The notes under the pieces: generated by a model
Databases searched by the model: none
What the model saw: only the letters and a program-made list of their open reading frames with translations
Told to the model about the DNA's origin: nothing
Program-made: the position numbers and the translations under genes
Assembly (NCBI GenBank): GCA_017521925.1
Contig: JAFXBG010000015.1
Coordinates: 1-64,000 of the forward strand
Length of the DNA stretch: 64,000 bases
Direction: 5' to 3'
DNA from: Clostridia bacterium
Lineage (GTDB): Bacteria > Bacillota > Clostridia > Oscillospirales > Acutalibacteraceae
Shown here: piece after piece, positions 1 to 64,000 of the stretch
Position numbering within the stretch: position 1 is the first letter of the stretch
Layout: each line of letters begins with the position of its first letter

Positions 1-383
1 AAAAGGCTACAAACAAAAAGGAGCTTGCCGAGAATCTTGGAATCGGTGTGCCTACTCTTGAGGATATTCTGGACGAGCTTACTCAGCCCGGTCGTGACCC
101 TCGTGAAAGCCTGCCTCAGCCTGTGCTTCGTACCGACGTTATGGGCATTGAGGACCTTAAAGAGGGCATGGAGCTTACAGGAACTGTGCGAAATGTTATC
201 GACTTCGGTGCATTTGTGGATATCGGTGTGCATCAGGACGGACTTGTGCATATCTCTCAGATTTGCGACAAGTTTATAAAGCATCCGTCCGAGGTTCTGA
301 AGGTTGGCGACATCGTCAAGGTAAAGGTTCTTGGCGTAGAGGTTAAAAAGCAGAGAATTTCCCTTACAATGAAGGGTTGCTGA
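1..383 (+). CDS. tex: Tex-family RNA-binding transcription accessory protein, C-terminal part (partial)
   Basis: The gene enters the window already open in frame 3 and stops at 381-383, so only about 127 C-terminal residues are visible. The sequence ends in a clear S1 RNA-binding domain: GxVxxxxxFGAFVDIGVxxDGLVHIS, then VGDIVKVKVLGV and KKQRISLTMK. The preceding stretch ELTQPGRDPRE followed by a PVLRTDVMGIEDLKEGMEL linker is typical of Tex/YhgF proteins just before their S1 domain. Tex is a cytoplasmic nucleic-acid binding protein linked to transcription. No terminator is evident before the next promoter. The apparent GTG at 48 is internal to the gene, not its start. Confidence 0.85.
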   Translation, partial: KATNKKELAENLGIGVPTLEDILDELTQPGRDPRESLPQPVLRTDVMGIEDLKEGMELTGTVRNVIDFGAFVDIGVHQDGLVHISQICDKFIKHPSEVLKVGDIVKVKVLGVEVKKQRISLTMKGC

Positions 384-395
384 TTAAATTTTCTG

Positions 396-424
396 TTGAC
401 AAAGAGCCTCTGTTGTAGTAATAT
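396..424 (+). promoter_or_regulatory. Sigma-A promoter of the trpB T-box transcript
   Basis: A perfect TTGACA (396-401) is followed after 17 bp by TAATAT (419-424). It lies just after the tex stop codon and upstream of the T-box leader, giving a start site near 431. Confidence 0.8.
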
Positions 425-430
425 AAATTA

Positions 431-718
431 AATTAAATTTCAAACCGTTGACGCGGAGATAACGGCAATTATGCCTTTACAGAGAGTTCGGGTAGCTGAA
501 AGCCGAATAAGAAACAGGTTGTCAAATGGACCGCTGAGGGTGCAGTCAAATGCGTATTATTTGTACGCAGAGTATTCTGCAACGTGTGACATACGTTAGT
601 TGTCGGGGGTATGTTTGTACCCCGCAAAGTGTACGGCTTGCCGTAAATCAAGGTGGCACCGCGGATAATAAGTTTATTCGTCCTTGACAGAAATTTATCT
701 GTCAAGGACTGATTTTTT
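431..718 (+). promoter_or_regulatory. T-box riboswitch (tryptophan-specific) ahead of trpB
   Basis: The conserved T-box sequence AAGGTGGCACCGCGG is at 650-664 and is followed by a terminator hairpin (681-690 pairing with 699-708) and a T-run at 712-718. Stem I lies at about 455-560; a TGG triplet at 527-529, in the context AAATGGACC, is the likely specifier codon for tryptophan. The specifier assignment also fits the downstream gene. T-boxes bind uncharged cognate tRNA through the specifier and the tRNA 3' end, which stabilises the antiterminator. The prediction is that trpB is transcribed when Trp-tRNA charging is low. The 425 bp between tex and trpB holds only this element and its promoter. 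Confidence 0.88.
681..718 (+). terminator. Leader terminator of the T-box
   Basis: TCCTTGACAG pairs with CTGTCAAGGA around an 8-nt loop, followed by a T-rich run. It competes with the antiterminator formed by the T-box sequence at 650-664. Confidence 0.85.
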
Positions 719-808
719 TATGAAGCTTTATACTAAACGATGGCGATGCTTATAATTTATACAACTTAAGAAAACAACTACTTTTAACATATTACGGAGG
801 TTTTTACT

Positions 809-2029
809 ATGAATTTCAGCGGCGTAGATTTTGATACCTATTTCAGACATTACCCTAACAAAGACGGCTACTTCGGCAAATACGGCGGAGTATATATTGA
901 GGATAAATTAAAAGACGCTATGGCAGAGATTACCGAGGCTTATTTCTCAATCTGTCAGTCTAGAAAGTTTATTGCAGAGCTCAGAAGAATTCGCAAAGAG
1001 TTTCAGGGCAGACCTACTCCTGTTTCTCATCTTGAGCGTCTTTCTGATGCTTTAGGCGGCAGAGTACAGCTTTATGCAAAGCGTGAGGATTTAAACCACT
1101 CAGGTGCTCACAAATTAAATCACTGTATGGGTGAGGCTTTGCTTGCAAAGTATATGGGCAAAAAGAAGGTTATCGCCGAAACAGGTGCAGGTCAGCACGG
1201 TGTAGCACTTGCTACTGCTGCAGCTTACTTTGGTCTTGAGTGTGATATTTATATGGGTTCTGTTGATATAAAGAAGCAGGCGCCCAATGTTGCACGAATG
1301 AAGATTTTAGGTGCAAATGTTATTGAGGTTACCCACGGTCTTAAGACTCTTAAGGAGGCTGTGGATGCCGCATTTGATGCATATTCTAAAGAATATAAGG
1401 ATTCTATTTACTGTATTGGCTCAGTTTTAGGTCCTCATCCTTTCCCAATGATGGTAAGGGATTTTCAGTCTGTTATCGGTATCGAGGCAAGAGAGCAGTT
1501 TGTTGAGATGACAGGTCACCTTCCCGATGCAATTGTTGCCTGTGTAGGCGGCGGCTCTAATGCCGCAGGTCTTTTCTCAGGTTTCTTAAATGACCCTGTT
1601 GATATTTACGGTATCGAGCCTTTAGGTAAAGGCCCCACACTTGGCGACCATGCCGCAAGCCTTAAGTATGGCACAGAAGGTATTATGCACGGCTTTAACT
1701 CCATTATGCTTAAGGATGAAAACGGCGAGCCTGCTCCTGTTTACTCAGTAGCTTCAGGTCTTGACTATCCTTCATCAGGCCCCGAGCATGCTTTCCTTCA
1801 GGAAATCGGCAGAGTTAAGTATGACGTAATTGACGATGAAGAAACTATAGATGCTTTCTATAAGCTCAGCCGTCTTGAGGGTATAATCCCCGCAATTGAA
1901 AGCTCCCACGCAGTTGCCTACGGAATGAAGCTTGCAAAGACTATGGAGCACGGTTCTGTGCTTATTAACCTTTCAGGCAGAGGCGACAAGGATATGGATT
2001 ACGTTATTGAAAAATACGGAATCAGATAA
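809..2029 (+). CDS. trpB: Tryptophan synthase beta chain
   Basis: This 406-residue enzyme condenses indole with L-serine to give tryptophan, using PLP. The PLP lysine is K102 in HSGAHKLNH, the catalytic glutamate lies in AETGAGQHG (about 124), and the phosphate-binding GGGSNA loop is at about 247-252. Length and motifs fit the classical TrpB1 type. The start has a good RBS (ACGGAGG, 8 nt upstream). It is controlled by a tryptophan T-box. There is no trpA or any other trp gene next to it, so the locus may serve indole salvage, or the rest of the pathway is elsewhere. Confidence 0.95.
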
Positions 2030-2035
2030 TTTTTA

Positions 2036-2064
2036 AAGGGTGCAGAGGAAAACTCTGTACCCTT
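2036..2064 (+). terminator. Probable trpB terminator
   Basis: A 12-bp stem (2036-2047 with 2053-2064, one G-U pair) follows the trpB stop codon. The T-run after it is weak, so termination may be partial. Confidence 0.5.
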
Positions 2065-2124
2065 GTTAGTATTGCAATAATTTTAAGTTTACAGTATAAT
2101 GCTAACCAGAGGTGGTTTGCACTG

Positions 2125-2610
2125 ATGTTTAAGTTTTTTTCTGCATTGCTTGATAAAATGGGCAGTTGGTTTGGTATAATCTTTAAGATTATCCTGCCTG
2201 GTATTGTTATGTATCGCCCTGTTAAGATGTTTGCTTTTGCCGTGATGGTTTTCGGGACAACCCTTGGCGGTGATATTACCAGCTTCGATAAACTCGGAAT
2301 TGTTATATTTTATATGCTTTATGCTATTTTGGTTTTAATGTTGTTTTTGTTCCCGAAGGTGGCATCTGCCATGGAATTTTGCCTGATGGCTTTTTATTTT
2401 GTATGTTTAATTGTTTTTAATTTCATTGACTTTTTCAGTAATAATTTTGTGGGACTCAGCGATATTGTACGCTCTTACTCCTATGCATTGCCCTTGGTTT
2501 TGATTTTCTTAATTGGAAAAATCCTGTTTTATATTTTTATCACGGCTAATCGTGAAAAAATCGAAGAGGGCAGAAAAGTTAAATTCAGCCGTTTTGAGGG
2601 ATTAAGATGA
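2125..2610 (+). CDS. Hypothetical integral membrane protein
   Basis: This is a 161-residue protein of unknown function with an RBS (AGAGGTGG) upstream of the ATG. It has about four to five hydrophobic segments (roughly residues 15-45, 62-80, 83-105 and 122-142) and a charged C-terminus rich in Lys, Arg and Glu. It is 95 bp downstream of trpB, separated by a weak terminator, so it could be read through from trpB or have its own promoter. I recognise no family. Confidence 0.6.
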   Translation: MFKFFSALLDKMGSWFGIIFKIILPGIVMYRPVKMFAFAVMVFGTTLGGDITSFDKLGIVIFYMLYAILVLMLFLFPKVASAMEFCLMAFYFVCLIVFNFIDFFSNNFVGLSDIVRSYSYALPLVLIFLIGKILFYIFITANREKIEEGRKVKFSRFEGLR

Positions 2611-2611
2611 A

Positions 2612-2641
2612 AAAATCCACTGTCATTTGACAGTGGATTTT
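2612..2641. terminator. Bidirectional terminator between convergent genes
   Basis: A 14-bp perfect stem (AAAATCCACTGTCA / TGACAGTGGATTTT) with A and T tracts on both sides lies between the membrane-protein gene and the convergent rubredoxin gene, so it can serve both strands. Confidence 0.8.
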
Positions 2642-2661
2642 GTGTTTCTGTTGTGTTTTAA

Positions 2662-2817
2662 TTAAGCTTCGCTGAACATATCGGTGCCTACACCGCAAAG
2701 GGGACACTCGAAATCTTCGGGTAAATCTTCAAATTTTGTGCCGGGTGCAATGCCTTTTTCAGGAAGACCTGTCTCTTCGTCATATTCCCAGCCGCAAGCG
2801 TCGCATACATATTTCAT
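2662..2817 (-). CDS. Rubredoxin
   Basis: A 51-residue rubredoxin with the two CxxCG knuckles ([10 protein letters not shown] and CPLCGVG) that bind one iron. The start is the ATG at 2817, with AAAGGAG just upstream; a longer reading to 2877 would run into the superoxide reductase gene. It is the last gene of a three-gene operon with superoxide reductase (16 bp upstream) and a flavodiiron protein. Rubredoxin is the usual electron donor to both, so the operon is self-consistent as an O2/superoxide reduction system in the cytoplasm. Confidence 0.93.
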
Positions 2818-2833
2818 AGTAAAATCTCCTTTA

Positions 2834-3214
2834 TCAGATATCTGCTTTCCATAAGCCGTGAAGGTTGCAGTATTCAAATACAGCTACGGGTACCTCGTCG
2901 CAGAGTGCAAACTTAACCTCGGGTTTGTCGCCGGGCTTAAGGCACTTACGCTGACCGCCGCGGTTTGTCTGCATATATACCCACTGAATAAAGTGCTCTT
3001 CAACCATAGGATGCTCAACCTCGCCAACCTTAACGGTTACGATGTTGCCGTCTACTTTTACTACGGGCACGTGCTTTTCAACAGCGGCATCGACTGTGCC
3101 GGGGATAAGCTCCTGCATTTTTTCACCGCAGCACATCATAGGAACACCTGCATTGTGAATAACTCCGATGATGTTACCGCAATGATTACACTTAAAAAAT
3201 CTGATTTCACACAT
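2834..3214 (-). CDS. dfx: Desulfoferrodoxin-type superoxide reductase (2Fe)
   Basis: A 126-residue protein reducing superoxide to H2O2 without making O2. The N-terminal desulforedoxin domain has the four cysteines for center I (FKCNHCG and MCCGEK). The catalytic center II is marked by [17 protein letters not shown] and the C-terminal CNLHGLW, giving the four His and one Cys ligands. It sits 33 bp downstream of the flavodiiron gene and 16 bp upstream of rubredoxin, which probably donates its electrons. RBS CGGAGG precedes the ATG. The start and length agree with the family. Confidence 0.93.
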
Positions 3215-3247
3215 AATTTTACCTCCGAATAATTATATAAGTTTAAT

Positions 3248-5038
3248 TTATTTGATTTCTTCAAAATCTACTGCACCGTGTTTGCAAAGAGGACAGATAA
3301 AATCCTCGGGAAGGGTGTCACCCTCGTAGATATATCCGCAAATTTTGCAGACATAACCTTTTTTGCCTTCAGTTTCGGGCTTGGGTTTCACATTTTCGTG
3401 ATAGTAGCTGTAGGTCATTGTTTCACGGTCAGAAATTACTCTGGATTCTGTAATAGAGCAGATAAACATTCCGTGGGTATCAAGGTCCACATACTGCTCA
3501 ACCTTTAAAGACATAAAGGAATTGATGTATCTGGGCAGGAAAACAAGACCGTTATCACTTCTTAAGGGTTCGCAATCCTTGAACTTGTCCTCATTTCGTC
3601 CGCTTACAAAACCTAATTTTTCAAATACTGAGAAAGGTGCGTCAACTGTAAGGCAGTTGATGTTCATAATTCCTGTCTGCTTAATAATGTGGTGAGAGTA
3701 ATTTTCCTTATTAATAGTCACGGCGATACGGTTGGGCGTATTTGTAACCTGAGTAACAGTGTTTACAATAAGTCCGTTGTCCTTTTTGCCGTCGTTTGAT
3801 GTTACTACATAAAGGCCGTAACCGATGTTAAAAAGTGCGGAAAGGTCGTTTTTGTTTGCAGTTGAATCCTGCTGAGCCAGATATTCCATACACAACTCCT
3901 CTGATAATGCTTCAAGAGCATTCATACTTTCTTCGTTTAAGGCAGAACGAATTGTAACAGAATTTTCGGCAAAGGTAAGATTCTTGGATTTTTCAAACAT
4001 ACCCTTCATAACCTTGTTAGCCATTGGTGCCCAGCTTCCGTTTTCTATAAGGGCAACCGTGCGGTTAGAGAAGTTACGCTCTGTCAGGTGGTTTATAAAC
4101 TCCCTCATAAAGGGAAAGATTTCAGAATTGTAGGTAGTAGTTGCAAGAACCAGCTTGCTGTAGCGGAAAGCATCCTCAACAGCTTCTGCCATATCACATC
4201 TTGCAAGGTCGTTTACAACCACCTTGGGGCAGCCCTTTGCTTTGAGCTTCTCTTTAAGTTCCATTACTGCTTTCTTTGTGTTGCCGTAAACAGAGGTGTA
4301 AGCAATCATAATACCTTCTTCTTCAGGCTGATAGCTGGACCAGATATTGTATAAATTAAGGTAATAACCTAAATTTTCGGTAAGTATAGGACCGTGTAAG
4401 GGGCAGATTTTTTCAATTTCAAGACCTGCGGCTTTTTTAAGCAGATTCTGCACCTGAACACCGTATTTGCCTACAATTCCGATGTAGTATCTTCTTGCTT
4501 CGCAAGCCCAGTCTTCTTCAACATCCAAAGCACCGAACTTTCCAAAGCCGTCAGCTGAGAAAAGCACCTTGTCCACATCATCGTAGGTAACGATAACCTC
4601 AGGCCAATGTACCATAGGAGCGGTTACAAAAGTAAGGGTGTGTTTTCCAAGGTTAAGGGTGTCGCCTTCGCCTACAACTATCTGCTTATCAGCAAAATCT
4701 GTGCCGAAGAAGTTAAGCATCATTGCAAAAGCCTTTTGAGAAGCAACGATGTTTGCCTCGGGGTAAGCTTTCATAAAATTAAAGATGTTTGCAGAGTGGT
4801 CTGGCTCCATATGCTGAACTATAAGGTAGTCAGGTTTTCTGCCTTCTAAAGCATTCTGCAGATTGTCAAGCCACTCGTGGGTAAAGCCTGCATCAACTGT
4901 ATCCATAACGGCTATTTTTTCATCCATAATTACATATGAGTTGTATGCCATGCCGTTAGGCACAATGTACTGACCCTCAAAAAGGTCAACCTTATGGTCG
5001 TTTACACCTATGTATTTAATATCGTTTGTTATGTTCAT
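3248..5038 (-). CDS. Flavodiiron protein fused to flavin reductase and rubredoxin domains
   Basis: This 596-residue protein probably reduces O2 to water (or NO to N2O). Residues 1-240 form the metallo-beta-lactamase-like diiron domain with ligands H76, E78, D80, H144, D163 and H215 (HMEPDHS, MVHW, SADG, PLHG). A flavodoxin domain starts at about 243 (YTSVYGNTKKA). A flavin-reductase-like domain covers about 395-550. A rubredoxin with two CxxCG-type knuckles ends the chain (about 558-596). All six metal ligands are present, so an active enzyme is expected. The fused electron-transfer modules are more than in the basic two-domain FprA. It leads the operon with superoxide reductase and rubredoxin. 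Confidence 0.92.
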   Translation of the reverse strand: MNITNDIKYIGVNDHKVDLFEGQYIVPNGMAYNSYVIMDEKIAVMDTVDAGFTHEWLDNLQNALEGRKPDYLIVQHMEPDHSANIFNFMKAYPEANIVASQKAFAMMLNFFGTDFADKQIVVGEGDTLNLGKHTLTFVTAPMVHWPEVIVTYDDVDKVLFSADGFGKFGALDVEEDWACEARRYYIGIVGKYGVQVQNLLKKAAGLEIEKICPLHGPILTENLGYYLNLYNIWSSYQPEEEGIMIAYTSVYGNTKKAVMELKEKLKAKGCPKVVVNDLARCDMAEAVEDAFRYSKLVLATTTYNSEIFPFMREFINHLTERNFSNRTVALIENGSWAPMANKVMKGMFEKSKNLTFAENSVTIRSALNEESMNALEALSEELCMEYLAQQDSTANKNDLSALFNIGYGLYVVTSNDGKKDNGLIVNTVTQVTNTPNRIAVTINKENYSHHIIKQTGIMNINCLTVDAPFSVFEKLGFVSGRNEDKFKDCEPLRSDNGLVFLPRYINSFMSLKVEQYVDLDTHGMFICSITESRVISDRETMTYSYYHENVKPKPETEGKKGYVCKICGYIYEGDTLPEDFICPLCKHGAVDFEEIK

Positions 5039-5070
5039 TTTTATGCACCTCGATTACGTTGTTTGATTAA

Positions 5071-5100
5071 ATTATATCACCATTTTTATAAAAATAAACA
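5071..5100 (-). promoter_or_regulatory. Probable promoter of the flavodiiron operon
   Basis: On the minus strand TATAAT (complement of 5071-5076) is preceded at 17 bp by GTTTAT, a weak -35. It lies 33 bp upstream of the flavodiiron start codon and suggests the operon is transcribed separately from the Fe-S gene upstream. Confidence 0.5.
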
Positions 5101-5112
5101 GTTATTTATTAA

Positions 5113-5805
5113 TTATTCTATAATTTTTCCGTCGGTTGTAATGGTAACCACCTGCCAGGGGATAAATTTGCTGCTTGCCATCAAGGCTTTTTTGACAGCA
5201 TTTTCAATTCCACCGCAACAGGGAACTTCCATTCTTACTACCTTAACGCTTCTGATGTTGTTATTGCGGATAATCTCTGTAAGTTTGTCAGCATAATCTC
5301 CCTCGTCAAGTTTAGGGCAACCGATAAGGGTTATGTGGTTTCTTATGAAGTCCTGATGGAAGTTTCCGTAGGCAAAGGCGGTACAGTCAGCGGCAATCAG
5401 AAGATTTGCGTTCTCAAAATAAGGGGCGTTAATTGGTACCAGTTTAATCTGACAAGGCCACTGGGAAAGCTGACTTTGTACTGATGTTGCTTTTACGGGA
5501 GCAGGCTCTCTTTTTATTGCTTTTGCATTTGTTCCGGGGCAACCGCAGGGAAGAGGCTTTTTCGCTTTTTCTGCCTTTGCTTTCAAGACTGCTTCTTCGT
5601 TATAGGCAGGGGCTTCTCTTTCCTCAAAGCTTATAGCACCTGTAGGGCAGGCAGGTAAGCAATCGCCTAAGCCGTCGCAATAATCCTCACGGGTAAGCCT
5701 TGCTTTGCCGTTTATCATTTCTATTGCACCTTCGTGGCAAGCTTTTGCACAAAGTGAGCAACCGTTGCACTTTTCTTCATCTATCTTAATTATTTTTCTA
5801 AGCAT
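5113..5805 (-). CDS. Ferredoxin-type 4Fe-4S protein with C-terminal cysteine motif domain
   Basis: A 230-residue cytoplasmic Fe-S protein. The N-terminus carries ferredoxin motifs: CNGCSLCAKAC, then a second, unusually spaced set CDGLGDCLPACP. A CGCPG motif follows at about 107-111, and a conserved PCCGG motif lies near residue 197. The C-terminal part (about 130-230) resembles proteins found beside hybrid-cluster-protein and nitrosative-stress genes in clostridia; that link is from memory. It is divergent from a Crp/Fnr regulator and shares its operator, and it lies upstream of the flavodiiron operon, suggesting a role in redox or NO/O2 stress. Confidence 0.75.
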   Translation of the reverse strand: MLRKIIKIDEEKCNGCSLCAKACHEGAIEMINGKARLTREDYCDGLGDCLPACPTGAISFEEREAPAYNEEAVLKAKAEKAKKPLPCGCPGTNAKAIKREPAPVKATSVQSQLSQWPCQIKLVPINAPYFENANLLIAADCTAFAYGNFHQDFIRNHITLIGCPKLDEGDYADKLTEIIRNNNIRSVKVVRMEVPCCGGIENAVKKALMASSKFIPWQVVTITTDGKIIE

Positions 5806-5834
5806 AATCTGCCCTCCCTTGATTTTATAGCTTT

Positions 5835-5840
5835 ATTATA
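5835..5840 (-). promoter_or_regulatory. -10 box of the Fe-S gene promoter
   Basis: TATAAT on the minus strand places the start site at about 5828. No good -35 is present at the right distance (CATACT), which fits activator dependence. Confidence 0.5.
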
Positions 5841-5861
5841 ATATAATCAAAAGAGAAAGTA

Positions 5862-5877
5862 TGTTGAAATTTCAACA
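5862..5877. promoter_or_regulatory. Crp/Fnr-type operator palindrome
   Basis: A perfect 16-bp palindrome, TGTTGAAATTTCAACA, lies between the divergent Fe-S gene and Crp/Fnr regulator gene. Its centre is 41.5 bp upstream of the predicted Fe-S start site (class II activator position), and it sits just upstream of the regulator's RBS. Confidence 0.7.
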
Positions 5878-5889
5878 AAAGGTGATAAA

Positions 5890-6549
5890 ATGGAAAAATA
5901 TCTAGATGTTTTGCGTAATTGCCCTCTTTTTAAAGGTATAGCCGATGAAAATTTGCTGAGGATGCTTAATTGCCTTGGGGCAAGGGTGGAGTTTTTCGAC
6001 AAAAAGTATACCGTAATTGCCGAAGGCAACCCTGCAAAGTTTATCGGCATAGTACTTTCGGGTGCTGTGCAGGTGATTAACACCGATTTTTACGGCAACC
6101 GAAGTATTGTGGCGGTGTCGGAAAAAGGCGAAATGTTTAGCGAAGCCTTTGCCTGTGCCGAAACCGAGAGCATTCCCGTAAGCGTTGTGGCAACGGAACC
6201 TTCAGAAATTATGCTTATAAATTGCAGTCATATTCTGCACACTTGTACTAATAACTGCGGATTTCACCAGCAGATGATTTTTAATCTTATGAAAAGCTTA
6301 GCAGTTAAAAACATTCAGTTTCATCAGAAAATCGAGGTTACATCCAAAAGAAGTACCCGCGAAAAGCTTCTTTCCTACCTTACAATCTGCGAAAAGAAAG
6401 CAGGTGCTCCAAGCTTTGATATTCCCTTTGACCGTCAGGAGCTTGCGGACTTTTTAGGTGTAGAGCGAAGCGGACTTTCTGCCGAAATAAGCAAGCTTAA
6501 AAAAGAAGGCATAATAGATGCCTACAAAAAGCATTTTGAGCTTTTGTAA
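5890..6549 (+). CDS. Crp/Fnr family transcriptional regulator
   Basis: A 219-residue regulator with an N-terminal cyclic-nucleotide-binding-like beta barrel (about 10-125) and a C-terminal winged helix (about 150-219), whose recognition region reads FDRQELADFLGVERSGLSAEISKLKKEGII. It lacks the N-terminal cysteine cluster of true FNR, so it is more like HcpR/ArcR-type redox regulators; a few scattered Cys residues (11, 28, 92, 112, 117, 121) could matter. It is divergent from the Fe-S protein gene, with a shared palindrome, so autorepression plus activation of the neighbour is a reasonable inference. RBS AAAGGTGA precedes the ATG. Confidence 0.88.
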   Translation: MEKYLDVLRNCPLFKGIADENLLRMLNCLGARVEFFDKKYTVIAEGNPAKFIGIVLSGAVQVINTDFYGNRSIVAVSEKGEMFSEAFACAETESIPVSVVATEPSEIMLINCSHILHTCTNNCGFHQQMIFNLMKSLAVKNIQFHQKIEVTSKRSTREKLLSYLTICEKKAGAPSFDIPFDRQELADFLGVERSGLSAEISKLKKEGIIDAYKKHFELL

Positions 6550-6637
6550 AAAGAGAGAAGCATAGCCTTTTGCGGTTGCTCATAGTATAGTGTAGCTATA
6601 AATTTAAGTGACGTTGGTAATTGTCAACAAAAACTTA

Positions 6638-6666
6638 TTGACATTGGATGTAATATAGTATATAAT
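6638..6666 (+). promoter_or_regulatory. Consensus sigma-A promoter with overlapping inverted repeat
   Basis: TTGACA (6638-6643), 17 bp, then TATAAT (6661-6666) is a perfect consensus. TGTCAA at 6622-6627 forms an inverted repeat with the -35 TTGACA (10-bp spacer), which could be a repressor site. Confidence 0.85.
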
Positions 6667-6697
6667 GTTAAAAAATAAATTAAAGGAGGCATATTTT

Positions 6698-7081
6698 ATG
6701 AAAAATGCAGAATCTTTACCCTTATTGCTTTTGGACAATTCCAGTATGATTTCTGTCATGAACGAGGGGCAGTTCAAATGCTACAACATTTCCTTTGAGG
6801 AGGCTAAGCACCTTCTTGAAATTCATGACGAAGACGAGTTTATTAAATGTTTTTCCAATCCTGATATTGAGACTGTAATTTTTGATTACTTAGGCGTTAC
6901 TAAGCGTAATTTCGAGTATAAGAAAATCAGAAATATGCGTCCTGCTCAGAATGCAATCGTTTTTAAACTCTATACAACTCCATCGGAAACTCAGCCCATT
7001 ATTCAGGCTGACGACGGTGTAGAAGCAAAGAAAATTCAGAACGTATACGTTTATTGTCAATATCTTGTAAGGATTGAATAA
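6698..7081 (+). CDS. Small protein, possibly DUF1874-like (STIV B116-like)
   Basis: A 127-residue soluble protein. The ATG at 6698 is chosen because AAAGGAGG stands 8 nt upstream; the in-frame ATG at 6665 overlaps the -10 box. The pattern LLLLDNSS...NEGQFKCYNISFEEAKHLL... IETVIFDYLGV... RPAQNAIVFKL resembles DUF1874 proteins (B116 of archaeal viruses, YddF of ICEBs1), which share short beta strands, an EEAKxLL helix and a final ALVFxL strand. This is a resemblance judged by eye and not certain. It has a consensus promoter and its own terminator, so it is a single, probably well-expressed gene. Confidence 0.55.
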   Translation: MKNAESLPLLLLDNSSMISVMNEGQFKCYNISFEEAKHLLEIHDEDEFIKCFSNPDIETVIFDYLGVTKRNFEYKKIRNMRPAQNAIVFKLYTTPSETQPIIQADDGVEAKKIQNVYVYCQYLVRIE

Positions 7082-7093
7082 ACGGTGAAACTT

Positions 7094-7122
7094 CAGGCTG
7101 TGCTTCGCACAGCCTGTTTTTT
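7094..7122 (+). terminator. Rho-independent terminator
   Basis: CAGGCTGTGC / GCACAGCCTG with a TTC loop and a T6 tract follows the small protein gene. Confidence 0.92.
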
Positions 7123-7233
7123 GTGTTATATGCAATCATTTCGTGAAAGCTTATTTCTTACACATTCTACTCTCATTAATAATATTATAAAACTATAACT
7201 CTCAAAAATCAATGTTTGTCAAAATTTGCGTTA

Positions 7234-7261
7234 TTGTAAAATTAATTTTATGGTGTATAAT
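7234..7261 (+). promoter_or_regulatory. Promoter of the MATE exporter gene
   Basis: TTGTAA (7234-7239), 16 bp, TATAAT (7256-7261), 27 bp before the start codon. Confidence 0.6.
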
Positions 7262-7287
7262 TAGGGTAGATTTTTGTGAGGTGCTTT

Positions 7288-8616
7288 ATGAAAAAACTAA
7301 AGCTTTTTAATTTAGCCTGGCCTATATTTATAGAGACCCTGCTTTTTATGCTTTTGGGTTCGGTAGACGTTTTTGTATTAAGCAGATACGACGACCTTGC
7401 GGCATCTTCCGTTAATACCGCAAATCAGGCGATTTCTATTACAACCATTGTGTTTACGGTTATTTCTACCGCCAGTGCGGTACTTATTTCTCAGTATTTA
7501 GGTGCCAAGAAAAGGGAAAATGCCTCCCGCGTTGCGGCACTTTCTATGACATTCCACCTTATTTTCGGTGTGATTATCAGTGCAGTTTACGTGCTTTTTT
7601 CAAAGCCCATTCTTTCTTTTATCGGTGCAGAGGGCACGGTGCTTGAGTTCAGCTCTCAGTATCTTTCTGTTGTAGGCGGTTTTATTTTCTTTCAGGCACT
7701 TTTATCCTCAATGTCTGTAATTGTCCGCAATCACGGTATGACTCAGATTTCTATGTTCGTAACATTGGGTATGAATATTATGAACACAGCACTTGATGTA
7801 ATATTCGTTCTGGGCCTGTTCGGTTTTCCGAAGCTTGGTGTACTTGGTGTTGCAATTGCCACAACTTTTTCCCGAATTGTGGGTACAGTTGTGCTTGCCA
7901 TAGTGCTTTTCAAAAAGATAGAAAAGCCTTCAATCTTTAAGCTTTTAAAGCCTTTCCCAAAGGAAGACGTAAAGAATATTATCAAAATCGGCGTTCCCTC
8001 AGCCTTTGAGACCTTCCTTTATAACATTTCTCAGGTGGTTATTACATCCATTGTGTTAAAATGCCTGACAGATGCGGAGCTTATAACGAAAACCTACGTG
8101 CAGAACATTACAATGTTCTTCTATCTGTTTACCGTGGCAATTTCTCAGGCGTCGCAGATTATTACGGGTCATCTGGTAGGTGCCAAAAAGTTTGTCGAAG
8201 TTAAACGCAAAGCCTACAGGAATTATCTGTACGCACTTTCCATAACTATTTCTATATGTATAGTTGGTGCAATTTTCGGCGAAAAGCTTATGGGAATATT
8301 TACCGACGACGAGGTGGTTATCGCCTTGGGTGCTCAGGTGCTTTTCATCAATATTTTCCTTGAACTGGGCAGAACCACCAACCTTGTTATTATAGGTTGC
8401 TTAAGAGGTGCGGGAGATGTATATTTCCCTACAATCTGTGCGGTTTTCTCTATGATACTTGTAAGTACCTTAGGCTCGTACATATTGGCAGTTGTATGCG
8501 GTCTGGGCATTCACGGCTTGTGGATTGCCATTGCGGCTGACGAAGTAATTCGCGGTATACTGATGCTCTTCCGCTGGCGAAGCGAAAAATGGAAAACCAA
8601 AGGTATTAATAAATAA
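7288..8616 (+). CDS. MATE family multidrug/metabolite exporter
   Basis: A 442-residue inner-membrane protein with about 12 hydrophobic segments in two homologous halves, typical of MATE (NorM/DinF-like) cation-coupled exporters. The first half includes FIETLLFMLLGSVDVFVLSRY and the second half GVPSAFETFLYNISQ, each the start of a bundle; ISQASQIITGHLVGAKK near residue 285 is a usual MATE segment. The ATG at 7288 follows GAGGTG; a GTG four codons upstream is less likely. It has its own promoter and a strong terminator. The substrate cannot be inferred. Confidence 0.9.
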   Translation: MKKLKLFNLAWPIFIETLLFMLLGSVDVFVLSRYDDLAASSVNTANQAISITTIVFTVISTASAVLISQYLGAKKRENASRVAALSMTFHLIFGVIISAVYVLFSKPILSFIGAEGTVLEFSSQYLSVVGGFIFFQALLSSMSVIVRNHGMTQISMFVTLGMNIMNTALDVIFVLGLFGFPKLGVLGVAIATTFSRIVGTVVLAIVLFKKIEKPSIFKLLKPFPKEDVKNIIKIGVPSAFETFLYNISQVVITSIVLKCLTDAELITKTYVQNITMFFYLFTVAISQASQIITGHLVGAKKFVEVKRKAYRNYLYALSITISICIVGAIFGEKLMGIFTDDEVVIALGAQVLFINIFLELGRTTNLVIIGCLRGAGDVYFPTICAVFSMILVSTLGSYILAVVCGLGIHGLWIAIAADEVIRGILMLFRWRSEKWKTKGINK

Positions 8617-8619
8617 AAC

Positions 8620-8653
8620 TACGGCACAGCTTATAAACTTAAGCTGTGCCGTA
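8620..8653. terminator. Bidirectional terminator between convergent genes
   Basis: A 14-bp perfect stem, TACGGCACAGCTTA / TAAGCTGTGCCGTA, lies between the MATE gene and the convergent hypothetical gene ending at 8661. Confidence 0.75.
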
Positions 8654-8660
8654 TTGGTTA

Positions 8661-9185
8661 TTATGGATTCAGTTTTATTATTTCGCCGTCGATATCAAGA
8701 TAATAGTCGTCAGGGAGAGTATCTATTGCAGCAAACCATCTTTGGCTGGTGTGAAGGTCTCTTTTTATATTTTCATGGTCAAAAAGAGTACCTAAACTGT
8801 CAGACACAGAATTTATCGGATTTTCTACTGCTGTATGACTGATTTCAATAGTATATTTACCCTCAACTGACCTTATAGCTACCAAAGCATTATTACCTGT
8901 ATGTTCCCAAAGAATAGGTTCAGTATTTTTGGTATACAGGTAATAACGACCGTCTTTTTCGTAGATTATATCGCTTGTCAGTGCTTCTCTACCTCTATAT
9001 ACACCATAATATATGTTGTTGCTTTCCAGTATGGTATAGACTTTATAGCACTGCACCCTGGGACTCAACCACAAAAGATTTTTCGGTGAAGTATATCCGA
9101 TTTTAGGCAATATAGGAATCAACACTAAGAAAATTAAAAATAAAACCGTAGCTATTGAAAAGATAACAATATGTTTCTTCTTCAT
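8661..9185 (-). CDS. Hypothetical membrane-anchored protein
   Basis: A 174-residue protein with one N-terminal transmembrane segment (about residues 7-28) after a KKK stretch, and an extracellular remainder. The rest alternates short beta-type strands with many Tyr residues (CYKVYTILESNNIYYGVYRG). No family is recognised. RBS GGAGTGG stands upstream. It is last of three small genes with gaps of 17-23 bp, suggesting a transcript with the 97- and 160-residue proteins and perhaps yfcE. Confidence 0.6.
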   Translation of the reverse strand: MKKKHIVIFSIATVLFLIFLVLIPILPKIGYTSPKNLLWLSPRVQCYKVYTILESNNIYYGVYRGREALTSDIIYEKDGRYYLYTKNTEPILWEHTGNNALVAIRSVEGKYTIEISHTAVENPINSVSDSLGTLFDHENIKRDLHTSQRWFAAIDTLPDDYYLDIDGEIIKLNP

Positions 9186-9208
9186 AAAACCACTCCTATA
9201 GATTCTGG

Positions 9209-9502
9209 TTAATACTGCACTCCTCGATAATATAAGGATTCATTTTGCCTTTTTTCTTCAAAAGAATTGTATTCATCTTCTGTATATGCATTAAAATCAA
9301 AAAATTCTTTTACTGTATTATATGGTAAGGTTTCTCCTAACTCAGCGGAGATGTCTATATAACACTTGATATAATTTGTAGCCGTAACAGCTGAATAATG
9401 GGGGTCAATTTTTGAATCCGACAGGCAATTATCAATTAATGTACATATTTCGTTTTCGGTATCAGCTAATAAATATTTAAGTTTTTCAATATTGAGATTC
9501 AT
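9209..9502 (-). CDS. Hypothetical small acidic protein
   Basis: A 97-residue, acidic, probably helical cytoplasmic protein with no signal peptide or known motif. A GGAG site is upstream of the ATG. It lies between two genes for membrane-anchored proteins of similar size (17 bp and 23 bp gaps). The arrangement of one soluble and two anchored proteins is reminiscent of small immunity or toxin-partner clusters, but nothing in the sequence proves that. Confidence 0.55.
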   Translation of the reverse strand: MNLNIEKLKYLLADTENEICTLIDNCLSDSKIDPHYSAVTATNYIKCYIDISAELGETLPYNTVKEFFDFNAYTEDEYNSFEEKRQNESLYYRGVQY

Positions 9503-9519
9503 ATTTTGGGTTCTCCAAG

Positions 9520-10002
9520 TTATTTAAAAATTACAGTAAATTCGGATGAAAGGAATTTATAAAATTCTGCGAAATCCGAGTGGTTATTGCCTTCGATTAT
9601 GTATGCACATTTTCCTGAATATACTCTTAATGTGTTATGGAAGAAGATATTTCCTGAATATTTATAGTTGTAGTTTGTGTTTGCTATAACTTTTAAGTCG
9701 CAATAATCAGCTGCGTTTTGTTCGCTTTCAAACACATATGCAAATATTTTATATGTGTTATTATTATAAATGATTGTTTTGCAGTAATTATCGCTATATT
9801 TCATATTGTTAAGCTGTGAATCCATACTTGGGTCGATTTCTTCAACAGCATAAGAATCGACCTTGTTAAATTCACTTATATCAGTAAAACCTCTGTACTC
9901 GATTTTGTCGGTGTTAATTGAAAGAAAGCTTGCTGTAAAAAGACCTGCTAGTAATAAAACACAAACAGATACTATAATGAAAACTTTTAATTTTTTGCTC
10001 AC
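9520..10002 (-). CDS. Hypothetical membrane-anchored protein
   Basis: A 160-residue protein starting with GTG at 10002, chosen because AGGAGATGG is 6-10 nt upstream. Residues 6-28 form a hydrophobic signal anchor (KVFIIVSVCVLLLAGLFTASF). The exported part is rich in Asn and Tyr and contains two cysteine positions (about 94 and 118) besides C74. No family is recognised. It is 43 bp downstream of yfcE and 17 bp upstream of the 97-residue gene. Confidence 0.6.
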   Translation of the reverse strand: MSKKLKVFIIVSVCVLLLAGLFTASFLSINTDKIEYRGFTDISEFNKVDSYAVEEIDPSMDSQLNNMKYSDNYCKTIIYNNNTYKIFAYVFESEQNAADYCDLKVIANTNYNYKYSGNIFFHNTLRVYSGKCAYIIEGNNHSDFAEFYKFLSSEFTVIFK

Positions 10003-10045
10003 TTATACCATCTCCTCTAATGCGGATGAATACGGAATAATGTCT

Positions 10046-10588
10046 TTAAACCTCAAAAGTTTTGTAAACTTCGCCCTCAAGGGTTTTCCAGAGGAAGGTT
10101 TTGCCGTCAAAGGTAATAAAGCTTCGGGGTGAATTCTCTTTAGGGATAGAAACCGAGCCGGGGTTAATATAAGTATGGGTGTCGTATTCTTCAATTACAG
10201 GCACGTGGGTATGGCCGTGAAGAAGAATGTCCTTAGCCGTTAAAGCCGGAAGATTGGAATTATTGAAGTTATGGCCGTGGGTGGCGTAAATAAGCCTGTC
10301 GCCTGCTGTTAAAATTGCGTAGTCTGCTAAAATTGGGAAGTCAAGAACCATCTGGTCAACCTCGGTGTCGCAGTTGCCTCTGACTGCAAGGATTTTTTCT
10401 TTAAGAGGGTTGAGCATTGCTATAACTTCTTTTGGTGCGTAGTCTTTGGGCAAATCATTTCTGGGACCGTGGTAAAGAATATCACCCAGCAAAAGGATTT
10501 TGTCGGCATTCTCTTTTTCAAAAGCTTCCAAAAGCTTTTTGCAGTAGTAAGCCGAGCCGTGTATATCTGAAGCTATAAAGAATTTCAT
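10046..10588 (-). CDS. yfcE: YfcE/MJ0936-type metallophosphodiesterase
   Basis: A 180-residue calcineurin-like phosphoesterase that hydrolyses phosphodiesters with two metal ions; the physiological substrate is unknown. The metal-binding motifs are all present: SDIHG (D8, H10), LGDILYHGPRND (GD and the YfcE-type HGPRN), GNCD (N-C-D), ATHGH and HGHTHVP. It ends with the usual INPGSVSIP sequence. Length fits the family. It may be the first gene of a transcript continuing into the three small hypothetical genes. Confidence 0.93.
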   Translation of the reverse strand: MKFFIASDIHGSAYYCKKLLEAFEKENADKILLLGDILYHGPRNDLPKDYAPKEVIAMLNPLKEKILAVRGNCDTEVDQMVLDFPILADYAILTAGDRLIYATHGHNFNNSNLPALTAKDILLHGHTHVPVIEEYDTHTYINPGSVSIPKENSPRSFITFDGKTFLWKTLEGEVYKTFEV

Positions 10589-10653
10589 AACATTACCTCG
10601 CAGTTTGTTTTACCTAATTATATTACAGATTTGCGGTTTAATCAATATAAAAA

Positions 10654-10680
10654 CAGGAGCCAAATTTGATTTGGCTCCTG
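10654..10680 (-). terminator. Terminator of the YfhO gene
   Basis: CAGGAGCCAAA / TTTGGCTCCTG stem with a 5-nt loop; on the minus strand it is followed by TTTTTAT. It lies 5 bp after the YfhO stop codon. Confidence 0.88.
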
Positions 10681-10685
10681 AGTTT

Positions 10686-13600
10686 TTATTCGGTTTCGTT
10701 TGTTTCAGGGGTTTCGTCTGTTTCAGCGGAAGTTTCGTCGGCAGAATCAGCGGATTCGGTTAACTCTTCCTCAGAAGCAGTATCGATAACTTCGTCAACA
10801 ACCACAGGCTTTTCTTTAATCTTTACGTCAGCCTTGAAGAATGTTGTTGCCATTGCCTTAACGCGGTTTTCCTTCATATATTTTGAAGTTACAAACCAGG
10901 CGGCGGCTAACATAATAAAGCCGATAGCAAAGGCAGTAACGCCTACTAAGAAGCCGTGGGGGATAAACTTAAGGGTGATTTCGTGCTGACCTTCGGTAAT
11001 GGGGAAAGCAACCATAGCATTTGCAATGGGAGTAATTTCTACTTCCTCGCCGTCAACGTATGCTTTCCAGCCCTTCTCATAGGGAATAGAGGTGAAGAAC
11101 AGACCGTCTTTATCAGAGTTTACAGTACCCTGGATTTTTGTATCACTGCTCTTTGTGGTAACAAGGCCGTTTTTGGAAAGGATTTCAAGACCCTCTTTAA
11201 ATACCTCGTCGTTAAGCATATAGCAGTAAACTGTAATGGAGGTGCTCTTGCCTACGGTGTAGTCAGTGTAAAGAGAAACCTTGTCACCGGCCTTAACCAC
11301 GCCTGCAACACCCATATTGGGACGGCTCAGTGTTCGTGTGCCGTTGTCCTGGTCGTTAATCATAACCTTAAGCTTCTTGTCTTTTACATTGTCAGCCTTG
11401 AAGTAGAACAGCACAGTGCCGTCTTCTTCAGGATAATAATTGAACTTTGTGTGTATATCGGCGGTTTTGTCCTTGGGATTTGTGCTGTAATGTCCGTCAG
11501 AGTTTCTGCCAACCTCGAAAATTTTTGAGGAGGTGTGACCCTGGTCTTTAACCTTAAGCTGTTTGTAAACAGGCTCTTTAATGCCTGTTGCAAGCTTCCA
11601 GAACTCAATCTGCTCAAGGAAGGGGTTGTCGTTCTGACCGTTTGCACCTGTTGCACTGAAATCTTCGTCGCACCAGTTGATAAGAACATCATTGGCAACG
11701 TATCCCATAGGAAGATATGCTGTGTTTTCAAGCAGAGTTGTGTTGCCAACCTTATTAAGCATATTTGTATATTCAGTGTTGTAGTATTTACCATCGCGGG
11801 AAATAAGGTACTTGAGGTTTAACAGTACGTTGGTAACAGGCGAGCTTTCGTAATAAGTGTAGCGGTTACCTGCCTGCCATCCGCCTAAGCCTATACGCTC
11901 AAGATACTTTGTGATGTTAACGTTTGCCATGGAGTTGAACATTGAAACTCCGTTGTAGGTGTTAAGTGCACTATCGTTAAGAGTCTGGGTTGTAAGTACC
12001 TCTGTGCGGTAAATGTCGGGCTCGCCTGTGGACTCAATTGCCGTAATATGCTCAAGCACTGCGTCCATATTCTGCTCATCTCTGGGATAGCCTGCCATAG
12101 AGGTGGTGGTAACGGTTTTAACACCGATAACGGATGTAGCCACCATTTCTCCAAAAACAAAGAGGCATAAAAGCATAGTAAGTGTGCGTAAGTTAAGGAG
12201 CTTGAAACTGTAAAGGAAAAGCAGAATAATGTAAACGCCTGCTACGATACAGCTTGCAATAAGAGGAGCGTTGGTGTCGGCTTCTCTTGTAAAGTAAGTG
12301 AGAACCAGAAGTACAAAAGCAAGAACAGCCACAACAACGTCAAGATAATGCGAATGCTCTATAAAGGTGTAGGCTCTGTAAGCCATATAAATCAGCAGGA
12401 AGCTCAGTAGGAAGCTGAATCTGGCGGGGAGCATATTGGGATAATGGAAGCCGTGCCAGATAAAGTCAAGATGTCTTATAAATAAGCTTGCTACAAGGAA
12501 AAGCAAAGTTGTACAGCAGAAAAGCTTTTCGCCAAGCTTTATCTTCTTGGAGCAGAAGAAAACTGCCGCAAGGATAATACAAAGCACACCGCAAGCAATG
12601 TTGGGCAGACCTTCTTTATCAGAGGGGTTAATGAAGGAGAACATATTTGAGAGAATCTCACAGATAGCCGTGGTAACCTCATTAATGTCAGGGTTTGTAA
12701 TAGTTGTATTTGAGCCTGTAGCTGATACAACGTTGATTACAAAGCTTTTGGGCATACCCATTGTCTGCTGGTAGGTGTTCTGAAGTCCTAAGTAGGTAGG
12801 AATTGTAACAGGGGCTGTCATAAGCAGTGCCGATACCGTAAAGAAGGCAGTGCGTGCAAGGTCTTTGAAGGCTTTCTTAAATCCGCCCCAGCGTGAGCAT
12901 TCGTAACCGATACAGGTAAAGAGCACCGCCACGCAGATGAAAAGACCGATAAAGTAGTTGCATACAACAGCCAATGCCAGAGAAATTGTAAAGAGTCTGA
13001 ACTTGCCGTCTCTTAAAAGTGCCACAGTACCTGCAACACAAAGAGGAAGCATAGCCACCGAGTCAAGCCAGATAACGCACCAGTAATAACCCATATTAAA
13101 GGCACAGAAGGAGAACATCATAGAGAATACAACCAGCGCAAGGTCATTTCTCTTGGTGATAATTCTGAAAGCAATTGCAGTAAAACCGCCCATACAAGCA
13201 ATCTTGATTACTGTAATAAGGGCAAGGTATTCTACGAGCCAGGCTTCGGGAACAATTACTGAAAGGAAGTTAAGAGGGCTTAACAGGTAGTAGGACATAA
13301 CTAAGATAAAGTTGGAGCCCATACCGATTACCCAGGAGTGGAGCAAAGACCCGCCTGACTGGAGCTTTTCGTGAAGCTCTACCAGGAAGGGGTAATACTG
13401 ATGCCACAAGTCGATAACAAGCATCTGCTTGTCTCCCCAGGGGTTAGTCCAGTCGGGTTTAGGCGTGGTAATTCCCCAAGATGGGAAAAGCTGACCCAGA
13501 CCGTGAGCAACACTGTCTACCATGGTTTTGAAAATGCCGAAAGGGGCAATATCGTAAGCTGCAAAGCCTACTGCCATAATTACAAAGGGAACTATAAAGG

Positions 13601-13703
13601 ACAGAAGTATGAATCTGTTTTCATAGAAAAATCCCTTTTTCTCTGCCTTAGGAGCAAGCTTTTTGCCCGAGGCAGGTTTTGAGAGTTTTTTAGCTTTAGT
13701 CAT
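10686..13703 (-). CDS. YfhO-family polytopic membrane protein (GT-C-like glycosyltransferase)
   Basis: A 1005-residue membrane protein. The N-terminus has a Lys-rich cytoplasmic tail and a first TM segment (about 28-48), then a GT-C-like set of about 12 TM segments, an extracellular domain (about 560-900, ending with the YfhO-type SIPYEKGWKAYVDGEEVEI region) and a last TM segment. The final 45 residues are Glu/Ser/Thr-rich. In Bacillus, YfhO works with the GtrB-like CsbB to add sugars to lipoteichoic acid. Here a GtrB-like and a GtrA-like gene are divergent and next to it, giving the same functional set. RBS AAAGGAG precedes the ATG. Confidence 0.88.
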   Translation of the reverse strand: MTKAKKLSKPASGKKLAPKAEKKGFFYENRFILLSFIVPFVIMAVGFAAYDIAPFGIFKTMVDSVAHGLGQLFPSWGITTPKPDWTNPWGDKQMLVIDLWHQYYPFLVELHEKLQSGGSLLHSWVIGMGSNFILVMSYYLLSPLNFLSVIVPEAWLVEYLALITVIKIACMGGFTAIAFRIITKRNDLALVVFSMMFSFCAFNMGYYWCVIWLDSVAMLPLCVAGTVALLRDGKFRLFTISLALAVVCNYFIGLFICVAVLFTCIGYECSRWGGFKKAFKDLARTAFFTVSALLMTAPVTIPTYLGLQNTYQQTMGMPKSFVINVVSATGSNTTITNPDINEVTTAICEILSNMFSFINPSDKEGLPNIACGVLCIILAAVFFCSKKIKLGEKLFCCTTLLFLVASLFIRHLDFIWHGFHYPNMLPARFSFLLSFLLIYMAYRAYTFIEHSHYLDVVVAVLAFVLLVLTYFTREADTNAPLIASCIVAGVYIILLFLYSFKLLNLRTLTMLLCLFVFGEMVATSVIGVKTVTTTSMAGYPRDEQNMDAVLEHITAIESTGEPDIYRTEVLTTQTLNDSALNTYNGVSMFNSMANVNITKYLERIGLGGWQAGNRYTYYESSPVTNVLLNLKYLISRDGKYYNTEYTNMLNKVGNTTLLENTAYLPMGYVANDVLINWCDEDFSATGANGQNDNPFLEQIEFWKLATGIKEPVYKQLKVKDQGHTSSKIFEVGRNSDGHYSTNPKDKTADIHTKFNYYPEEDGTVLFYFKADNVKDKKLKVMINDQDNGTRTLSRPNMGVAGVVKAGDKVSLYTDYTVGKSTSITVYCYMLNDEVFKEGLEILSKNGLVTTKSSDTKIQGTVNSDKDGLFFTSIPYEKGWKAYVDGEEVEITPIANAMVAFPITEGQHEITLKFIPHGFLVGVTAFAIGFIMLAAAWFVTSKYMKENRVKAMATTFFKADVKIKEKPVVVDEVIDTASEEELTESADSADETSAETDETPETNETE

Positions 13704-13859
13704 AATTTCTCCTTTTTGATTGAAGAATTTTTTACATACATATTAATAATAACACTTTTCACATTTATAGTAAATATGTTTTTTAAAAATATATCACATA
13801 AAAAACATAGACTTTTAAGTTGGTCTTTGATATAATGTATAGTATTGAGGTGATGAAAA

Positions 13860-14798
13860 ATGAAAACTGTAGATTTAGTAGTTCCTTGCTATAATGAGGA
13901 GGAGGTTCTCCCTACCTTTGTTGAGGAAACAAACAAGGTTATTGCTACTCTCCCCGACTATAAATTCAGATACATTTTAGTAAACGACGGAAGCCGTGAC
14001 AACACTTTGCTGGTTATGACGAAGCTTTCTGAGAAATACGATAACGTAAAGTACATTTCTTTTTCTCGCAATTTTGGCAAAGAAAGTGCAATGTACGCAG
14101 GTTTAGAGCATACAGATGCAGACCTGGTGTTTGTAATGGATGCAGATTTACAGCATCCCCCTGCAATGTTCCCCCAGATGCTTGCTGAAATCGAAAAGGG
14201 CCATGACTGCTGTGCTTTATACAGAGAAAAGCAGAAGGGCGAAAGCTTTATAAGACAGGCAATCTCAAAGATGTTCTTTGCTATGCAGAACGCAACAAGC
14301 AAGGTTAAAATGCCCGGTGGTGCCGTTGACTTCAGAGTTATGAAGCGTGAAATGGTTGAGTCTATCCTGAGAATGGGTGAGGTTCAGCGTTTTTCAAAGG
14401 GTATTTTCTGCTGGGTAGGTTTTGACACAAAGTGGCTCCCCTATGAAAATGTTGAGCGTACCATCGGTACATCAAGCTGGAGCTTCTGGGGACTTTTCAA
14501 ATATGCTTTTGACGGATTTACTGCCTTTTCTGTTGCTCCCTTAAAGCTTCTTTATATCCTGGGTATCCTTATGCTTTTAGGCGGTGTGGGTACTTCTGTC
14601 TCTATGATTATTATGGCTATAGTTCAGGGCTTTGTGGGATATTTCCTGCCTGTTCTTACTGCTATACTTTTTGCAACAGGTATTGTTGAGGTTTCTTTAG
14701 GTATTATCGGCGAGTATTTAGGCAGAGTTTACTTTGAGGTGAAAGACCGTCCCATTTACATAGCCAAAGTAAAGAATATTGAAAAACCTGAGAGGTAA
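13860..14798 (+). CDS. Polyisoprenyl-phosphate glycosyltransferase (GtrB/CsbB-like)
   Basis: A 312-residue GT2 enzyme that transfers a sugar from a nucleotide sugar to undecaprenyl phosphate on the cytoplasmic face. The N-terminal GT-A domain has VVPCYNEEEVLP, FVMDADLQHPP (DxD-type site) and GGAVDFRVM. Two TM segments follow (about 232-262 and 265-290), then a short tail with DRPIYIAK. The start codon has GAGGTGATG upstream. The next gene, a GtrA-like protein, starts 2 bp after its stop, and YfhO is divergent. Together they would make, flip and transfer a lipid-linked sugar. Confidence 0.92.
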   Translation: MKTVDLVVPCYNEEEVLPTFVEETNKVIATLPDYKFRYILVNDGSRDNTLLVMTKLSEKYDNVKYISFSRNFGKESAMYAGLEHTDADLVFVMDADLQHPPAMFPQMLAEIEKGHDCCALYREKQKGESFIRQAISKMFFAMQNATSKVKMPGGAVDFRVMKREMVESILRMGEVQRFSKGIFCWVGFDTKWLPYENVERTIGTSSWSFWGLFKYAFDGFTAFSVAPLKLLYILGILMLLGGVGTSVSMIIMAIVQGFVGYFLPVLTAILFATGIVEVSLGIIGEYLGRVYFEVKDRPIYIAKVKNIEKPER

Positions 14799-14800
14799 AA

Positions 14801-15307
14801 ATGGCTAAGAATAAAGAAAACATAAAGCCCGAAGAGAAAAAACAGGGCTTTGTAAAAAGAATGTTTTTTAAATACAAGGAAATCATAATGTACCTGATTT
14901 TCGGTGTGCTTACCACAGTCGTAAGCTGGGGCAGTTACGCACTTTTCGAGAACATTTTTAAAAATGCTATTATCGATGTCAATGTGCTGGTTGCCGTTGC
15001 CAATGTGCTTTCCTGGGTAGCGGCTGTGCTTTTTGCTTACATTACCAACAAGCTTTTCGTTTTTGAAAGCAAAAGTTTCAAGCCTACCGTAGTGTTCAAG
15101 GAAATCGGACTTTTTGTAGGCTCCCGCCTTATTTCAGGTGCGGTTGAGTGGGTAGGCGTTCCTCTTTTAGTGTGGATTGGTCTTAATCAGACTATTTTCG
15201 GCGTAGAAGGAATGGTTGCAAAAGTTCTTGTAAGTGTGATTGTGGTTATCCTTAATTACATCTTAAGCAAGCTCATTGTATTTAAAAAGGAAAAAACCAA
15301 AAAATAA
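14801..15307 (+). CDS. GtrA-like membrane protein
   Basis: A 168-residue protein of the GtrA family with four TM segments (about 29-49, 62-82, 100-122 and 135-155) and basic ends. The family pattern YLIFGVLTTVVSWGSYALFE and YITNKLFVF is clear. GtrA proteins are thought to flip undecaprenyl-phosphate sugar to the outer face of the membrane. It is translationally coupled to the GtrB-like gene (2-bp gap). Confidence 0.9.
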   Translation: MAKNKENIKPEEKKQGFVKRMFFKYKEIIMYLIFGVLTTVVSWGSYALFENIFKNAIIDVNVLVAVANVLSWVAAVLFAYITNKLFVFESKSFKPTVVFKEIGLFVGSRLISGAVEWVGVPLLVWIGLNQTIFGVEGMVAKVLVSVIVVILNYILSKLIVFKKEKTKK

Positions 15308-15321
15308 TATAGTTTATATAT

Positions 15322-15356
15322 GACAAAAGCTCCTTCGTTACGAGGGAGCTTTTGTC
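15322..15356 (+). terminator. Terminator of the gtrB-gtrA operon
   Basis: GACAAAAGCTCC / GGAGCTTTTGTC 12-bp stem with an 11-nt loop and T-rich end. Confidence 0.8.
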
Positions 15357-15420
15357 TTTACAAGGGGTTTTCTATTCACACATCTCTTAAAGAGGGGATA
15401 GCAAATTTTAACTGTACCTG

Positions 15421-16515
15421 TCAATAATCATTAGGTGAGCGTTGATAGGTGGTTTTATCTATGGAAAGTGTCTTAACACCTTCAATCAAATTCTTGTCGA
15501 TTTCAAGAACTGAATTGAATACTCCGATATCGTCGGTAGTGGGAAAACCGTAAGGCGGGTGGTCCTCGCCATATTTTACGTAAAGGGTATCGCCGTCACG
15601 GTAAACTCCAAGTACAAAGCCTTTAACCATACCTGTGTAATAGGTGCGGTAAATATGTATAAGTGCCTTTTCTGCAAAGAAATCTTCCGTGTAGGTTTTA
15701 CTTGGGGAGTTAATGTAGGAAATAAGCTGTTTGGTGTTTGTAATCAGCTTATCTGCGTTGCCGTAGTCATAATAATAACCTAAGTCAGCTTCTGTGTATT
15801 TTATGCTGTCTGCAGATGCGGGGCATTTATCATAAACTGTGGGTATAACCATCTTTGCAATCTGTTTTTGCAGTAAAGTGGCATCCTTTACGTTAATCTT
15901 GTGGTCGCGGTTAATGTCTGCACTTCTCTCAAAAAGTTCAAGACTGTAGATTTTATCAAGGCTTTCAAGCTTAGCGGTATACTTCTGCAGGAAGGTGGCG
16001 TCCTTTACGTTTACCTCAAAGTCGCCGTTTGCGTCGCCGTTTTTAAGCAAAGCCTCACCGTTTAAAGCTCGCAGTGCAGGCTCAAGACCGTCTACGTTAT
16101 TGTAATAAGCCTCTTCAATTGTGTATACCAAATCCTTATTGTAAAGGTAAATAAGATATTCGCCATGGTCACGGTAGTAGTTGGGATTATAGTAGGTATA
16201 CTCACCGAAATCATTGCGGTAAGAGAAGGTGTCTTTGGTAGAGTAGTAGGTTGCCAGTATAAGCTTGAAGTTTTTACTTTCATCCTCAGTAGATGGGCTG
16301 TACTCTGATATTTCTTTGTAGCTGAGTCCGTTGCTTGGAAGAGGAGGGGTAAAGCCTGCAAGTTCTTCGCATTCCTTAGAGTATTCGCTCCACAGGTTAA
16401 ATATAAACTCAGCGTGCTTATCGGGCAAAGCTTCTGCCGATGCAGGCAGAGCCAAAGAAATCATAAGCACAAAAGTAAGCAAAGCCGCAAAAACTTTAAT
16501 AAATGCTTTTTTCAT
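15421..16515 (-). CDS. Secreted protein with internal type I dockerin
   Basis: A 364-residue secreted protein: signal peptide about 1-27 (ends SAEA), an N-terminal domain of unknown type, a type I dockerin at about 159-221, and a C-terminal domain of unknown type. The two dockerin repeats are GDANGDFEVNVKDATFLQKY and DINRDHKINVKDATLLQKQ, each with the Ca-binding D-x-N-x-D pattern. An internal rather than terminal dockerin is unusual. Dockerins bind cohesins on cellulosomal scaffolds or cell surfaces. RBS GGAGG precedes the ATG. It lies downstream of a sigma/partner pair on the same strand, with a 25-bp gap, so co-transcription is possible. Confidence 0.8.
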   Translation of the reverse strand: MKKAFIKVFAALLTFVLMISLALPASAEALPDKHAEFIFNLWSEYSKECEELAGFTPPLPSNGLSYKEISEYSPSTEDESKNFKLILATYYSTKDTFSYRNDFGEYTYYNPNYYRDHGEYLIYLYNKDLVYTIEEAYYNNVDGLEPALRALNGEALLKNGDANGDFEVNVKDATFLQKYTAKLESLDKIYSLELFERSADINRDHKINVKDATLLQKQIAKMVIPTVYDKCPASADSIKYTEADLGYYYDYGNADKLITNTKQLISYINSPSKTYTEDFFAEKALIHIYRTYYTGMVKGFVLGVYRDGDTLYVKYGEDHPPYGFPTTDDIGVFNSVLEIDKNLIEGVKTLSIDKTTYQRSPNDY

Positions 16516-16540
16516 ATTTTACACCTCCAAAGTGTAGTGT

Positions 16541-17662
16541 TTATTTTTTGTTACAGATTAAGTCCATATAGCAGTAACCGCCATCAAAGCCAAATTTAGC
16601 ACCGGTAACAGAGTATTCCTTTGGTGCAGATGTAATAACAAGATAATTTTTCCCGAAAGGACGGAAACCTGTCAGGTAGTAATATCCGCTACTTTGTGTT
16701 GTAAAGCTGTCTATAAGAGTGCCACCACTGTATAAGCTTACTACTGCACCCTTTACAGGGTTGCCATACTGGTCAAATACTTTACCTTTGACTATATTCT
16801 GACCCGGAGGTGTAGTGACCGCTTCGGTAGGAGGTGCAGGGTCCATAGGTGCTGCTGTTTCGGGCTGTCCTGCCAGGGGGTCGGTAGGGTCGGTTAATAC
16901 AGCTGTAGTAGGCGAGCAGGTGGTAGGCTCCATACATGGAGGCTGTGTCCAGCAAGGCTCTGTATAGGTAGCCTCTGGCTCGTCGGGCAGGGCTGTGTTG
17001 CTGTCGCTGCCGGGTCTTTCCATACCGTCTGTTACAGGAGGTGTTACTATGGGGGGTGCCTCTGTATCGGGATGCCAAGGCTCAGTTTCTACAGGGTCAG
17101 TTACAATTACCGGCGGTTTGGGGGTGTCACCGCTTGTAGGGGGTACGCCAGGTGTTGGTGACCCCTGAGGTTTAAATGTAGGCGGTTGAGGGCCTACAGG
17201 TAATGTTGGCAATGTAGGTCTTATCTGAGGCACAGTAGGCTTTACTGCAGGTTTTGTAGGTTTTACTGCAGGAGAATCAGGCTTTTCTGCAGGGTCTGTT
17301 GACTGAGTTTTGTTGTTCTCGGTAGGAAGTATGTTACTTGTAGTACTCTGGGGTTTTGTATTGCCTGAAATAATTTCTGTAGCGTCACTGTGTTCACCCT
17401 CAGAGGTTGCATTACTGCTTAAACTGTGCAGTGTACTGTTATTGGTAACCTCAGTGTAGCCCTGAGGCTTGGTGCCTATTACATTGGGGTCAGGTGTAAG
17501 TACGCCGGACTGCCATATGCCAAAAGCACCCAGTACTGCCAGACAAATGGCGCAAAGGGAAAGACCAGCATTAACTGCAATCTTCTTTTTTCTCTTTACA
17601 GACGCTACGTATTCGTCACGCCTAGCGAATACAGCGTCTGCCATATCCTTATAATTTTTCAT
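16541..17662 (-). CDS. Sigma-factor partner membrane protein with Pro/Thr-rich stalk and beta-sandwich domain
   Basis: A 373-residue single-pass protein. Residues 1-30 are a charged cytoplasmic part, about 29-48 a TM segment, about 60-285 a Pro/Thr/Glu-rich linker, and about 290-373 a carboxypeptidase-regulatory-like (CarboxypepD_reg) beta sandwich (VKGKVFDQYGNPVKGAVVSLYSG, SGYYYLTGF). The start overlaps the upstream ECF sigma gene by 14 bp, so it is probably the anti-sigma or sensor partner. No zinc-finger anti-sigma motif is seen. The long stalk would place the folded domain beyond the cell wall. RBS GGAAGG supports the ATG at 17662 rather than 17668. Confidence 0.7.
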   Translation of the reverse strand: MKNYKDMADAVFARRDEYVASVKRKKKIAVNAGLSLCAICLAVLGAFGIWQSGVLTPDPNVIGTKPQGYTEVTNNSTLHSLSSNATSEGEHSDATEIISGNTKPQSTTSNILPTENNKTQSTDPAEKPDSPAVKPTKPAVKPTVPQIRPTLPTLPVGPQPPTFKPQGSPTPGVPPTSGDTPKPPVIVTDPVETEPWHPDTEAPPIVTPPVTDGMERPGSDSNTALPDEPEATYTEPCWTQPPCMEPTTCSPTTAVLTDPTDPLAGQPETAAPMDPAPPTEAVTTPPGQNIVKGKVFDQYGNPVKGAVVSLYSGGTLIDSFTTQSSGYYYLTGFRPFGKNYLVITSAPKEYSVTGAKFGFDGGYCYMDLICNKK

Positions 17663-18203
17663 ACACAAAGCCTTCCTTGTTCAGTTCTGATTTTAACGAC
17701 TGTTTTGCTCGATACAAAAGTGTTTCTACATTTCGGACTGATTTTTTCATAACTAATGCTGTTTCTTTATTACTGAAGTTTTCGAAATACACAAGCCACA
17801 AAACCTGCTTGTACTGTGGGTTTAATCTTTCCATAGCATGGTGAAGTGTTACCTGGTCTTCTTTCTTTATGTACTGTGATTCTAAGCTTGCCTGTTCTGC
17901 TTTGATGTCGGGAAGCTCATCATAAGATATTTCGGCAGTTTTGTGACGCCTTAAGTAGTCTAAAGCAACGTTTCTGCCTATGGCATAAAGCCAGGTCTTA
18001 AATGAAGATTTACCCGAAAAACGAGGCTTTTTGGTAATAATTTTAACAAAGGTGTCCTCTGCTAAATCTTCTGAGGTATAAATGTTTTCAGTAAAATTGT
18101 TAAGATAAAGAATCAATCCGTCCTTATAGTCTTTTATGATTTCGATAAAGCCGTTATCGTCACCATCAAGGAAACGGCGGTAGCTACAAGCACCGTTATC
18201 CAT
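17649..18203 (-). CDS. ECF-type RNA polymerase sigma factor
   Basis: A 184-residue sigma-70 family factor with region 2 (about 20-90; DLAEDTFVKIITKKPRF, FKTWLYAIGRNVALDYLRR) and region 4 (about 120-175; LNPQYKQVLWLVYFENFSNKETA, NVETLLYRAKQSLKSEL). The ATG at 18203 is chosen because GGAAAGGAG lies 6-8 nt upstream; an upstream in-frame start at 18269 is less likely. The gene overlaps its membrane partner, the usual arrangement for a sigma/anti-sigma pair, and is divergent from a second such pair. Confidence 0.9.
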   Translation of the reverse strand: MDNGACSYRRFLDGDDNGFIEIIKDYKDGLILYLNNFTENIYTSEDLAEDTFVKIITKKPRFSGKSSFKTWLYAIGRNVALDYLRRHKTAEISYDELPDIKAEQASLESQYIKKEDQVTLHHAMERLNPQYKQVLWLVYFENFSNKETALVMKKSVRNVETLLYRAKQSLKSELNKEGFVYEKL

Positions 18204-18451
18204 TGATATGCTCCTTTCCCCTTGTTTGGCTCTTTCACTTATTAGACGCAAGTTTTCAAAAAAACTCACACTAAAAATTATAACTTTTTTAAAAAATTTT
18301 ACTATTCATAAAATTCGACAAAATATAGGATAAATTTTAGACATATAGAGCACTTTGATGTTGTCGTGTCGCTTTTATTTATGATAAACTAAATCTTAGT
18401 GAAACATATCCGGGTTTTTTGGGGTATTACTTATGAAAGTACGGTGAGAAT

Positions 18452-18931
18452 ATGAGCATAATTTCCTTTGAAGATGCTGTCAAAGTTTATTCTGACACAG
18501 TTTACAGAGTGGCACTTAATATTCTTAAAAATCCAGAGGATTGCAAAGATGTTATGCAAAATGTGTTTTTAAGGTATTTTAAGCATCAGCACACCTTTGA
18601 GAGCGAAGAGCATATAAAGGCTTGGCTAATAAGAGTAAGTGTCAATGAGAGTAAACGTCTTTTGAAAATTAACGGCAAGAGCGAGAGTGTTTCTCTGGAA
18701 GAAGTGGCTAATACCCTTTTTGCCGAAAACAATGAGGAAGGGGATATTTTCAGAGCGGTTATGAGCCTTGACGAAAAGTACCGCACCATAATACTTCTTT
18801 ATTATTACGAGGGGTACGACGTTAAGGAGATTGCTCATATTTTAAAGCGAAATCAAGCTACTGTTCGTACACAGCTTTCACGTGCACGGGAGCTTCTTAA
18901 ACCAAAACTTAAGGAGGATTTTTATGAGTAA
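18452..18931 (+). CDS. ECF-type RNA polymerase sigma factor
   Basis: A 159-residue sigma factor. Region 2 holds DTVYRVALNILKNPEDCKDVMQNVFLRYF and HIKAWLIRVSVNESKRLL; region 4 holds LDEKYRTIILLYYYEGYDVKEIAHIL and TVRTQLSRARELLKPKL. The stop overlaps the start of the DUF4179-like membrane protein by 8 bp, so the two form a sigma/anti-sigma module. The gene is divergent from another ECF pair, with a 248-bp shared control region (18204-18451) in which I see no strong sigma-A promoter. Confidence 0.92.
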   Translation: MSIISFEDAVKVYSDTVYRVALNILKNPEDCKDVMQNVFLRYFKHQHTFESEEHIKAWLIRVSVNESKRLLKINGKSESVSLEEVANTLFAENNEEGDIFRAVMSLDEKYRTIILLYYYEGYDVKEIAHILKRNQATVRTQLSRARELLKPKLKEDFYE

Positions 18932-19925
18932 TACCGATAATATCCGAAAAATGTATGGGAGAATCACCGCCCCTGAAGATGCGGTGGCAAATTGTATTTG
19001 CATAGAAGAAAGCAAAAAGGTGAGAAAATTTCCCGTCAAAAGGGTTATTGCCATTGCCGCTTGTCTGAGTATTCTGCTTGCGGTGGCTGTGCCTGTAGGT
19101 GCAAATAAAATTATGACCGCCTTTGAAGGGGTTGAAGAATACGGCTCACAGTTTCCTCAGAAAACCGAGACGTATTTAAAAGAAATAGGCGAAAGCTCAC
19201 TACTGGTTACTGAGGGCAGTAAGCTTTCTGCTTCGGCTCAGAGCTTAGAGGTTAAAGTAGAAGAAGCTTACTTTGACGGGGCATATCTGTACCTTTCTTT
19301 TGCAGGAAGCTATAGCGGAGATGCAGAGTCAATTGACCGCTTTACCTACACCGGGACTGACGAATATATTAAGGTAAACGGTGAATTTGTCAGAGCAGAT
19401 ATTACGGGTTATAGTTTTTCGCTTTTTAATACCGAGGACGGCTTTGCAGGAACCCTGGGTTTAATATACCCTACTGTTAAGGAGAATTTGGAAGTTCAGA
19501 TAAATATCCCTTACCTTGAAGTTCGGAATACTGATTATCAAGTTGTAGACCAAATTAACGAAAATTTAAATTTTAACTTTTATGTCAAGAAAAGTGCACC
19601 CTCAACCCTTGTGTATAACGGGGATGCAAGCAGGGAGGAATTGTCTATACTTGGAGTTACAGCTTCAAAGGGCGGTGTGTGTGTTGAAATTTTCGTTCCT
19701 GAAGAGTATGAGGTTAAAAAGTCAGGTATAATTACATTGGTTAAAGACGAGCAGGGCAATTCCTTATATTTTATTCTGGGTAAACGAGAGCTTGTTGAAG
19801 GCGGATACATCTATAAGCATTACTTTGAGCCTGCTAAGGGCACGGTGCTGGATATTGCTTTATACGACAAAAACAATATGGACTTAGGTGAACTTGCAAG
19901 CCTTGAAAATGTTATCATCGGATAA
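18924..19925 (+). CDS. DUF4179-like membrane protein, probable anti-sigma factor
   Basis: A 333-residue single-pass protein: cytoplasmic N-terminus (1-40), TM segment at about 42-62 (VIAIAACLSILLAVAVPVGA), and an extracellular domain resembling DUF4179 proteins, with KLSASAQSLEVKVEEAYFDGAYLYLSF at about 93-120 and an Ig-like C-terminal half. Such proteins sit beside ECF sigma factors in clostridia and are thought to hold them inactive until a signal arrives. The start at 18924 is set by AAGGAGG and by the overlap with the sigma gene. Confidence 0.8.
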   Translation: MSNTDNIRKMYGRITAPEDAVANCICIEESKKVRKFPVKRVIAIAACLSILLAVAVPVGANKIMTAFEGVEEYGSQFPQKTETYLKEIGESSLLVTEGSKLSASAQSLEVKVEEAYFDGAYLYLSFAGSYSGDAESIDRFTYTGTDEYIKVNGEFVRADITGYSFSLFNTEDGFAGTLGLIYPTVKENLEVQINIPYLEVRNTDYQVVDQINENLNFNFYVKKSAPSTLVYNGDASREELSILGVTASKGGVCVEIFVPEEYEVKKSGIITLVKDEQGNSLYFILGKRELVEGGYIYKHYFEPAKGTVLDIALYDKNNMDLGELASLENVIIG

Positions 19926-19949
19926 TATTGTATACGCTTATTATAGGAG

Positions 19950-19983
19950 AGGGGAAGATTCCCCTGCAAATATAGGTGTAGGT
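19950..19983. repeat. Degenerate palindromic repeat upstream of element A
   Basis: AGGGGAA-GA-TTCCCCT (19950-19965) followed by a GTAG sequence looks like a decayed copy of the GGGGCGAT-type palindromic repeat seen at 41479-41505 and 61321-61396. It has no T-run, so it is not a good terminator. Confidence 0.45.
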
Positions 19984-19997
19984 AAATAAATCTGCTG

Positions 19998-20067
19998 TGC
20001 TGTTGATGGTAGAAAATCTCTATGTGTAGTCTGTCCGAAGGCGAATTGCCCTCCCATGGCTAATGGG
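19998..20067 (+). repeat. Dispersed hairpin element, copy A
   Basis: Copy A of a conserved ~70-75 bp element. It shows TGTTGATGG, hairpin I TAGA-AAATC-TCTA (20010-20022), the GGCGAATTGCCCT block (20040-20052) and hairpin III CCCAT-GGCTA-ATGGG (20053-20067). It ends directly at the -35 box of the valS promoter. Confidence 0.75.
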
Positions 20068-20096
20068 TTGACAAACTTTGCGTAAAATGCGATAAT
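20068..20096 (+). promoter_or_regulatory. valS promoter
   Basis: TTGACA (20068-20073), 17 bp, GATAAT (20091-20096). The -35 begins at the base after repeat element A. No T-box is present, although valS is often T-box controlled in Firmicutes. Confidence 0.75.
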
Positions 20097-20132
20097 GTAC
20101 TGAATAATTATTGCGAAAGGGCGGTTTTTGCT

Positions 20133-22763
20133 ATGGCAAAAGAGCTTGCTAAGTCCTACAACCCAAAAGAGGTTGAGGACAAAATATATGATTTCTGGCT
20201 TAAAGGCAGATATTTTCACGCAGAGGTAGACAAGGATAAAAAGCCTTATACTATTGTTATGCCTCCCCCAAATATTACAGGTCAGCTTCACATCGGTCAC
20301 GCACTTGACAATACTTTGCAGGATATCCTTATCAGATGGAGAAGAATGCAGGGTTACTCTGCACTCTGGCTTCCTGGAACAGACCACGCATCTATTGCTA
20401 CAGAGGCTAAGATTGTAGAAGCTATGAAGGCTGAGGGTCTTACAAAAGAGGATATAGGCAGAGAAGCTTTCCTCGAGCGCGCCTGGGACTGGAGGCGTGA
20501 ATACGGCGGACGTATCTGCAACCAGCTTAAAAAGCTTGGTACAAGCTGCGACTGGGAACGTGAGCGTTTCACAATGGACGAAGGTTGCAGTGAGGCTGTT
20601 AAGGAAGTTTTCGTTCGCCTTTATGAAAAGGGTCTTATTTACAGAGGCGAGAGAATCATCAACTGGTGTCCTCATTGCTGTACTTCAATTTCTGATGCAG
20701 AGGTTGAGTTTGAGGAGCAGGACGGCTTTTTCTGGCATCTTCGTTATCCTCTTACAGACGGCTCAGGCTTTGTAGAGCTTGCTACCACAAGACCTGAAAC
20801 ACTTTTAGGCGATACTGCTATCGCAGTTAACCCTGATGACGAAAGATACAAGGCTATCGTTGGCAAGACAGTAACTCTTCCCATTGTGGGCAGAGAAATT
20901 CCCGTTGTTGCTGACAGCTATGTTGATATGGAGTTCGGTACAGGTGTTGTTAAGATTACTCCTGCTCACGACCCCAATGACTTTGAGGTAGGTTTACGCC
21001 ACAACCTTCCCATTATTAACGTAATGGACGATACAGCTCATATGAATGAGTTTGCAGGCGAGAAATATCAGGGTATGGATCGTTACGAATGCAGAAAAGC
21101 AATCGTAAAAGACCTTGAAGAGGGCGGCTTCCTTGTTAAAATCGAGCCTCACTCACACAATGTTGGTACTTGCTACCGTTGTGGTACAACTGTTGAGCCT
21201 CGTGTTTCTATGCAGTGGTTCGTTAAGATGGAACCCCTTGCAGGCCCTGCAATTGATTGTGTAAAGAGCGGTAAGACAAAGTTTGTTCCCGAGCGTTTTG
21301 AAAAGGTTTACTTCCACTGGATGGAGAACATCCGCGACTGGTGTATTTCCCGTCAGCTTTGGTGGGGTCACAGAATTCCCGCTTACTACTGTGCTGACTG
21401 CGGTGAAATGGTAGTTTCAAAAGAGGATGTTACAGTTTGTCCCAAGTGCGGTAAGAGCCATATGACTCAGGATCCCGATACTCTGGACACCTGGTTCTCT
21501 TCAGCTTTGTGGCCTTTCTCAACTTTAGGCTGGCCCGAAAAGACAGAGGAGCTTGAGTACTTCTATCCCACAAACACCCTTGTTACAGGTTATGATATTA
21601 TCTTCTTCTGGGTTGCCAGAATGATTTTCTCAGGCTGTGAACATATGAATGCTCAGCCTTTCGACACTGTTTTCATTCACGGCATTATCCGTGATGCCTT
21701 AGGCAGAAAGATGAGTAAGTCTTTAGGTAACGGCGTTGACCCCCTTGAGCTTATTGACAAATACGGTGCTGATGCACTCCGCTTCTTCTTAGCTACAGGT
21801 AATTCACCCGGAAACGATATGAGATTTTCTGAGGAAAGAGTTGAAAGTTGCCGTAACTTTGCTAACAAGCTTTACAACGCAAGCCGTTTTGTTCATATGA
21901 ACATTGACGATTTCGAGGTAGAGTGTAAGCTCCCCGAAACTTTAACAACCGAGGACAAGTGGATTGTTTCCGCTGTTAATACTCTTGCTAAAGAGATTAC
22001 AGATAATCTTGAAAAATTCGAGCTTGGTATTGCGGTTTCCAAGGTTTACGACTTTATCTGGAGCTGTTACTGCGACTGGTACATCGAACTTGCTAAACCC
22101 AGACTTCAAGCAGGCGGCGATGATGCTAAAAATGCCCGCTCAGTTCTCGTTTGGGTACTTGAGAGAATGTTAAGACTTCTCCATCCCTTTATGCCCTTTA
22201 TTACTGAGGAAATCTGGCAGACCTTACCCTTAGAGGGAATGGGCGAGACAATTATGACCCAGAAGTTCCCTGAGTTTGATGAAAACCTTAACTTCCCCGA
22301 GGCTGAGGCTGAAATGGCAAAGGTTATGGAGGCTATTACTGCTATCCGTACAAGACGTAACGAGATGAACATTCCCCCTTCAAAGAAGGCTAAGGTTTAT
22401 ATTGCTACAAAGTGCCAGTCTACCTTTGAAGAAGGCAAGAAGTTCTTCGAAAAGCTTGCTTCTGCTAGTGAAGTTGAAGTAGGCGAAAGCTTTGACGTAG
22501 AGGGTGCTGTAACAATTGTTACCGGTGACGCAAAAATCTACATCCCCATGAACGAGCTTGTTGACAAGGATGCTGAGCTTAAGCGTCTTAACAAAGAGCT
22601 CCAGCAGGTTGAGAAGATGCTCCAGCAGGATGAAGGCAAACTTAATAACGAAGGCTTTATGGCAAAGGCTCCTGAGGCGGTTGTTGCAAAAATCCGTATG
22701 CAGGCAGAAAAAGAGAGAGAAAAAATCGCTCTTATCAAAAACGCTATTGAAGCTTTAAACTAA
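20133..22763 (+). CDS. valS: Valine-tRNA ligase
   Basis: An 876-residue class I aminoacyl-tRNA synthetase that charges tRNA-Val and edits mischarged threonine. The HIGH motif appears as [16 protein letters not shown] (about 45-60) and the KMSKS motif as [13 protein letters not shown] (about 525-537). A connective editing domain and zinc-type cysteine pairs (CYRCG, CADCG, CPKCG) lie between them. The anticodon-binding domain and a C-terminal coiled coil (about 810-876, [20 protein letters not shown]) complete the usual layout. The start has GAAAGGGCGG upstream. Confidence 0.97.
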
Positions 22764-22771
22764 GATGAACT

Positions 22772-22800
22772 TACCCGAGGGTTTTCCCTCGGGTAGTTTT
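22772..22800 (+). terminator. valS terminator
   Basis: TACCCGAGGG-TTTT-CCCTCGGGTA followed by a T run, 8 bp after the stop codon. Confidence 0.92.
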
Positions 22801-22939
22801 GCGTTTGTGTACTTTTTCATAATATGTAAATGCACTGTAAACATAATTTATAAAAAACATAAATTATAAGTAAATTCCCTTGATTTGGCATGTGAAAAGT
22901 AGGATAATTAATGATAGTTTTATTTTGGAGATGAAGGTT

Positions 22940-24700
22940 TTGATTAAAAGGTTAGCGAAAAGTATTCGCGAATTTAAAGCCCCCTCAATACTTTGTCCGC
23001 TGTTTATTGCAGGCGAGGTTACCATGGAGGTTATCATTCCTATGGTTATGGCTAAGCTTCTTGACGAAGGTATTAACTACAAAAATGCAGAAGGTGTAGT
23101 GGTAGGAAATGCCCAGAGTCTTTGGCAGATTGGACTTTTTCTTATATTTCTGGTGCTGGTTTCCATTACCTGCGGTGTTCTTGCAGGTGATTTTGCCGCC
23201 AAAGCTTCTACAGGCTTTGCTAGAAATTTAAGGCACGATATGTACTATCGTATCCAGAATTTCTCTTTTGCAAATATCGATAAGTTTTCTACTTCCAGTC
23301 TTGTGACTCGTCTTACCACTGACGTTACCAATGTGCAGAATTCTTATCAGATGATTATCCGCATTGCCATTCGAAGCCCCTTGATGATGATTTTCTCACT
23401 TATAATGGTGTTTGTCATTAATCCTCAGTTGGGTCTTATCTTTGTTGCGGTGCTGCCCATACTTGCCGCAGGACTTCTGATAATTATGAAGTTTGCCCAT
23501 CCCATTTTTACTCTTATGCTTAAAACCTATGACAAGCTTAACCGTGTTGTTCAGGAAAATTTAAGAGGCATAAGGGTTGTAAAAAGCTTTGTAAGAGAAG
23601 ATAAAGAACGTGAGAAATTCGGCGAAGTTTCTGATGCTACCTATAAGCTTGCTACAAAGGCTGAAAAGATTATTGCCTTTAATATGCCTTTGATGCAGGT
23701 TTGTATTTACGGCGTAATGCTTCTTGTAGCATGGTTTGGTGCAAACTTCGTGGTAAATACTAATGAGGCTGCCCTTACCACAGGCGAGCTTACAAGTATG
23801 TTTACCTATTCAATGCAGATATTAATGAACTTTATGATGCTTTCTATGGTCTTTATGATGATAGTTATGTCAAGAGCAAGTGCAAACCGAATTGTGGAGG
23901 TTTTGAACGAAGAAAGCGATATTACAGACCCCGAAAATCCTGTTACACGTATTGCTGACGGTTCCATTATTTTCAAAGATGTTAACTTCAGTTATTCAAA
24001 AGATATTAATAAGCTTTGCCTTACTGATATTGACCTTGAGATTAAATCAGGCGAAACCGTCGGAATTATAGGCGGTACGGGAAGTTCAAAATCCACACTG
24101 GTTCAGCTTGTTCCGCGTCTTTACGATACTACATCAGGAGAGGTTCTGGTAGGCGGTAAGAACGTTAAGGAATACTCTGTTAAGGCTTTAAGAGATGCAG
24201 TTGCAATGGTACTGCAGAAAAATGTGCTTTTTTCAGGAACTGTCCGCGAAAATCTTAAGTGGGGTAACGAAAACGCCACTGACGACGAAATAAACATAGC
24301 ATTAAAATCCGCTTGTGCCTACGATTTTGTTATAAAAATGCCTCAGGGACTTGATACTTATATCGAGCAGGGCGGTACTAATGTTTCAGGCGGTCAGAAG
24401 CAGAGACTTTGTATTGCCCGTGCACTTTTAAAGAATCCCAAAATCCTTATTCTTGACGACTCCACCAGTGCCGTTGACACCCAGACAGACGCATATATAA
24501 GAAATGCTATGAAGGAGTTTTTACCTGAGACTACAAAAATTATAATCGCTCAGCGAATTTCTTCAGTAGAGCATGCCGACAAGATTATTGTTATGGACGG
24601 CGGAAAAATTTCTGACGTGGGAACTCACGAAGAATTGCTTAGTAAGAGCGAAATTTACAAAGAGGTTTACTCCTCACAGACAAAAGGAGGAGTTAAATAA
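22940..24700 (+). CDS. ABC exporter half-transporter with degenerate catalytic site
   Basis: A ~586-residue fusion of six TM helices (about 15-300) and an ATP-binding domain. Walker A is GGTGSSKST, the signature is NVSGGQKQR, and Walker B is ILILDDSTSAVD, with Asp in place of the catalytic Glu. This is the pattern of the degenerate half of heterodimeric exporters such as BmrC/BmrD-type pairs. The start is uncertain: TTG at 22940 has GGAGATGAAGG upstream, whereas ATG at 22931 stands directly on the GGAG. Its stop overlaps the next gene (TAATG). Substrate is likely a drug or lipid; the sequence does not say which. Confidence 0.9.
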   Translation: MIKRLAKSIREFKAPSILCPLFIAGEVTMEVIIPMVMAKLLDEGINYKNAEGVVVGNAQSLWQIGLFLIFLVLVSITCGVLAGDFAAKASTGFARNLRHDMYYRIQNFSFANIDKFSTSSLVTRLTTDVTNVQNSYQMIIRIAIRSPLMMIFSLIMVFVINPQLGLIFVAVLPILAAGLLIIMKFAHPIFTLMLKTYDKLNRVVQENLRGIRVVKSFVREDKEREKFGEVSDATYKLATKAEKIIAFNMPLMQVCIYGVMLLVAWFGANFVVNTNEAALTTGELTSMFTYSMQILMNFMMLSMVFMMIVMSRASANRIVEVLNEESDITDPENPVTRIADGSIIFKDVNFSYSKDINKLCLTDIDLEIKSGETVGIIGGTGSSKSTLVQLVPRLYDTTSGEVLVGGKNVKEYSVKALRDAVAMVLQKNVLFSGTVRENLKWGNENATDDEINIALKSACAYDFVIKMPQGLDTYIEQGGTNVSGGQKQRLCIARALLKNPKILILDDSTSAVDTQTDAYIRNAMKEFLPETTKIIIAQRISSVEHADKIIVMDGGKISDVGTHEELLSKSEIYKEVYSSQTKGGVK

Positions 24701-26613
24701 TGGCAGGTCCTAAAAAATACGACCCCGCGTTAATGGGCAAAAAGCTTTCTATGAACAAAAGTCAGGGCAAAACCCTTAAAAGGCTTTTTTCCCTTATTAC
24801 TAAAAAGTATAAGTTCAGCTTTCTTCTTGTTTTCTTTTGTATTATTGCCAACGCAGTTGTAAGTGCCGCAAGTGCAATGTTTATCGGTAATATTATCGAT
24901 GATTACGTTACACCTTTGCTTTCTATGTCTGTGCCTGATTATTCCGACCTTATCCGTGCCATTATTGCAATGGCGGTTATATTCCTTGTGGGTATTGGCG
25001 CAACTCTTGCTCAGCAGCTTCTGATGGTAAGAATTACTCAGGGTGTTATGAAAAGAGTCAGGGATGATATGTTTGACCATATGCAGACTTTGCCTGTCAA
25101 GTATTTTGACACCCATACCCACGGCGACGTAATGAGCTATTACACCAATGATATTGATACATTGAGAATGATGATTTCTCAGAGTATCCCTCAGCTTATG
25201 AGCTCGGTTATCACCATTGTGGTGTATCTTGTTATGATGTTCTCCACCAATGTGTGGCTCACACTTTTTGTGCTTTTGTTTGTTGCCTTTACTCTTTTAA
25301 TTTCGGGTAAAGTTGCAGGCAAAAGCGGAAAGTACTTTGTTACTCAGCAGAAGGCTCTTGGCGAAGAAAACGGTTTTATCGAAGAAATGATAAACGGCCA
25401 GAAAGTGGTTAAGGTATTTAACCACGAAGAAAAGGCTAAAGAGGACTTTGACAAACTTAACAACGGTCTTTGCGATACTTCTTATAAAGCTAATAAGTTT
25501 GTAAACATCTTAGGCCCTATTAACGGTAACTTAGGCCACCTGCAGTATGTGCTTATTGCTGTGGTGGGCGGTGTGCTTGCGATTTCGGGTTTTGACCCTT
25601 CGCTTACTCTGGGTGTAATCGCTACCTTCCTTGTAAGCTCCAAAGCTTTTACAATGCCTATTACTCAGGTTGCACAGCAGGCAGGTGCGATTGTTATGGC
25701 ATTAGCAGGTGCCCAGCGAGTTTTCGACCTTTTAGACGAAAAAAGCGAAGATGATAACGGTTATGTTACCTTAGTTAATGCTAAGTATGAAAACGGAGAG
25801 CTTTGCGAGTGTAAAGAGCATACAGGTTTATGGGCATGGAAACATCCCCACGAGGACGGCACCTTAACTTACACCGAGCTTAAAGGTGAGGTAAGAATGT
25901 CTGAGGTTGACTTTGCTTATGTTGAGGGCAAAACTGTGCTTCATGATATTACCCTTTATGCCGAGCCGGGTCAGAAGGTAGCTTTTGTAGGTGCCACAGG
26001 TGCAGGTAAAACCACTATTACAAACCTTATCAACCGTTTTTATGATATTGAGGACGGCAAAATCCGTTATGACGGCATCAACCTCAATAAGATTAAAAAG
26101 GACGACTTAAGACGTTCTCTTGGTATAGTTTTGCAGGAAACAAACCTTTTCACAGGCACAGTTGCGGATAATATCCGTTATGGTAAGCTTGACGCTACAG
26201 ATGAAGAAATCGTTGCCGCTGCAAAGCTTGCAAATGCTCACGATTTTATATCAAGACTTCCTCAGGGCTACGACACCGAGCTTACAAATAACGGTGCCAA
26301 TCTTTCTCAGGGGCAGCGACAGCTTATTTCAATTGCAAGGGCGGCAATTGCCGACCCGCCTGTTATGATTCTTGACGAGGCTACTTCTTCAATCGACACC
26401 CGAACAGAGGCGTTGGTACAGAGGGGTATGGATGCTTTGATGAAGGGCAGAACAGTTTTTGTTATTGCTCACAGGCTTTCAACCGTTAAGAATTCTGACG
26501 TAATTATGGTTTTAGACCAGGGCAGAATTATCGAGCGAGGTACCCACGACGACCTGATTGCAGAAAAGGGTCAGTATTATAGACTTTATACAGGAGCCTT
26601 CGAGCTTGAATAA
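24700..26613 (+). CDS. ABC exporter half-transporter with consensus catalytic site
   Basis: A 637-residue partner of the preceding gene: N-terminal extension, six TM helices (about 35-330) and an ATPase domain. Walker A is GATGAGKTT, the signature is NLSQGQRQL, and Walker B is MILDEATSSID, with the catalytic Glu present. Between the membrane part and the ATPase there is an extra ~45-residue insertion with two cysteines and Trp residues (about 352-400, ELCECKEHTGLWAWKH), seen in this subfamily in clostridia. The start codon overlaps the upstream stop, so the two subunits are translationally coupled and should form a heterodimer. Confidence 0.93.
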   Translation: MAGPKKYDPALMGKKLSMNKSQGKTLKRLFSLITKKYKFSFLLVFFCIIANAVVSAASAMFIGNIIDDYVTPLLSMSVPDYSDLIRAIIAMAVIFLVGIGATLAQQLLMVRITQGVMKRVRDDMFDHMQTLPVKYFDTHTHGDVMSYYTNDIDTLRMMISQSIPQLMSSVITIVVYLVMMFSTNVWLTLFVLLFVAFTLLISGKVAGKSGKYFVTQQKALGEENGFIEEMINGQKVVKVFNHEEKAKEDFDKLNNGLCDTSYKANKFVNILGPINGNLGHLQYVLIAVVGGVLAISGFDPSLTLGVIATFLVSSKAFTMPITQVAQQAGAIVMALAGAQRVFDLLDEKSEDDNGYVTLVNAKYENGELCECKEHTGLWAWKHPHEDGTLTYTELKGEVRMSEVDFAYVEGKTVLHDITLYAEPGQKVAFVGATGAGKTTITNLINRFYDIEDGKIRYDGINLNKIKKDDLRRSLGIVLQETNLFTGTVADNIRYGKLDATDEEIVAAAKLANAHDFISRLPQGYDTELTNNGANLSQGQRQLISIARAAIADPPVMILDEATSSIDTRTEALVQRGMDALMKGRTVFVIAHRLSTVKNSDVIMVLDQGRIIERGTHDDLIAEKGQYYRLYTGAFELE

Positions 26614-26616
26614 GCT

Positions 26617-26645
26617 AAAATCCCCGAGTTTTTGCTCGGGGATTT
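26617..26645 (+). terminator. Terminator of the ABC exporter operon
   Basis: AAATCCCCGAG / CTCGGGGATTT stem with a TTTTTG loop, 4 bp after the stop codon. Confidence 0.85.
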
Positions 26646-26739
26646 GAAGTTTTTGGAATAAATATTTTTGGTGCTTGACAACCAAAAACTAAACGACTAA
26701 ACTTAACATACAAAGATTATTTTGGGAAGAAGCGATAGT

Positions 26740-27933
26740 ATGTTTAAACGAATGGTATGTGTTATTATTTCTGTGCTTATGCTTTTAAGTATGCTCAGCG
26801 GGTTTGCATTTTCCGTGTATGCTGAAAGTACAGGCACAGCAACAACTGACGAAGCTACCAAAGACGAAGCATACCTTTTAATTTCAGATAAGGAAGTAGA
26901 AAACGGGTCCGTTATCGGCATTATGGGTGATGCCGACGGAAATGATAAAATCAATATCAAAGATGCTACTGTTATCCAAAAATATGTTGCAAATTTAATA
27001 TTGTTAAGCCAAAAACAAGTTGCACTTGCTGACGCTGATAATTCAGCTAAGATAAATGTTAAGGATGCTACATCAATTCAGAAGTTCCTTGCAGGCTATG
27101 AGGTTAAGTCTGTTATTAAAAACACACTTTATGAAGTAGGCACACATATCCACAGTTATTCAGAGGTTTCTATCGGTGCTAACTGCATCCGCAACGGATA
27201 TACACTTGTTAGCTGTGTTTGCGGCGAAGAATATAAAGAAAACGAAACACCTGCAACAGGGCATAATTATACAGACAGAATTGTAAACGCAACTTGCACC
27301 GAGGACGGATATATAGAATTTAAATGTGAAAATTGTTCATACAGATATACAGAAATTTATGGCGAAAAAACAGGACATGTAAATACCGAATTAAGGAACA
27401 GAATATACCCCACCACAACTTCTACAGGTTATACAGGCGACACATATTGTATAGATTGCAATGTTTTGCTTTCTAAGGGTGAAACGATTGCAAAATTGCC
27501 ATCAACACCAAGTAATTCCGGATTGAGTGATGTTGAGCAGTTGGTTTTTGATGAAATAAATGCAGAGAGAAAAAAGGCTGGATTAAAGCCTGTTAAGTGG
27601 GATTCTGAAATTTATTATGCCGCAAATATTAGAGCTAACGAGTTTTGTGTTTGGTGTCTTGATGGTGCCGTTGAAGGTTTAGGACATATAAGACCTAACG
27701 GAGAAGGTTGGGATGATGTTTTAAGTGAAAAAGGTCTCTATTATACTTATTGCGGTGAAATTTTAGTTGCATCATCTTATACAGATGATATAGTTTTATC
27801 TTGGATGAACTCTTCTGAACATCGTAAAATTATATTATCAGGAAATTATACACACGCTTCGGTGTGTGTAATAAAGATATCAACAACATATTATGCCTGT
27901 GCTATTTTTAGAGCCGATAAATTAGTGTGGTGA
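26740..27933 (+). CDS. Secreted dockerin protein with Cys-rich repeats and CAP/SCP domain
   Basis: A 397-residue secreted protein. Signal peptide about 1-28; a type I dockerin at about 60-125 (GDADGNDKINIKDATVIQKY and DADNSAKINVKDATSIQKF); two or three Cys/His-rich repeats of the GHNYTDRIVNATCTEDGY type at about 140-245; and a C-terminal CAP (SCP/PR1) domain at about 265-397, with INAERKKAGLKPVKWD, AANIRANE, GHIRPNG, CGEIL and WMNSSEHRKIIL. In CAP proteins the two His and two Glu positions form the cavity; here HIRP and EHR fit. The start at 26740 follows GGGAAG. Function on the cell surface is unknown. Confidence 0.85.
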   Translation: MFKRMVCVIISVLMLLSMLSGFAFSVYAESTGTATTDEATKDEAYLLISDKEVENGSVIGIMGDADGNDKINIKDATVIQKYVANLILLSQKQVALADADNSAKINVKDATSIQKFLAGYEVKSVIKNTLYEVGTHIHSYSEVSIGANCIRNGYTLVSCVCGEEYKENETPATGHNYTDRIVNATCTEDGYIEFKCENCSYRYTEIYGEKTGHVNTELRNRIYPTTTSTGYTGDTYCIDCNVLLSKGETIAKLPSTPSNSGLSDVEQLVFDEINAERKKAGLKPVKWDSEIYYAANIRANEFCVWCLDGAVEGLGHIRPNGEGWDDVLSEKGLYYTYCGEILVASSYTDDIVLSWMNSSEHRKIILSGNYTHASVCVIKISTTYYACAIFRADKLVW

Positions 27934-27970
27934 TTTTTTAGTTACAAAATAATTGTGTATAAAATAATCA

Positions 27971-28003
27971 AAACCGCTTCGGATTTCATTTCCGAAGCGG
28001 TTT
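27971..28003 (+). terminator. Terminator of the dockerin-CAP gene
   Basis: AAACCGCTTCGGA / TCCGAAGCGGTTT 13-bp stem with TTTT after it. Confidence 0.9.
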
Positions 28004-28039
28004 TAATAATGCTATATTTTGTTGTTTGTAAAAATCAAA

Positions 28040-28114
28040 CCTGCCGTTAATGGAAGATTGCCTTTAAATGTAACCTGTCCAAAGGCGAATTGCCCTGCAG
28101 GTGGCGAACGGGTT
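28040..28114 (+). repeat. Dispersed hairpin element, copy B
   Basis: Copy B of the ~75 bp element, with CTGCCGTTAATGG, TTTAAATGTAACCTGTCC, AAAGGCGAATTGCCCTG and GTGGCGAACGGG. The loop reads GGCGA rather than GGCTA, and the terminal stem is weak here. It ends on the pyk stop codon (28113-28115, minus strand). Confidence 0.7.
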
Positions 28115-29546
28115 AAATAACTCTGATATTAAGTGTATCTGTGCCTGAGGTGGGAACAGTTTTGTTTGAAGAAATAACGATAACGGTGTCGCCTTTTTTA
28201 ACAATACCTGTTTCCATAGCCTTGTCCATAGCCTGACGGGTAATGTCGTCGCTTTCTGTCATCTCTTTACCCAAAACAGTGGTAATACCCCAGTTAAGGC
28301 TAAGCTTCTTGCAAACGTCCATGCTTGTTACAACACCGATAATGTCACAATCGGGGCGGCAACGTGCCATAGCACGTGCTACGGAACCTGTCTTGCTTTC
28401 AACAATAATTGCAGAAGCACCAAGGTTTTCGGCAATGTTCTTGGCGGCATTGCAGATGTTTTCTCTGAAGGAGTTTTTCTTCTCGATATTGCCGTGAACA
28501 TCCTTTAAGATGTGGTACTCTGTGTGCTTTTCTGCCTGATAGCAGATATTTGCCAAAGTTTCAACACTTTCTACAGGGAAGTCGCCTGCGGCACTTTCAC
28601 CACTAAGCATAACGGCAGATGTACCGTCATAAACTGCATTTGCAACGTCGTTAATCTCAGCTCTGGTGGGACGTGGAGAGTGGGTCATACTCTCAAGCAT
28701 CTGAGTAGCAGTTATAACATACTTACCTGCGTAAACTACTTTTCTGATAATGGTTTTCTGAAGCTCAGGGATTTTGATAAAGGGAATCTCAACACCCATA
28801 TCTCCTCGGGCTACCATAATGCCGTCGCTTACCTTGATGATGTTGTCAATATCGTCAACACCGCTTTGATTTTCGATTTTAGAGATAATCTCAACATTCT
28901 CGTAGCCTAAGCTGTCAATAAAGTCACGCATAGTTATAACGTCGTCGGCACTTCTTACAAAGGACGCTGCAACATAAGTTACACCTAAAGAAAGACCGAA
29001 CTCAAGGTCTTTTCTGTCTTGTGCACTAACGAAGGGCATATTGATGTGGTAATCGGGAATATTTATAGACTTGCGGTTTGAAAGCGTACCGCCCTGAATA
29101 ACAATGCAGGTGATTTTTTCTTTGGTAACACTCTGCACACTCATAACAATTTTGCCGTCGTCTAAAAGAAGCTGTCTGCCGACAGCTGTCTTGTCAGCAT
29201 AAAGCAAGTCAACCAAACGGGGATAGCTTATGCTTATACCTTGCTCAGTGCCCTCGGTAGGTTCTTTATAAAGTTCAAAAGTCTTACCTGACTCGAGCTC
29301 TACACTTTTGTTTTGGAAGGTGCCGATTCTTACCTCGGGACCTTTTGTGTCAAGGAGTATTGCTACGTTTTTGCCGCATTCCCTGGCGGCTTCGTTTAAC
29401 ATATCAACTTGATTTTTCACCACATCGTAAACTCCGTGGGACATATTGATTCTGGCAACGTTCATACCTGCCATTATCATTTTTTTAAGTGTTTCCTTGT
29501 CGTTACAGGCAGGGCCCATTGTGCATACAATTTTAGTTTTTCTCAT
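28113..29546 (-). CDS. pyk: Pyruvate kinase
   Basis: A 477-residue enzyme of lower glycolysis, converting phosphoenolpyruvate and ADP to pyruvate and ATP in the cytoplasm. The N-terminus has RKTKIVCTMGPAC and ARINMSHG, the B domain interrupts the barrel at about 70-170, and the active site motifs SKIENQ, GDMGVEI and TATQMLESM are present. The C-terminal allosteric domain ends at SGTDTLNIRVI; the extra C-terminal PEP-utilising domain of Bacillus-type enzymes is absent. It is divergent from gdhA. Confidence 0.96.
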   Translation of the reverse strand: MRKTKIVCTMGPACNDKETLKKMIMAGMNVARINMSHGVYDVVKNQVDMLNEAARECGKNVAILLDTKGPEVRIGTFQNKSVELESGKTFELYKEPTEGTEQGISISYPRLVDLLYADKTAVGRQLLLDDGKIVMSVQSVTKEKITCIVIQGGTLSNRKSINIPDYHINMPFVSAQDRKDLEFGLSLGVTYVAASFVRSADDVITMRDFIDSLGYENVEIISKIENQSGVDDIDNIIKVSDGIMVARGDMGVEIPFIKIPELQKTIIRKVVYAGKYVITATQMLESMTHSPRPTRAEINDVANAVYDGTSAVMLSGESAAGDFPVESVETLANICYQAEKHTEYHILKDVHGNIEKKNSFRENICNAAKNIAENLGASAIIVESKTGSVARAMARCRPDCDIIGVVTSMDVCKKLSLNWGITTVLGKEMTESDDITRQAMDKAMETGIVKKGDTVIVISSNKTVPTSGTDTLNIRVI

Positions 29547-29593
29547 ATATATACCACCTGTGAAATTGATTTAGGGGAGTTTTTCTTATTTAT

Positions 29594-29622
29594 ATGATAC
29601 CACAAAGATATCGCCAATACAA
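29594..29622 (-). promoter_or_regulatory. pyk promoter
   Basis: On the minus strand TTGTAT (complement of 29617-29622), 17 bp, TATCAT (complement of 29594-29599), 48 bp before the start codon. Confidence 0.55.
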
Positions 29623-29658
29623 ATGTATTTTAAAATCTTCGTCAAAAATTTAACTTTT

Positions 29659-29721
29659 GCAATTTTAGGAAGCATTTATGCCTATTTTATTCATTTTGAC
29701 AGAAAATAGGGCTAAAATTGC
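29659..29721. repeat. Bipartite inverted repeat between pyk and gdhA promoters
   Basis: Outer arms GCAATTTTAG (29659-29668) and CTAAAATTGC (29712-29721) enclose inner arms CCTATTTT (29681-29688) and AAAATAGG (29703-29710). It lies between the two divergent promoters in the 300-bp intergenic region, so it may be a shared operator. It is outside both predicted transcripts. Confidence 0.65.
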
Positions 29722-29764
29722 GTAAAATTTGCAGGAATTAAAGGAAAAAATTTCATAAATTCTC

Positions 29765-29793
29765 TTGAAATTACATTACGTATGATGTATAAT
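29765..29793 (+). promoter_or_regulatory. gdhA promoter
   Basis: TTGAAA (29765-29770), 17 bp, TATAAT (29788-29793), 54 bp before the start codon. Confidence 0.75.
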
Positions 29794-29846
29794 TTATTCA
29801 TTGCTAAAATAGCGAAAAATTTTTATTTGAAGGAGCCGTGACAAAA

Positions 29847-31199
29847 ATGGCACTTAAGAACGAGTATCTCCTTGACTTATTGGAGAGAGTAAAGAAAAGA
29901 AATCCCGGCGAGCCCGAGTTTATTCAGACAGTTACTGAGGTTTTAACCTCTCTCGAGCCCGTAGTAGAAAAGAGACCTGACCTTGTTGAGGCAGGCGTTT
30001 TAGAGAGAATCGTAGAGCCCGAAAGACAGATTTTCTTCCGTGTTCCCTGGGTTGACGATAACGGTAAGGTTCAGGTTAACCGCGGCTTCAGAGTTCAGTT
30101 TAACTCTGCTATCGGTCCTTACAAGGGCGGTATCAGACTTCACCCCTCTGTTAACGCATCTATCATCAAGTTCCTTGGCTTTGAGCAGACTTTCAAGAAC
30201 TCCCTTACAACACTTCCTATGGGCGGCGGCAAGGGCGGCTCTGACTTTGACCCCAGAGGCAAGTCCGACGGTGAAGTTATGCGTTTCTGCCAGAGCTTTA
30301 TGACAGAGCTTCAGAGACACATTGGTGCTGACCTTGACGTTCCTGCAGGCGACATCGGTACAGGTGCACGTGAGATTGGTTATATGTTCGGCCAGTACAA
30401 GAGACTCAGAAACGAGTTCACCGGTGTTCTTACAGGTAAGGGTTTACAGTACGGCGGCTCTCTTATCCGTCCTGAGGCTACAGGCTTCGGTGCTGTTTAC
30501 TATACAGTAGAGATGCTCAAGACTCTCGGCGAAACAATTGAGGGCAAGACTGTTGCTGTTTCCGGCTTCGGTAACGTTGCTTGGGGTGTTGTTCAGAAGG
30601 TAACAGAGCTTGGCGGTAAGGTTGTTACACTTTCCGGTCCTGACGGTTATATCTACGACGAGGACGGTATCAACACAGAAGAGAAGATTAACTTTATGCT
30701 TGAGATGCGTGACTCACGCCGTGACAAGGTTCAGGATTATGCTGACAAGTTCGGCGTTCCCTTCTTCGCAGGCGAGAAGCCCTGGGGTGTTAAGGCTGAC
30801 ATCATTATGCCTTGTGCAACTCAGAACGAAGTTGGTATGGCTGAGGCTGAGAAAATCGTTGCTAACGGCGTTAAGTACTACGTTGAGGTTTCCAATATGC
30901 CCACAACAAACGAGGCTGTTGAGTTCTTAAAGGAGAACAAGGTTGTAGTTGCTCCTTCCAAGGCTGTTAACGCAGGCGGCGTTGCAGTTTCAGGTCTTGA
31001 GATGAGCCAGAACTCCATGCGTTACAGCTGGACTGCAGAGGAAGTTGACGAGAAGCTTAAGACTATTATGAAGGCTATCTACAAGAACTCCTACGATGCA
31101 GCTAAGGAGTACGGTATGGAAGGCGACCTGGTTGCAGGCGCTAACATCGCAGGCTTCATTAAGGTTGCTGAGGCTATGAAGGCTCAGGGCTGCGTTTAA
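29847..31199 (+). CDS. gdhA: NADP-type glutamate dehydrogenase
   Basis: A 450-residue hexameric-type enzyme that aminates 2-oxoglutarate with ammonium, the main ammonium assimilation route in many gut clostridia. Motifs: VQFNSAIGPYKGGIRLHPSV, LPMGGGKGGSDFDPRGKS (catalytic Lys region), DVPAGDIG and the Rossmann AVSGFGNVAWG. It is close to the E. coli GdhA type throughout. The codon bias is strong (few rare codons), consistent with high expression. The start at ATG 29847 has AAGGAG 11 nt upstream; a GTG three codons earlier is an alternative. Confidence 0.96.
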   Translation: MALKNEYLLDLLERVKKRNPGEPEFIQTVTEVLTSLEPVVEKRPDLVEAGVLERIVEPERQIFFRVPWVDDNGKVQVNRGFRVQFNSAIGPYKGGIRLHPSVNASIIKFLGFEQTFKNSLTTLPMGGGKGGSDFDPRGKSDGEVMRFCQSFMTELQRHIGADLDVPAGDIGTGAREIGYMFGQYKRLRNEFTGVLTGKGLQYGGSLIRPEATGFGAVYYTVEMLKTLGETIEGKTVAVSGFGNVAWGVVQKVTELGGKVVTLSGPDGYIYDEDGINTEEKINFMLEMRDSRRDKVQDYADKFGVPFFAGEKPWGVKADIIMPCATQNEVGMAEAEKIVANGVKYYVEVSNMPTTNEAVEFLKENKVVVAPSKAVNAGGVAVSGLEMSQNSMRYSWTAEEVDEKLKTIMKAIYKNSYDAAKEYGMEGDLVAGANIAGFIKVAEAMKAQGCV

Positions 31200-31246
31200 T
31201 TTATACATTCCCTTAAAATAAGGCGTAATATAAATTCAGATTTAAA

Positions 31247-31274
31247 ACAGGCACTTTTTTGTGAAGTGCCTGTT
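31247..31274 (+). terminator. gdhA terminator
   Basis: AACAGGCACTT / AAGTGCCTGTT stem followed by a T-rich stretch. An apparent start codon at 31266 falls inside it, which argues against a longer form of the next gene. Confidence 0.85.
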
Positions 31275-31364
31275 TACTTTTTATCTTTGTTGTTTAAATA
31301 TATTGCGTTAAGTTTTGTTATGACATACAATTATTATAAGGTTTATTCTGAACGGAGGATTAAC

Positions 31365-34313
31365 GTGAAAAAGTCGTTTTTTAAATTCACATCATTTATC
31401 CTGATGATAATGCTTCTTATGTCATCCTTTGCAGGGCTTTCCGTAACTGCTGAGGACATAGAAGATAATTATGTATGGAGCAAAGAAACTCCGTTTATAA
31501 TGTATGAAGATGAGAAAGGTATCCGATATATAGGTCCCACAGGTGACGAAGCATCAGATAACTGTACTGATGTTTTTGAGACAGAGTGTGAGGAAAATGT
31601 AAGATATAGCGGTGAACTTGCACCTGCAGCCGGCAATACTCTGCCTTCTCAGGTGGATATAAGTACATCCAAGTATTTTCCTGCTATCGGCAATCAGGGG
31701 TCGTTAGGCTCTTGTGCTACCTGGGCTACGGTTTATTATCAGTTTACCTATGAGATGAACCGTATGAGAGGTACCACAGCTACCCCTGAGAATACAGCTG
31801 CTCCAAATTTTGTATACAACATCCTTTCTCATAAGGACGCTTCCGGTACATCCGCCGAGGAAAATTATGCTGTTCTTAAGACTCAGGGTGTTCCTCCCAT
31901 TACGTTGCTTCCTTATAGCGACAAGGAGCATTTAAGCTGGAATGCTGACGAGAAAATCTGGCGTGAGGCTCTTAACTGGCGACTTAAGGACTATAAACAC
32001 CTTGAATATATCGGCAGAGATGGCAAAGAAATTACCTCTGCAACCGACCCTGACCTTGACGAGATTAAAACAGCTCTCAGCAACGGTCAGATGGTAACCT
32101 TCAGCTCTTTTATGAATTCTTGGGTTTACGATACCATTAAAACCCACTCTGATGCTCCTGAAAATTCAAAGTATGCAGGTGAGAAAATCGTAAAATACCT
32201 TGACGGAATCAAAGGCAGTCACAGAATGGTTATAGTCGGTTATAACGACGAACTCTGGTTTGACCACAACTCAAACGGCAAGGTAGATCTTGGCGAAAAA
32301 GGCGCCTTTAAAATTGCCAACTCATGGGGTACCGACTTTGCTAACAAGGGGTTCTGTTGGGTTTCCTACGATGCAGTCAATTATGAATCCTCTGTAGAAG
32401 GCGGTTATTCCAAAAGCGACCGTGAAGGTGCTATGAGCGACTTTACAACCATTACTGTCAGACCTTATAAAGAGGGTTCGGGTATTTACCTTAAGTTTAC
32501 CCTCAACACCGCTGACAGAACTCAGTTTTTTTTAAATGTTACCTCAGAGCATAACGGAACAAGCGAGAAAGCCTACTTTTTAAGCGGGATAAATTACTCA
32601 TTAAAGTCCGATAATCAATTTTCCTTATTGGGCAAAACTGTGGCTGAGGACGGTACCTTATGCTTCCCCTTGGACAATGTATCTCCTGAACTTAACAGCG
32701 AGAATTTCAACGAGTACACATTTTCTGTTACAATAAAGGACAGCAAAGCCGACTCTAAGCCCCTCAAGGTGAAGAGTCTTGAGCTTGTAAATGAGTATGA
32801 GGGCAAAACCTACAAGCCCTCCGCTGCCCTTCCTACACTGGACGGCAGTGAGCAGACTATAGATATCAAGGCGTGTGACACTGACAACAAGGTTATCTAT
32901 TACATCGGCTACGATGAGCCAATTCTTCACTACAGACAGAATGGCATCTGGCAAGAAGCTCAGATGGAGAAAAACGAGGAGCATTTAGGACATAATTACA
33001 AGTACGTTATTAAGAACATCCCTGAGGATGCATATGTTTATTTTTCCGACCAAAACGGTAACACCGACAATAACTCCGGCAGTTATTATGTTGCCAAGGA
33101 CCGACTTAATTACTTCCGTACAAAGGGTGTCCGTGATGAGCTTGTTTTAAAGGATTTTTGCCATGACCCTGAAATTCTTGATGCAGGCACAAACGGAAAT
33201 CTGATTTCTGAAGTAACAGGCGGTTATGAGCCTTATTATTTTCAGTACACCGTTGAGCATATTGAAAGCGGTGTAGTGAAAGTAGAAAAATTCAGAGCGA
33301 TTGAAGAAACTATGCACTACTTTGAAAAAGCAGGGCAGTACAGAATTACAGCCGAGGTTAAGGACCAGACCGGAGATATTGCAAGTCTTACTAAGGTTAT
33401 AACTATTACCGATATGCCCTTTATCTTCACAGAGCTTACAGCAACAAGTCAGCAGGGCGGTAATTTATTTGCAGGTGACCCCGTAACCTTCTATGCCCGT
33501 ACAAATTTCGAAGAAATAATGTATATGAGGAACGCCTATGAATTTGCTATAAAAGATTCAAACGGCAAAGTTTGCCACGAGGCAAGCGTCAAGCCTTTTA
33601 ACTGCAGTACTAACTTTGGCTACAGTATTATTTACTACGATTGGACTCCTGCAAAAAAAGGTGTATATACAGCTACCATATCCGAAACCGACGGCAACAA
33701 TGAATATGCTGAAAAATCCCTTACATTCACAGTTTTAGATAAGATTTACGGCGATGCTGACGGTGACGGCGAGGTTAATGTTAAAGATGCTACAGCTATT
33801 CAGAAATGTCTTGCAGGCTTAAATCAGGACTTTGTTCTTATGAAAGAGCTTGCAGACTGCGACACTAATAATGTATTAAGCATAAAGGATGCAACCTGTA
33901 TTAGAAAATACCTTGCAAATATTAAGGGAACAGGCAAAACAGGTGAGGTAATCGGTTATGTTCCTCCTGTAACAGAGCCAGAGAGTCAGCCTGTAACAGA
34001 GCCAAAGCCTGTAAGTAAAAACACAGTTACCTTTACAAACTCCTTTAATTGGAGCGGAACCATCTCCTGTTACTACTGGAGCGACAGTAATAAGAATATG
34101 ACCACCTGGCCGGGTAAGACTATGACAAAAGCGGGTACCAACGAATTCGGCGAAGCCTATTACACCTTTAATGTACCCGATGGTGCAACTTATGTTATCT
34201 TTACCAACGGTAAAGCGCAGACCGTTGATATTTCTTACAGCGGGGGAGATGTTAGGTACTATCCGCTTACCAAAACAAATGCAAACGGTCATTATGAAGT
34301 TTCAAAATGGTAA
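31365..34313 (+). CDS. Secreted C1A-like cysteine peptidase with dockerin and starch-binding (CBM26-like) module
   Basis: A 982-residue secreted protein. Signal peptide about 1-29. The papain-like domain (about 95-375) has the oxyanion Gln111 and catalytic Cys117 (NQGSLGSCATW), His286 (GSHRMVIVGY) and Asn319 (KIANSWGTDF). An Ig-like/PKD-type region fills about 400-790. A type I dockerin follows at about 800-865 (GDADGDGEVNVKDATAIQK, DTNNVLSIKDATCIRK), then a Pro/Glu linker and a C-terminal CBM26-like module (about 888-982, NSFNWSGTISCYYWS, TWPGKTM). The GTG at 31365 follows CGGAGG. It is probably anchored through its dockerin and may act on proteins associated with starch granules. Confidence 0.88.
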   Translation: MKKSFFKFTSFILMIMLLMSSFAGLSVTAEDIEDNYVWSKETPFIMYEDEKGIRYIGPTGDEASDNCTDVFETECEENVRYSGELAPAAGNTLPSQVDISTSKYFPAIGNQGSLGSCATWATVYYQFTYEMNRMRGTTATPENTAAPNFVYNILSHKDASGTSAEENYAVLKTQGVPPITLLPYSDKEHLSWNADEKIWREALNWRLKDYKHLEYIGRDGKEITSATDPDLDEIKTALSNGQMVTFSSFMNSWVYDTIKTHSDAPENSKYAGEKIVKYLDGIKGSHRMVIVGYNDELWFDHNSNGKVDLGEKGAFKIANSWGTDFANKGFCWVSYDAVNYESSVEGGYSKSDREGAMSDFTTITVRPYKEGSGIYLKFTLNTADRTQFFLNVTSEHNGTSEKAYFLSGINYSLKSDNQFSLLGKTVAEDGTLCFPLDNVSPELNSENFNEYTFSVTIKDSKADSKPLKVKSLELVNEYEGKTYKPSAALPTLDGSEQTIDIKACDTDNKVIYYIGYDEPILHYRQNGIWQEAQMEKNEEHLGHNYKYVIKNIPEDAYVYFSDQNGNTDNNSGSYYVAKDRLNYFRTKGVRDELVLKDFCHDPEILDAGTNGNLISEVTGGYEPYYFQYTVEHIESGVVKVEKFRAIEETMHYFEKAGQYRITAEVKDQTGDIASLTKVITITDMPFIFTELTATSQQGGNLFAGDPVTFYARTNFEEIMYMRNAYEFAIKDSNGKVCHEASVKPFNCSTNFGYSIIYYDWTPAKKGVYTATISETDGNNEYAEKSLTFTVLDKIYGDADGDGEVNVKDATAIQKCLAGLNQDFVLMKELADCDTNNVLSIKDATCIRKYLANIKGTGKTGEVIGYVPPVTEPESQPVTEPKPVSKNTVTFTNSFNWSGTISCYYWSDSNKNMTTWPGKTMTKAGTNEFGEAYYTFNVPDGATYVIFTNGKAQTVDISYSGGDVRYYPLTKTNANGHYEVSKW

Positions 34314-34362
34314 ACAGAGGTTATGAGCTGATTTACCGAGCCTAAAATTAAATATAAAAATT

Positions 34363-34396
34363 CCACCCGAACAAGTTTAATATCCTGTTCGGGTGG
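34363..34396. terminator. Bidirectional terminator between convergent dockerin genes
   Basis: CCACCCGAACA / TGTTCGGGTGG stem with a 12-nt loop, flanked by A-rich and T-rich tracts on both sides. Confidence 0.8.
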
Positions 34397-34413
34397 TTTA
34401 TTTTTAGGTTTAA

Positions 34414-35658
34414 TTAAATAAGGTTTGCAAGCTTTTTCTGAATCTGTGTTGCATCTTTGATGTTTACCTTGCTGTCGGTAAGGTAGTCAGCAAGAAGCAT
34501 CTGTTCACCATCCAATTGCTCTAATTTTGCAAGTGCCTTCTGAATAAGTGTTGCGTCACGGATATTAAGCTTGCCGTCACGGTTAACGTCACCAAGCTCA
34601 TATTCAGATGAGGGAGAGGTTGTAACGGTTTCAGAGGGGTCTGTAGGAGCTGTTGTTACCTCGTCGTATGATGAAACAGTAGTTGAAGGTACTGTTTCTG
34701 CCGGTGTTTCAGAAGAAGTGGTTGAAGGAGAGGTTTCTGTGGGTATTGTTAAGGTTGTTGCGGGTTCTGTTGCGGTCGTTGTGGGAGCAACGGGGATATC
34801 AGGTATAAGCTCTTCTCTTAAAACTGCACCTTCAGTAGTTTCTTTGCTTAAGAAGAAATAGGATTTTTCACCGCCCAGTACGGTCATATCCTGAACTGTA
34901 AGGTCAAGGTAAGCTTTGCCTGTGCCCACTGCAGTAAATTCAAAGGTAAGAAGGAGTTTTTCATTCTTAAAATCATAACCTTCAAGATTGCAGGAGTTTA
35001 AAGCAACCAAGCTGTTGATATTGGTGTTAAAAGAAACTTCAGAAAGGGTGGGACAGCAGATTTTTTCAGTTGTATCTGTAAGAGAAAGCTTGCTTTCATC
35101 AAAGTTAAGCACAACCTGAATATCCTCAAAAGCTTCGTCTGCTTTAAGATAAACATTGTAAGTGAATTTATCACCCATGGTTGCGGTGATTTCCTGATTG
35201 TTTGCAATTACTGTAAGGGCTTCTCCGCTGTTATCAGGGTTACCTGTTCCTGCTTTTTTTATTTTAAGGAGGTCGCTGTCTGTGTTGTATTCAAAGGTAT
35301 ATTCGCCGCCGCTTGCAAGCAATGTACATCTTGCATCAACGTTTTCGCTGAGCAGGATACCGTTATCTCCGATTCTGGAAGTTGTATCCTTAACGGTTGT
35401 GGGATGACTCAGAAGTGTGCCGTTTTCCTCAACTTCAAACTGATAACTGCCTGCATCAAGCTTGGTGCTTAAGAAGAAGTTTTTATTATCTTCAGTTGTC
35501 ATTTCTTTGCCTTCAAAGTTGTTGAAAGCGGCAAAAAGAGTAACAAAGTTTTCTGCATCCTCAGTATCATCCGTATCGCCTGCAAAAACAGAAATACTCT
35601 GTACCGAAAGCAGCATACACAGCACAAGAATAATTGATAAAATACCTTTATATTTCAT
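34414..35658 (-). CDS. Secreted protein with X25-like, cohesin-like and dockerin domains
   Basis: A 414-residue secreted protein. Signal peptide about 1-26. Residues about 35-140 resemble a starch-enzyme X25/SusE-like beta domain (LDAGSYQFEVEENG, CTLLASGGEYTFEYNTDSD). Residues about 148-270 look cohesin-like (GDKFTYNVYLKADEAFEDIQ, LLTFEFTAVGTGKAYLDL). A Thr/Pro/Ser linker (about 285-345) leads to a C-terminal type I dockerin (GDVNRDGKLNIRDATLIQK, DYLTDSKVNIKDATQIQKK). A cohesin-like plus a dockerin on one chain would suit an adaptor in a cell-surface complex. The domain calls are by eye. Confidence 0.8.
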   Translation of the reverse strand: MKYKGILSIILVLCMLLSVQSISVFAGDTDDTEDAENFVTLFAAFNNFEGKEMTTEDNKNFFLSTKLDAGSYQFEVEENGTLLSHPTTVKDTTSRIGDNGILLSENVDARCTLLASGGEYTFEYNTDSDLLKIKKAGTGNPDNSGEALTVIANNQEITATMGDKFTYNVYLKADEAFEDIQVVLNFDESKLSLTDTTEKICCPTLSEVSFNTNINSLVALNSCNLEGYDFKNEKLLLTFEFTAVGTGKAYLDLTVQDMTVLGGEKSYFFLSKETTEGAVLREELIPDIPVAPTTTATEPATTLTIPTETSPSTTSSETPAETVPSTTVSSYDEVTTAPTDPSETVTTSPSSEYELGDVNRDGKLNIRDATLIQKALAKLEQLDGEQMLLADYLTDSKVNIKDATQIQKKLANLI

Positions 35659-35749
35659 TATGGGTCACCTCGCTGACATTCTTATTTTATCATAGCAGAT
35701 TTTGACTAAAAATACAAGGAGTGCAAAGGCTTTTTACTGAAAATAAATA

Positions 35750-35778
35750 TTGTTAAATCTGTTTTTCTGTGATATAAT
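35750..35778 (+). promoter_or_regulatory. lepA promoter
   Basis: TTGTTA (35750-35755), 17 bp, TATAAT (35773-35778), 40 bp upstream of the start codon. Confidence 0.7.
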
Positions 35779-35818
35779 TTTTAGGTATAAGTAAAATTTA
35801 TAGGATAGGTGAGATAAT

Positions 35819-37630
35819 TTGAGCTTTCCTCAGGATAAAATAAGAAATTTCAGCATCATTGCCCATATCGACCACGGCAAATCTACCCTTGCTGACAGAA
35901 TATTGGAGCACACCTCGGCTGTAAGCCAACGTGATATGCAAAGCCAGCTTCTTGACAATATGGATTTGGAAAGGGAAAGAGGCATTACAATCAAAGCCCG
36001 TGCTGTTACCTTAAGATATACTGCCGACGACGGCGAGGATTACCTCTTTAACCTTATCGATACCCCCGGTCACGTTGACTTTAACTATGAGGTAAGCCGA
36101 AGTCTGGCAGCTTGCGAGGGTGCGGTTTTAGTTGTTGATGCTTCTCAGGGTATTGAGGCTCAGACCCTTGCAAATACTTATCTTGCTGTTGACACAGGTT
36201 TAGAGATTCTGCCTGTTGTTAATAAAATCGATTTACCCAGTGCCGACCCTAAGAGGGTTAAGAATGAGATTGAGGATATTATCGGTATTCCTGCACAGGA
36301 TTGCCCTGAAATTTCAGCGAAAGCCAACATCAACATCCACGATGTTTTAGAGCAGATTGTACGTGAAGTACCTGCTCCTACAGGGGACCCTGATGCCCCC
36401 TTAAAGGCTATGATTTTTGACTCCTACTATGACTCCTACAAGGGCGTTATTATTTATGTAAGAGTAAAAGAGGGTACCATAAAGGTTGGCGATGAGTTTA
36501 AATTGATGCAGACGGGTTCAGTGTTTAATGTTGTTGAGTGCGGTCATATGCTGGCGACTTCTCTTGACCCTGTTGGCGAGTTAAAGGCTGGCGAGGTTGG
36601 TTATATTACCGCATCTATTAAAACTTTAGGCGACGCAAAAGTAGGCGACACAGTTACTTTAACTGAAAATCCTGCTGACGAGCCTTTGCCAGGATATCGC
36701 GAAATTCAGTCTATGGTTTTCTGCGGTGTTTATCCTGCCGACGGTGCCAGATATGGCGATTTAAGAGATGCCTTGGAAAAGTTAAAGCTTAATGATGCAT
36801 CCTTAACATACGAGGCAGAAACCTCTGTAGCTCTTGGCTTTGGCTTCAGATGCGGTTTCTTAGGGCTTCTTCATATGGAGATTATTCAGGAGCGACTTGA
36901 GCGAGAGTTTAACCTTGACCTTATCACCACAGCGCCTTCTGTAAGCTATCGTATTACCTTTACCGACGGCACTGTGAAGATGATAGATAACCCTACAAAC
37001 TACCCTGACCCTGCACTTATAGCAAGCACCGAGGAGCCTATTACAAATGCTCACATCTATTCTCCAACAGAATATGTTGGTAACATTATGGAGCTTTGTC
37101 AGGACAGACGCGGTAATTTTAAGGGTATGACATATATCGACTCTGACAGAGTTGACATTCACTATGAACTACCTCTTGCAGAGATTATCTACGACTTTTT
37201 CGATACTCTTAAGGCGCGTACACGAGGCTATGCTTCTTTTGACTATGAGCTTAAGGATTATCAGGAGAGCAAGCTTGTTAAGCTTGATATTATGCTTAAC
37301 GGCGAGGTTGTAGATGCACTTTCCTTTATTATTCATGCCGACAAAGCCTATCCCAGAGCAAGAAAAATGGCAGAAAAGCTTAAGGATAAAATCCCCCGCC
37401 AGCTTTTTGAAGTTCCCATTCAGGCTTGTATCGGCGGTAAGATTATTGCCAGAGAAACCGTTAAGGCTATGCGTAAGGACGTTCTTGCCAAGTGCTACGG
37501 CGGTGATATTACCCGAAAGAAAAAGCTTCTTGAAAAACAGAAAGAGGGTAAAAAGCGTATGCGTCAGTTGGGTACCGTTGAGGTGCCTCAGGAGGCGTTT
37601 ATGGCAGTTCTCAAGCTTGATACAGACTAA
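35819..37630 (+). CDS. lepA: Elongation factor 4 (LepA)
   Basis: A 603-residue translational GTPase that acts on ribosomes. The G domain has [14 protein letters not shown] (G1), RERGITIKA (G2), DTPGHVDF (G3), NKIDLPSAD (G4) and SAK (G5). EF-G-like domains II, III and V follow, and the LepA-specific C-terminal domain ends with [28 protein letters not shown]. The start is TTG, preceded by AGGTGAG. The gene stands alone with its own promoter and terminator. Confidence 0.97.
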
Positions 37631-37648
37631 TATAGTACCTATAATAAA

Positions 37649-37687
37649 GCACCGCAGACTTAAAGAAAAGTCTGCGGTGCGATTTTT
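37649..37687 (+). terminator. lepA terminator
   Basis: GCACCGCAGACTT / AAGTCTGCGGTGC 13-bp stem, then TTTTT. Confidence 0.95.
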
Positions 37688-37694
37688 ATGTGTT

Positions 37695-38456
37695 TTATTT
37701 CTTTCTTGCCAGTATGGGGAAAACTAAATTTGCCGTGGAAAGTAAAAGCAAAAGTATGGGAACAGGTGTGCTTTTAAGAACGTAAGAATAGCTTGGCATT
37801 ACTGACACAAAAATCAGCAAAGAGAATATGGTAATTGCAGTTGTTATAATTGGAAACACCAAGGGCATTCGGTTGCGTTTTACAAGTGCTAAAATAAAGG
37901 ATGGTATAAGTAAGGCAATGCATATAAACGTTAGAATAGCACAAATGCCAAAGTCTTCTACGCCGTAGTGCTCTAACATAAAGCTGTAATCAAGCATTTT
38001 ATAAATATTGTAGGGTTTACCGTCCAGAGTAAACCAAGGCAAAAGAGCAACAAAAAACATTATTGCCGTAACTCCAGCCGATATAAAAGTAAATGGGTTA
38101 TGCTTAGGCGCAGTGACGGGGTTTCTGAAGTAAGAAACAGGCTCAACGGGTACATACTGTACGCCCTGCGGTGTCTGAACAGGTCTCAGATACTGAGGTT
38201 GAGGTATAGAAGGAGGGCTCTGTGTCTGATGATGCAGGTAGAGATTATGCACAGGCTGAGAGTATGCAGGCTCAGTGGTAACAGCTTGCTGAGGCTTAGG
38301 CTCAGACATCACACTGGTGTAAGGGTTATCCTCGGCAATACTTTCACTTTGCGAAACAGCATTATTTACAGATATGTCAAGCTCTACAGCTTTTCCGCAT
38401 GCAGAGCAGAATTTGCTGCTCTCGGGAAGTTTACTTCCACAATGCGTGCAATACAT
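37695..38456 (-). CDS. Zinc-ribbon membrane protein
   Basis: A 253-residue protein starting with a zinc ribbon (MYCTHCGSKL, then FCSACGKAVEL), a Pro/Gln-rich linker (about 45-125), and four TM segments (about 134-154, 172-195, 200-220 and 225-245). This architecture is common in clostridial proteins of unknown role. The ATG at 38456 has AAAGGAG upstream; starting at 38501 would put residues before the zinc ribbon. It may sense or organise membrane proteins, but no function is shown. Confidence 0.75.
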   Translation of the reverse strand: MYCTHCGSKLPESSKFCSACGKAVELDISVNNAVSQSESIAEDNPYTSVMSEPKPQQAVTTEPAYSQPVHNLYLHHQTQSPPSIPQPQYLRPVQTPQGVQYVPVEPVSYFRNPVTAPKHNPFTFISAGVTAIMFFVALLPWFTLDGKPYNIYKMLDYSFMLEHYGVEDFGICAILTFICIALLIPSFILALVKRNRMPLVFPIITTAITIFSLLIFVSVMPSYSYVLKSTPVPILLLLLSTANLVFPILARKK

Positions 38457-38517
38457 AAAATCAACTCCTTTGCTTATTAAATATATTATCGCATTAAACA
38501 CAAAATGTCAAACAAAA

Positions 38518-38544
38518 ACACCCGAAAGCAGAGCCTTCGGGTGT
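38518..38544 (-). terminator. Terminator of rplM-rpsI
   Basis: ACACCCGAA / TTCGGGTGT stem; on the minus strand it is followed by a T-rich TTTTTGTTT tract. Confidence 0.85.
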
Positions 38545-38570
38545 ATCTTGTGAATATAAGAAATAACTGA

Positions 38571-38972
38571 TTATCTCTTTGAGAACTGAGGAGCACGTCT
38601 TGCGCCCTTGAGACCGGGCTTCTTACGCTCTTTCATTCTGGGATCACGTGTAAGGAAGCCAGCCTTCTTAAGTGTTGCACGGAGTGCCTCACTGTCATAC
38701 TGAAGGAGAGCTCTGGAGATGCCGTGACGGATTGCACCAGCCTGACCTGTAACGCCGCCGCCTGCAACTCTGCAAACTACGTCAAACTTTGCGCCTGTCT
38801 CTGTAAGCTCAAGAGGCTGACGAACAATGAGTTTGAGTGTCTCGAGACCGAAGTAATCGTCGATGTCTCTGTCGTTGATTGTGATTTTGCCTGTACCCTG
38901 ATAGAGGCGAACACGAGCAACTGAGCTCTTTCTTCTGCCTGTACCGTAGAAATAAGGTGCCTTATCGTACAT
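38571..38972 (-). CDS. rpsI: Small ribosomal subunit protein uS9
   Basis: A 133-residue protein of the 30S subunit, ending in the conserved [24 protein letters not shown]-type tail whose last residues reach the P-site tRNA. The N-terminus has the family pattern [16 protein letters not shown]. It is 17 bp downstream of rplM, the universal L13-S9 pair, and ends at a strong terminator. Confidence 0.97.
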
Positions 38973-38989
38973 TGTTGTGTCCTCCTTTC

Positions 38990-39418
38990 TTACATTTCAA
39001 AAGCCTCAGGCTTCTGTGCCTGATGGTTATGCTCGCTACCTGCAAAAAGTCTGAGTCTGAGCATCTGATCTCTGCCTAAAGAGTTAGAGGGAATCATACC
39101 CTTAACTGCAAGCTCCATTGCCTTTTCGGGCTTTGTAGCCATAAGAGTTTTGTAATCAACCTCTTTGAGGTGACCAACGTAACCTGTGTGTCTGTACCAC
39201 TTCTTCTGAGTGAGCTTGTTACCTGTGAGCACTGCGTCCTTGCAGTTGATGATAACAACATGGTCGCCGCAATCTACATGGGGAGTAAAAGTAACCTTGT
39301 GCTTACCTCTGAGGAGTGTAGCTGCCTGAGCAGCAACCTTACCGAGGGGCTTGCCGGCTGCATCTATTACATACCACTTGCGGTCGATTTCGCCTTTTTT
39401 AGCCATAAAAGTTGACAT
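38990..39418 (-). CDS. rplM: Large ribosomal subunit protein uL13
   Basis: A 142-residue 50S protein; motifs [40 protein letters not shown] and [21 protein letters not shown]. The start at 39418 has CAGGAGG upstream. It is the first gene of the rplM-rpsI operon and has a clear promoter 43-72 bp upstream. Confidence 0.97.
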
Positions 39419-39460
39419 AGCAAAAAACCTCCTGATATTTTCATTTTTTCGTGCCTCAGT

Positions 39461-39489
39461 ATAATAACACAGCCCCAAAATAAAGTCAA
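39461..39489 (-). promoter_or_regulatory. rplM-rpsI promoter
   Basis: On the minus strand TTGACT (complement of 39484-39489), 17 bp, TATTAT (complement of 39461-39466). Confidence 0.75.
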
Positions 39490-39530
39490 CACCTTTTTGG
39501 AGAATTTTTAATTTACTATTGGCACATCTT

Positions 39531-39570
39531 TAAAATGCTCCCAAATGCTCCAAAATGCTCGCGAATCCTC
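39531..39570. repeat. 10-bp tandem repeat upstream of the glucokinase gene
   Basis: Four units of 10 bp: TAAAATGCTC, CCAAATGCTC, CAAAATGCTC, GCGAATCCTC. The fourth unit also starts an inverted repeat TCGCGAAT-CCTC-ATTTGCGA (39559-39578). The array sits about 165 bp upstream of the glucokinase start and 40-80 bp upstream of the divergent rplM promoter. The rest of the 318-bp intergenic region holds an AT-rich stretch and possible -10 TATACT at 39659-39664. Confidence 0.6.
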
Positions 39571-39736
39571 ATTTGCGATTTTTATTAAAATTACATTTTT
39601 GTAATGAAAAATTTAAGAAAACTTGCAAAACCCTCTTTATAAAGGGCAAACGCTGTGGTATACTTACAGTGTATGAGGGTAGCTTTATGCCCTGAAATGT
39701 ACGGAAAAGTATTATAAACTGAAAGAAGGATTTTTT

Positions 39737-40699
39737 ATGTACAGACTTGGTATTGACCTTGGCGGCACAAACATTGTTGCCGGTGTTGTAAACGAAAATT
39801 ATGAGATTGTTGCAAAAGCACAGTGCAAAACTGCTGTTCCCAGACCTGAGGCTGAAATCTGTGATTCTATGGCAGAGGTAGCCTTAGCAGCGATTGCTGA
39901 GGCAGGCATTACTTTAGATGATATTGATTCCGTTGGTATCGGTGTTCCCGGTGCAGTTAACCCTGAAACAGGTATTATTGAATACTCCGCTAATCTTTTC
40001 TTCCATAACTGGGCGGTTACACAGATGATGCAGGAACGTCTTAATGGCAAAAAGGTTATTATCGAAAATGATGCAAACGCTGCAGCATATGGTGAGTATC
40101 TTGCAGGTTCTGCAAAGGGCGCTAAGAACGCAATTGCTATTACTATCGGCACAGGTGTTGGCGGCGGTATTATTATCGACGGCAAAATCTACTCTGGCTC
40201 TAACTACGCAGGTGCTGAAATGGGCCATATGGTAATTGTTAAGGACGGCAAAGAGTGTGCTTGCGGCAGAGAGGGTTGTTGGGAAGCTTATGCTTCTGCA
40301 ACAGGTCTTATCAATATGACAAAAGAGGCTATTTTAAAGGAAAAGCCTGATTTCTCCTATATGCTTAAGTCTGTTGACGGCGATATCAATAAGGTTGACG
40401 GCAGAACTGCTTTTGATGCAATGCGTGCAGGAGATAACAGTGGTAAGGCTGTAGTTGATGAGTACATTGGCTACCTTGCTTGCGGTATTATCAACGCAAT
40501 TAACATCTTCCAGCCTGATGTGCTTTGCATCGGCGGCGGTGTTTCAAACGAGGGCGAAACCCTGCTTGCTCCTTTAAGAGCTATTATCGAGAAGGAACGT
40601 TACACCAAGCACAATCCCAAGCAGACAGTTGTTTGCAAAGCAAGCCTTGGCAACGATGCAGGTCTTATCGGTGCCGCTTTCCTCGGCGATTTATATTAA
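39737..40699 (+). CDS. glk: ROK family glucokinase
   Basis: A 320-residue sugar kinase, phosphorylating glucose with ATP in the cytoplasm. The ATP loop is GIDLGGTNIVAGVV; ENDANAAAYGEY contains the catalytic Asp; the zinc motif ECACGREGCWE (CxCGxxGCxE) is complete and GGGVSNEG closes the fold. The full zinc motif favours glucokinase over a ROK repressor, and there is no N-terminal helix-turn-helix. The next gene encodes a beta-phosphoglucomutase-like enzyme, linking the pair to alpha-glucan or disaccharide use. Confidence 0.93.
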   Translation: MYRLGIDLGGTNIVAGVVNENYEIVAKAQCKTAVPRPEAEICDSMAEVALAAIAEAGITLDDIDSVGIGVPGAVNPETGIIEYSANLFFHNWAVTQMMQERLNGKKVIIENDANAAAYGEYLAGSAKGAKNAIAITIGTGVGGGIIIDGKIYSGSNYAGAEMGHMVIVKDGKECACGREGCWEAYASATGLINMTKEAILKEKPDFSYMLKSVDGDINKVDGRTAFDAMRAGDNSGKAVVDEYIGYLACGIINAINIFQPDVLCIGGGVSNEGETLLAPLRAIIEKERYTKHNPKQTVVCKASLGNDAGLIGAAFLGDLY

Positions 40700-40707
40700 T
40701 AATAATG

Positions 40708-40730
40708 CCCCGTCGTTTGAAGCGGCGGGG
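40708..40730 (+). terminator. Probable attenuating hairpin after glk
   Basis: CCCCGTCG / CGGCGGGG stem followed by TTTAAAA, 8 bp after the glk stop and 26 bp before the next gene, so partial read-through is possible. Confidence 0.6.
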
Positions 40731-40756
40731 TTTAAAATTATCCTTATGAGGTAATT

Positions 40757-41389
40757 ATGATTGATATTAACAAATACAAAGCTTTTATTTTCGATTTTGA
40801 CGGTGTTGTAATGGACACCGAATCTTTGCATTTTAAAGCATGGAACAAAGGCTTTTCGCTTTTGGGCAATACTCTTACAGAGAAAGAGTATCTGCCCCTT
40901 AAAAGTACGGGCAGAAAGCATATTGTAAATACTTTCTCACATAAAATCGGCAGAGAAATAACCGAGGAAGAAACCTTGGAGATTTGCAAAATCAAAGACG
41001 ATTATTTTAAGGAGCTTTGCAAGAATATCGACAAAAACTTGCTTATTAAAGGCATTGAAGATTTCCTTATAAAGCTTAAAAGCGAAAACAAAAAAATCGC
41101 CGTTGCATCTTCGGCATCCACTACAACAGAACTGCTTAAAAAAGTGGGGCTTACAAAATATTTTGATGTTGTTGCCGACGGTAACTTAGGACTCCCCAAA
41201 AAGCCCGACCCCGCAGTTTTTCTTAAAGCCGCCTCTCTTTTAGGGGTTGATGCAAAGGACTGCCTTGTGTTTGAGGATTCTTTGGCAGGACTAAAAGCCG
41301 CTGAGAATGCAAAAATGGATTTTGTGGCAGTAAGCGGAATAAAAAGCGAGAAAGCAGTTCTTGAAATAGAGGATTTTACTGAAGTGTAA
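40757..41389 (+). CDS. HAD-family hydrolase, beta-phosphoglucomutase-like
   Basis: A 210-residue enzyme. HAD motif I is DFDGVVMDTE (nucleophile and acid-base Asp), motif II is VASSAS, motif III is KKPDPAVFL and motif IV is FEDSLAGLKAA. The helical cap lies at about 20-90. The DGVxxDTE form and cap type fit the beta-phosphoglucomutase group, which converts beta-glucose 1-phosphate to glucose 6-phosphate. Its position 57 bp after glucokinase supports a role in maltose or trehalose phosphorylase products. Other sugar-phosphate substrates cannot be excluded. Confidence 0.8.
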   Translation: MIDINKYKAFIFDFDGVVMDTESLHFKAWNKGFSLLGNTLTEKEYLPLKSTGRKHIVNTFSHKIGREITEEETLEICKIKDDYFKELCKNIDKNLLIKGIEDFLIKLKSENKKIAVASSASTTTELLKKVGLTKYFDVVADGNLGLPKKPDPAVFLKAASLLGVDAKDCLVFEDSLAGLKAAENAKMDFVAVSGIKSEKAVLEIEDFTEV

Positions 41390-41408
41390 GGAAACCTATT
41401 ATAAAAAA

Positions 41409-41454
41409 GAAAGAGAGAGCAAAACGGATACTTTTCCGTAATGTTCTCTCTTTT
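41409..41454 (+). terminator. Terminator of glk-HAD operon
   Basis: AAGAGAGAG-type arm pairs with TTCTCTCTTT; an inner AAACGGA/TCCGT stem extends it; T-rich end. Confidence 0.75.
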
Positions 41455-41478
41455 TGTTTTATTTACAGTACAGGCTTT

Positions 41479-41505
41479 GATGTGCGGATGATATCCACAT
41501 GTACA
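41479..41505. repeat. Degenerate palindromic repeat upstream of element C
   Basis: GATGTGCGGATGATATCCACATGT is an imperfect palindrome matching the general form of the GGGGCGAT-type repeat seen near element D. It stands about 10 bp upstream of element C. Confidence 0.45.
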
Positions 41506-41513
41506 CCATAGCC

Positions 41514-41583
41514 CCGCCGTTAATGAACTTATCCTTTAAATGAAATTTATCTAAAGGTGGAATTGCCCTCAGTGGCTAACCTG
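41514..41583 (+). repeat. Dispersed hairpin element, copy C
   Basis: Copy C of the ~70-75 bp element: CCGCCGTTAATGA, CCTTTAAATGAAATTTATC, AAAGGTGGAATTGCCCTC and CAGT-GGCTA-ACCTG (stem with one bulged C). The GGC of the small hairpin is GGT here, keeping a G-U pair. The copy ends at the trpS stop codon. Confidence 0.7.
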
Positions 41584-42597
41584 TTATTTGTGAATAAAGC
41601 CGATTTTCTTCATTGCCTTATCAAGGGTACGCTGAGCCATTCTTTCTGCAATTTCTGCACCTTTGCGGTAAGATTCCTCAAGATATGCCTTATCATTAAT
41701 GAGCTTTTCATATCTTTCTCTTATGGGTCTGAGCTCCTCAATAACAGCTTCGCCAACTGCTACCTTAAAGTCGCCGTAGCCTTTACCTGCAAACTCATTT
41801 TCGATGTCTTCCATAGACTTACCTGTAACAACAGAGTAAATACCCATAAGGTTGTTAATGCCGTCCTTGCCTTCACCATAAGCAACTCTCGCTTCGCTGT
41901 CGGTAACTGCACGCTTGAATTTCTTAAGGATAACATCGGGGGAGTCAAGAAGAGATACGCAAGCATTAACGTTTTCGTCGGACTTGCTCATCTTCTTTGT
42001 GGGGTCCTGTAAGCTCATTACCCTTGCACCGTTCTTGGGGATAAAGCCCTCAGGAACTGTAAAGGTGGGGGAGTAAAGGGAGTTAAATCTTCCTGCAATA
42101 TCTCTTGCTAATTCAATGTGCTGTTTCTGGTCAGCGCCAACGGGAACAAGGTCAGCCTGATAAAGTAAAATATCAGCAGCCATAAGGCAGGGGTAAGTGA
42201 AAAGACCTGCGTTGATGTTGTCAGCATGCTTTGCAGATTTGTCCTTAAACTGAGTCATACGTGAAAGCTCGCCAAACTGAGTATAGCAGTTTAAGATCCA
42301 TGCAAGCTCTGCGTGCTGATGCACGTGGCTCTGAATAAAGAATATGCTTTTTTCTACGTCAATGCCGCAAGCAAGGATAGAAGCATATGCGTCAAGAACA
42401 TTCTTACGCATTTTTGCAGGCTCCTGACGAACCGTAATTGTGTGTAAATCTGCTAATGTGTAAATGCAGTTGTGGGTTCCTTCCTCCTGCATAACTACCC
42501 AGTTTTTAAGTGCACCAAGGTAGTTGCCCAGAGTAATTGTACCTGAGGGCTGAATGGCACTGTATACTATTTTCTTTTTCTCTGCTGTGTTTTCCAT
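41584..42597 (-). CDS. trpS: Tryptophan-tRNA ligase
   Basis: A 337-residue class Ic synthetase that charges tRNA-Trp. The HIGH motif is PSGTITLGNYLG (about 18-29) and the KMSKS motif is TKKMSKSDENVN (about 201-212). The KPSG-like start, the MTQFKDKSAKH segment and the length all fit TrpRS. The start has GAGGAAT upstream and lies 20 bp after the aminotransferase gene, so the two are probably co-transcribed. No T-box is seen upstream of the pair, unlike trpB in the same window. Confidence 0.96.
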   Translation of the reverse strand: MENTAEKKKIVYSAIQPSGTITLGNYLGALKNWVVMQEEGTHNCIYTLADLHTITVRQEPAKMRKNVLDAYASILACGIDVEKSIFFIQSHVHQHAELAWILNCYTQFGELSRMTQFKDKSAKHADNINAGLFTYPCLMAADILLYQADLVPVGADQKQHIELARDIAGRFNSLYSPTFTVPEGFIPKNGARVMSLQDPTKKMSKSDENVNACVSLLDSPDVILKKFKRAVTDSEARVAYGEGKDGINNLMGIYSVVTGKSMEDIENEFAGKGYGDFKVAVGEAVIEELRPIRERYEKLINDKAYLEESYRKGAEIAERMAQRTLDKAMKKIGFIHK

Positions 42598-42617
42598 TTT
42601 GTATTCCTCACTCTGAA

Positions 42618-43802
42618 TTAAAGTGTTTTAGAAACTCTGCCTAAAATCTCAATACCCTTTTTAAGCTGTTCGTTAGAAGGTGTTGAGAAGTTAATGCGGA
42701 AGTTGTGGGAGATTTCTTTTTCGTCGGTTAAGAATGCGTTGCCTGGAACTACGCAAACCTTGTTTTTAACAAGCTCAAGGCAGAATGCGTTCATATCAAC
42801 ATCCTCAGGCAGTGTACACCAGATAAAGAGTCCGCCCTCAACATCGCCATATGTAATCTTGTCAGAAAGGTTTTCTTTGAGTAAGCTCATTGTGTACTCA
42901 AGCTTTTCGCTGTAAAGCTTTCTGAGCATCTCAAGGTGAGCTTCGAAGTCGTACTTTGTCATAAATTCGTTGCAAACAACCTGTGACCACATATTTGTAT
43001 GTACATCCTCGCCCTGTTTGCAAACAACCATTTTCTGAATAATTTCATTAGGTGCCACACACCAGCCAACACGCATACCGGGAGAAATAACCTTTGAGAA
43101 AGAGCCTGCGTAAATTACCAGACCGTCGGTATCGAAAGACTTGATGTTGGGTAAATCCTCACCCTTATATCTCAGCTCGCCGTAGGGGTTGTCCTCTAAA
43201 ATAAGCACGTTGTACTTTTTGGCTAGCTCGTACATTTTCTTTCTCTTTTCAAGGCTCATTGTAATGCCTGAGGGATTCTGGAAGTTGGGGATTGTATAGA
43301 TAAAGCGGATGTTTTCGTTTTCATTAAGTGCTTTTTCCAAAGCCTCCATATTCATTCCGTCAGCGTCCATAGGAACACCCACAAGCTTTGCGTTGTAGCT
43401 TCTGAAAGTGTTGAGAGAGCCGATAAAGGAAGGAGCCTCGGTAATAACAACGTTGCCCTCGTTTACCAAAGATTTTGTTACAAGGTCCATAACCTGCTGA
43501 GCACCTGAGGTGATAATAAGGTCGTTTCCCTGCATATTAACACTGTATTTATCTGTCATATATTTCTTGAGGGTTTCTCTTAAAGGAGCATAACCCTCGG
43601 TAAGACCATACTGCAAAGCTAAAACAGGATTTTCTTTAAGGAGATTAGCGGAAATTTCAGCTACGGCTTCCTTTGGAAAAGCATCAGGTGCAGGATTGCC
43701 TGCTGAAAGAGATACAACCTCAGGGTCGGCTGCATACTTAAATATTTCCCTGATAGCACTGGGCTTAAGAGTATTGACTCTGTCAGAAAATGTATAATTC
43801 AT
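42618..43802 (-). CDS. PLP-dependent aminotransferase (class I/II, LysN/2-aminoadipate type)
   Basis: A 394-residue PLP enzyme. Motifs: SLSAGNPAPDAFP, GLTEGYAPLRE, TSGAQQVMDL, TIPNFQNPSG (PLP ring contact), EDNPYGELRY and the PLP-lysine segment YAGSFSKVISPGMRVGW. This set fits the MocR-like/2-aminoadipate or aromatic aminotransferase group without a DNA-binding domain. The substrate is not certain; position before trpS could point to aromatic amino acids. It starts an operon with trpS. Confidence 0.88.
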   Translation of the reverse strand: MNYTFSDRVNTLKPSAIREIFKYAADPEVVSLSAGNPAPDAFPKEAVAEISANLLKENPVLALQYGLTEGYAPLRETLKKYMTDKYSVNMQGNDLIITSGAQQVMDLVTKSLVNEGNVVITEAPSFIGSLNTFRSYNAKLVGVPMDADGMNMEALEKALNENENIRFIYTIPNFQNPSGITMSLEKRKKMYELAKKYNVLILEDNPYGELRYKGEDLPNIKSFDTDGLVIYAGSFSKVISPGMRVGWCVAPNEIIQKMVVCKQGEDVHTNMWSQVVCNEFMTKYDFEAHLEMLRKLYSEKLEYTMSLLKENLSDKITYGDVEGGLFIWCTLPEDVDMNAFCLELVKNKVCVVPGNAFLTDEKEISHNFRINFSTPSNEQLKKGIEILGRVSKTL

Positions 43803-43951
43803 AAATAACGCCTCTAGTCTAAATAAATCTTAACTTTTATTTTAACATATATAAACGTAATGTGCAAATTTTTTTAAAAAACTTCTAAAAACAGTTACAA
43901 AAGGCTTTGATAAAAGAAAAATAATCACAATTCGGTTACTTTTGTTGCCTT

Positions 43952-43980
43952 TTTGGTATGCTTTGTTGTATAGTTATACT
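43952..43980 (+). promoter_or_regulatory. Promoter of the DHHW protein gene
   Basis: TTTGGT (43952-43957), 17 bp, TATACT (43975-43980), about 70 bp before the start codon. Nothing else is seen in the 248-bp gap. Confidence 0.5.
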
Positions 43981-44050
43981 GTATAAATGTCTAAATCTGT
44001 CTTTATATAAAGACGGAGGTTGTTTTAAGGATTTTTAGGAGAGAGGAAAA

Positions 44051-45361
44051 ATGAGAAGAAGACGAAGAAATGATGATGAATTCTTCATTGGTATGGTGGG
44101 TTCAAGCTATACTGTAAACCGCAAACACAGAAAAAGGAAAAATAAGCATGTTCAGAAAAAGCTTTTGTTCCGTGCCTTGATTATCGCGGTATGCGTACTT
44201 GTGGTGGCAGGTCTTGCGGCACTGACAGCCTTTGTTATTGTGCCTTTTGTTCAGGGACTTGTATCTGCAACACCTGACGAGGCTACAAAAGACGAGGTTG
44301 CAGTTGTTACAACTGTACCGTCTGCAACTGTTCCTGTTACAGAGGCTATTGTAACCACTGTACCTGTAACAACAGAAGCACCTACAACTACTGTACCGCC
44401 TACAACAGCTGCAACTCCTGTTGCAGAGGGTCACATAAAGCCTCAGATTGATGACGACGGCAGTAAGGCGGAAATGGCAACCAACACAATCTGTATCTGG
44501 AACAATCAGGCATTCAACCTGTTTTTCAGCGGCAACAAGGCGGCTGAATACTACGCAGATGCTATTAACGGCTACGCCAAAAAGCTTCCTAAAGACGTTA
44601 AGGTCTACAATATGGTTGTTGGTAACCATACCGAGTTCGGTCTGCCTGAAAGACTTATCAAAGATGGTATAGAGACCGACTCTCAGTCAGATAATATTAA
44701 ACATATTATTGATAACCTGAATGACAGAGTAACTCCCATAGATTGCTACAATAAGCTTTCTGAGCATTGCAACGAGTATATCTTCTACGGTACTGACCAC
44801 CATTGGACTGCCTTAGGTGCATATTACGGCTACGAGGCTTTCTGTGAAACCTTAGGTCTTACTCCTATGGATATTACAAAGTCAGAAAAAGAGAGTATAG
44901 ACGGATTTTTAGGCTCACTTTATACTGCTACGGGTTCTTCTAAGCTTGCAGATAATACAGACACGGTTGATTATTACAGCCTGCCCGTTGAAACCTACGC
45001 AGTTATGAATGAACGTTACGGCTCATCAGCCCTTACAGTTGATGTTTATTACCCTGCGGCAACCGGCGGTGAGCTTACCTACGGTGTTTTCTGCTGGGGT
45101 GATACAGCCCAGTTTGTTATCCATTCCGATTGCGGTACAGGCAGAAAAATTGCTGTAGTAAAAGATAGCTTTGCAAATGCTTTTGCACCATATCTTGCTG
45201 CAAACTACGACGAAGTTCACCTTATTGACTACCGCTATTGGTATGGCGATTTTAACAGCTACTTAAAGGATAACGGTATAAAAGAAGTTCTGTTTTTGAA
45301 TAATACCATGTCTGCAAACACTGCATCTCAGGTTGATTCAATATCCAACATATTCGGTTAA
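44051..45361 (+). CDS. Membrane-anchored DHHW/SGNH-like protein
   Basis: A 436-residue type II membrane protein: a very basic cytoplasmic start (MRRRRRND), one TM segment (about 45-68), a Thr/Pro/Val linker (about 75-135), then an extracellular domain with YGTDHHWTALGAYYGYE. The DHHW motif belongs to the DHHW/AlgX-AlgJ group of SGNH-like enzymes that O-acetylate exported polysaccharides; KIAVVKDSFANAF gives the serine block typical of AlgX-like proteins. A partner MBOAT is encoded at 54234-55841. RBS AGGAGAGAGG is upstream. Confidence 0.82.
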   Translation: MRRRRRNDDEFFIGMVGSSYTVNRKHRKRKNKHVQKKLLFRALIIAVCVLVVAGLAALTAFVIVPFVQGLVSATPDEATKDEVAVVTTVPSATVPVTEAIVTTVPVTTEAPTTTVPPTTAATPVAEGHIKPQIDDDGSKAEMATNTICIWNNQAFNLFFSGNKAAEYYADAINGYAKKLPKDVKVYNMVVGNHTEFGLPERLIKDGIETDSQSDNIKHIIDNLNDRVTPIDCYNKLSEHCNEYIFYGTDHHWTALGAYYGYEAFCETLGLTPMDITKSEKESIDGFLGSLYTATGSSKLADNTDTVDYYSLPVETYAVMNERYGSSALTVDVYYPAATGGELTYGVFCWGDTAQFVIHSDCGTGRKIAVVKDSFANAFAPYLAANYDEVHLIDYRYWYGDFNSYLKDNGIKEVLFLNNTMSANTASQVDSISNIFG

Positions 45362-45395
45362 TTCCGGAAGTATAAACCTGAGAGGAGAGATAAAA

Positions 45396-46106
45396 GTGTT
45401 ATCCAAAGATGTTAAGGTCGAAATATACGGCTCACTCAGTGAAAAAAGCGGCGTATATTCAGGTTATATAACAAGCGGAGATGGCGAGGGACAGAGCGTT
45501 TATGTTCTTTCCCGCAGACCTGTGGGGGATTTTGCATATGGCATTGTTACTGCAGTTGTTAATCAGGGCAGTGCAAATGAAAAATATGTTGTAGCCCAGA
45601 AGCAGGAAATTATGTACGAGCCTGAAATAAGACAAAGGCTCAGTGCAGTAAAGTCCCTTAAGATTGATAGAATAAACTGCCTTTATGAAAAGTCTTGCGG
45701 AGCGGTTATTCTTTATAAGGAAAAAGGAGAGTCTGAGGCTAGTATTCTTCTGGTAAAAAATCAGAAAGGCAGATTCTGGAGCTTTCCTAAAGGCCACGTA
45801 GAGCTTTGGGAGAATGAAAAGGAAACTGCAGTAAGAGAGATTAAAGAAGAAACCGACCTTGATGTTGAAATCCTCGATAATTTCCGTGAGATATCAGACT
45901 ATTGCCCCTTTGGCAAAATCCGCAAAAGGGTTGTGTTTTTCCTTGCGGCCGCAAAAAGCAATAAGGTAAAAATTCAGGAGTCGGAAATTGAAAGCTATAC
46001 CTGGGTTAAGCTCAGCGAAGCAAAAAAGGTTTGCACCTATGAAAACGACTTAAGAGTTATTGACAAAGCAAGAGAGTATTACGAGGACCACCTTGCAAAA
46101 AATTAA
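45396..46106 (+). CDS. Nudix hydrolase with N-terminal pyrophosphatase-like domain
   Basis: A 236-residue protein. The C-terminal Nudix domain (about 95-236) has a perfect Nudix box, GHVELWENEKETAVREIKEETDL, and resembles Ap4A-type hydrolases. The first ~80 residues (GYITSGDGEGQSVYVLSRRPVGDF...GIVTAVVNQGSANEKYVVA) resemble the small family-I pyrophosphatase-like proteins of Firmicutes (GDGExQDxYILG...VIAIIHR...EDKWVVA), with several of the usual acidic residues lost. The start is GTG 45396, with AGAGGAGAG upstream; the next upstream candidate overlaps the previous gene. Confidence 0.83.
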   Translation: MLSKDVKVEIYGSLSEKSGVYSGYITSGDGEGQSVYVLSRRPVGDFAYGIVTAVVNQGSANEKYVVAQKQEIMYEPEIRQRLSAVKSLKIDRINCLYEKSCGAVILYKEKGESEASILLVKNQKGRFWSFPKGHVELWENEKETAVREIKEETDLDVEILDNFREISDYCPFGKIRKRVVFFLAAAKSNKVKIQESEIESYTWVKLSEAKKVCTYENDLRVIDKAREYYEDHLAKN

Positions 46107-46120
46107 GGCTTATAAAAAAC

Positions 46121-46156
46121 AAACCGTACATCGATTTTTACGATGTACGGTTTTTT
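46121..46156. terminator. Bidirectional terminator
   Basis: AACCGTACATCG / CGATGTACGGTT 12-bp stem with TTTTTT on the plus side, between the Nudix and CHAP genes. Confidence 0.88.
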
Positions 46157-46163
46157 GTATGCT

Positions 46164-48221
46164 TTAAGGAGTTGTAAAGGTATATACTTCGCTGTACTGA
46201 GGACCTACGTTGGTGGTATAGACATAGAACCTGTAGTAATAGGTGGTATTGGGAGTAAGTGCAGGAGCTTCGGCATTTGCACCTCCGCACTGAACCGTGC
46301 AGAAGGTGAGTATTGAGCCTGTTTTCCAACCTGCAACCTTTTCCATTTGTCCGCCCTCGGGTCTTATCATAAGTCCTATTTCGGTAAGCTTAGAGCAGTC
46401 AGCTGTTACATTACAGCCTAAAAGAGCAGAGGTGGATGTAAGATTTTTAATATACATTTCGTCAAAGGATATGGGGTTTTTAACCCATACTGCATAAAGG
46501 TGGATGCTGGCATCTTTGTCGTAAGATGTACCTGCGTGATATTCAACACCGCCTGTAGCAGAAGTTGACCAACCCATAAATACATAGCCTGCTCTTACAG
46601 GGTCAGAGGGCGAAAGAGTAACCGCTTTGCCAATTTCCTTTGTATGGCTTTGGGGAGTATACAAACCACCGTTGGCATCGTAGGAAATTGTGTAGTATTC
46701 GGTTTGCTTCCATACGGGAATAAGCTTGTAATATGTTTCTTTGCAGTTATCTTCAGTTATCCAATTGCTGCCCATAGATAAGTCGGAGGTTGGATAAAAC
46801 ATTCTGTATTCCAGACCGCTTTTTGTAATTTCGGCAAATGCTTTCCAACCATTGTTTTGGGCGGTAAAGTACTTTGCAGAGGTGCCCTGTGTAGCCTTGA
46901 ATATTTTGTAGCCTATAAGGGTATAGCCTTCTCGTTTGATTTCGGGGATTTTGATTTTCTCGCCGTATTTTACTGTAAAATCCTCGCTTTTTGAAAGCTT
47001 AAATACAAATTCATCCTGGAAGAATTTAAGGTGATTTGCCTCTATATATCCCATTGTGGATTTTCCGAAAACATCCATATAGTAAACGCTATACCAAAGC
47101 TCACCGGTGCGGTTTCTTACTGCAGAGTTAACTGCAACCGCTTTGCCGGCACCAATAGTTGTCAGAGTGTTGCTTTCACCGTTTTTGCCTACAGAATAGG
47201 GGGTAGAATGAATTTCTGTAATTCTCTTTGTATTGTAAACACCTGTTCTGCAGGTGCCTTTTCTGGAATATGGTGCTTCTCCGCAATGGCTGCAGTGATT
47301 GAATTTGTCATAGCTGTGACCGGTTTTGGGAAGGGTTATGGTTTCTATGTAAGCATCGCAGAGTGAGCAATGGCGGTCAGCCTTACCGTTTGCAGTGCAG
47401 GTGGCGGCAACAGATTGTTTTGAATATGTTGCAGAATGAGTACAGTATGCAGGGCGGACATATATCCTTCTGGTAGCATGCCCGTACATACAGTTTATAT
47501 TATTAGTTGCAACCTTAACGGTCTTTACCTTGTCGCCGGCGTTGCCCTCTATGGAATAGGTTGTATCTGTGGAAATAATACCAACGTGAGATTTTTGATT
47601 ACAGGTATCGCAAGCATAAAAAACAATATCACCGGGTTTTCTGTCTGCCTCATTTACAACTTTACCGCCGCGGCTGTTGATAAGGGTTTTGTACATACCG
47701 CCGCAGCCTGCATTAATGGGAATCAAATCTGTAACCCCTGCCTGATAAGCACACCAGGAAACAAAGGCTGCACACCAGGCTTTGTTATAATTGCTTACGG
47801 GATAAGTGGCGCCGCTTACGTTGCTGATTGAGCTTCGGTATTTGCTTATGTCGTCATTATTGTTGCAGCTGTAGTACCAGAAGTTATATTCGCAAACGTC
47901 AAGAACACCTGTGTAATTCTTATATACGCTGCCGCTTTTATAGCTTAAGTTCATTTTTCCGCCGGACTGATATCCGTCAAGGTCCTGATAAGTAGTGCCC
48001 TCAAGGTATCCTGCCTGGCTTTCTGCAATTTTTGCTATGTTAATAGCTTTATCGGCACCCAAATTGTTTCGGGCGTTCATAAGCTGAGTGTAATATTTAC
48101 TGCCTGAGTATGGAGCAGAAAAAGTATCTCTGCCGTTTACAGCCGAAGCATTAAGCAGGCTAAGCGGAATAATACCGACTATCATAACGGCAATAATCAG
48201 CACAGAAATCAAGCGTTTCAT
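46164..48221 (-). CDS. Secreted CHAP-domain cell-wall protein with InlB-type and fibronectin-like repeats
   Basis: A 685-residue secreted protein. Signal peptide about 1-28. A CHAP-like amidase/peptidase domain at about 55-260 has Cys150 (NKAWCAAFVSWCAYQAG) and His212 (KSHVGII). Then come Cys/His-rich segments of the HSATYSKQSVAATCTANG type, a beta-rich SH3-like region (about 325-400), a Listeria-Bacteroides/InlB B-type repeat (YDANGGLYTPQSHTKEIG, GYVFMGWSTSATGG) and a C-terminal fibronectin-like domain. It probably cleaves peptidoglycan cross-links. The start at 48221 follows AAGGGGGA. Confidence 0.85.
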   Translation of the reverse strand: MKRLISVLIIAVMIVGIIPLSLLNASAVNGRDTFSAPYSGSKYYTQLMNARNNLGADKAINIAKIAESQAGYLEGTTYQDLDGYQSGGKMNLSYKSGSVYKNYTGVLDVCEYNFWYYSCNNNDDISKYRSSISNVSGATYPVSNYNKAWCAAFVSWCAYQAGVTDLIPINAGCGGMYKTLINSRGGKVVNEADRKPGDIVFYACDTCNQKSHVGIISTDTTYSIEGNAGDKVKTVKVATNNINCMYGHATRRIYVRPAYCTHSATYSKQSVAATCTANGKADRHCSLCDAYIETITLPKTGHSYDKFNHCSHCGEAPYSRKGTCRTGVYNTKRITEIHSTPYSVGKNGESNTLTTIGAGKAVAVNSAVRNRTGELWYSVYYMDVFGKSTMGYIEANHLKFFQDEFVFKLSKSEDFTVKYGEKIKIPEIKREGYTLIGYKIFKATQGTSAKYFTAQNNGWKAFAEITKSGLEYRMFYPTSDLSMGSNWITEDNCKETYYKLIPVWKQTEYYTISYDANGGLYTPQSHTKEIGKAVTLSPSDPVRAGYVFMGWSTSATGGVEYHAGTSYDKDASIHLYAVWVKNPISFDEMYIKNLTSTSALLGCNVTADCSKLTEIGLMIRPEGGQMEKVAGWKTGSILTFCTVQCGGANAEAPALTPNTTYYYRFYVYTTNVGPQYSEVYTFTTP

Positions 48222-48310
48222 AAAAATCCCCCTTAAAAAATATATCCAATTCAATTATACTAAAAAGCGGTAAAAAAACAATTGTTTTTTATACTTAAAT
48301 GAATTTTGAT

Positions 48311-49564
48311 TTACAGCTCTATTTTTTCAGGAAATGCCTCTTTTCGCATAATACCCCACATTTTATCTATATAGGCAAGGGTGTAGTAGTTTTCGTAGTA
48401 ATGATAATAAAACGCACCCTTAAGGGTCATCTCAAAAACTCCGTTTTTATAGGTAACAAACCTAAGTGCTTTGGCAAGCATAAGCTCTTTGCCGTACATT
48501 TTCTTTAAAGGTATGCCAAAAAACTTTTCAAAATCTTTCTCGTTTACCTTGGTGCTGTAAGCTGTCCAGAAAAGGTAGTAAATCATACGTTGTCTTAAGG
48601 TGAATTTTATTGTAAGTGAAGTGGGCAAAAGTTTTTGGTCAATTCTTTTGCAGTATTCTTCTACAGAAAAGGTGTTTATCTTAAATCGATCTTTAAGAAG
48701 TGTAGTGGCAGAACATCCGAAGCCTAAGAAGTTATCTCTTGTCATAGAAGAATATTTTGCATTTTCGGCATTTGAGAATGTCCAGATAGAGTCTCTTGTA
48801 TAGCCTTTGAAATAGCAATAATTCGTAATTTGGTCCAGAAGCTTTCGTTTGTCCTTTTTTGCCATAGTTTTAACAGGGCTTTTGGTAAAGGTAAAGTCGA
48901 TAAAAGGGTAAATTGCAATGTGATTTGCACCAATACTGAAGGCTGTGTCGATATCTTCTTTTAAATCCTCAAAGCTCTGAGAAGGCAAAGCGAAAATAAA
49001 ATCCATAGAAACCGTTTCAAACTTAACCTTAGAAAGTACATCTTTAATGACTTGGGTGTTTACGGTTTTTCTGCCCAGAACGGACTGGAATTTTTCTGAA
49101 AAAGACTGAATTCCTATGCTTATTTTGGTAACACCTGCGTCCTTTAAGGTTTTAAGGGTAGCTTCGTTAACATTGTCGGGATGAAGCTCAACTCCAATAC
49201 CCTGGGTGATTACGAAATACTTATTCAGAGCATCGATAATTTCTTTAATTCTGTCCTTTGCCAGTGCAGGAGTACCGCCGCCGAAATAAAGGCTTGTGAC
49301 GGTTTTCTTGCTGCTTTGCATTTTACCAACCATATGTATTTCTCTGATGAGTGCGTCAATATATTTGTTGCACATTTCTTTTGAATAAACGGTTTTGCAG
49401 TAGGGGCAGAAGTTGCAGATACTTTTGCAAAAAGGAATGTGAACATAAAGCCCTAAGTTTTCGGCATCCTCATAAGAAAGTACCTTGTCGTATTCATTTG
49501 TAAAGGTAAAGGGTTTAAAGGAACGTGTCAGCCACATTCGGGTAAGATTTGTTATAATGCTCAT
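48311..49564 (-). CDS. Radical SAM protein, HemW/HemN-like
   Basis: A 417-residue radical SAM enzyme. The [4Fe-4S] motif is FCKSICNFC (Cx3Cx2C) inside VHIPFCKSICNFCPYC, as in HemW/oxygen-independent coproporphyrinogen III oxidase-like proteins, followed by YFGGGTPAL and VELHPDNV. It lies 8 bp after another radical SAM gene, with a weak RBS, so translation is probably coupled. HemW-like proteins may be heme chaperones, but no heme genes are nearby, and the sequence differs from standard HemW (YCDF is FCPY here). The true substrate is unknown. Confidence 0.8.
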   Translation of the reverse strand: MSIITNLTRMWLTRSFKPFTFTNEYDKVLSYEDAENLGLYVHIPFCKSICNFCPYCKTVYSKEMCNKYIDALIREIHMVGKMQSSKKTVTSLYFGGGTPALAKDRIKEIIDALNKYFVITQGIGVELHPDNVNEATLKTLKDAGVTKISIGIQSFSEKFQSVLGRKTVNTQVIKDVLSKVKFETVSMDFIFALPSQSFEDLKEDIDTAFSIGANHIAIYPFIDFTFTKSPVKTMAKKDKRKLLDQITNYCYFKGYTRDSIWTFSNAENAKYSSMTRDNFLGFGCSATTLLKDRFKINTFSVEEYCKRIDQKLLPTSLTIKFTLRQRMIYYLFWTAYSTKVNEKDFEKFFGIPLKKMYGKELMLAKALRFVTYKNGVFEMTLKGAFYYHYYENYYTLAYIDKMWGIMRKEAFPEKIEL

Positions 49565-49572
49565 AATGTTCT

Positions 49573-50475
49573 TTAAATGTATTTTAAATATGTTTTCAGC
49601 ATTTCAAAGATAATTCTCAGGTTTCCTCTGAAAAGCAGTGTATATTCTGCAACGAAAAAGTAACCGCACTCACGGCAAAGTCCTTCCACTTCAATACACC
49701 TTCCGCAAGTAGATATTTTGCCGTCTTCAATAACAACACATTGGTGGCAGGGAGTGGGGAAAGAGTTGTTTATGAGATATTTAAATGCACTTTTTAAATT
49801 GAAAACAGGTGCGCCCTCTTTTATCATTTCTTTTATAACGTCACAGCAAGCCGACTTTTCCTCTTTTGTAAGTGCCAACTCACAAGTATCAGGGTAAGGT
49901 GTATGAAAATTAAAGGATACCGCTCTTATGTTCTTGGTATCTCTGGCAGTAAGACATACGTCTTTTACTGTGTTTTTGTTAATCTGATTTATAGCCATAT
50001 AAAGGCAGATGTTGTCACAGGTTGCCTTATTTATATTTTCAATTATGGTGTCGTAAGTATTGCCGCGGATTATGTTGTGGCGTTCTCTGTCGCCGTCAAG
50101 ACTCAGCAAAATCAAGTCAGCCTCGGGCAAATCAATGGGAAATGTGCCGTTTGTAACTGTGTTTACAATTAAAAATCCCATCTCCTTTGCTTCAATAACC
50201 AAATCACGCAAAGTTTTTTCGCCGTCATTCCACATAAAGGTTTCTCCGCCGCAGAAAAACAGTATGCGTACACCCATATCGTAAAGAATCTGCATTTCTT
50301 TTTTTATCTGTGAATAGGGGTGAATCTTTGCTGTAATATTATTTACCGAGCAGTGTTTGCATTTTAAGTTGCATTTGTCGGTTAAAATAACGGTGCCGAG
50401 TATTGGTTTTTTCTGTCTTAGGAGAACGGTTTTAATACCGAAGCCTGCAAAATATAAAAATGAAGATAATTTCAT
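49573..50475 (-). CDS. Radical SAM protein with SPASM-like C-terminal cysteines
   Basis: A 300-residue radical SAM protein. The motif CNLKCKHC (about 35-42) binds the SAM [4Fe-4S] cluster; FCGGETF is the GGE motif. The C-terminus has paired cysteines (PCHQC, STCGRC, GLCRECGY) that could bind an auxiliary cluster, as in SPASM/twitch enzymes. It starts the two-gene radical SAM operon; RBS AAAAGGGG is upstream. No precursor peptide gene was found next to it. Function unknown. Confidence 0.8.
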   Translation of the reverse strand: MKLSSFLYFAGFGIKTVLLRQKKPILGTVILTDKCNLKCKHCSVNNITAKIHPYSQIKKEMQILYDMGVRILFFCGGETFMWNDGEKTLRDLVIEAKEMGFLIVNTVTNGTFPIDLPEADLILLSLDGDRERHNIIRGNTYDTIIENINKATCDNICLYMAINQINKNTVKDVCLTARDTKNIRAVSFNFHTPYPDTCELALTKEEKSACCDVIKEMIKEGAPVFNLKSAFKYLINNSFPTPCHQCVVIEDGKISTCGRCIEVEGLCRECGYFFVAEYTLLFRGNLRIIFEMLKTYLKYI

Positions 50476-50584
50476 AAAGCCACCCCTTTTCTGTTTTAGA
50501 TTATTTTACCATAAATGCTGTGCTGACTCAATAATTTTGTCGAAAGAGTCCGAACGGTTTTTCTATAAAATTAAGCCGTAGCTA

Positions 50585-50613
50585 TTGACAAACGGATTTT
50601 GGTGTGCTAAAAT
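50585..50613 (+). promoter_or_regulatory. Promoter of the initiator tRNA gene
   Basis: TTGACA (50585-50590), 17 bp, TAAAAT (50608-50613), 36 bp before the tRNA. Confidence 0.8.
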
Positions 50614-50649
50614 AATTATCGTTCCTCAAGGGGACAAACGTTTATATAT

Positions 50650-50727
50650 CGCGGAGTAGAGCAGCCTGGTTAGCTCGTCGGGCTCATAACCCGGAGGTCG
50701 TTGGTTCAAATCCTTCCTCCGCAACCA
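50650..50727 (+). tRNA. tRNA-fMet (initiator), anticodon CAT
   Basis: The sequence folds as a tRNA: acceptor CGCGGAG (50650-50656) with CTCCGCA, giving the C1-A72 mismatch typical of initiator tRNA; anticodon stem with three G-C pairs next to the loop CTCATAA (CAT at 50685-50687); an encoded CCA end (50725-50727). The T-stem reads GTTGG against CCTTC, so two central pairs are T-T mismatches. It has a strong promoter and a hairpin after it. Confidence 0.93.
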
Positions 50728-50735
50728 AATCAGAT

Positions 50736-50767
50736 ACCGCTGTTGATACAATCGTGTCAATAGCGGT
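50736..50767 (+). terminator. Terminator of the tRNA gene
   Basis: ACCGCTGTTGA / TCAATAGCGGT stem (one G-U pair) followed by a T-rich region, 9 bp after CCA. Confidence 0.75.
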
Positions 50768-50826
50768 TTCGTCGTTTTATCGTTAAATTATAGCGAAAAT
50801 ATAAGTAAATAAGCCAAGAATAAAAA

Positions 50827-50890
50827 ACAAGCGTTGCAGTTTGAAGGAGTAAATTGATACTCCCCCTCAGCTACAACGCTTTTTTGTTGT
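50827..50890. repeat. GCGTTGC hairpin repeat, copy 1
   Basis: AACAAGCGTTGCAG ... TACAACGCTTTTTTGTT with an inner GGAGTA/TACTCC hairpin. Almost the same sequence returns at 52114-52178 and, shorter, at 54146-54200. It also ends in a T6 tract and may act as a terminator. It belongs to a direct repeat that continues to about 50955 (GCCGGTAAA...AATAAAC.TATCGTTAAA). Confidence 0.75.
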
Positions 50891-51072
50891 GTTTTTTTGT
50901 GTGATTTTGTATTAAAGCCGGTAAATCCAATAAACCTATCGTTAAATAATCAGTTATAGACTTTCTTGAGTTAGGTTGATATAATTGTTTTATAATGATA
51001 CAACGGACATGGTTGTAAATATTGTAATATTAAACACAGCAAAACCCTTAAGATTTAAAGCATAATGGTTTT

Positions 51073-51292
51073 TTATGCTTCTATCTCACTCCCATTCTTA
51101 AAGTGAAATACAACACTTCCGTCTGCATTTACTGTGACTTTATCTACTGTTGTGTGCCAAAGGGTCGGGAGTCCATTTGTGAGGTTGAGGGTGTCGAGCT
51201 CTTTGAGGGCGAAGAGGAAGGCGTTGAGGGTGTCTGCCTGACAGAGCCTGTGTTCTCGCTTCCCCGATAAAATTTCATATCGGCTGTAAACT
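51073..51292 (-). pseudogene. Serine-recombinase C-terminal fragment 1
   Basis: The minus strand carries an open reading without start codon that ends at 51073 and reads YEILSGKREHRLCQADTLNA..., LPTLWHTTVDKVTVNADG and SVVFHFKNGSEIEA-stop. VDxVTVxxDGxxxFxFKNG is the usual C-terminal end of large serine recombinases. Only about 72 residues remain; the catalytic domain is missing. It is 60-70% alike to fragment 2 at 52231-52500 and lies upstream of the ZIP gene on the other strand. Confidence 0.65.
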
Positions 51293-51353
51293 GCTTATAG
51301 TACACAGGTATTTTAAATGCGATTTGTAGTAAACTACTCAAGAGGAGGAGTAT

Positions 51354-52106
51354 ATGAGAGTTGTATTTCTTGCCGCAATCGGTGTCGGTACCGCTACGGT
51401 GTTTGGTTCTTTGCTGGGGTTCTGTTTCAAAAACATATCACATAAGTTTTCTGATATTGTTCTGTCTTTTGCTGCGGGAGTTATGCTTTCAGCTTCAATT
51501 TTGGGGCTGATATTACCTTCACTTGAGTATGGTGGTAAATACGGAATTCTAATAACCATAGCAGGCATTTTTGTCGGAGCGATATGTCTTAATCTGATAG
51601 ACAAACTGGTTCCTCATCTGCACAGACTCACAGGAATAAGTACAGAATATAAACCAAATGCAAACACCAACAAAGTATTGTTGTTTGTTATTGCTATTGC
51701 TATTCACAATCTTCCTGAAGGTATCGCAGCAGGTGTGGGCTTTGGTTCTGAGGATTTATCTCAGGCACTTATAATTGCAGGAGGTATTGCTCTGCAAAAC
51801 ATCCCTGAAGGTATGGTTATCATCGGTCCTATGCTATCAGCAAAAATCAAACCATCAAGAACCTTCATACTTGCAGCTATTACAGGTTTTGTAGAAGTTA
51901 TCGGGACACTGATCGGATACTTTGCGGTTAGCATTTCCACTGCAATACTACCATTTGCTCTGAGTTTTGCCGGAGGAACAATGCTCTATATTATCAGCGA
52001 TGAAATGATACCCGAAACTCATGCTCATGGCAACGAGAGAGCTTCTACGTATGCCTTGCTAATTGGCTTTTGTTTAATGCTTTTAACGGATACTATCTTA
52101 AGTTGA
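51354..52106 (+). CDS. ZIP family divalent metal (zinc) transporter
   Basis: A 250-residue membrane protein with about eight TM segments. The metal-site helices are clear: AIAIHNLPEGIAAGVGF (HNxPEG) and GIALQNIPEGMVIIGPM. The cytoplasmic loop lacks a long His-rich region. ZIP proteins import Zn2+ or related ions, and the bacterial GufA/ZupT type is closest. The start has AGGAGGAG upstream. The gene lies between two direct copies of a recombinase remnant, in an island downstream of tRNA-fMet, so it may have been brought in. Confidence 0.92.
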   Translation: MRVVFLAAIGVGTATVFGSLLGFCFKNISHKFSDIVLSFAAGVMLSASILGLILPSLEYGGKYGILITIAGIFVGAICLNLIDKLVPHLHRLTGISTEYKPNANTNKVLLFVIAIAIHNLPEGIAAGVGFGSEDLSQALIIAGGIALQNIPEGMVIIGPMLSAKIKPSRTFILAAITGFVEVIGTLIGYFAVSISTAILPFALSFAGGTMLYIISDEMIPETHAHGNERASTYALLIGFCLMLLTDTILS

Positions 52107-52113
52107 ATATAAA

Positions 52114-52178
52114 AAACAAGCGTTGCAGTTTGAAGGAGTAAATCTATGTTCTCCCTCATCCGCAACGCTTTTTTGTTG
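52114..52178. repeat. GCGTTGC hairpin repeat, copy 2
   Basis: Nearly identical to copy 1 (50827-50890): AACAAGCGTTGCAGTTTGAAG, then GCAACGCTTTTTTGTTG. The similarity continues to about 52236. It ends the ZIP gene and is downstream of recombinase fragment 2 on the minus strand. Confidence 0.75.
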
Positions 52179-52230
52179 TGTAAAAATATGTGGTTTTGTA
52201 ATGAGGCCGGTAAAAACAATAAACTTATCG

Positions 52231-52521
52231 TTAAAAGATAGATTTTGTATCAACAAATTGGAATCTGCGGGATAGCCACCCGCAGGGCAACTCAACCTCA
52301 CTACCGTTCTTGTAGCTGAATACAACACTTCCGTCTGCATTTACTGTGACTTTATCTACTGTAGTATGCCAGAGGGTGGGTGACCATTTGAGGTTGAGGA
52401 TGTCGAGTTCATTCAGGGCAAAGAGGAAGGCACTAAGTGCATCTGCCTGATATAGTCTGCGTTCTCGCTGCCCCGATAAAATTTCATAGTGCTTTTGGCT
52501 TTTGGTGGAAATATTTGACAC
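52231..52521 (-). pseudogene. Serine-recombinase C-terminal fragment 2 with a fused repeat end
   Basis: A 96-codon minus-strand frame starting at a GTG with no good RBS. Residues about 10-75 match fragment 1 (HYEILSGQRERRLYQADALSAFLFALNEL, TLWHTTVDKVTVNADGSVVF) and are a serine-recombinase C-terminus. The expected ending KNGSEVE is followed by LPCGWLSRRFQFVDTKSIF, which is not recombinase sequence; it is encoded by a partial copy of the dispersed hairpin element (52266-52290) and neighbouring sequence. Probably not a functional gene. Confidence 0.6.
52266..52290 (-). repeat. Partial dispersed hairpin element, copy E
   Basis: On the minus strand TTGCCC-TGCGGGT-GGCTA-TCCCGCA is the right-hand third of the element, almost identical to copy D (61482-61506). 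The left two thirds are missing; the break falls at the join with the recombinase fragment. Confidence 0.7.
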
Positions 52522-52570
52522 TTAGAGATTATAAAGTTACAATATATACACCAAATCTAGGGAGAATAGT

Positions 52571-53389
52571 ATGAATAACATTATCGAAATAACAGATTTT
52601 AATGCTCCTGAGCTGGATGTATATGCAAGGCTTACCGAAGCTCAGTTATTTAACAAAGAATTTCCGGAAAAAGGTTTGTTTGTAGCAGAAAGCCCAAAGG
52701 TGATAGAGCGTGCTCTTGACGCAGGATACGAACCTGTTTCCTGCCTTACGGAGAAAAGGCATATAGGTGGTGAAAACAAGCACGTCCTTGCAAGGATGAA
52801 CCATATTCCCGTATTTTGTGCGGAGCTTGATGTTCTTACTCAGCTTACAGGATTTAAGCTCACCCGGGGTATGCTCTGTGCTATGAAACGAAAGCCACCC
52901 TCTGACCCAAAAGAAATCTGCAAAGGGAAAAGCAGAATCGTTATACTGGACAAGGTTATGAATCCAACCAACGTGGGTGCAATAATCCGTTCAGCCGCTG
53001 CTCTTGGAATGGACGCGGTTCTACTTACCAGAGGTTGCTCTGACCCGCTTTACAGACGTGCCGCAAGAGTTAGTATGGGTACAGTATTTCAGATTGAATG
53101 GGCCTTTTTAGCTGACGACAATCTTGATGATATTAAGGCTATGGGATTCAAGACCGTTGCCATGGCGCTTAAGGATAATTCTCTTTCTATAAGCGACTCA
53201 AGGTTTGCAAAAGAGGAAAAACTGGCCATTGTTATGGGAACAGAAGGTGACGGACTTGCAGATGAAACCATAGACAACTGCGATTACACCGTGAAGATAC
53301 CAATGTATCACGGTGTTGATTCGCTCAATGTTGCCGCCGCATCAGCAGTAGCTTTCTATGAGCTTGGCAGAAAACATATTGATGCCTGA
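52571..53389 (+). CDS. TrmH/SpoU-family RNA 2'-O-methyltransferase
   Basis: A 272-residue SPOUT methyltransferase that uses SAM. The three family motifs are present: MNPTNVGAIIRSAAALGMD (motif 1, about 138), VMGTEGDGL (motif 2, about 222) and VKIPMYHGVDSLNVAAASAVAFYE (motif 3, about 240-265), which form the knotted SAM site. The N-terminal ~110 residues are the RNA-binding SpoU substrate domain. The target (a 2'-OH in rRNA or tRNA) is not determinable. RBS AGGGAGAA is upstream. Confidence 0.92.
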   Translation: MNNIIEITDFNAPELDVYARLTEAQLFNKEFPEKGLFVAESPKVIERALDAGYEPVSCLTEKRHIGGENKHVLARMNHIPVFCAELDVLTQLTGFKLTRGMLCAMKRKPPSDPKEICKGKSRIVILDKVMNPTNVGAIIRSAAALGMDAVLLTRGCSDPLYRRAARVSMGTVFQIEWAFLADDNLDDIKAMGFKTVAMALKDNSLSISDSRFAKEEKLAIVMGTEGDGLADETIDNCDYTVKIPMYHGVDSLNVAAASAVAFYELGRKHIDA

Positions 53390-53478
53390 ATCGGGTCAAT
53401 TTGCCAAATCGGATATCAGTGTTTGAAAATCGCAGGCCGTTGGTTTGTTTTGACCGGTTCTTTGGCAAGCTTAAAATG

Positions 53479-54087
53479 TTATTCTGAATCGGGCTGCTGA
53501 CCGTTATGAGCAAGCCATTTGCACGGGGTGATTTCCATATTTGTAAAAACAGCTTTGAACGAGGAGTTTTCAGGGCTGCAAGCGTATATGCCGAACCGAA
53601 TTGTACCTGCAGCATTCCACATATGGCATACTCTCATTTGTTTGAATGTAACGCCGTCTTCAGAACATTCAATGCAATAATCGTCTTCGCGGCGGCTGAA
53701 TCTATACCACATTGATTTGATATTTGCATCAATTTCAGTCGTTGCCCAGTCAGAGTAACCGTTATTTGTTACGACAGAACCAAGGTGCTGGAATTTTTCG
53801 TTTTCATATTCAATCGACCCTTTCAGCCAGTTTTCGCTGTCAAGGTACATAACAATTCCGCATTGGTCAAATCTGTGGTTGCTTTCGAACTCTGTTTTTA
53901 CAGTAAACGAAAAGAATTTGTCACTTGTTTCCATTTGTAACACAGGAGCATTATCGTTTCTGAAATGATAATACGTTCTTTGCCACAAATCGGTATGAGG
54001 AGCGGTGGTTATTTCAATTTTTTCATTTGAAACCGCATAATCTGCAGGTGTTCTTGTCCAATTTAGATTGTTTATATCAAATTTCAT
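53479..54087 (-). CDS. DUF1349 domain protein
   Basis: A 202-residue cytoplasmic protein of the DUF1349 (concanavalin-like beta sandwich) family. Family features: DLWQRTYYHFRNDNAPVLQ, FSFTVKTEFESNHRFDQCGIVMYLDSENWLKGSIEYE, WATTEID and WYRFSRREDDYCIECSEDG, ending IRFGIYACSPENSSFKAVF. Members may bind carbohydrates, but no activity is established. RBS CGAGGTAATG is like the one at yfcE. The convergent trmH-like gene ends 89 bp away; that gap holds no gene. Confidence 0.82.
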   Translation of the reverse strand: MKFDINNLNWTRTPADYAVSNEKIEITTAPHTDLWQRTYYHFRNDNAPVLQMETSDKFFSFTVKTEFESNHRFDQCGIVMYLDSENWLKGSIEYENEKFQHLGSVVTNNGYSDWATTEIDANIKSMWYRFSRREDDYCIECSEDGVTFKQMRVCHMWNAAGTIRFGIYACSPENSSFKAVFTNMEITPCKWLAHNGQQPDSE

Positions 54088-54145
54088 AACATTACCTCGC
54101 CAAATTTTGATTTATAAAGCTGATTATACCAGTCTTAACCCATAA

Positions 54146-54200
54146 AAACAAGCGTTGCAGTATAGGAGGAATACTCCCATAGTGCAACGCTTTTATATTG
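54146..54200. repeat. GCGTTGC hairpin repeat, copy 3
   Basis: AACAAGCGTTGCAGTAT, an inner GGAG/CTCC hairpin and GTGCAACGCTTTTATATTGT. It is the same family as copies 1 and 2 but is not followed by recombinase sequence. It marks the right end of the tRNA-linked island. Confidence 0.7.
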
Positions 54201-54233
54201 TGTTAATTAATTATTTATACATTCATATGTATA

Positions 54234-55841
54234 TCAGAAATTACCGTAAATAAATGCACTGGCATCGTAACGCGGGCCGTAAACTCCGAACAACAGAATC
54301 GCAAAAATCAGGATGTAGATTATTGCCCATTTGATTACTATGTTTTTATTGTCAATGGATTCTCTGATTTTTATGCCGCGTTCCTGCAATATATCAATAG
54401 TGAATAACACTGCAATCGCAAGAAACAGCATAAGCATATCCTGTATACGCAAGCTTTGGTCGCTGATGAGTCCTCTTAATAAGCTTACAAAGCCTAAGTC
54501 AAAGGGTGTGAACATGGCCTTTAACATGGGCAGTACGTCACCGATAGAAGGAGCTTTTACAATAACTCGGGAAATACAAAAAAGTATAAAGGTTCGTACT
54601 ATCTGGAAGATTCTGAACCAGGTTGATTCTGTGTTGATGTGCAGCAGTTCTGCCGTTTTTTTGAAAACAGGAATCATAGCTACACTTGCCGAAATCAATA
54701 CCGCGTTATAAAGACCGTTGATTATGTATTGCCATGTTAATCCGTGCCAGATACCGATTAAGAAGAATACTACAAAAGGTGCAGCTACAGAAGGAACCAT
54801 TTTACCTGCATAGGCACCAAATTTTTTGCGGAAAGATTTACTTACTTTTGTAACGGGTTTTGAGAGCATAACAGGGTAGAAAACATATTCTCTCATCCAT
54901 GCACCCAAAGACATATGCCATCTGCGCCAGAAATCTGCCATAGAGTTAGCAAAGAACGGACGTTCAAAGTTAAGGGGCAGCTCTATGCCCATCATCTGTG
55001 CAGCACCGCGGGTTATGTCGGTTCCGCCTGAAAAGTCACAATATATTTGTACGGAATATGCAAGAACGCCGAGAAGAACCTGTGAGCCGCTGTATTCAGG
55101 CAGGCTTTCAGAAAAAACTGCGTTGGATATTACTTTAATGTGGTCTGCGATAACAAGCTTTTTGAAAAAGCCGTAAAGCAATAACAAAGCTCCGTACTTT
55201 ATGTTTTTGAACTTAAAGTCATGAGGTTGCTTTAACTGTGTGCCAACATCGCCGTATCTCATCAAAGGACCTTGTACTATAGACGGGAAGAATGAAGCAA
55301 ACAATGCAAATTTTCCAAGGTGTTTTTCAGCGTTTAATGTACCTCGACCTACGTCTACAACATATCCTGTAGTATTAAATGTGTAGTAAGATAAGCCCAG
55401 AGGTACAATAACGTTAACTAAAGGCATTGAAATATCCCATTGGAATAACGTGAAAAGACTGTTGATGTTGCCAATAAAAAAGTTGAGGTATTTTACATAA
55501 GCCAGTATACCAAGATTGATAACAACAGTTGCTACCTGAATTGCACGAATCTTTTTTGATACTTGCTTTTTAAATTCGCGTTTATCTTCTTTGGTAGCAT
55601 CAGGCCCCATAAGGGAGATGTCGCTTTTCATTTTGTCACGGATTTTCTGCATCCATAATCCGGAGAGGAATGTTAATAACGTTGTGAAGATTATGAAGAT
55701 TACATGGTCAATACCGCTGAACAGATAAAAAGTGTAACTGCCAACAAGTAATACTGCCCATTGCAGCTTTTTAGGTACCAGATAGTAAACAATCAATACA
55801 ACAGATAAAAACAACAAAAAGGCAAACGAACTTAGCGTCAT
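54234..55841 (-). CDS. MBOAT family O-acyltransferase (AlgI/DltB-like)
   Basis: A 535-residue polytopic membrane protein. MBOAT features: YFLVP-like start (LVIVYYLVPKKLQW), GLSYYTFNTTGYVVDV, YCDFSGGTDITRGAAQMMG, FWRRWHMSLGAWMREYVFYP and the catalytic His in IGIWHGLTWQYIINGLYNA. Such proteins pass acetyl groups from the cytoplasm to an outer enzyme. The divergent SGNH-like gene at 56042 and the DHHW protein at 44051 are likely partners for O-acetylation of a surface polysaccharide. The start at 55841 has AAAGGAG. Confidence 0.93.
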   Translation of the reverse strand: MTLSSFAFLLFLSVVLIVYYLVPKKLQWAVLLVGSYTFYLFSGIDHVIFIIFTTLLTFLSGLWMQKIRDKMKSDISLMGPDATKEDKREFKKQVSKKIRAIQVATVVINLGILAYVKYLNFFIGNINSLFTLFQWDISMPLVNVIVPLGLSYYTFNTTGYVVDVGRGTLNAEKHLGKFALFASFFPSIVQGPLMRYGDVGTQLKQPHDFKFKNIKYGALLLLYGFFKKLVIADHIKVISNAVFSESLPEYSGSQVLLGVLAYSVQIYCDFSGGTDITRGAAQMMGIELPLNFERPFFANSMADFWRRWHMSLGAWMREYVFYPVMLSKPVTKVSKSFRKKFGAYAGKMVPSVAAPFVVFFLIGIWHGLTWQYIINGLYNAVLISASVAMIPVFKKTAELLHINTESTWFRIFQIVRTFILFCISRVIVKAPSIGDVLPMLKAMFTPFDLGFVSLLRGLISDQSLRIQDMLMLFLAIAVLFTIDILQERGIKIRESIDNKNIVIKWAIIYILIFAILLFGVYGPRYDASAFIYGNF

Positions 55842-56041
55842 AAACGTACCACTCCTTTTTACAACCAATGACAAATAATAACGCGAATAAATCTATGATG
55901 ATATTTAACCATAATACACCTAATTTGTCAAATAATCTTCGGATAAAATAAGACATATTATCGTAAGCCAATATTTAGAGTTGAAATCTAAAATGTTTTA
56001 TGTTAATATTTGCTTATATTGTACGTTAGGGAGCGGTGTCT

Positions 56042-57382
56042 ATGAAAAAAAGAGCACTAAAAGCGGCTTTATTTGTATTGATTTTTTGCATATTATTTTC
56101 AATTGCCAACGTGTTTGTGGTCAGAGTTGAACCATATGGACATAAAATAATTACTGAATTTTACGACCAACCCCAAAACAGTCTGGATGGAGTTTATATA
56201 GGCGCAAGCACCGGATTTATATACTGGAACTCCCTTTTTGCATGGAATAAATACGGAATTTGTGTGTATCCCTACAGTTGTAACGTTAATCCGTTTTATT
56301 CTACAGAATACATAATTAAAGAAGCAAGAAAAACACAACCAAACGCGACTTTTATTGTTAACCTTAATTCACTATCCGATGGTGAACTTGATGCATCGCA
56401 TATGTATAACATTCTAAACTCAATGCCTCCTTCTCGTAATAAACTGGAACTAATTGATCACCTGTGTGATGTCAGCGGTCGCGAAGGTACTGAAAGAATT
56501 GAATTCTATTTGCCTTTTCTTCAGTTTCATAACAGATGGGCTCAATTTTTCACCGACAACAAAATTGTAGTACGTCCTAACGGGTATAAAGGCGCCAGTG
56601 ATTATCCCGATTATCTGTATAACTCGATAGATGTTTCGGAAAATTATACAGAACCTGCTTTGTTGGACAAATTATCCGAGAATCTCACTTATTCTACAGA
56701 CAAGTTGCTTAATTACTGTAAAGAAGAAAATGTAAAGGTATTATTTGTTGATATCCCCCAGGCAAAAGATGATGAATATGAAGTTAACCGCATAGAAACG
56801 CTTGCGTCCTACATATCCTCAAAAGGTTTTTCTGTACTTAATCTTAACGGAGTTGCAGACGAAAAGTTCAATCTTGACCTTACCAAGGACTACTATGATG
56901 ACAGCCACGTGAATATCCACGGTTCACTCAAGTACACATACTATCTCTCCGAATATCTTATAGAAAATTATGGTTTCGAAGATAAGCGCAGTGATGAGAC
57001 TTATGCTCATTGGAACACCTCTTACGAAAGCTATATGAAAATGGCTTCTGCGCATATGCTTGATATTGAGCTGGATTACGAGCACAGAGATTTCACTATT
57101 GATGAACCTGTGTTACAGGTAGAAAACAAGAACAATTCAGTTGAAGTTACATGGAATCAGATAAAAAATGTTGACGGATATCTGATATACCGAAAGAACA
57201 GTGAATCATCTTCCTGGAATCAGATAGCCGAGGCTTCAGCCACGGCAGATGCCCTGACCTATACAGATACCAGTCCTGCAGAAGGAGAAAAGTTCTATTA
57301 CACAGTTGTTCCTTTTGTAACAAGAAACGGAGTTAACTACTACGGAGATTTTAATTATTTAGGCGTATCAACCGAACCCTGA
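56042..57382 (+). CDS. SGNH-like exported protein with C-terminal fibronectin domain
   Basis: A 446-residue protein anchored by one N-terminal TM segment (about 8-28). The extracellular domain has SGNH-hydrolase-like marks: GVYIGASTGF (Ser block), VLFVDIPQ (block III-like) and YYDDSHVNIHGSLKY (Asp-x-x-His block). A fibronectin III-like domain ends it (about 360-446, VENKNNSVEVTWNQIKNVDGYLIYRK). It is divergent from the MBOAT gene, as expected for the acceptor-side partner. The ATG at 56042 follows GGGAGCGG; a GTG two codons earlier is possible. Confidence 0.82.
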   Translation: MKKRALKAALFVLIFCILFSIANVFVVRVEPYGHKIITEFYDQPQNSLDGVYIGASTGFIYWNSLFAWNKYGICVYPYSCNVNPFYSTEYIIKEARKTQPNATFIVNLNSLSDGELDASHMYNILNSMPPSRNKLELIDHLCDVSGREGTERIEFYLPFLQFHNRWAQFFTDNKIVVRPNGYKGASDYPDYLYNSIDVSENYTEPALLDKLSENLTYSTDKLLNYCKEENVKVLFVDIPQAKDDEYEVNRIETLASYISSKGFSVLNLNGVADEKFNLDLTKDYYDDSHVNIHGSLKYTYYLSEYLIENYGFEDKRSDETYAHWNTSYESYMKMASAHMLDIELDYEHRDFTIDEPVLQVENKNNSVEVTWNQIKNVDGYLIYRKNSESSSWNQIAEASATADALTYTDTSPAEGEKFYYTVVPFVTRNGVNYYGDFNYLGVSTEP

Positions 57383-57448
57383 GTTTTTGGTTGATAAACC
57401 TGATATCTGCATTAGTGCTGTATCGGACAGCGGATTTTATGCTTAATC

Positions 57449-57506
57449 AAAAATCAGATGCGTGCCGGACCTCTTTGTGAGAAGTTTTGCAACGCATCTG
57501 ATTTTT
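57449..57506. terminator. Long hairpin between convergent genes
   Basis: AAAAATCAGATGCGT pairs with ACGCATCTGATTTTT over a 28-nt loop; the right arm touches the stop codon of the minus-strand gene. T-run on the plus side. Confidence 0.7.
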
Positions 57507-58287
57507 ATTTTTTATCACGGCTCTTAAGCCTTTTCTTTGCATCTTCGATTGTTTCGCCCTCGTGGGTTAAGTATTTGTCCACGAACTTATCTTCGATTTT
57601 GGTGTAGGTGTCAACTACGGCACCCTCTATCTTTTTGTAACCGCCTACCACTGTGTCGGAGATTTTCTCGTTTGCTTTAACTAATTTTGATTTTGCCATA
57701 TTAATTTTATTTCCTCCCAAAAGATTAATACCTAAAAGCAGTATGGTCAAGGATACCGCTGTGCCTGACAGAATATTAAAAAGCTTTATGTCGCCCCCAG
57801 ACATTCCCTCAAAACTTACAAGCATTGAGCGTTGAAGTGAAAGCATCGATACAACTGCATCTGCAAAGGAAATGTTTCTGAGAATTTTAATTTTTTCTGA
57901 AGGTGCGTGCTTTGATTTTACAAGATTTATAATGGCAAGGGTGATTTTTGTAAAAGTATAAAGTGCTATGGTAATCATTACGATTTCACCGTAATTTGTA
58001 CCCCTCTCTGTTACTGAGGAAAGCACAGTTACACCGATAAGTATGTGAGCCATTATCAGAAACATAACACCTGTAAATCTTTTTACAAATCCCGTATTGC
58101 TGTTTTTATTTGCAGGTGAAGAATTAAGTACCGCAAATCGCATAACACCTAAAATTATGTAGTAAATTCCAAGGGTGATAAACCACCACGTGTAGGAAAC
58201 TAACCCCAGTATAAGATTATAAATACCAAAGGTAAGATTTATGCCAAGGCTTATAAATGCATACTTTAATATTCTGTCCGTTTTCAT
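57505..58287 (-). CDS. Membrane protein with charged C-terminal tail
   Basis: A 260-residue protein of unknown function: about six TM segments (residues 8-195) and a ~60-residue cytoplasmic tail (VKANEKISDTVVGGYKKIEGAVVDTYTKIEDKFVDKYL) with an amphipathic heptad-like repeat. Its start overlaps the upstream gene's stop by 4 bp, so the two are co-translated. A TetR regulator is divergent. Similar tails occur in clostridial proteins of unknown role. Confidence 0.7.
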   Translation of the reverse strand: MKTDRILKYAFISLGINLTFGIYNLILGLVSYTWWFITLGIYYIILGVMRFAVLNSSPANKNSNTGFVKRFTGVMFLIMAHILIGVTVLSSVTERGTNYGEIVMITIALYTFTKITLAIINLVKSKHAPSEKIKILRNISFADAVVSMLSLQRSMLVSFEGMSGGDIKLFNILSGTAVSLTILLLGINLLGGNKINMAKSKLVKANEKISDTVVGGYKKIEGAVVDTYTKIEDKFVDKYLTHEGETIEDAKKRLKSRDKK

Positions 58288-58652
58288 TTTATGCCTTTAA
58301 ATATAGGAATAAGGGACAGCAGGATTACAATACCTGCAAGTCCGATTACTGTGCCCCATATGTAGCTTTCCCACACAAGGCAGAAGCACATTCCCACACC
58401 CAACACCAACGCACCGACTAAGCCAGATAAAAATGCAAATACATTTTTGGCTTTCAGCTTTATGGGAACTTTGTGTTCCATTTTTCTCCAGATTAATACG
58501 GTAACTAAACCAAGCACCAAGCCTACGGCACCAAGTATAATACCCTGAGTAAAGGCATCCCACTCAGGAATCAATGCCATGCACATGCCAAGTGCAAAAA
58601 GCACACCGCTTACTGTTCCTGAAATCATTGCTACAAAACTGCTTTTTTTCAT
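58284..58652 (-). CDS. Small four-TM membrane protein
   Basis: A 122-residue protein with four TM segments in two similar pairs: ISGTVSGVLFALGMCMALIPEWDAFTQGIILGAVGLVLG and LSGLVGALVLGVGMCFCLVWESYIWGTVIGLAGIVILL. The repeated G-x-G-M-C-x-x-L-x-W/P pattern suggests internal duplication. The start at 58652 follows AGGAG. It leads the two-gene operon with the 260-residue protein and is divergent from a TetR regulator, which probably controls it. Confidence 0.75.
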   Translation of the reverse strand: MKKSSFVAMISGTVSGVLFALGMCMALIPEWDAFTQGIILGAVGLVLGLVTVLIWRKMEHKVPIKLKAKNVFAFLSGLVGALVLGVGMCFCLVWESYIWGTVIGLAGIVILLSLIPIFKGIK

Positions 58653-58693
58653 ATTTCTTCTCCTTTCAATTTTGCAATTCAAAAAACCAACAG

Positions 58694-58722
58694 TTGTTTT
58701 TTTAATGCAATTTCAGTATAAT
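58694..58722 (+). promoter_or_regulatory. Promoter of the TetR gene
   Basis: TTGTTT (58694-58699), 17 bp, TATAAT (58717-58722). The -35 overlaps a CAACAGTTG palindrome (58689-58697). Confidence 0.65.
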
Positions 58723-58738
58723 TTAAATTGAAAGTCAA

Positions 58739-58755
58739 AACAATCATCAATTGTT
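58739..58755. promoter_or_regulatory. Probable TetR operator
   Basis: AACAAT-CATCA-ATTGTT, a perfect 6-5-6 inverted repeat just downstream of the predicted start site of the TetR gene and 30 bp before its ATG. Confidence 0.6.
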
Positions 58756-58784
58756 CCTCAAGTGTTGGAATAAAGGAGATTTTT

Positions 58785-59300
58785 ATGAATACTAAAAACA
58801 ATAAACGACGCAGAGAGTCGATAGAAAAAATCGAAAAGGTATTTATCGAGCTTTTACAGGAAAGGGAACTTAAAGATATAACCGTGTCTGATATATGTAA
58901 GCTTACGAGGCTTAACCGCAGTACTTTTTACGCAAATTTTCTTGATGTTTACGACCTTGCTGACAAAGTAAGAAAAAAGCTTGAGCAGGATTTTTCTGAA
59001 GTTTTTAAAAGTGATGCAAACCCTGAGGCAGGCGGTGCCGAAAAGATGTTTACTCATATAAAGGAAAATCAGCTTTTCTACAAAACCTATTTTAAGCTCG
59101 GCTATGACCAAAAAAATCTGGTTATGATTTATGACGTAAAAAGAGCTGAAAAAGACTTTGATAATAAAAATATCAAGTATCATATCGAGTTTTTCCGAAA
59201 CGGAATAAACGCAATTATTAAAATGTGGCTTGCAAACGGCTGTGAGGAAACCCCTGAAGAAATGGCAGAGATTCTAAAGGCAGAATACAGAGGAAGATAG
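58785..59300 (+). CDS. TetR/AcrR family transcriptional regulator
   Basis: A 171-residue regulator. The N-terminal helix-turn-helix (about 10-55) reads SIEKIEKVFIELLQERELKDITVSDICKLTRLNRSTFYANFLDVYDLADKV, as in TetR proteins; the rest is a short ligand-binding helical domain. The start at 58785 follows AAAGGAG. It is divergent from a two-gene membrane-protein operon and has a palindrome at its own promoter, so autorepression and control of that operon are likely. Confidence 0.9.
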   Translation: MNTKNNKRRRESIEKIEKVFIELLQERELKDITVSDICKLTRLNRSTFYANFLDVYDLADKVRKKLEQDFSEVFKSDANPEAGGAEKMFTHIKENQLFYKTYFKLGYDQKNLVMIYDVKRAEKDFDNKNIKYHIEFFRNGINAIIKMWLANGCEETPEEMAEILKAEYRGR

Positions 59301-59516
59301 TGATCAGAGCGAGTCAAGTATATCCGAATCGGTCTTAATCTTAGTGTTTTCGTCATTTTAGAGCATTTCGAACTGATTACCGCTAATATATGCACCTTCT
59401 TTTTTAGAGGATGCTTTTATTTTTTATAATATATGATAAAATAAATTCAGAAACCTGAAACCAAAGGAAAATTTTTACGAGATATAGGGTAGAGGGCAGA
59501 GAAAAGGAGGGATTTT

Positions 59517-60077
59517 ATGCAGGATGAAAAAATTGTAGAGCTTTACTTCAGCAGGGACGAGCTTGCTTTGAAGGAAACCGAAAACAAGTACGGCAAATAT
59601 CTTTTTAAAATTGCCTTTGGTATTTTAGCGGATATTTCGGATTCTGAGGAAAGTGTCAACGATACATATCTTGCGGCGTGGAATTCTATTCCGCCTAATA
59701 AACCTTCGCGGCTTTCTACATATTTAGGTAAGCTTACAAGGCGGATTTCAATTGATATTTTCCGCAAAAAGAGTTCTAAAAAGCGAAACGGCTCACAGTA
59801 TGCTTTGTCAATTAAAGAGCTTGAGGATTGCGTAAAATCAAATGAAAATATGGAAGAAGATATGGAGAATAAGGCTTTAGGTTTGGCGATTAATGACTTT
59901 TTGCGTACTTTAAGTAAAGAAAGCCGTGTGCTGTTTGTAAGCAGGTATTACTTCTGCGACTCTCTTAAAGATGCGGCAAAAAGTCTTGGAATAACTGAGG
60001 GTAAGGCAAAATCCACCCTTTTCAGAACAAGGCAGAAGCTTAAGGATTACTTATTAAAGGAGGGTTTTGAAATATGA
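59517..60077 (+). CDS. ECF-type RNA polymerase sigma factor
   Basis: A 186-residue sigma factor. Region 2: YGKYLFKIAFGILADISDSEESVNDTYLAAWNSIPPN and LGKLTRRISIDIFRKK; region 4: LRTLSKESRVLFVSRYYFCDSLKDAAKSLGI and KAKSTLFRTRQKLKDYL. AGGAGGG stands upstream of the ATG. The stop overlaps the membrane partner start (ATGA). The 216-bp gap before it (59301-59516) shows no convincing promoter or gene. Confidence 0.92.
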   Translation: MQDEKIVELYFSRDELALKETENKYGKYLFKIAFGILADISDSEESVNDTYLAAWNSIPPNKPSRLSTYLGKLTRRISIDIFRKKSSKKRNGSQYALSIKELEDCVKSNENMEEDMENKALGLAINDFLRTLSKESRVLFVSRYYFCDSLKDAAKSLGITEGKAKSTLFRTRQKLKDYLLKEGFEI

Positions 60078-61324
60078 AAGCAGAAAATATAAGCGATGCT
60101 CTTATGTTTCTGGAGGATGATATTATCGAGGAAACTGAGAGCATAAGAAACAGAAAAAAGAATTATAAAGTTATATGGCTCAGATGCCTTTCTGCTGCAG
60201 CTTGCCTGTGCATGGCATTAGTGGCGGTTTTTGGTGCGGTGAAGAGCTTTGATTTGCCATTAAGGGGTAACGGCTCCAACAATACAAATAATTCATCCTG
60301 GGCAGGTACTAAGGGTGAAAGCCAGCCTGTTGATGAATATAAATACGGAGGAGCTTTGGGCTCTGTATCGGGCTCAATGGATTTGCCTGATGACGGTGTT
60401 TATCTTGAGATAAAAGAGTGGAAAAGAAACTGCTTTTACGCATTGGTGCTTAGTGCCAAAAGTGAGGATTTGCCTAATGGTATGATGGTTAAGGTTAAGT
60501 TCTCTAAAGATATAATGTATGCAGACCACCCTTCGTGGAACGGATTAGGAGATTCTTTTTATGAGGACGGAATTCCCACTGAAAAGATATTTCCTGTGGG
60601 ATGCAAAGTATATGTTACCTTTGATAAAATGCGTAACAGCTTTTTTAATAGCAAAGCCCAAAAGGTTATAACGGCAAATTGCGTGTATTTTCATAAAGGC
60701 GAGGTTCCTTTGCGTGGCCCCGATGGGTTTAACAGGGTGACCTACTATGTAGAGATTACAAATTGGGGTCACAAAGAGTTTGATGGTATAATTAAAGGTT
60801 CAGACGGTAACGCGGGTAAATTGCCAATAGGTAAAGAGGTAACCTTTAAGTTTGACGAAAATATTCGCGTAAAGAAACAGGGCGGAAAGTTCGAAAACTT
60901 TATTCCCACCGAAGAAGATTTTCCTGTAGGAAGCAGGGTGGAAGTCTTTGCAAATGATTACGATGCCCCAAAATTTTTGGGAACATCTGAAATGTGGATT
61001 TATTCTATAAGCGATTTAAACAGACATCAGACTTTATTGGTAAGGATTGATAAGTGGAACGATAGTGGCTTTACAGGTACACTTCAAGGAGAAAACGGCC
61101 AGCAGGCACTTTACTATACAAATAATACTGCGGTTGTAGAATTTACCGACAATACCCGCACAGAAAGCCATGAAAAATGGGGCACAACTACCATAAGTTT
61201 AGCACCTACCGAGGAGGATTTTCCTGTAGGAACAACGGTTGAAGTAAGCTACTATAAGTCTGTTCAAAAATCTATTAACGAAACAATTTACACCGCCGAG
61301 CGGATATGGCTTTTTGAGCAGTAG
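60074..61324 (+). CDS. Sigma-factor partner membrane protein with three tandem extracellular repeats
   Basis: A 416-residue single-pass protein: cytoplasmic part 1-35, TM segment about 36-57, then three ~95-residue repeats starting near 110, 215 and 320. Each repeat has an EIxEW/ITNW/IDKW strand, a [KG]GTLxG-type strand and a PTExxFPVGxxVxV end (about residues 170, 275 and 380). The repeat is not one I recognise. The coupling to the sigma gene suggests it is the anti-sigma or signal receiver. The start overlaps the sigma stop by 4 bp. Confidence 0.75.
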   Translation: MKAENISDALMFLEDDIIEETESIRNRKKNYKVIWLRCLSAAACLCMALVAVFGAVKSFDLPLRGNGSNNTNNSSWAGTKGESQPVDEYKYGGALGSVSGSMDLPDDGVYLEIKEWKRNCFYALVLSAKSEDLPNGMMVKVKFSKDIMYADHPSWNGLGDSFYEDGIPTEKIFPVGCKVYVTFDKMRNSFFNSKAQKVITANCVYFHKGEVPLRGPDGFNRVTYYVEITNWGHKEFDGIIKGSDGNAGKLPIGKEVTFKFDENIRVKKQGGKFENFIPTEEDFPVGSRVEVFANDYDAPKFLGTSEMWIYSISDLNRHQTLLVRIDKWNDSGFTGTLQGENGQQALYYTNNTAVVEFTDNTRTESHEKWGTTTISLAPTEEDFPVGTTVEVSYYKSVQKSINETIYTAERIWLFEQ

Positions 61325-61396
61325 GGGCCGATATTATCAGCCCGAACGGTTTCATAGTATAGCAAGGTTTAACGGGCGATTGATAATCGCACCTAC
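61321..61396. repeat. Pair of inverted GTAGGGGCGAT-type palindromic repeats
   Basis: GTAGGGGCCGATATTATC...CGAACGGTTTC runs rightwards at 61321-61353, and GTAGGTGCGATTATCAATCG... runs on the minus strand from 61396 to about 61363. The two units face each other with a short AT-rich spacer, forming a larger inverted repeat. It overlaps the last codon of the upstream gene and lies 35 bp before element D. Confidence 0.65.
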
Positions 61397-61431
61397 GGTT
61401 GTGTCTTAACATTAACAAAAGTTAATCTTAC

Positions 61432-61506
61432 CCGCCGTTGATGACAGGTTATCTGTAAATGTAACTTATTCAAAGGCGGAAATGCCCTGCGGGTGGCTAA
61501 CCCGCA
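61432..61506 (+). repeat. Dispersed hairpin element, copy D
   Basis: The best-formed copy: CCGCCGTTGATG, hairpin I ACAG-GTTAT-CTGT (61444-61456), TAAATGTAACTTATT, small hairpin GGC-GGAAAT-GCC (61475-61486), and hairpin III TGCGGGT-GGCTA-ACCCGCA (61488-61506). It ends 1 bp before the AAAGGAGG ribosome binding site of the serpin gene. Confidence 0.8.
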
Positions 61507-61521
61507 AAGGAGGTAAAGTAT

Positions 61522-62748
61522 ATGAAGACAAAAATTACAGCGATTATTTTAATTTTATCGTTAACGATTTCTTTTTTACTTTCAGGGTGCTCAGAGGATG
61601 TTGTTAAGAATTTAAGCGATGATATTGAACCCGATACTTATATCCTTTATGATGATATTTTTGAACATGAGGATTATTCAGACTTTGCGTTAAAGCTTTT
61701 CGAAAAGTGCTTCGACGGTGAGGATAACACCCTTGTATCGCCTCTGTCAATTGCACTTGCTTTTGCAATGGTAGCCGAGGGTGCGGACGATGAAACCCTT
61801 GCAGAAATTGAAGATGTATTGGGAATGAACATTGAAGAATTAAGAGTGTTCGCACAGGGATTTCTGAAAGAAAACAAGCAGTTAAGCACATCAAACTCTG
61901 TATGGATTAATAACGTTGACGGATTTAATGTTAATAAAGATTTCCTTAAGAATAATTCTGCTTACCACAATGCTGAGGTTTTTGAGGGTAAATTCAACGA
62001 CAAAATCGTAGACGAAATCAACAAATGGGTCAGAAAAAACACCGACGGTATGATTGAAAAAATAGTTGATAGCCTTGACGAAAGAGCCGTTATGTGTTTA
62101 GTCAATGCTTTGCTTTTTGATGCAAAGTGGGAAGATGTTTACGACGAGCATCAGGTTAGTGACGGCGTTTTTGTTACAGAAAAAGCCGAGATTGAGCCTG
62201 TAAAGTATATGCACAGTTCTGAAAATCTTTATATTAAAGATGAAAAAGCTACAGGCTTTGTAAAATACTACGAGGGCAGAGAGTACGCCTTTGTAGCATT
62301 GCTCCCCGATGTGGGTGTTAGTGTAGAGGAGTATGTAAGCACACTTGACGGCGAAAGGCTTGAAGAACTTTTAGAAAATGCTGAGGAAACGGAAGTCCGT
62401 ACAAAAATCCCTAAGTTTGAGTACGAAACGGATTTAAACCTTAAGTCTGTGCTTAAAGATATGGGTATGGAAAAAGCCTTTGATGAGGAAAAGGCGGATT
62501 TTTCTAAGCTTGGTCAGATTCAGGACGGTAACATCTGGATTGGGGATGTACTGCACAGTACAAAAATCACAGTAGCCGAGCAGGGCACAAAAGCAGGTGC
62601 CGCAACGGCAGTTATAATGTACGGCAACGGTGCATTGCCCTCTGAGCCAAAAGAAGTGTATCTTGAAAGACCTTTTGTGTATATGATAGTTGATATGGAA
62701 AATCACCTTCCTGTGTTTATGGGCACGGTTATGAGCATAGCTGATTGA
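61522..62748 (+). CDS. Serpin (serine/cysteine peptidase inhibitor), lipoprotein
   Basis: A 408-residue serpin. A lipoprotein signal is at 1-22 (lipobox LLSGC, Cys22), so it is held on the outer membrane face. The serpin core includes TLVSPLSIALAFAMVAEGA, LSTSNSVWIN, VNALLFDAKW and the C-terminal ERPFVYMIVD. The hinge of the reactive loop, EQGTKAGAATAVIM, has the small residues needed for insertion, so it is probably inhibitory. By analogy with other serpins P1 is near MYGNG, likely Asn or Gly; target is uncertain. The start follows AAAGGAGG directly after element D. Confidence 0.93.
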   Translation: MKTKITAIILILSLTISFLLSGCSEDVVKNLSDDIEPDTYILYDDIFEHEDYSDFALKLFEKCFDGEDNTLVSPLSIALAFAMVAEGADDETLAEIEDVLGMNIEELRVFAQGFLKENKQLSTSNSVWINNVDGFNVNKDFLKNNSAYHNAEVFEGKFNDKIVDEINKWVRKNTDGMIEKIVDSLDERAVMCLVNALLFDAKWEDVYDEHQVSDGVFVTEKAEIEPVKYMHSSENLYIKDEKATGFVKYYEGREYAFVALLPDVGVSVEEYVSTLDGERLEELLENAEETEVRTKIPKFEYETDLNLKSVLKDMGMEKAFDEEKADFSKLGQIQDGNIWIGDVLHSTKITVAEQGTKAGAATAVIMYGNGALPSEPKEVYLERPFVYMIVDMENHLPVFMGTVMSIAD

Positions 62749-62834
62749 AAGTTGAAAATGAAAAATTGAAAGTTTCGGTGCCACACTGACACGTGCGTTT
62801 GGAAAGTGTATGGAAAATAGGATATAGTAAAAGA

Positions 62835-62868
62835 AAAGCTCAGCAGAAATTTACATCCGCTGAGCTTT
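62835..62868. terminator. Terminator between serpin and sigma-partner gene
   Basis: AAAGCTCAGC / GCTGAGCTTT stem, 14-nt loop, T-rich on the plus side and A-rich on the other. Confidence 0.8.
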
Positions 62869-62894
62869 CTTTATTGAGATTGTAATGTTATTTG

Positions 62895-63953
62895 TTATTT
62901 AAGTCTGGCACTTATGGTACCGTTTGAGTAGGTGTTGGTGGGATTTTCATCGTAAAATTCTGCATTTGTTACCTCTTTGGGAGTATAAATCAGTTCCAGG
63001 GTTTTGGTTACTGTTTCGCCTGAGGTAAAGGTTACGGTTACATCTATAGTAGTACCGTCAACAAGACGTTTGAAAATCTGATTCTGATAATTAAAGAATC
63101 CTATCATATCGTTTGCTCTTGCATATTCACGCAGAGTTTCTTGTTCTTCTTCAGTTACTACTGTAGGGGCAGAGCTTTTAAGACCACCTGAAATTGTTCT
63201 TGCCCAGCCGAATTTTGCTTTAAGCTCATCTTCGTTTTCGGAATATACATAGCTTTCTGTGCAGTTGTAGCCTTTGTGAAATCGTGCATATTCATAAGGA
63301 GAAGAAAAGTATCTTCCGGCACTTTCATAGGTGGCATCGGGCGTATATACAGGATTAAAGCCCAGATGTATAGTGGTGTTTTTGTCGTAATTGTAGGTGT
63401 ATTCCTGACGGGATAATTCGTAGCTGAATGAAATTATGTGATTATGCATTTCTTTATCTTCATTATCGAATTTATTATAGTCTTTGATGTGGACAGGTAC
63501 AAAACTTCCGTCGCTGAATTTGTAGGTGACAGTTTTAATATCTTCGCCCGCCACATTGATGTTGAGGTTTGTTTTGAAGCTGTGAAACAGAAAGCTTTTG
63601 GTAATGTCGTAGTATGGTGCATCCTCCAAAAGCACTTCGTCAAAATCAAAGATAACAAGATTTCCGCATAGGTTTTCCAGTTCAACAAACGCATCTCTTG
63701 TTATTTCATCAGCTGATGCTATGCCTTCTTCGTCCAAGGTCTGGGCATTGGCTACTATTATAAAATTATGTTCTTTGTGGGGCATAAGAGATGGTACAAA
63801 TACAATGCCTGCCAGAATTACAAGTACAAGACAGGCGGCGATTAGTGCGGTGCGCTTAATTTTTTTAGGCTTTGAAAATGTAAAGGTTTCGTTTTCGAGG
63901 GTGCAGTAGGATTTAAGCATTTTATCAAGTTTTTCATCATTATAGTTACTCAT
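62895..63953 (-). CDS. Sigma-factor partner membrane protein (probable anti-sigma)
   Basis: A 352-residue single-pass protein: cytoplasmic part 1-38, TM segment about 37-58 (TALIAACLVLVILAGIVFVPSL), extracellular domain of mixed beta type rich in Tyr. The start at 63953 follows AAAGGAG and overlaps the end of an ECF sigma gene by 8 bp. The extracellular domain is not one I recognise, and it differs from the repeats of the 60074 protein and from DUF4179. Confidence 0.72.
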   Translation of the reverse strand: MSNYNDEKLDKMLKSYCTLENETFTFSKPKKIKRTALIAACLVLVILAGIVFVPSLMPHKEHNFIIVANAQTLDEEGIASADEITRDAFVELENLCGNLVIFDFDEVLLEDAPYYDITKSFLFHSFKTNLNINVAGEDIKTVTYKFSDGSFVPVHIKDYNKFDNEDKEMHNHIISFSYELSRQEYTYNYDKNTTIHLGFNPVYTPDATYESAGRYFSSPYEYARFHKGYNCTESYVYSENEDELKAKFGWARTISGGLKSSAPTVVTEEEQETLREYARANDMIGFFNYQNQIFKRLVDGTTIDVTVTFTSGETVTKTLELIYTPKEVTNAEFYDENPTNTYSNGTISARLK

Positions 63954-64000
63954 TATTAAGCTCCTTTCGTAAGTCTTGCCGTGCAGCACTTAAGCGGGAT
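63946..64000 (-). CDS. ECF sigma factor, C-terminal end (partial)
   Basis: The last 55 bp of the window, on the minus strand, encode SRLSAARQDLRKELNNE followed by a stop. This is the usual end of sigma region 4 (SRLxxARxxLRxxL). The gene continues beyond the window, and its stop overlaps the start of the membrane partner by 8 bp. Confidence 0.75.
   Translation of the reverse strand, partial: SRLSAARQDLRKELNNE

Follow-up and report, generated by a model that had tools for sequence, protein, structure and literature searches.

Copies in the 64-kb window

The window (the whole stretch of DNA that was analysed, 64,000 nucleotides) contains four plus-strand copies, A to D, of a repeat consisting of a two-stem head (P1 and P2) and a terminal hairpin (P3). 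Copy D is adjoined downstream by a bacterial serpin gene (61522-62748, Pfam E 2.1e-82), with AAGGAGG immediately 3' of P3 and the serpin ATG at 61522. Copy A lies between an ORF of 347 aa and valS (assigned by NCBIfam), and the next sequence after its P3 is TTGACA, which we label a -35-like hexamer. Copies B and C are found past the stop codons of the pyruvate kinase and tryptophanyl-tRNA synthetase genes, respectively, both of which are on the minus strand; the terminal stem of B is decayed. An earlier note on this DNA had claimed four related copies, and all four are present on the plus strand, their limits having been placed correctly within 1-2 nt. Scores below are those of R1, a covariance model for which 22 own-genome rows were used, including A and D and leaving out B and C.

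19997-20068, plus strand: copy A, 58.6 bits, among the model's own rows
28039-28113, plus strand: copy B, 71.4 bits, no part in model building
41512-41582, plus strand: copy C, 52.8 bits, no part in model building
61430-61505, plus strand: copy D, full element, 88.7 bits, among the model's own rows
61432-61436, plus strand: copy D, P1 5' arm CCGCC, partner GGCGG at 61475-61479 (fold and P1 covariation)
61475-61479, plus strand: copy D, P1 3' arm GGCGG (fold and P1 covariation)
61446-61451, plus strand: copy D, P2 5' arm AGGTTA, partner TAACTT at 61462-61467 (fold and weak covariation)
61488-61506, plus strand: copy D, P3 terminal hairpin TGCGGGT-GGCTA-ACCCGCA (sequence, fold and P3 covariation)
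52267-52351, minus strand: hairpin remnant, head not recognisable, 22.7 bits, E 0.0019 for the window
34311-34414, no strand: empty site, stop codon and terminator without elements, aligned to locus L263 of the sister species G026, which has two

Just upstream of copy D, at 61321-61396, there is an inverted pair of GTAG-tagged hairpins in the REPIN layout, and its GTAG contains the TAG stop of the gene at 60074-61324. Elsewhere in the window a T-box leader (100.1 bits) occupies 439-688, and 31266-34313 encodes a 1015-aa protein with a dockerin domain and the starch-binding module CBM26, a combination as in amylosome bacteria.

Fold and covariation

The fold consists of a GC stem, P1 (CCGCC/GGCGG), that encloses the weaker stem P2 and is followed by a short linker and the terminal hairpin P3; the head carries the conserved motifs GTTRATG and CCAAAG. 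The linker between head and P3 is mostly 4-9 nt long, the P3 stem is mostly 5-7 bp, and the whole element is about 75 bp; tandem arrangements of heads and of hairpins were also seen. Covariation was assessed in 114 copies matched by R1 at E<=0.001, 60 from loci of the own genome (G000) and 54 from 20 stretches of G026 picked for holding copies. It is strong in P3, with 95.2% of cells paired and 78 two-sided changes versus 21.6 in shuffles, and clear in P1, with 94.7% paired and 10 two-sided changes versus 1.8; P2 has 70.9% of cells paired and 47 two-sided changes versus 36.4, and its covariation is therefore graded as weak. Once the partners are slid, the paired percentage falls to 3.8-52.6.

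Detection of copies is biased, as R1 rewards P3 pairing. As the 114-copy alignment (A4) was fitted to the structure of the model and leans towards it, an independent test was made with R2, a model of the head only, without P3, which gave 133 matches over 86 loci, nearly all from other genomes. Of the 123 R2 matches whose distinct 3' flank measures 30 nt or more, 96 have a perfect hairpin of at least 5 bp starting 4-9 nt past the head. Mononucleotide shuffles gave 4.3 (at most 10), and of 553 control windows farther downstream 35 have such a hairpin. By a looser rule, a hairpin is present within 35 nt of the head in 100 of 126 copies and absent in 26, and the 100 comprise 58 distinct arm-and-loop sequences. 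These results contradict the two outcomes that the earlier note had named as fatal to its proposal, namely copies that match in primary sequence and never fold, and stems that vary without compensation. Folding energy is low against shuffles for copy D on both strands (z -3.0 and -3.2) and for copy A on the minus strand (z -2.4), and not low for A on the plus strand (z -0.8), nor for B or C on either strand.

Several details of the structure differ from those proposed at the outset. As had been described, A has the terminal stem CCCAT/ATGGG and D has TGCGGGT/ACCCGCA, both around GGCTA, and the terminal stem is weak in B and imperfect in C. The GGCTA loop, said to be invariant, is GGCGA in B and GGCTC, GCT, TCA, CACC or CGC in other copies, and the shared motifs that had been quoted are approximate, AAAGGCGAATTGCCCT and TTTAAATGTAAC each being exact in B only. 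A first small hairpin had been reported to differ in compensated fashion between A and D; by our reading of the alignment, the segments compared are not homologous (TAGA/TCTA falls in columns 20-23/30-33, ACAG/CTGT in columns 19-22/29-32), and among the 114 copies neither register pairs or covaries beyond shuffles, 327/500 and 158/500 of which reach its paired percentage. That hairpin, one of the two offered as covarying, is a register artefact; the supported inner stem is AGGTTA/TAACYT, i.e. P2, and the outer stem P1 had been overlooked. Two-sided changes can also arise without selection on each pair, if hairpins are exchanged as blocks or if palindromes are repaired by template switching. 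The claim that a dispersed element is kept for its fold came through the test set for it; the original interpretation as a whole is partly supported.

Position beside genes, distribution and site history

The copies are located next to the 3' ends of genes. P3 often abuts a stop codon and, less often, a terminator tract or a start-site signal (gene calls being plain greedy ORFs, and terminator, promoter and parS labels being assigned by eye or by a simple pattern). Among the 83 copies in which P3 faces a stop codon, 31 have P3 within 2 nt of it, versus 3.1 expected and a maximum of 11 in 20,000 simulations of uniform placement in the same intergenic regions; on the P1 side such contact was found in 0 of 68 copies (2.0 expected). 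Directly outside P3 there are 48 stop codons (TAA 38, TAG 5, TGA 5), 16 terminator-like tracts, 17 further modules, 2 Shine-Dalgarno sequences, which are immediately preceded by copy D and by a copy at uvrA, and 31 other sequences with no recognised feature (n=114). Directly outside P1, plain spacer was found in 105 copies, a terminator-like tract in 8 and a stop codon in 1. In several copies farther from the stop, additional hairpin modules bridge to it, and in some copies the first base of the hairpin doubles as the third base of the stop codon, e.g., at rlmH, where the stop is TAA in G000 and TAG in G026, the hairpin base being shared. The genes whose stop is contacted by P3 include dnaA, fba, rlmH, pyk, trpS, dut, argS, glmS, pnp, hydG, and mutS2 (14 of the 48 such genes scanned). 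Similar contact was seen in other species with other hairpins: 54 copies there face an ORF of at least 100 codons, and 17 of them are within 2 nt of its stop.

The element occurs in both orientations next to unrelated housekeeping genes. In 440,547 bases containing 58 copies (57 placed), there are 24 in 6.2 kb of convergent regions, 33 in 29.4 kb of tandem regions and none in the 43 divergent regions examined, which total 11.9 kb; with smaller ORFs counted, 2 of 114 have a divergent setting. A gene start is faced by 28 of the 114 copies. P3 is equally intact across four contexts (paired cells 101/107, 93/97, 181/192, and 40/40), the last of which comprises 13 copies beyond a terminator-like site of the neighbouring gene; P1 pairing is somewhat lower in the terminator class (46/52). 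Two observations on individual sites are added here. The dnaA stop TAG lies within the element's hairpin in G026 and overlaps the first base of the hairpin in G000 (L246:180-1499, L256:12284-13603). At L090:322-391 and L256:3838-3908, P3 is adjoined by TTTCACGTGAAAC, which resembles the ParB site parS.

An early BLAST search with a typed 77-nt composite gave 37 own-genome matches at E<=1. With R1, the own draft genome (1.4 Mb, 72.6% complete, 150 of 564 candidates scored) has 68 matches at E<=1 and 60 at E<0.001, the 22 model rows included, which is beyond chance. The search of the host and its relatives that the earlier note recommended gave many copies: at E<=0.01, 14 of 59 genomes, own included, have R1 matches, with 81 in the sister species G026 (93% complete), 28 in G018 (89%) and 1-6 in each of 11 further genomes of the genus, and 0 of 23 genomes from other families of the order have any. 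Within the genus, R2 at E<=0.001 matched 42 of 100 genomes (the own genome being one of them), with at least 17 matches in each of ten genomes and no head match in 58; at E<=0.0001 it matched none of 244 other genomes drawn from the order, the own genome being the sole match among 245 (18 of the order-sample rows listed are other genera within the same family). Searches over 40 genomes used stricter filters that lose weak matches and scored the best candidates, and such counts are lower bounds. The repeat, carried by some gut Ruminococcus-like bacteria, is thus genus-specific in its distribution and patchy within the genus.

A pattern scan of species genomes found at least 112 stretches; among the 80 listed, 69 are labelled Ruminococcus, Clostridia, Clostridiales, Ruminococcaceae, or Oscillospiraceae, including the isolate Ruminococcaceae bacterium P7, with a single head copy, and one unplaced 'bacterium' record is also R1-positive. 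Ten of the 80, from other phyla or unplaced, have no R1 match and were treated as chance; R1, tuned to the hairpin of the own genome, misses several Ruminococcus-labelled loci at E<=0.001. Copy D gave no match in phage and plasmid collections, two viral pattern-scan matches have no R1 match, and a phage or plasmid origin is unsupported.

The history of individual sites was followed between sister species, the window and G026 sharing 11 aligned blocks, 7 at 82-89% identity and 4 at 72-74%. The element is present at two of 30 pyruvate kinase loci, the one in G000 and the one in G026. Among 30 trpS loci, a match directly 3' of the gene was found in G000 only, the G026 protein being 99% identical; in G018, three copies lie farther downstream, some 0.5-0.8 kb past trpS. 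The site between convergent genes at 34313-34414 is empty in the window and has two copies in G026, at the stop codon and at the terminator, respectively. In the cleanest example of an empty site, a new spacer stands in place of the old one, which has not just been split. The place orthologous to that of copy A has, in G026, the hairpin sequence without a head (by eye). Nineteen orthologous pairs were compared and 18 used, the dropped pair being that of a G026 copy without a head. Their heads are 68% identical, versus 61% for non-orthologous ones, a small excess reached by chance in 2 of 5000 trials. The P3 stem is the same in 2 of the 18 pairs, and small decay is also scored as a difference, because the limits of P3 were set automatically; by eye, a full and different hairpin is present in both species in 5 of the 18. 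At argS the hairpin is wholly different, and the 45 flanking bases shown are identical. Such alignments show that whole hairpins are at times exchanged at orthologous sites.

Relation to known repeats and interpretation

No description of this repeat was found in the literature searched, the coverage of which was partial. No Rfam 15 family reached its gathering score; below threshold, the best of 4 matches at copy D had 17.3 bits (cut-off 57) and the best of 3 in L157 had 17.9 (cut-off 81). The repeat appears to represent a new family among the small bacterial repeats, which are best studied in Proteobacteria. Its closest likeness in behaviour is to REP, BIME, and REPIN elements: it is short, folded, extragenic, present in dozens of copies, lineage-specific, often arranged as inverted neighbours or clusters, and found near stop codons. 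The many extragenic copies typical of REPs are there (60 at E<0.001, intergenic), and REPs, too, are said to avoid divergent regions. However, it has three stems in about 75 bp, versus a REP palindrome of about 20-40 bp, and is built of a two-stem head and an exchangeable hairpin, with one defined end touching features. Nor was a RAYT found for it in G026 or G018, or a GTAG or CGTC tag at its borders, as judged by base composition in 114 upstream and 113 downstream flanks. By the tests made, the repeat is REP-like in behaviour and yet not a GTAG/CGTC REP.

Other small elements offer partial parallels. Like MITEs, the repeat is small, non-coding, dispersed and likely non-autonomous, but it is without complementary flanks or target-site duplication. 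In its modular build, with a variable number of hairpin modules, it presumably resembles the BOX elements of streptococci, by their description. Integron attC sites are, we assume, similar in having a conserved structure with variable sequence directly after stop codons, and their core motifs presumably do not fit; unlike attC sites, our copies are scattered beside housekeeping genes and do not form cassette arrays.

The search for a mobilising enzyme gave no Y1 transposase (PF01797, E<=0.001) in the incomplete genomes of G026 and G018. Ten dense clusters are flanked by 32 ORFs; the 20 of these that were searched include no transposase, and 6 of them lack any Pfam match. G000 has one PF01797 gene, labelled by us 'IS200-like', near a degraded copy and with hairpins of its own beside it. 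Target-site duplications are absent, flank repeats being at the level of shuffled pairs, and so are complementary flanks. The copies were also considered as ends of a larger palindromic transposon and this was rejected: in 14 closely spaced inverted pairs or clusters, the two copies for the most part each face a feature of their own, and the spacers they surround are unrelated, several containing a terminator-like hairpin (by eye).

Our preferred reading, with a probability of roughly 0.55, is that of a structured DNA repeat, about 75 bp long, which is dispersed, specific to one genus and REP-like in behaviour. The occurrence in both orientations, the unrelated genes, the intact P3 in all contexts and the lack of an Rfam match favour a DNA-level over an RNA reading, two options between which the earlier note had not chosen. 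As neither an enzyme nor a target-site duplication was found, the step from structure to spreading is one that we infer: the repeat would be copied at the DNA level by a trans-acting enzyme recognising the folded single strand. The sequence of the P3 stem varies by locus and species, partly through exchange of whole hairpins, with complementarity and position retained. Contact of P3 with its features could come about by insertion that removes the P3-side spacer, or by repeated loss of that spacer until a selected feature is met. Where P3 comes straight after a stop codon, it may also affect the upstream mRNA as a secondary consequence, and slow accumulation with no present movement is possible as well. 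The repeat is an abundant, genus-restricted family in gut Clostridia that is asymmetric, one defined end tending to touch functional boundaries and the other not. With filled and empty sites and rapid hairpin turnover in sister species, the crowding of small repeats around stop codons can here be tested as a matter of insertion, of spacer loss or of function.

A bolder version, which we offer tentatively, is that of a new class of repeat with a directional end. Its exchangeable hairpin tip would advance or insert as far as the first feature under selection (stop codon, terminator, Shine-Dalgarno sequence, promoter or parS-like site), so that P3-side spacer alone is consumed, and hairpins would be traded as blocks via a putative enzyme.

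Considerably less probable than the preferred reading is a 3'-UTR RNA element in the reverse sense, in which P3 after the stop would stall or release the ribosome or shield the mRNA end, and P1 and P2 would bind a protein. All three kinds of stop codon are contacted, and the pyruvate kinase copy sits between the stop codon and a terminator-like hairpin and is therefore probably transcribed. REPs lie near stop codons, and those of E. coli less than 16 nt from the stop are reported to lower translation (PMC12306157). However, the intact state of P3 in all contexts, the 13 copies past terminator-like sites of neighbours among them, weakens any RNA-only reading; copies facing gene starts, the unrelated genes and the 58 genomes of the genus without a head match also speak against such an element.

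Mutational upkeep alone, in which template-switch correction of quasi-palindromes would keep the hairpins of decayed repeats perfect and structure would be under no selection, is improbable. In its favour, P3 changes by whole arms with few intermediates (pair 97/107: GC 34, CG 23, AT 5), and P1 has 14 G-T versus 15 A-C, with no evident strand bias in an alignment that, having been fitted on one strand, says little on this point. However, the P1 arms covary although they are about 40 nt apart, GTTRATG and CCAAAG are conserved across species (in rows partly chosen by an exact head pattern), and the copy number and the contact with stop codons are left unexplained.

That the repeat is a GTAG/CGTC-type REP moved by a RAYT is very unlikely. 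Movement of REP pairs by RAYTs has been proposed (PMC3116915), and GTAG REPs are reported to supply a TAG stop codon (PMC3733652). Extragenic position, many copies, inverted neighbours and stop-codon contact would fit, and separate GTAG-tagged hairpin pairs coexist in the same genomes, similar pairs recurring in G026 stretches; a GTAG hairpin lies within 160 nt of the P1 side in 16 of 114 elements and of the P3 side in 2. Yet the missing border tags contradict this reading, and the three-stem form and the failure to find a Y1 transposase in the copy-rich G026 and G018 speak against it. A riboswitch or other 5' cis-regulatory RNA, suggested by the position of copy D and the uvrA copy just before Shine-Dalgarno sequences, is the least credible reading, given that a minority of copies face a gene start, that the genes are unrelated, those named having no common pathway, with no constant position and sense before them, and that no Rfam family matched.

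Dense tandem or mixed clusters of heads and hairpins were found at L130:5428-7258, L157:2277-2748, and L187:2746-3086, and are promising spots for spotting recent copying.
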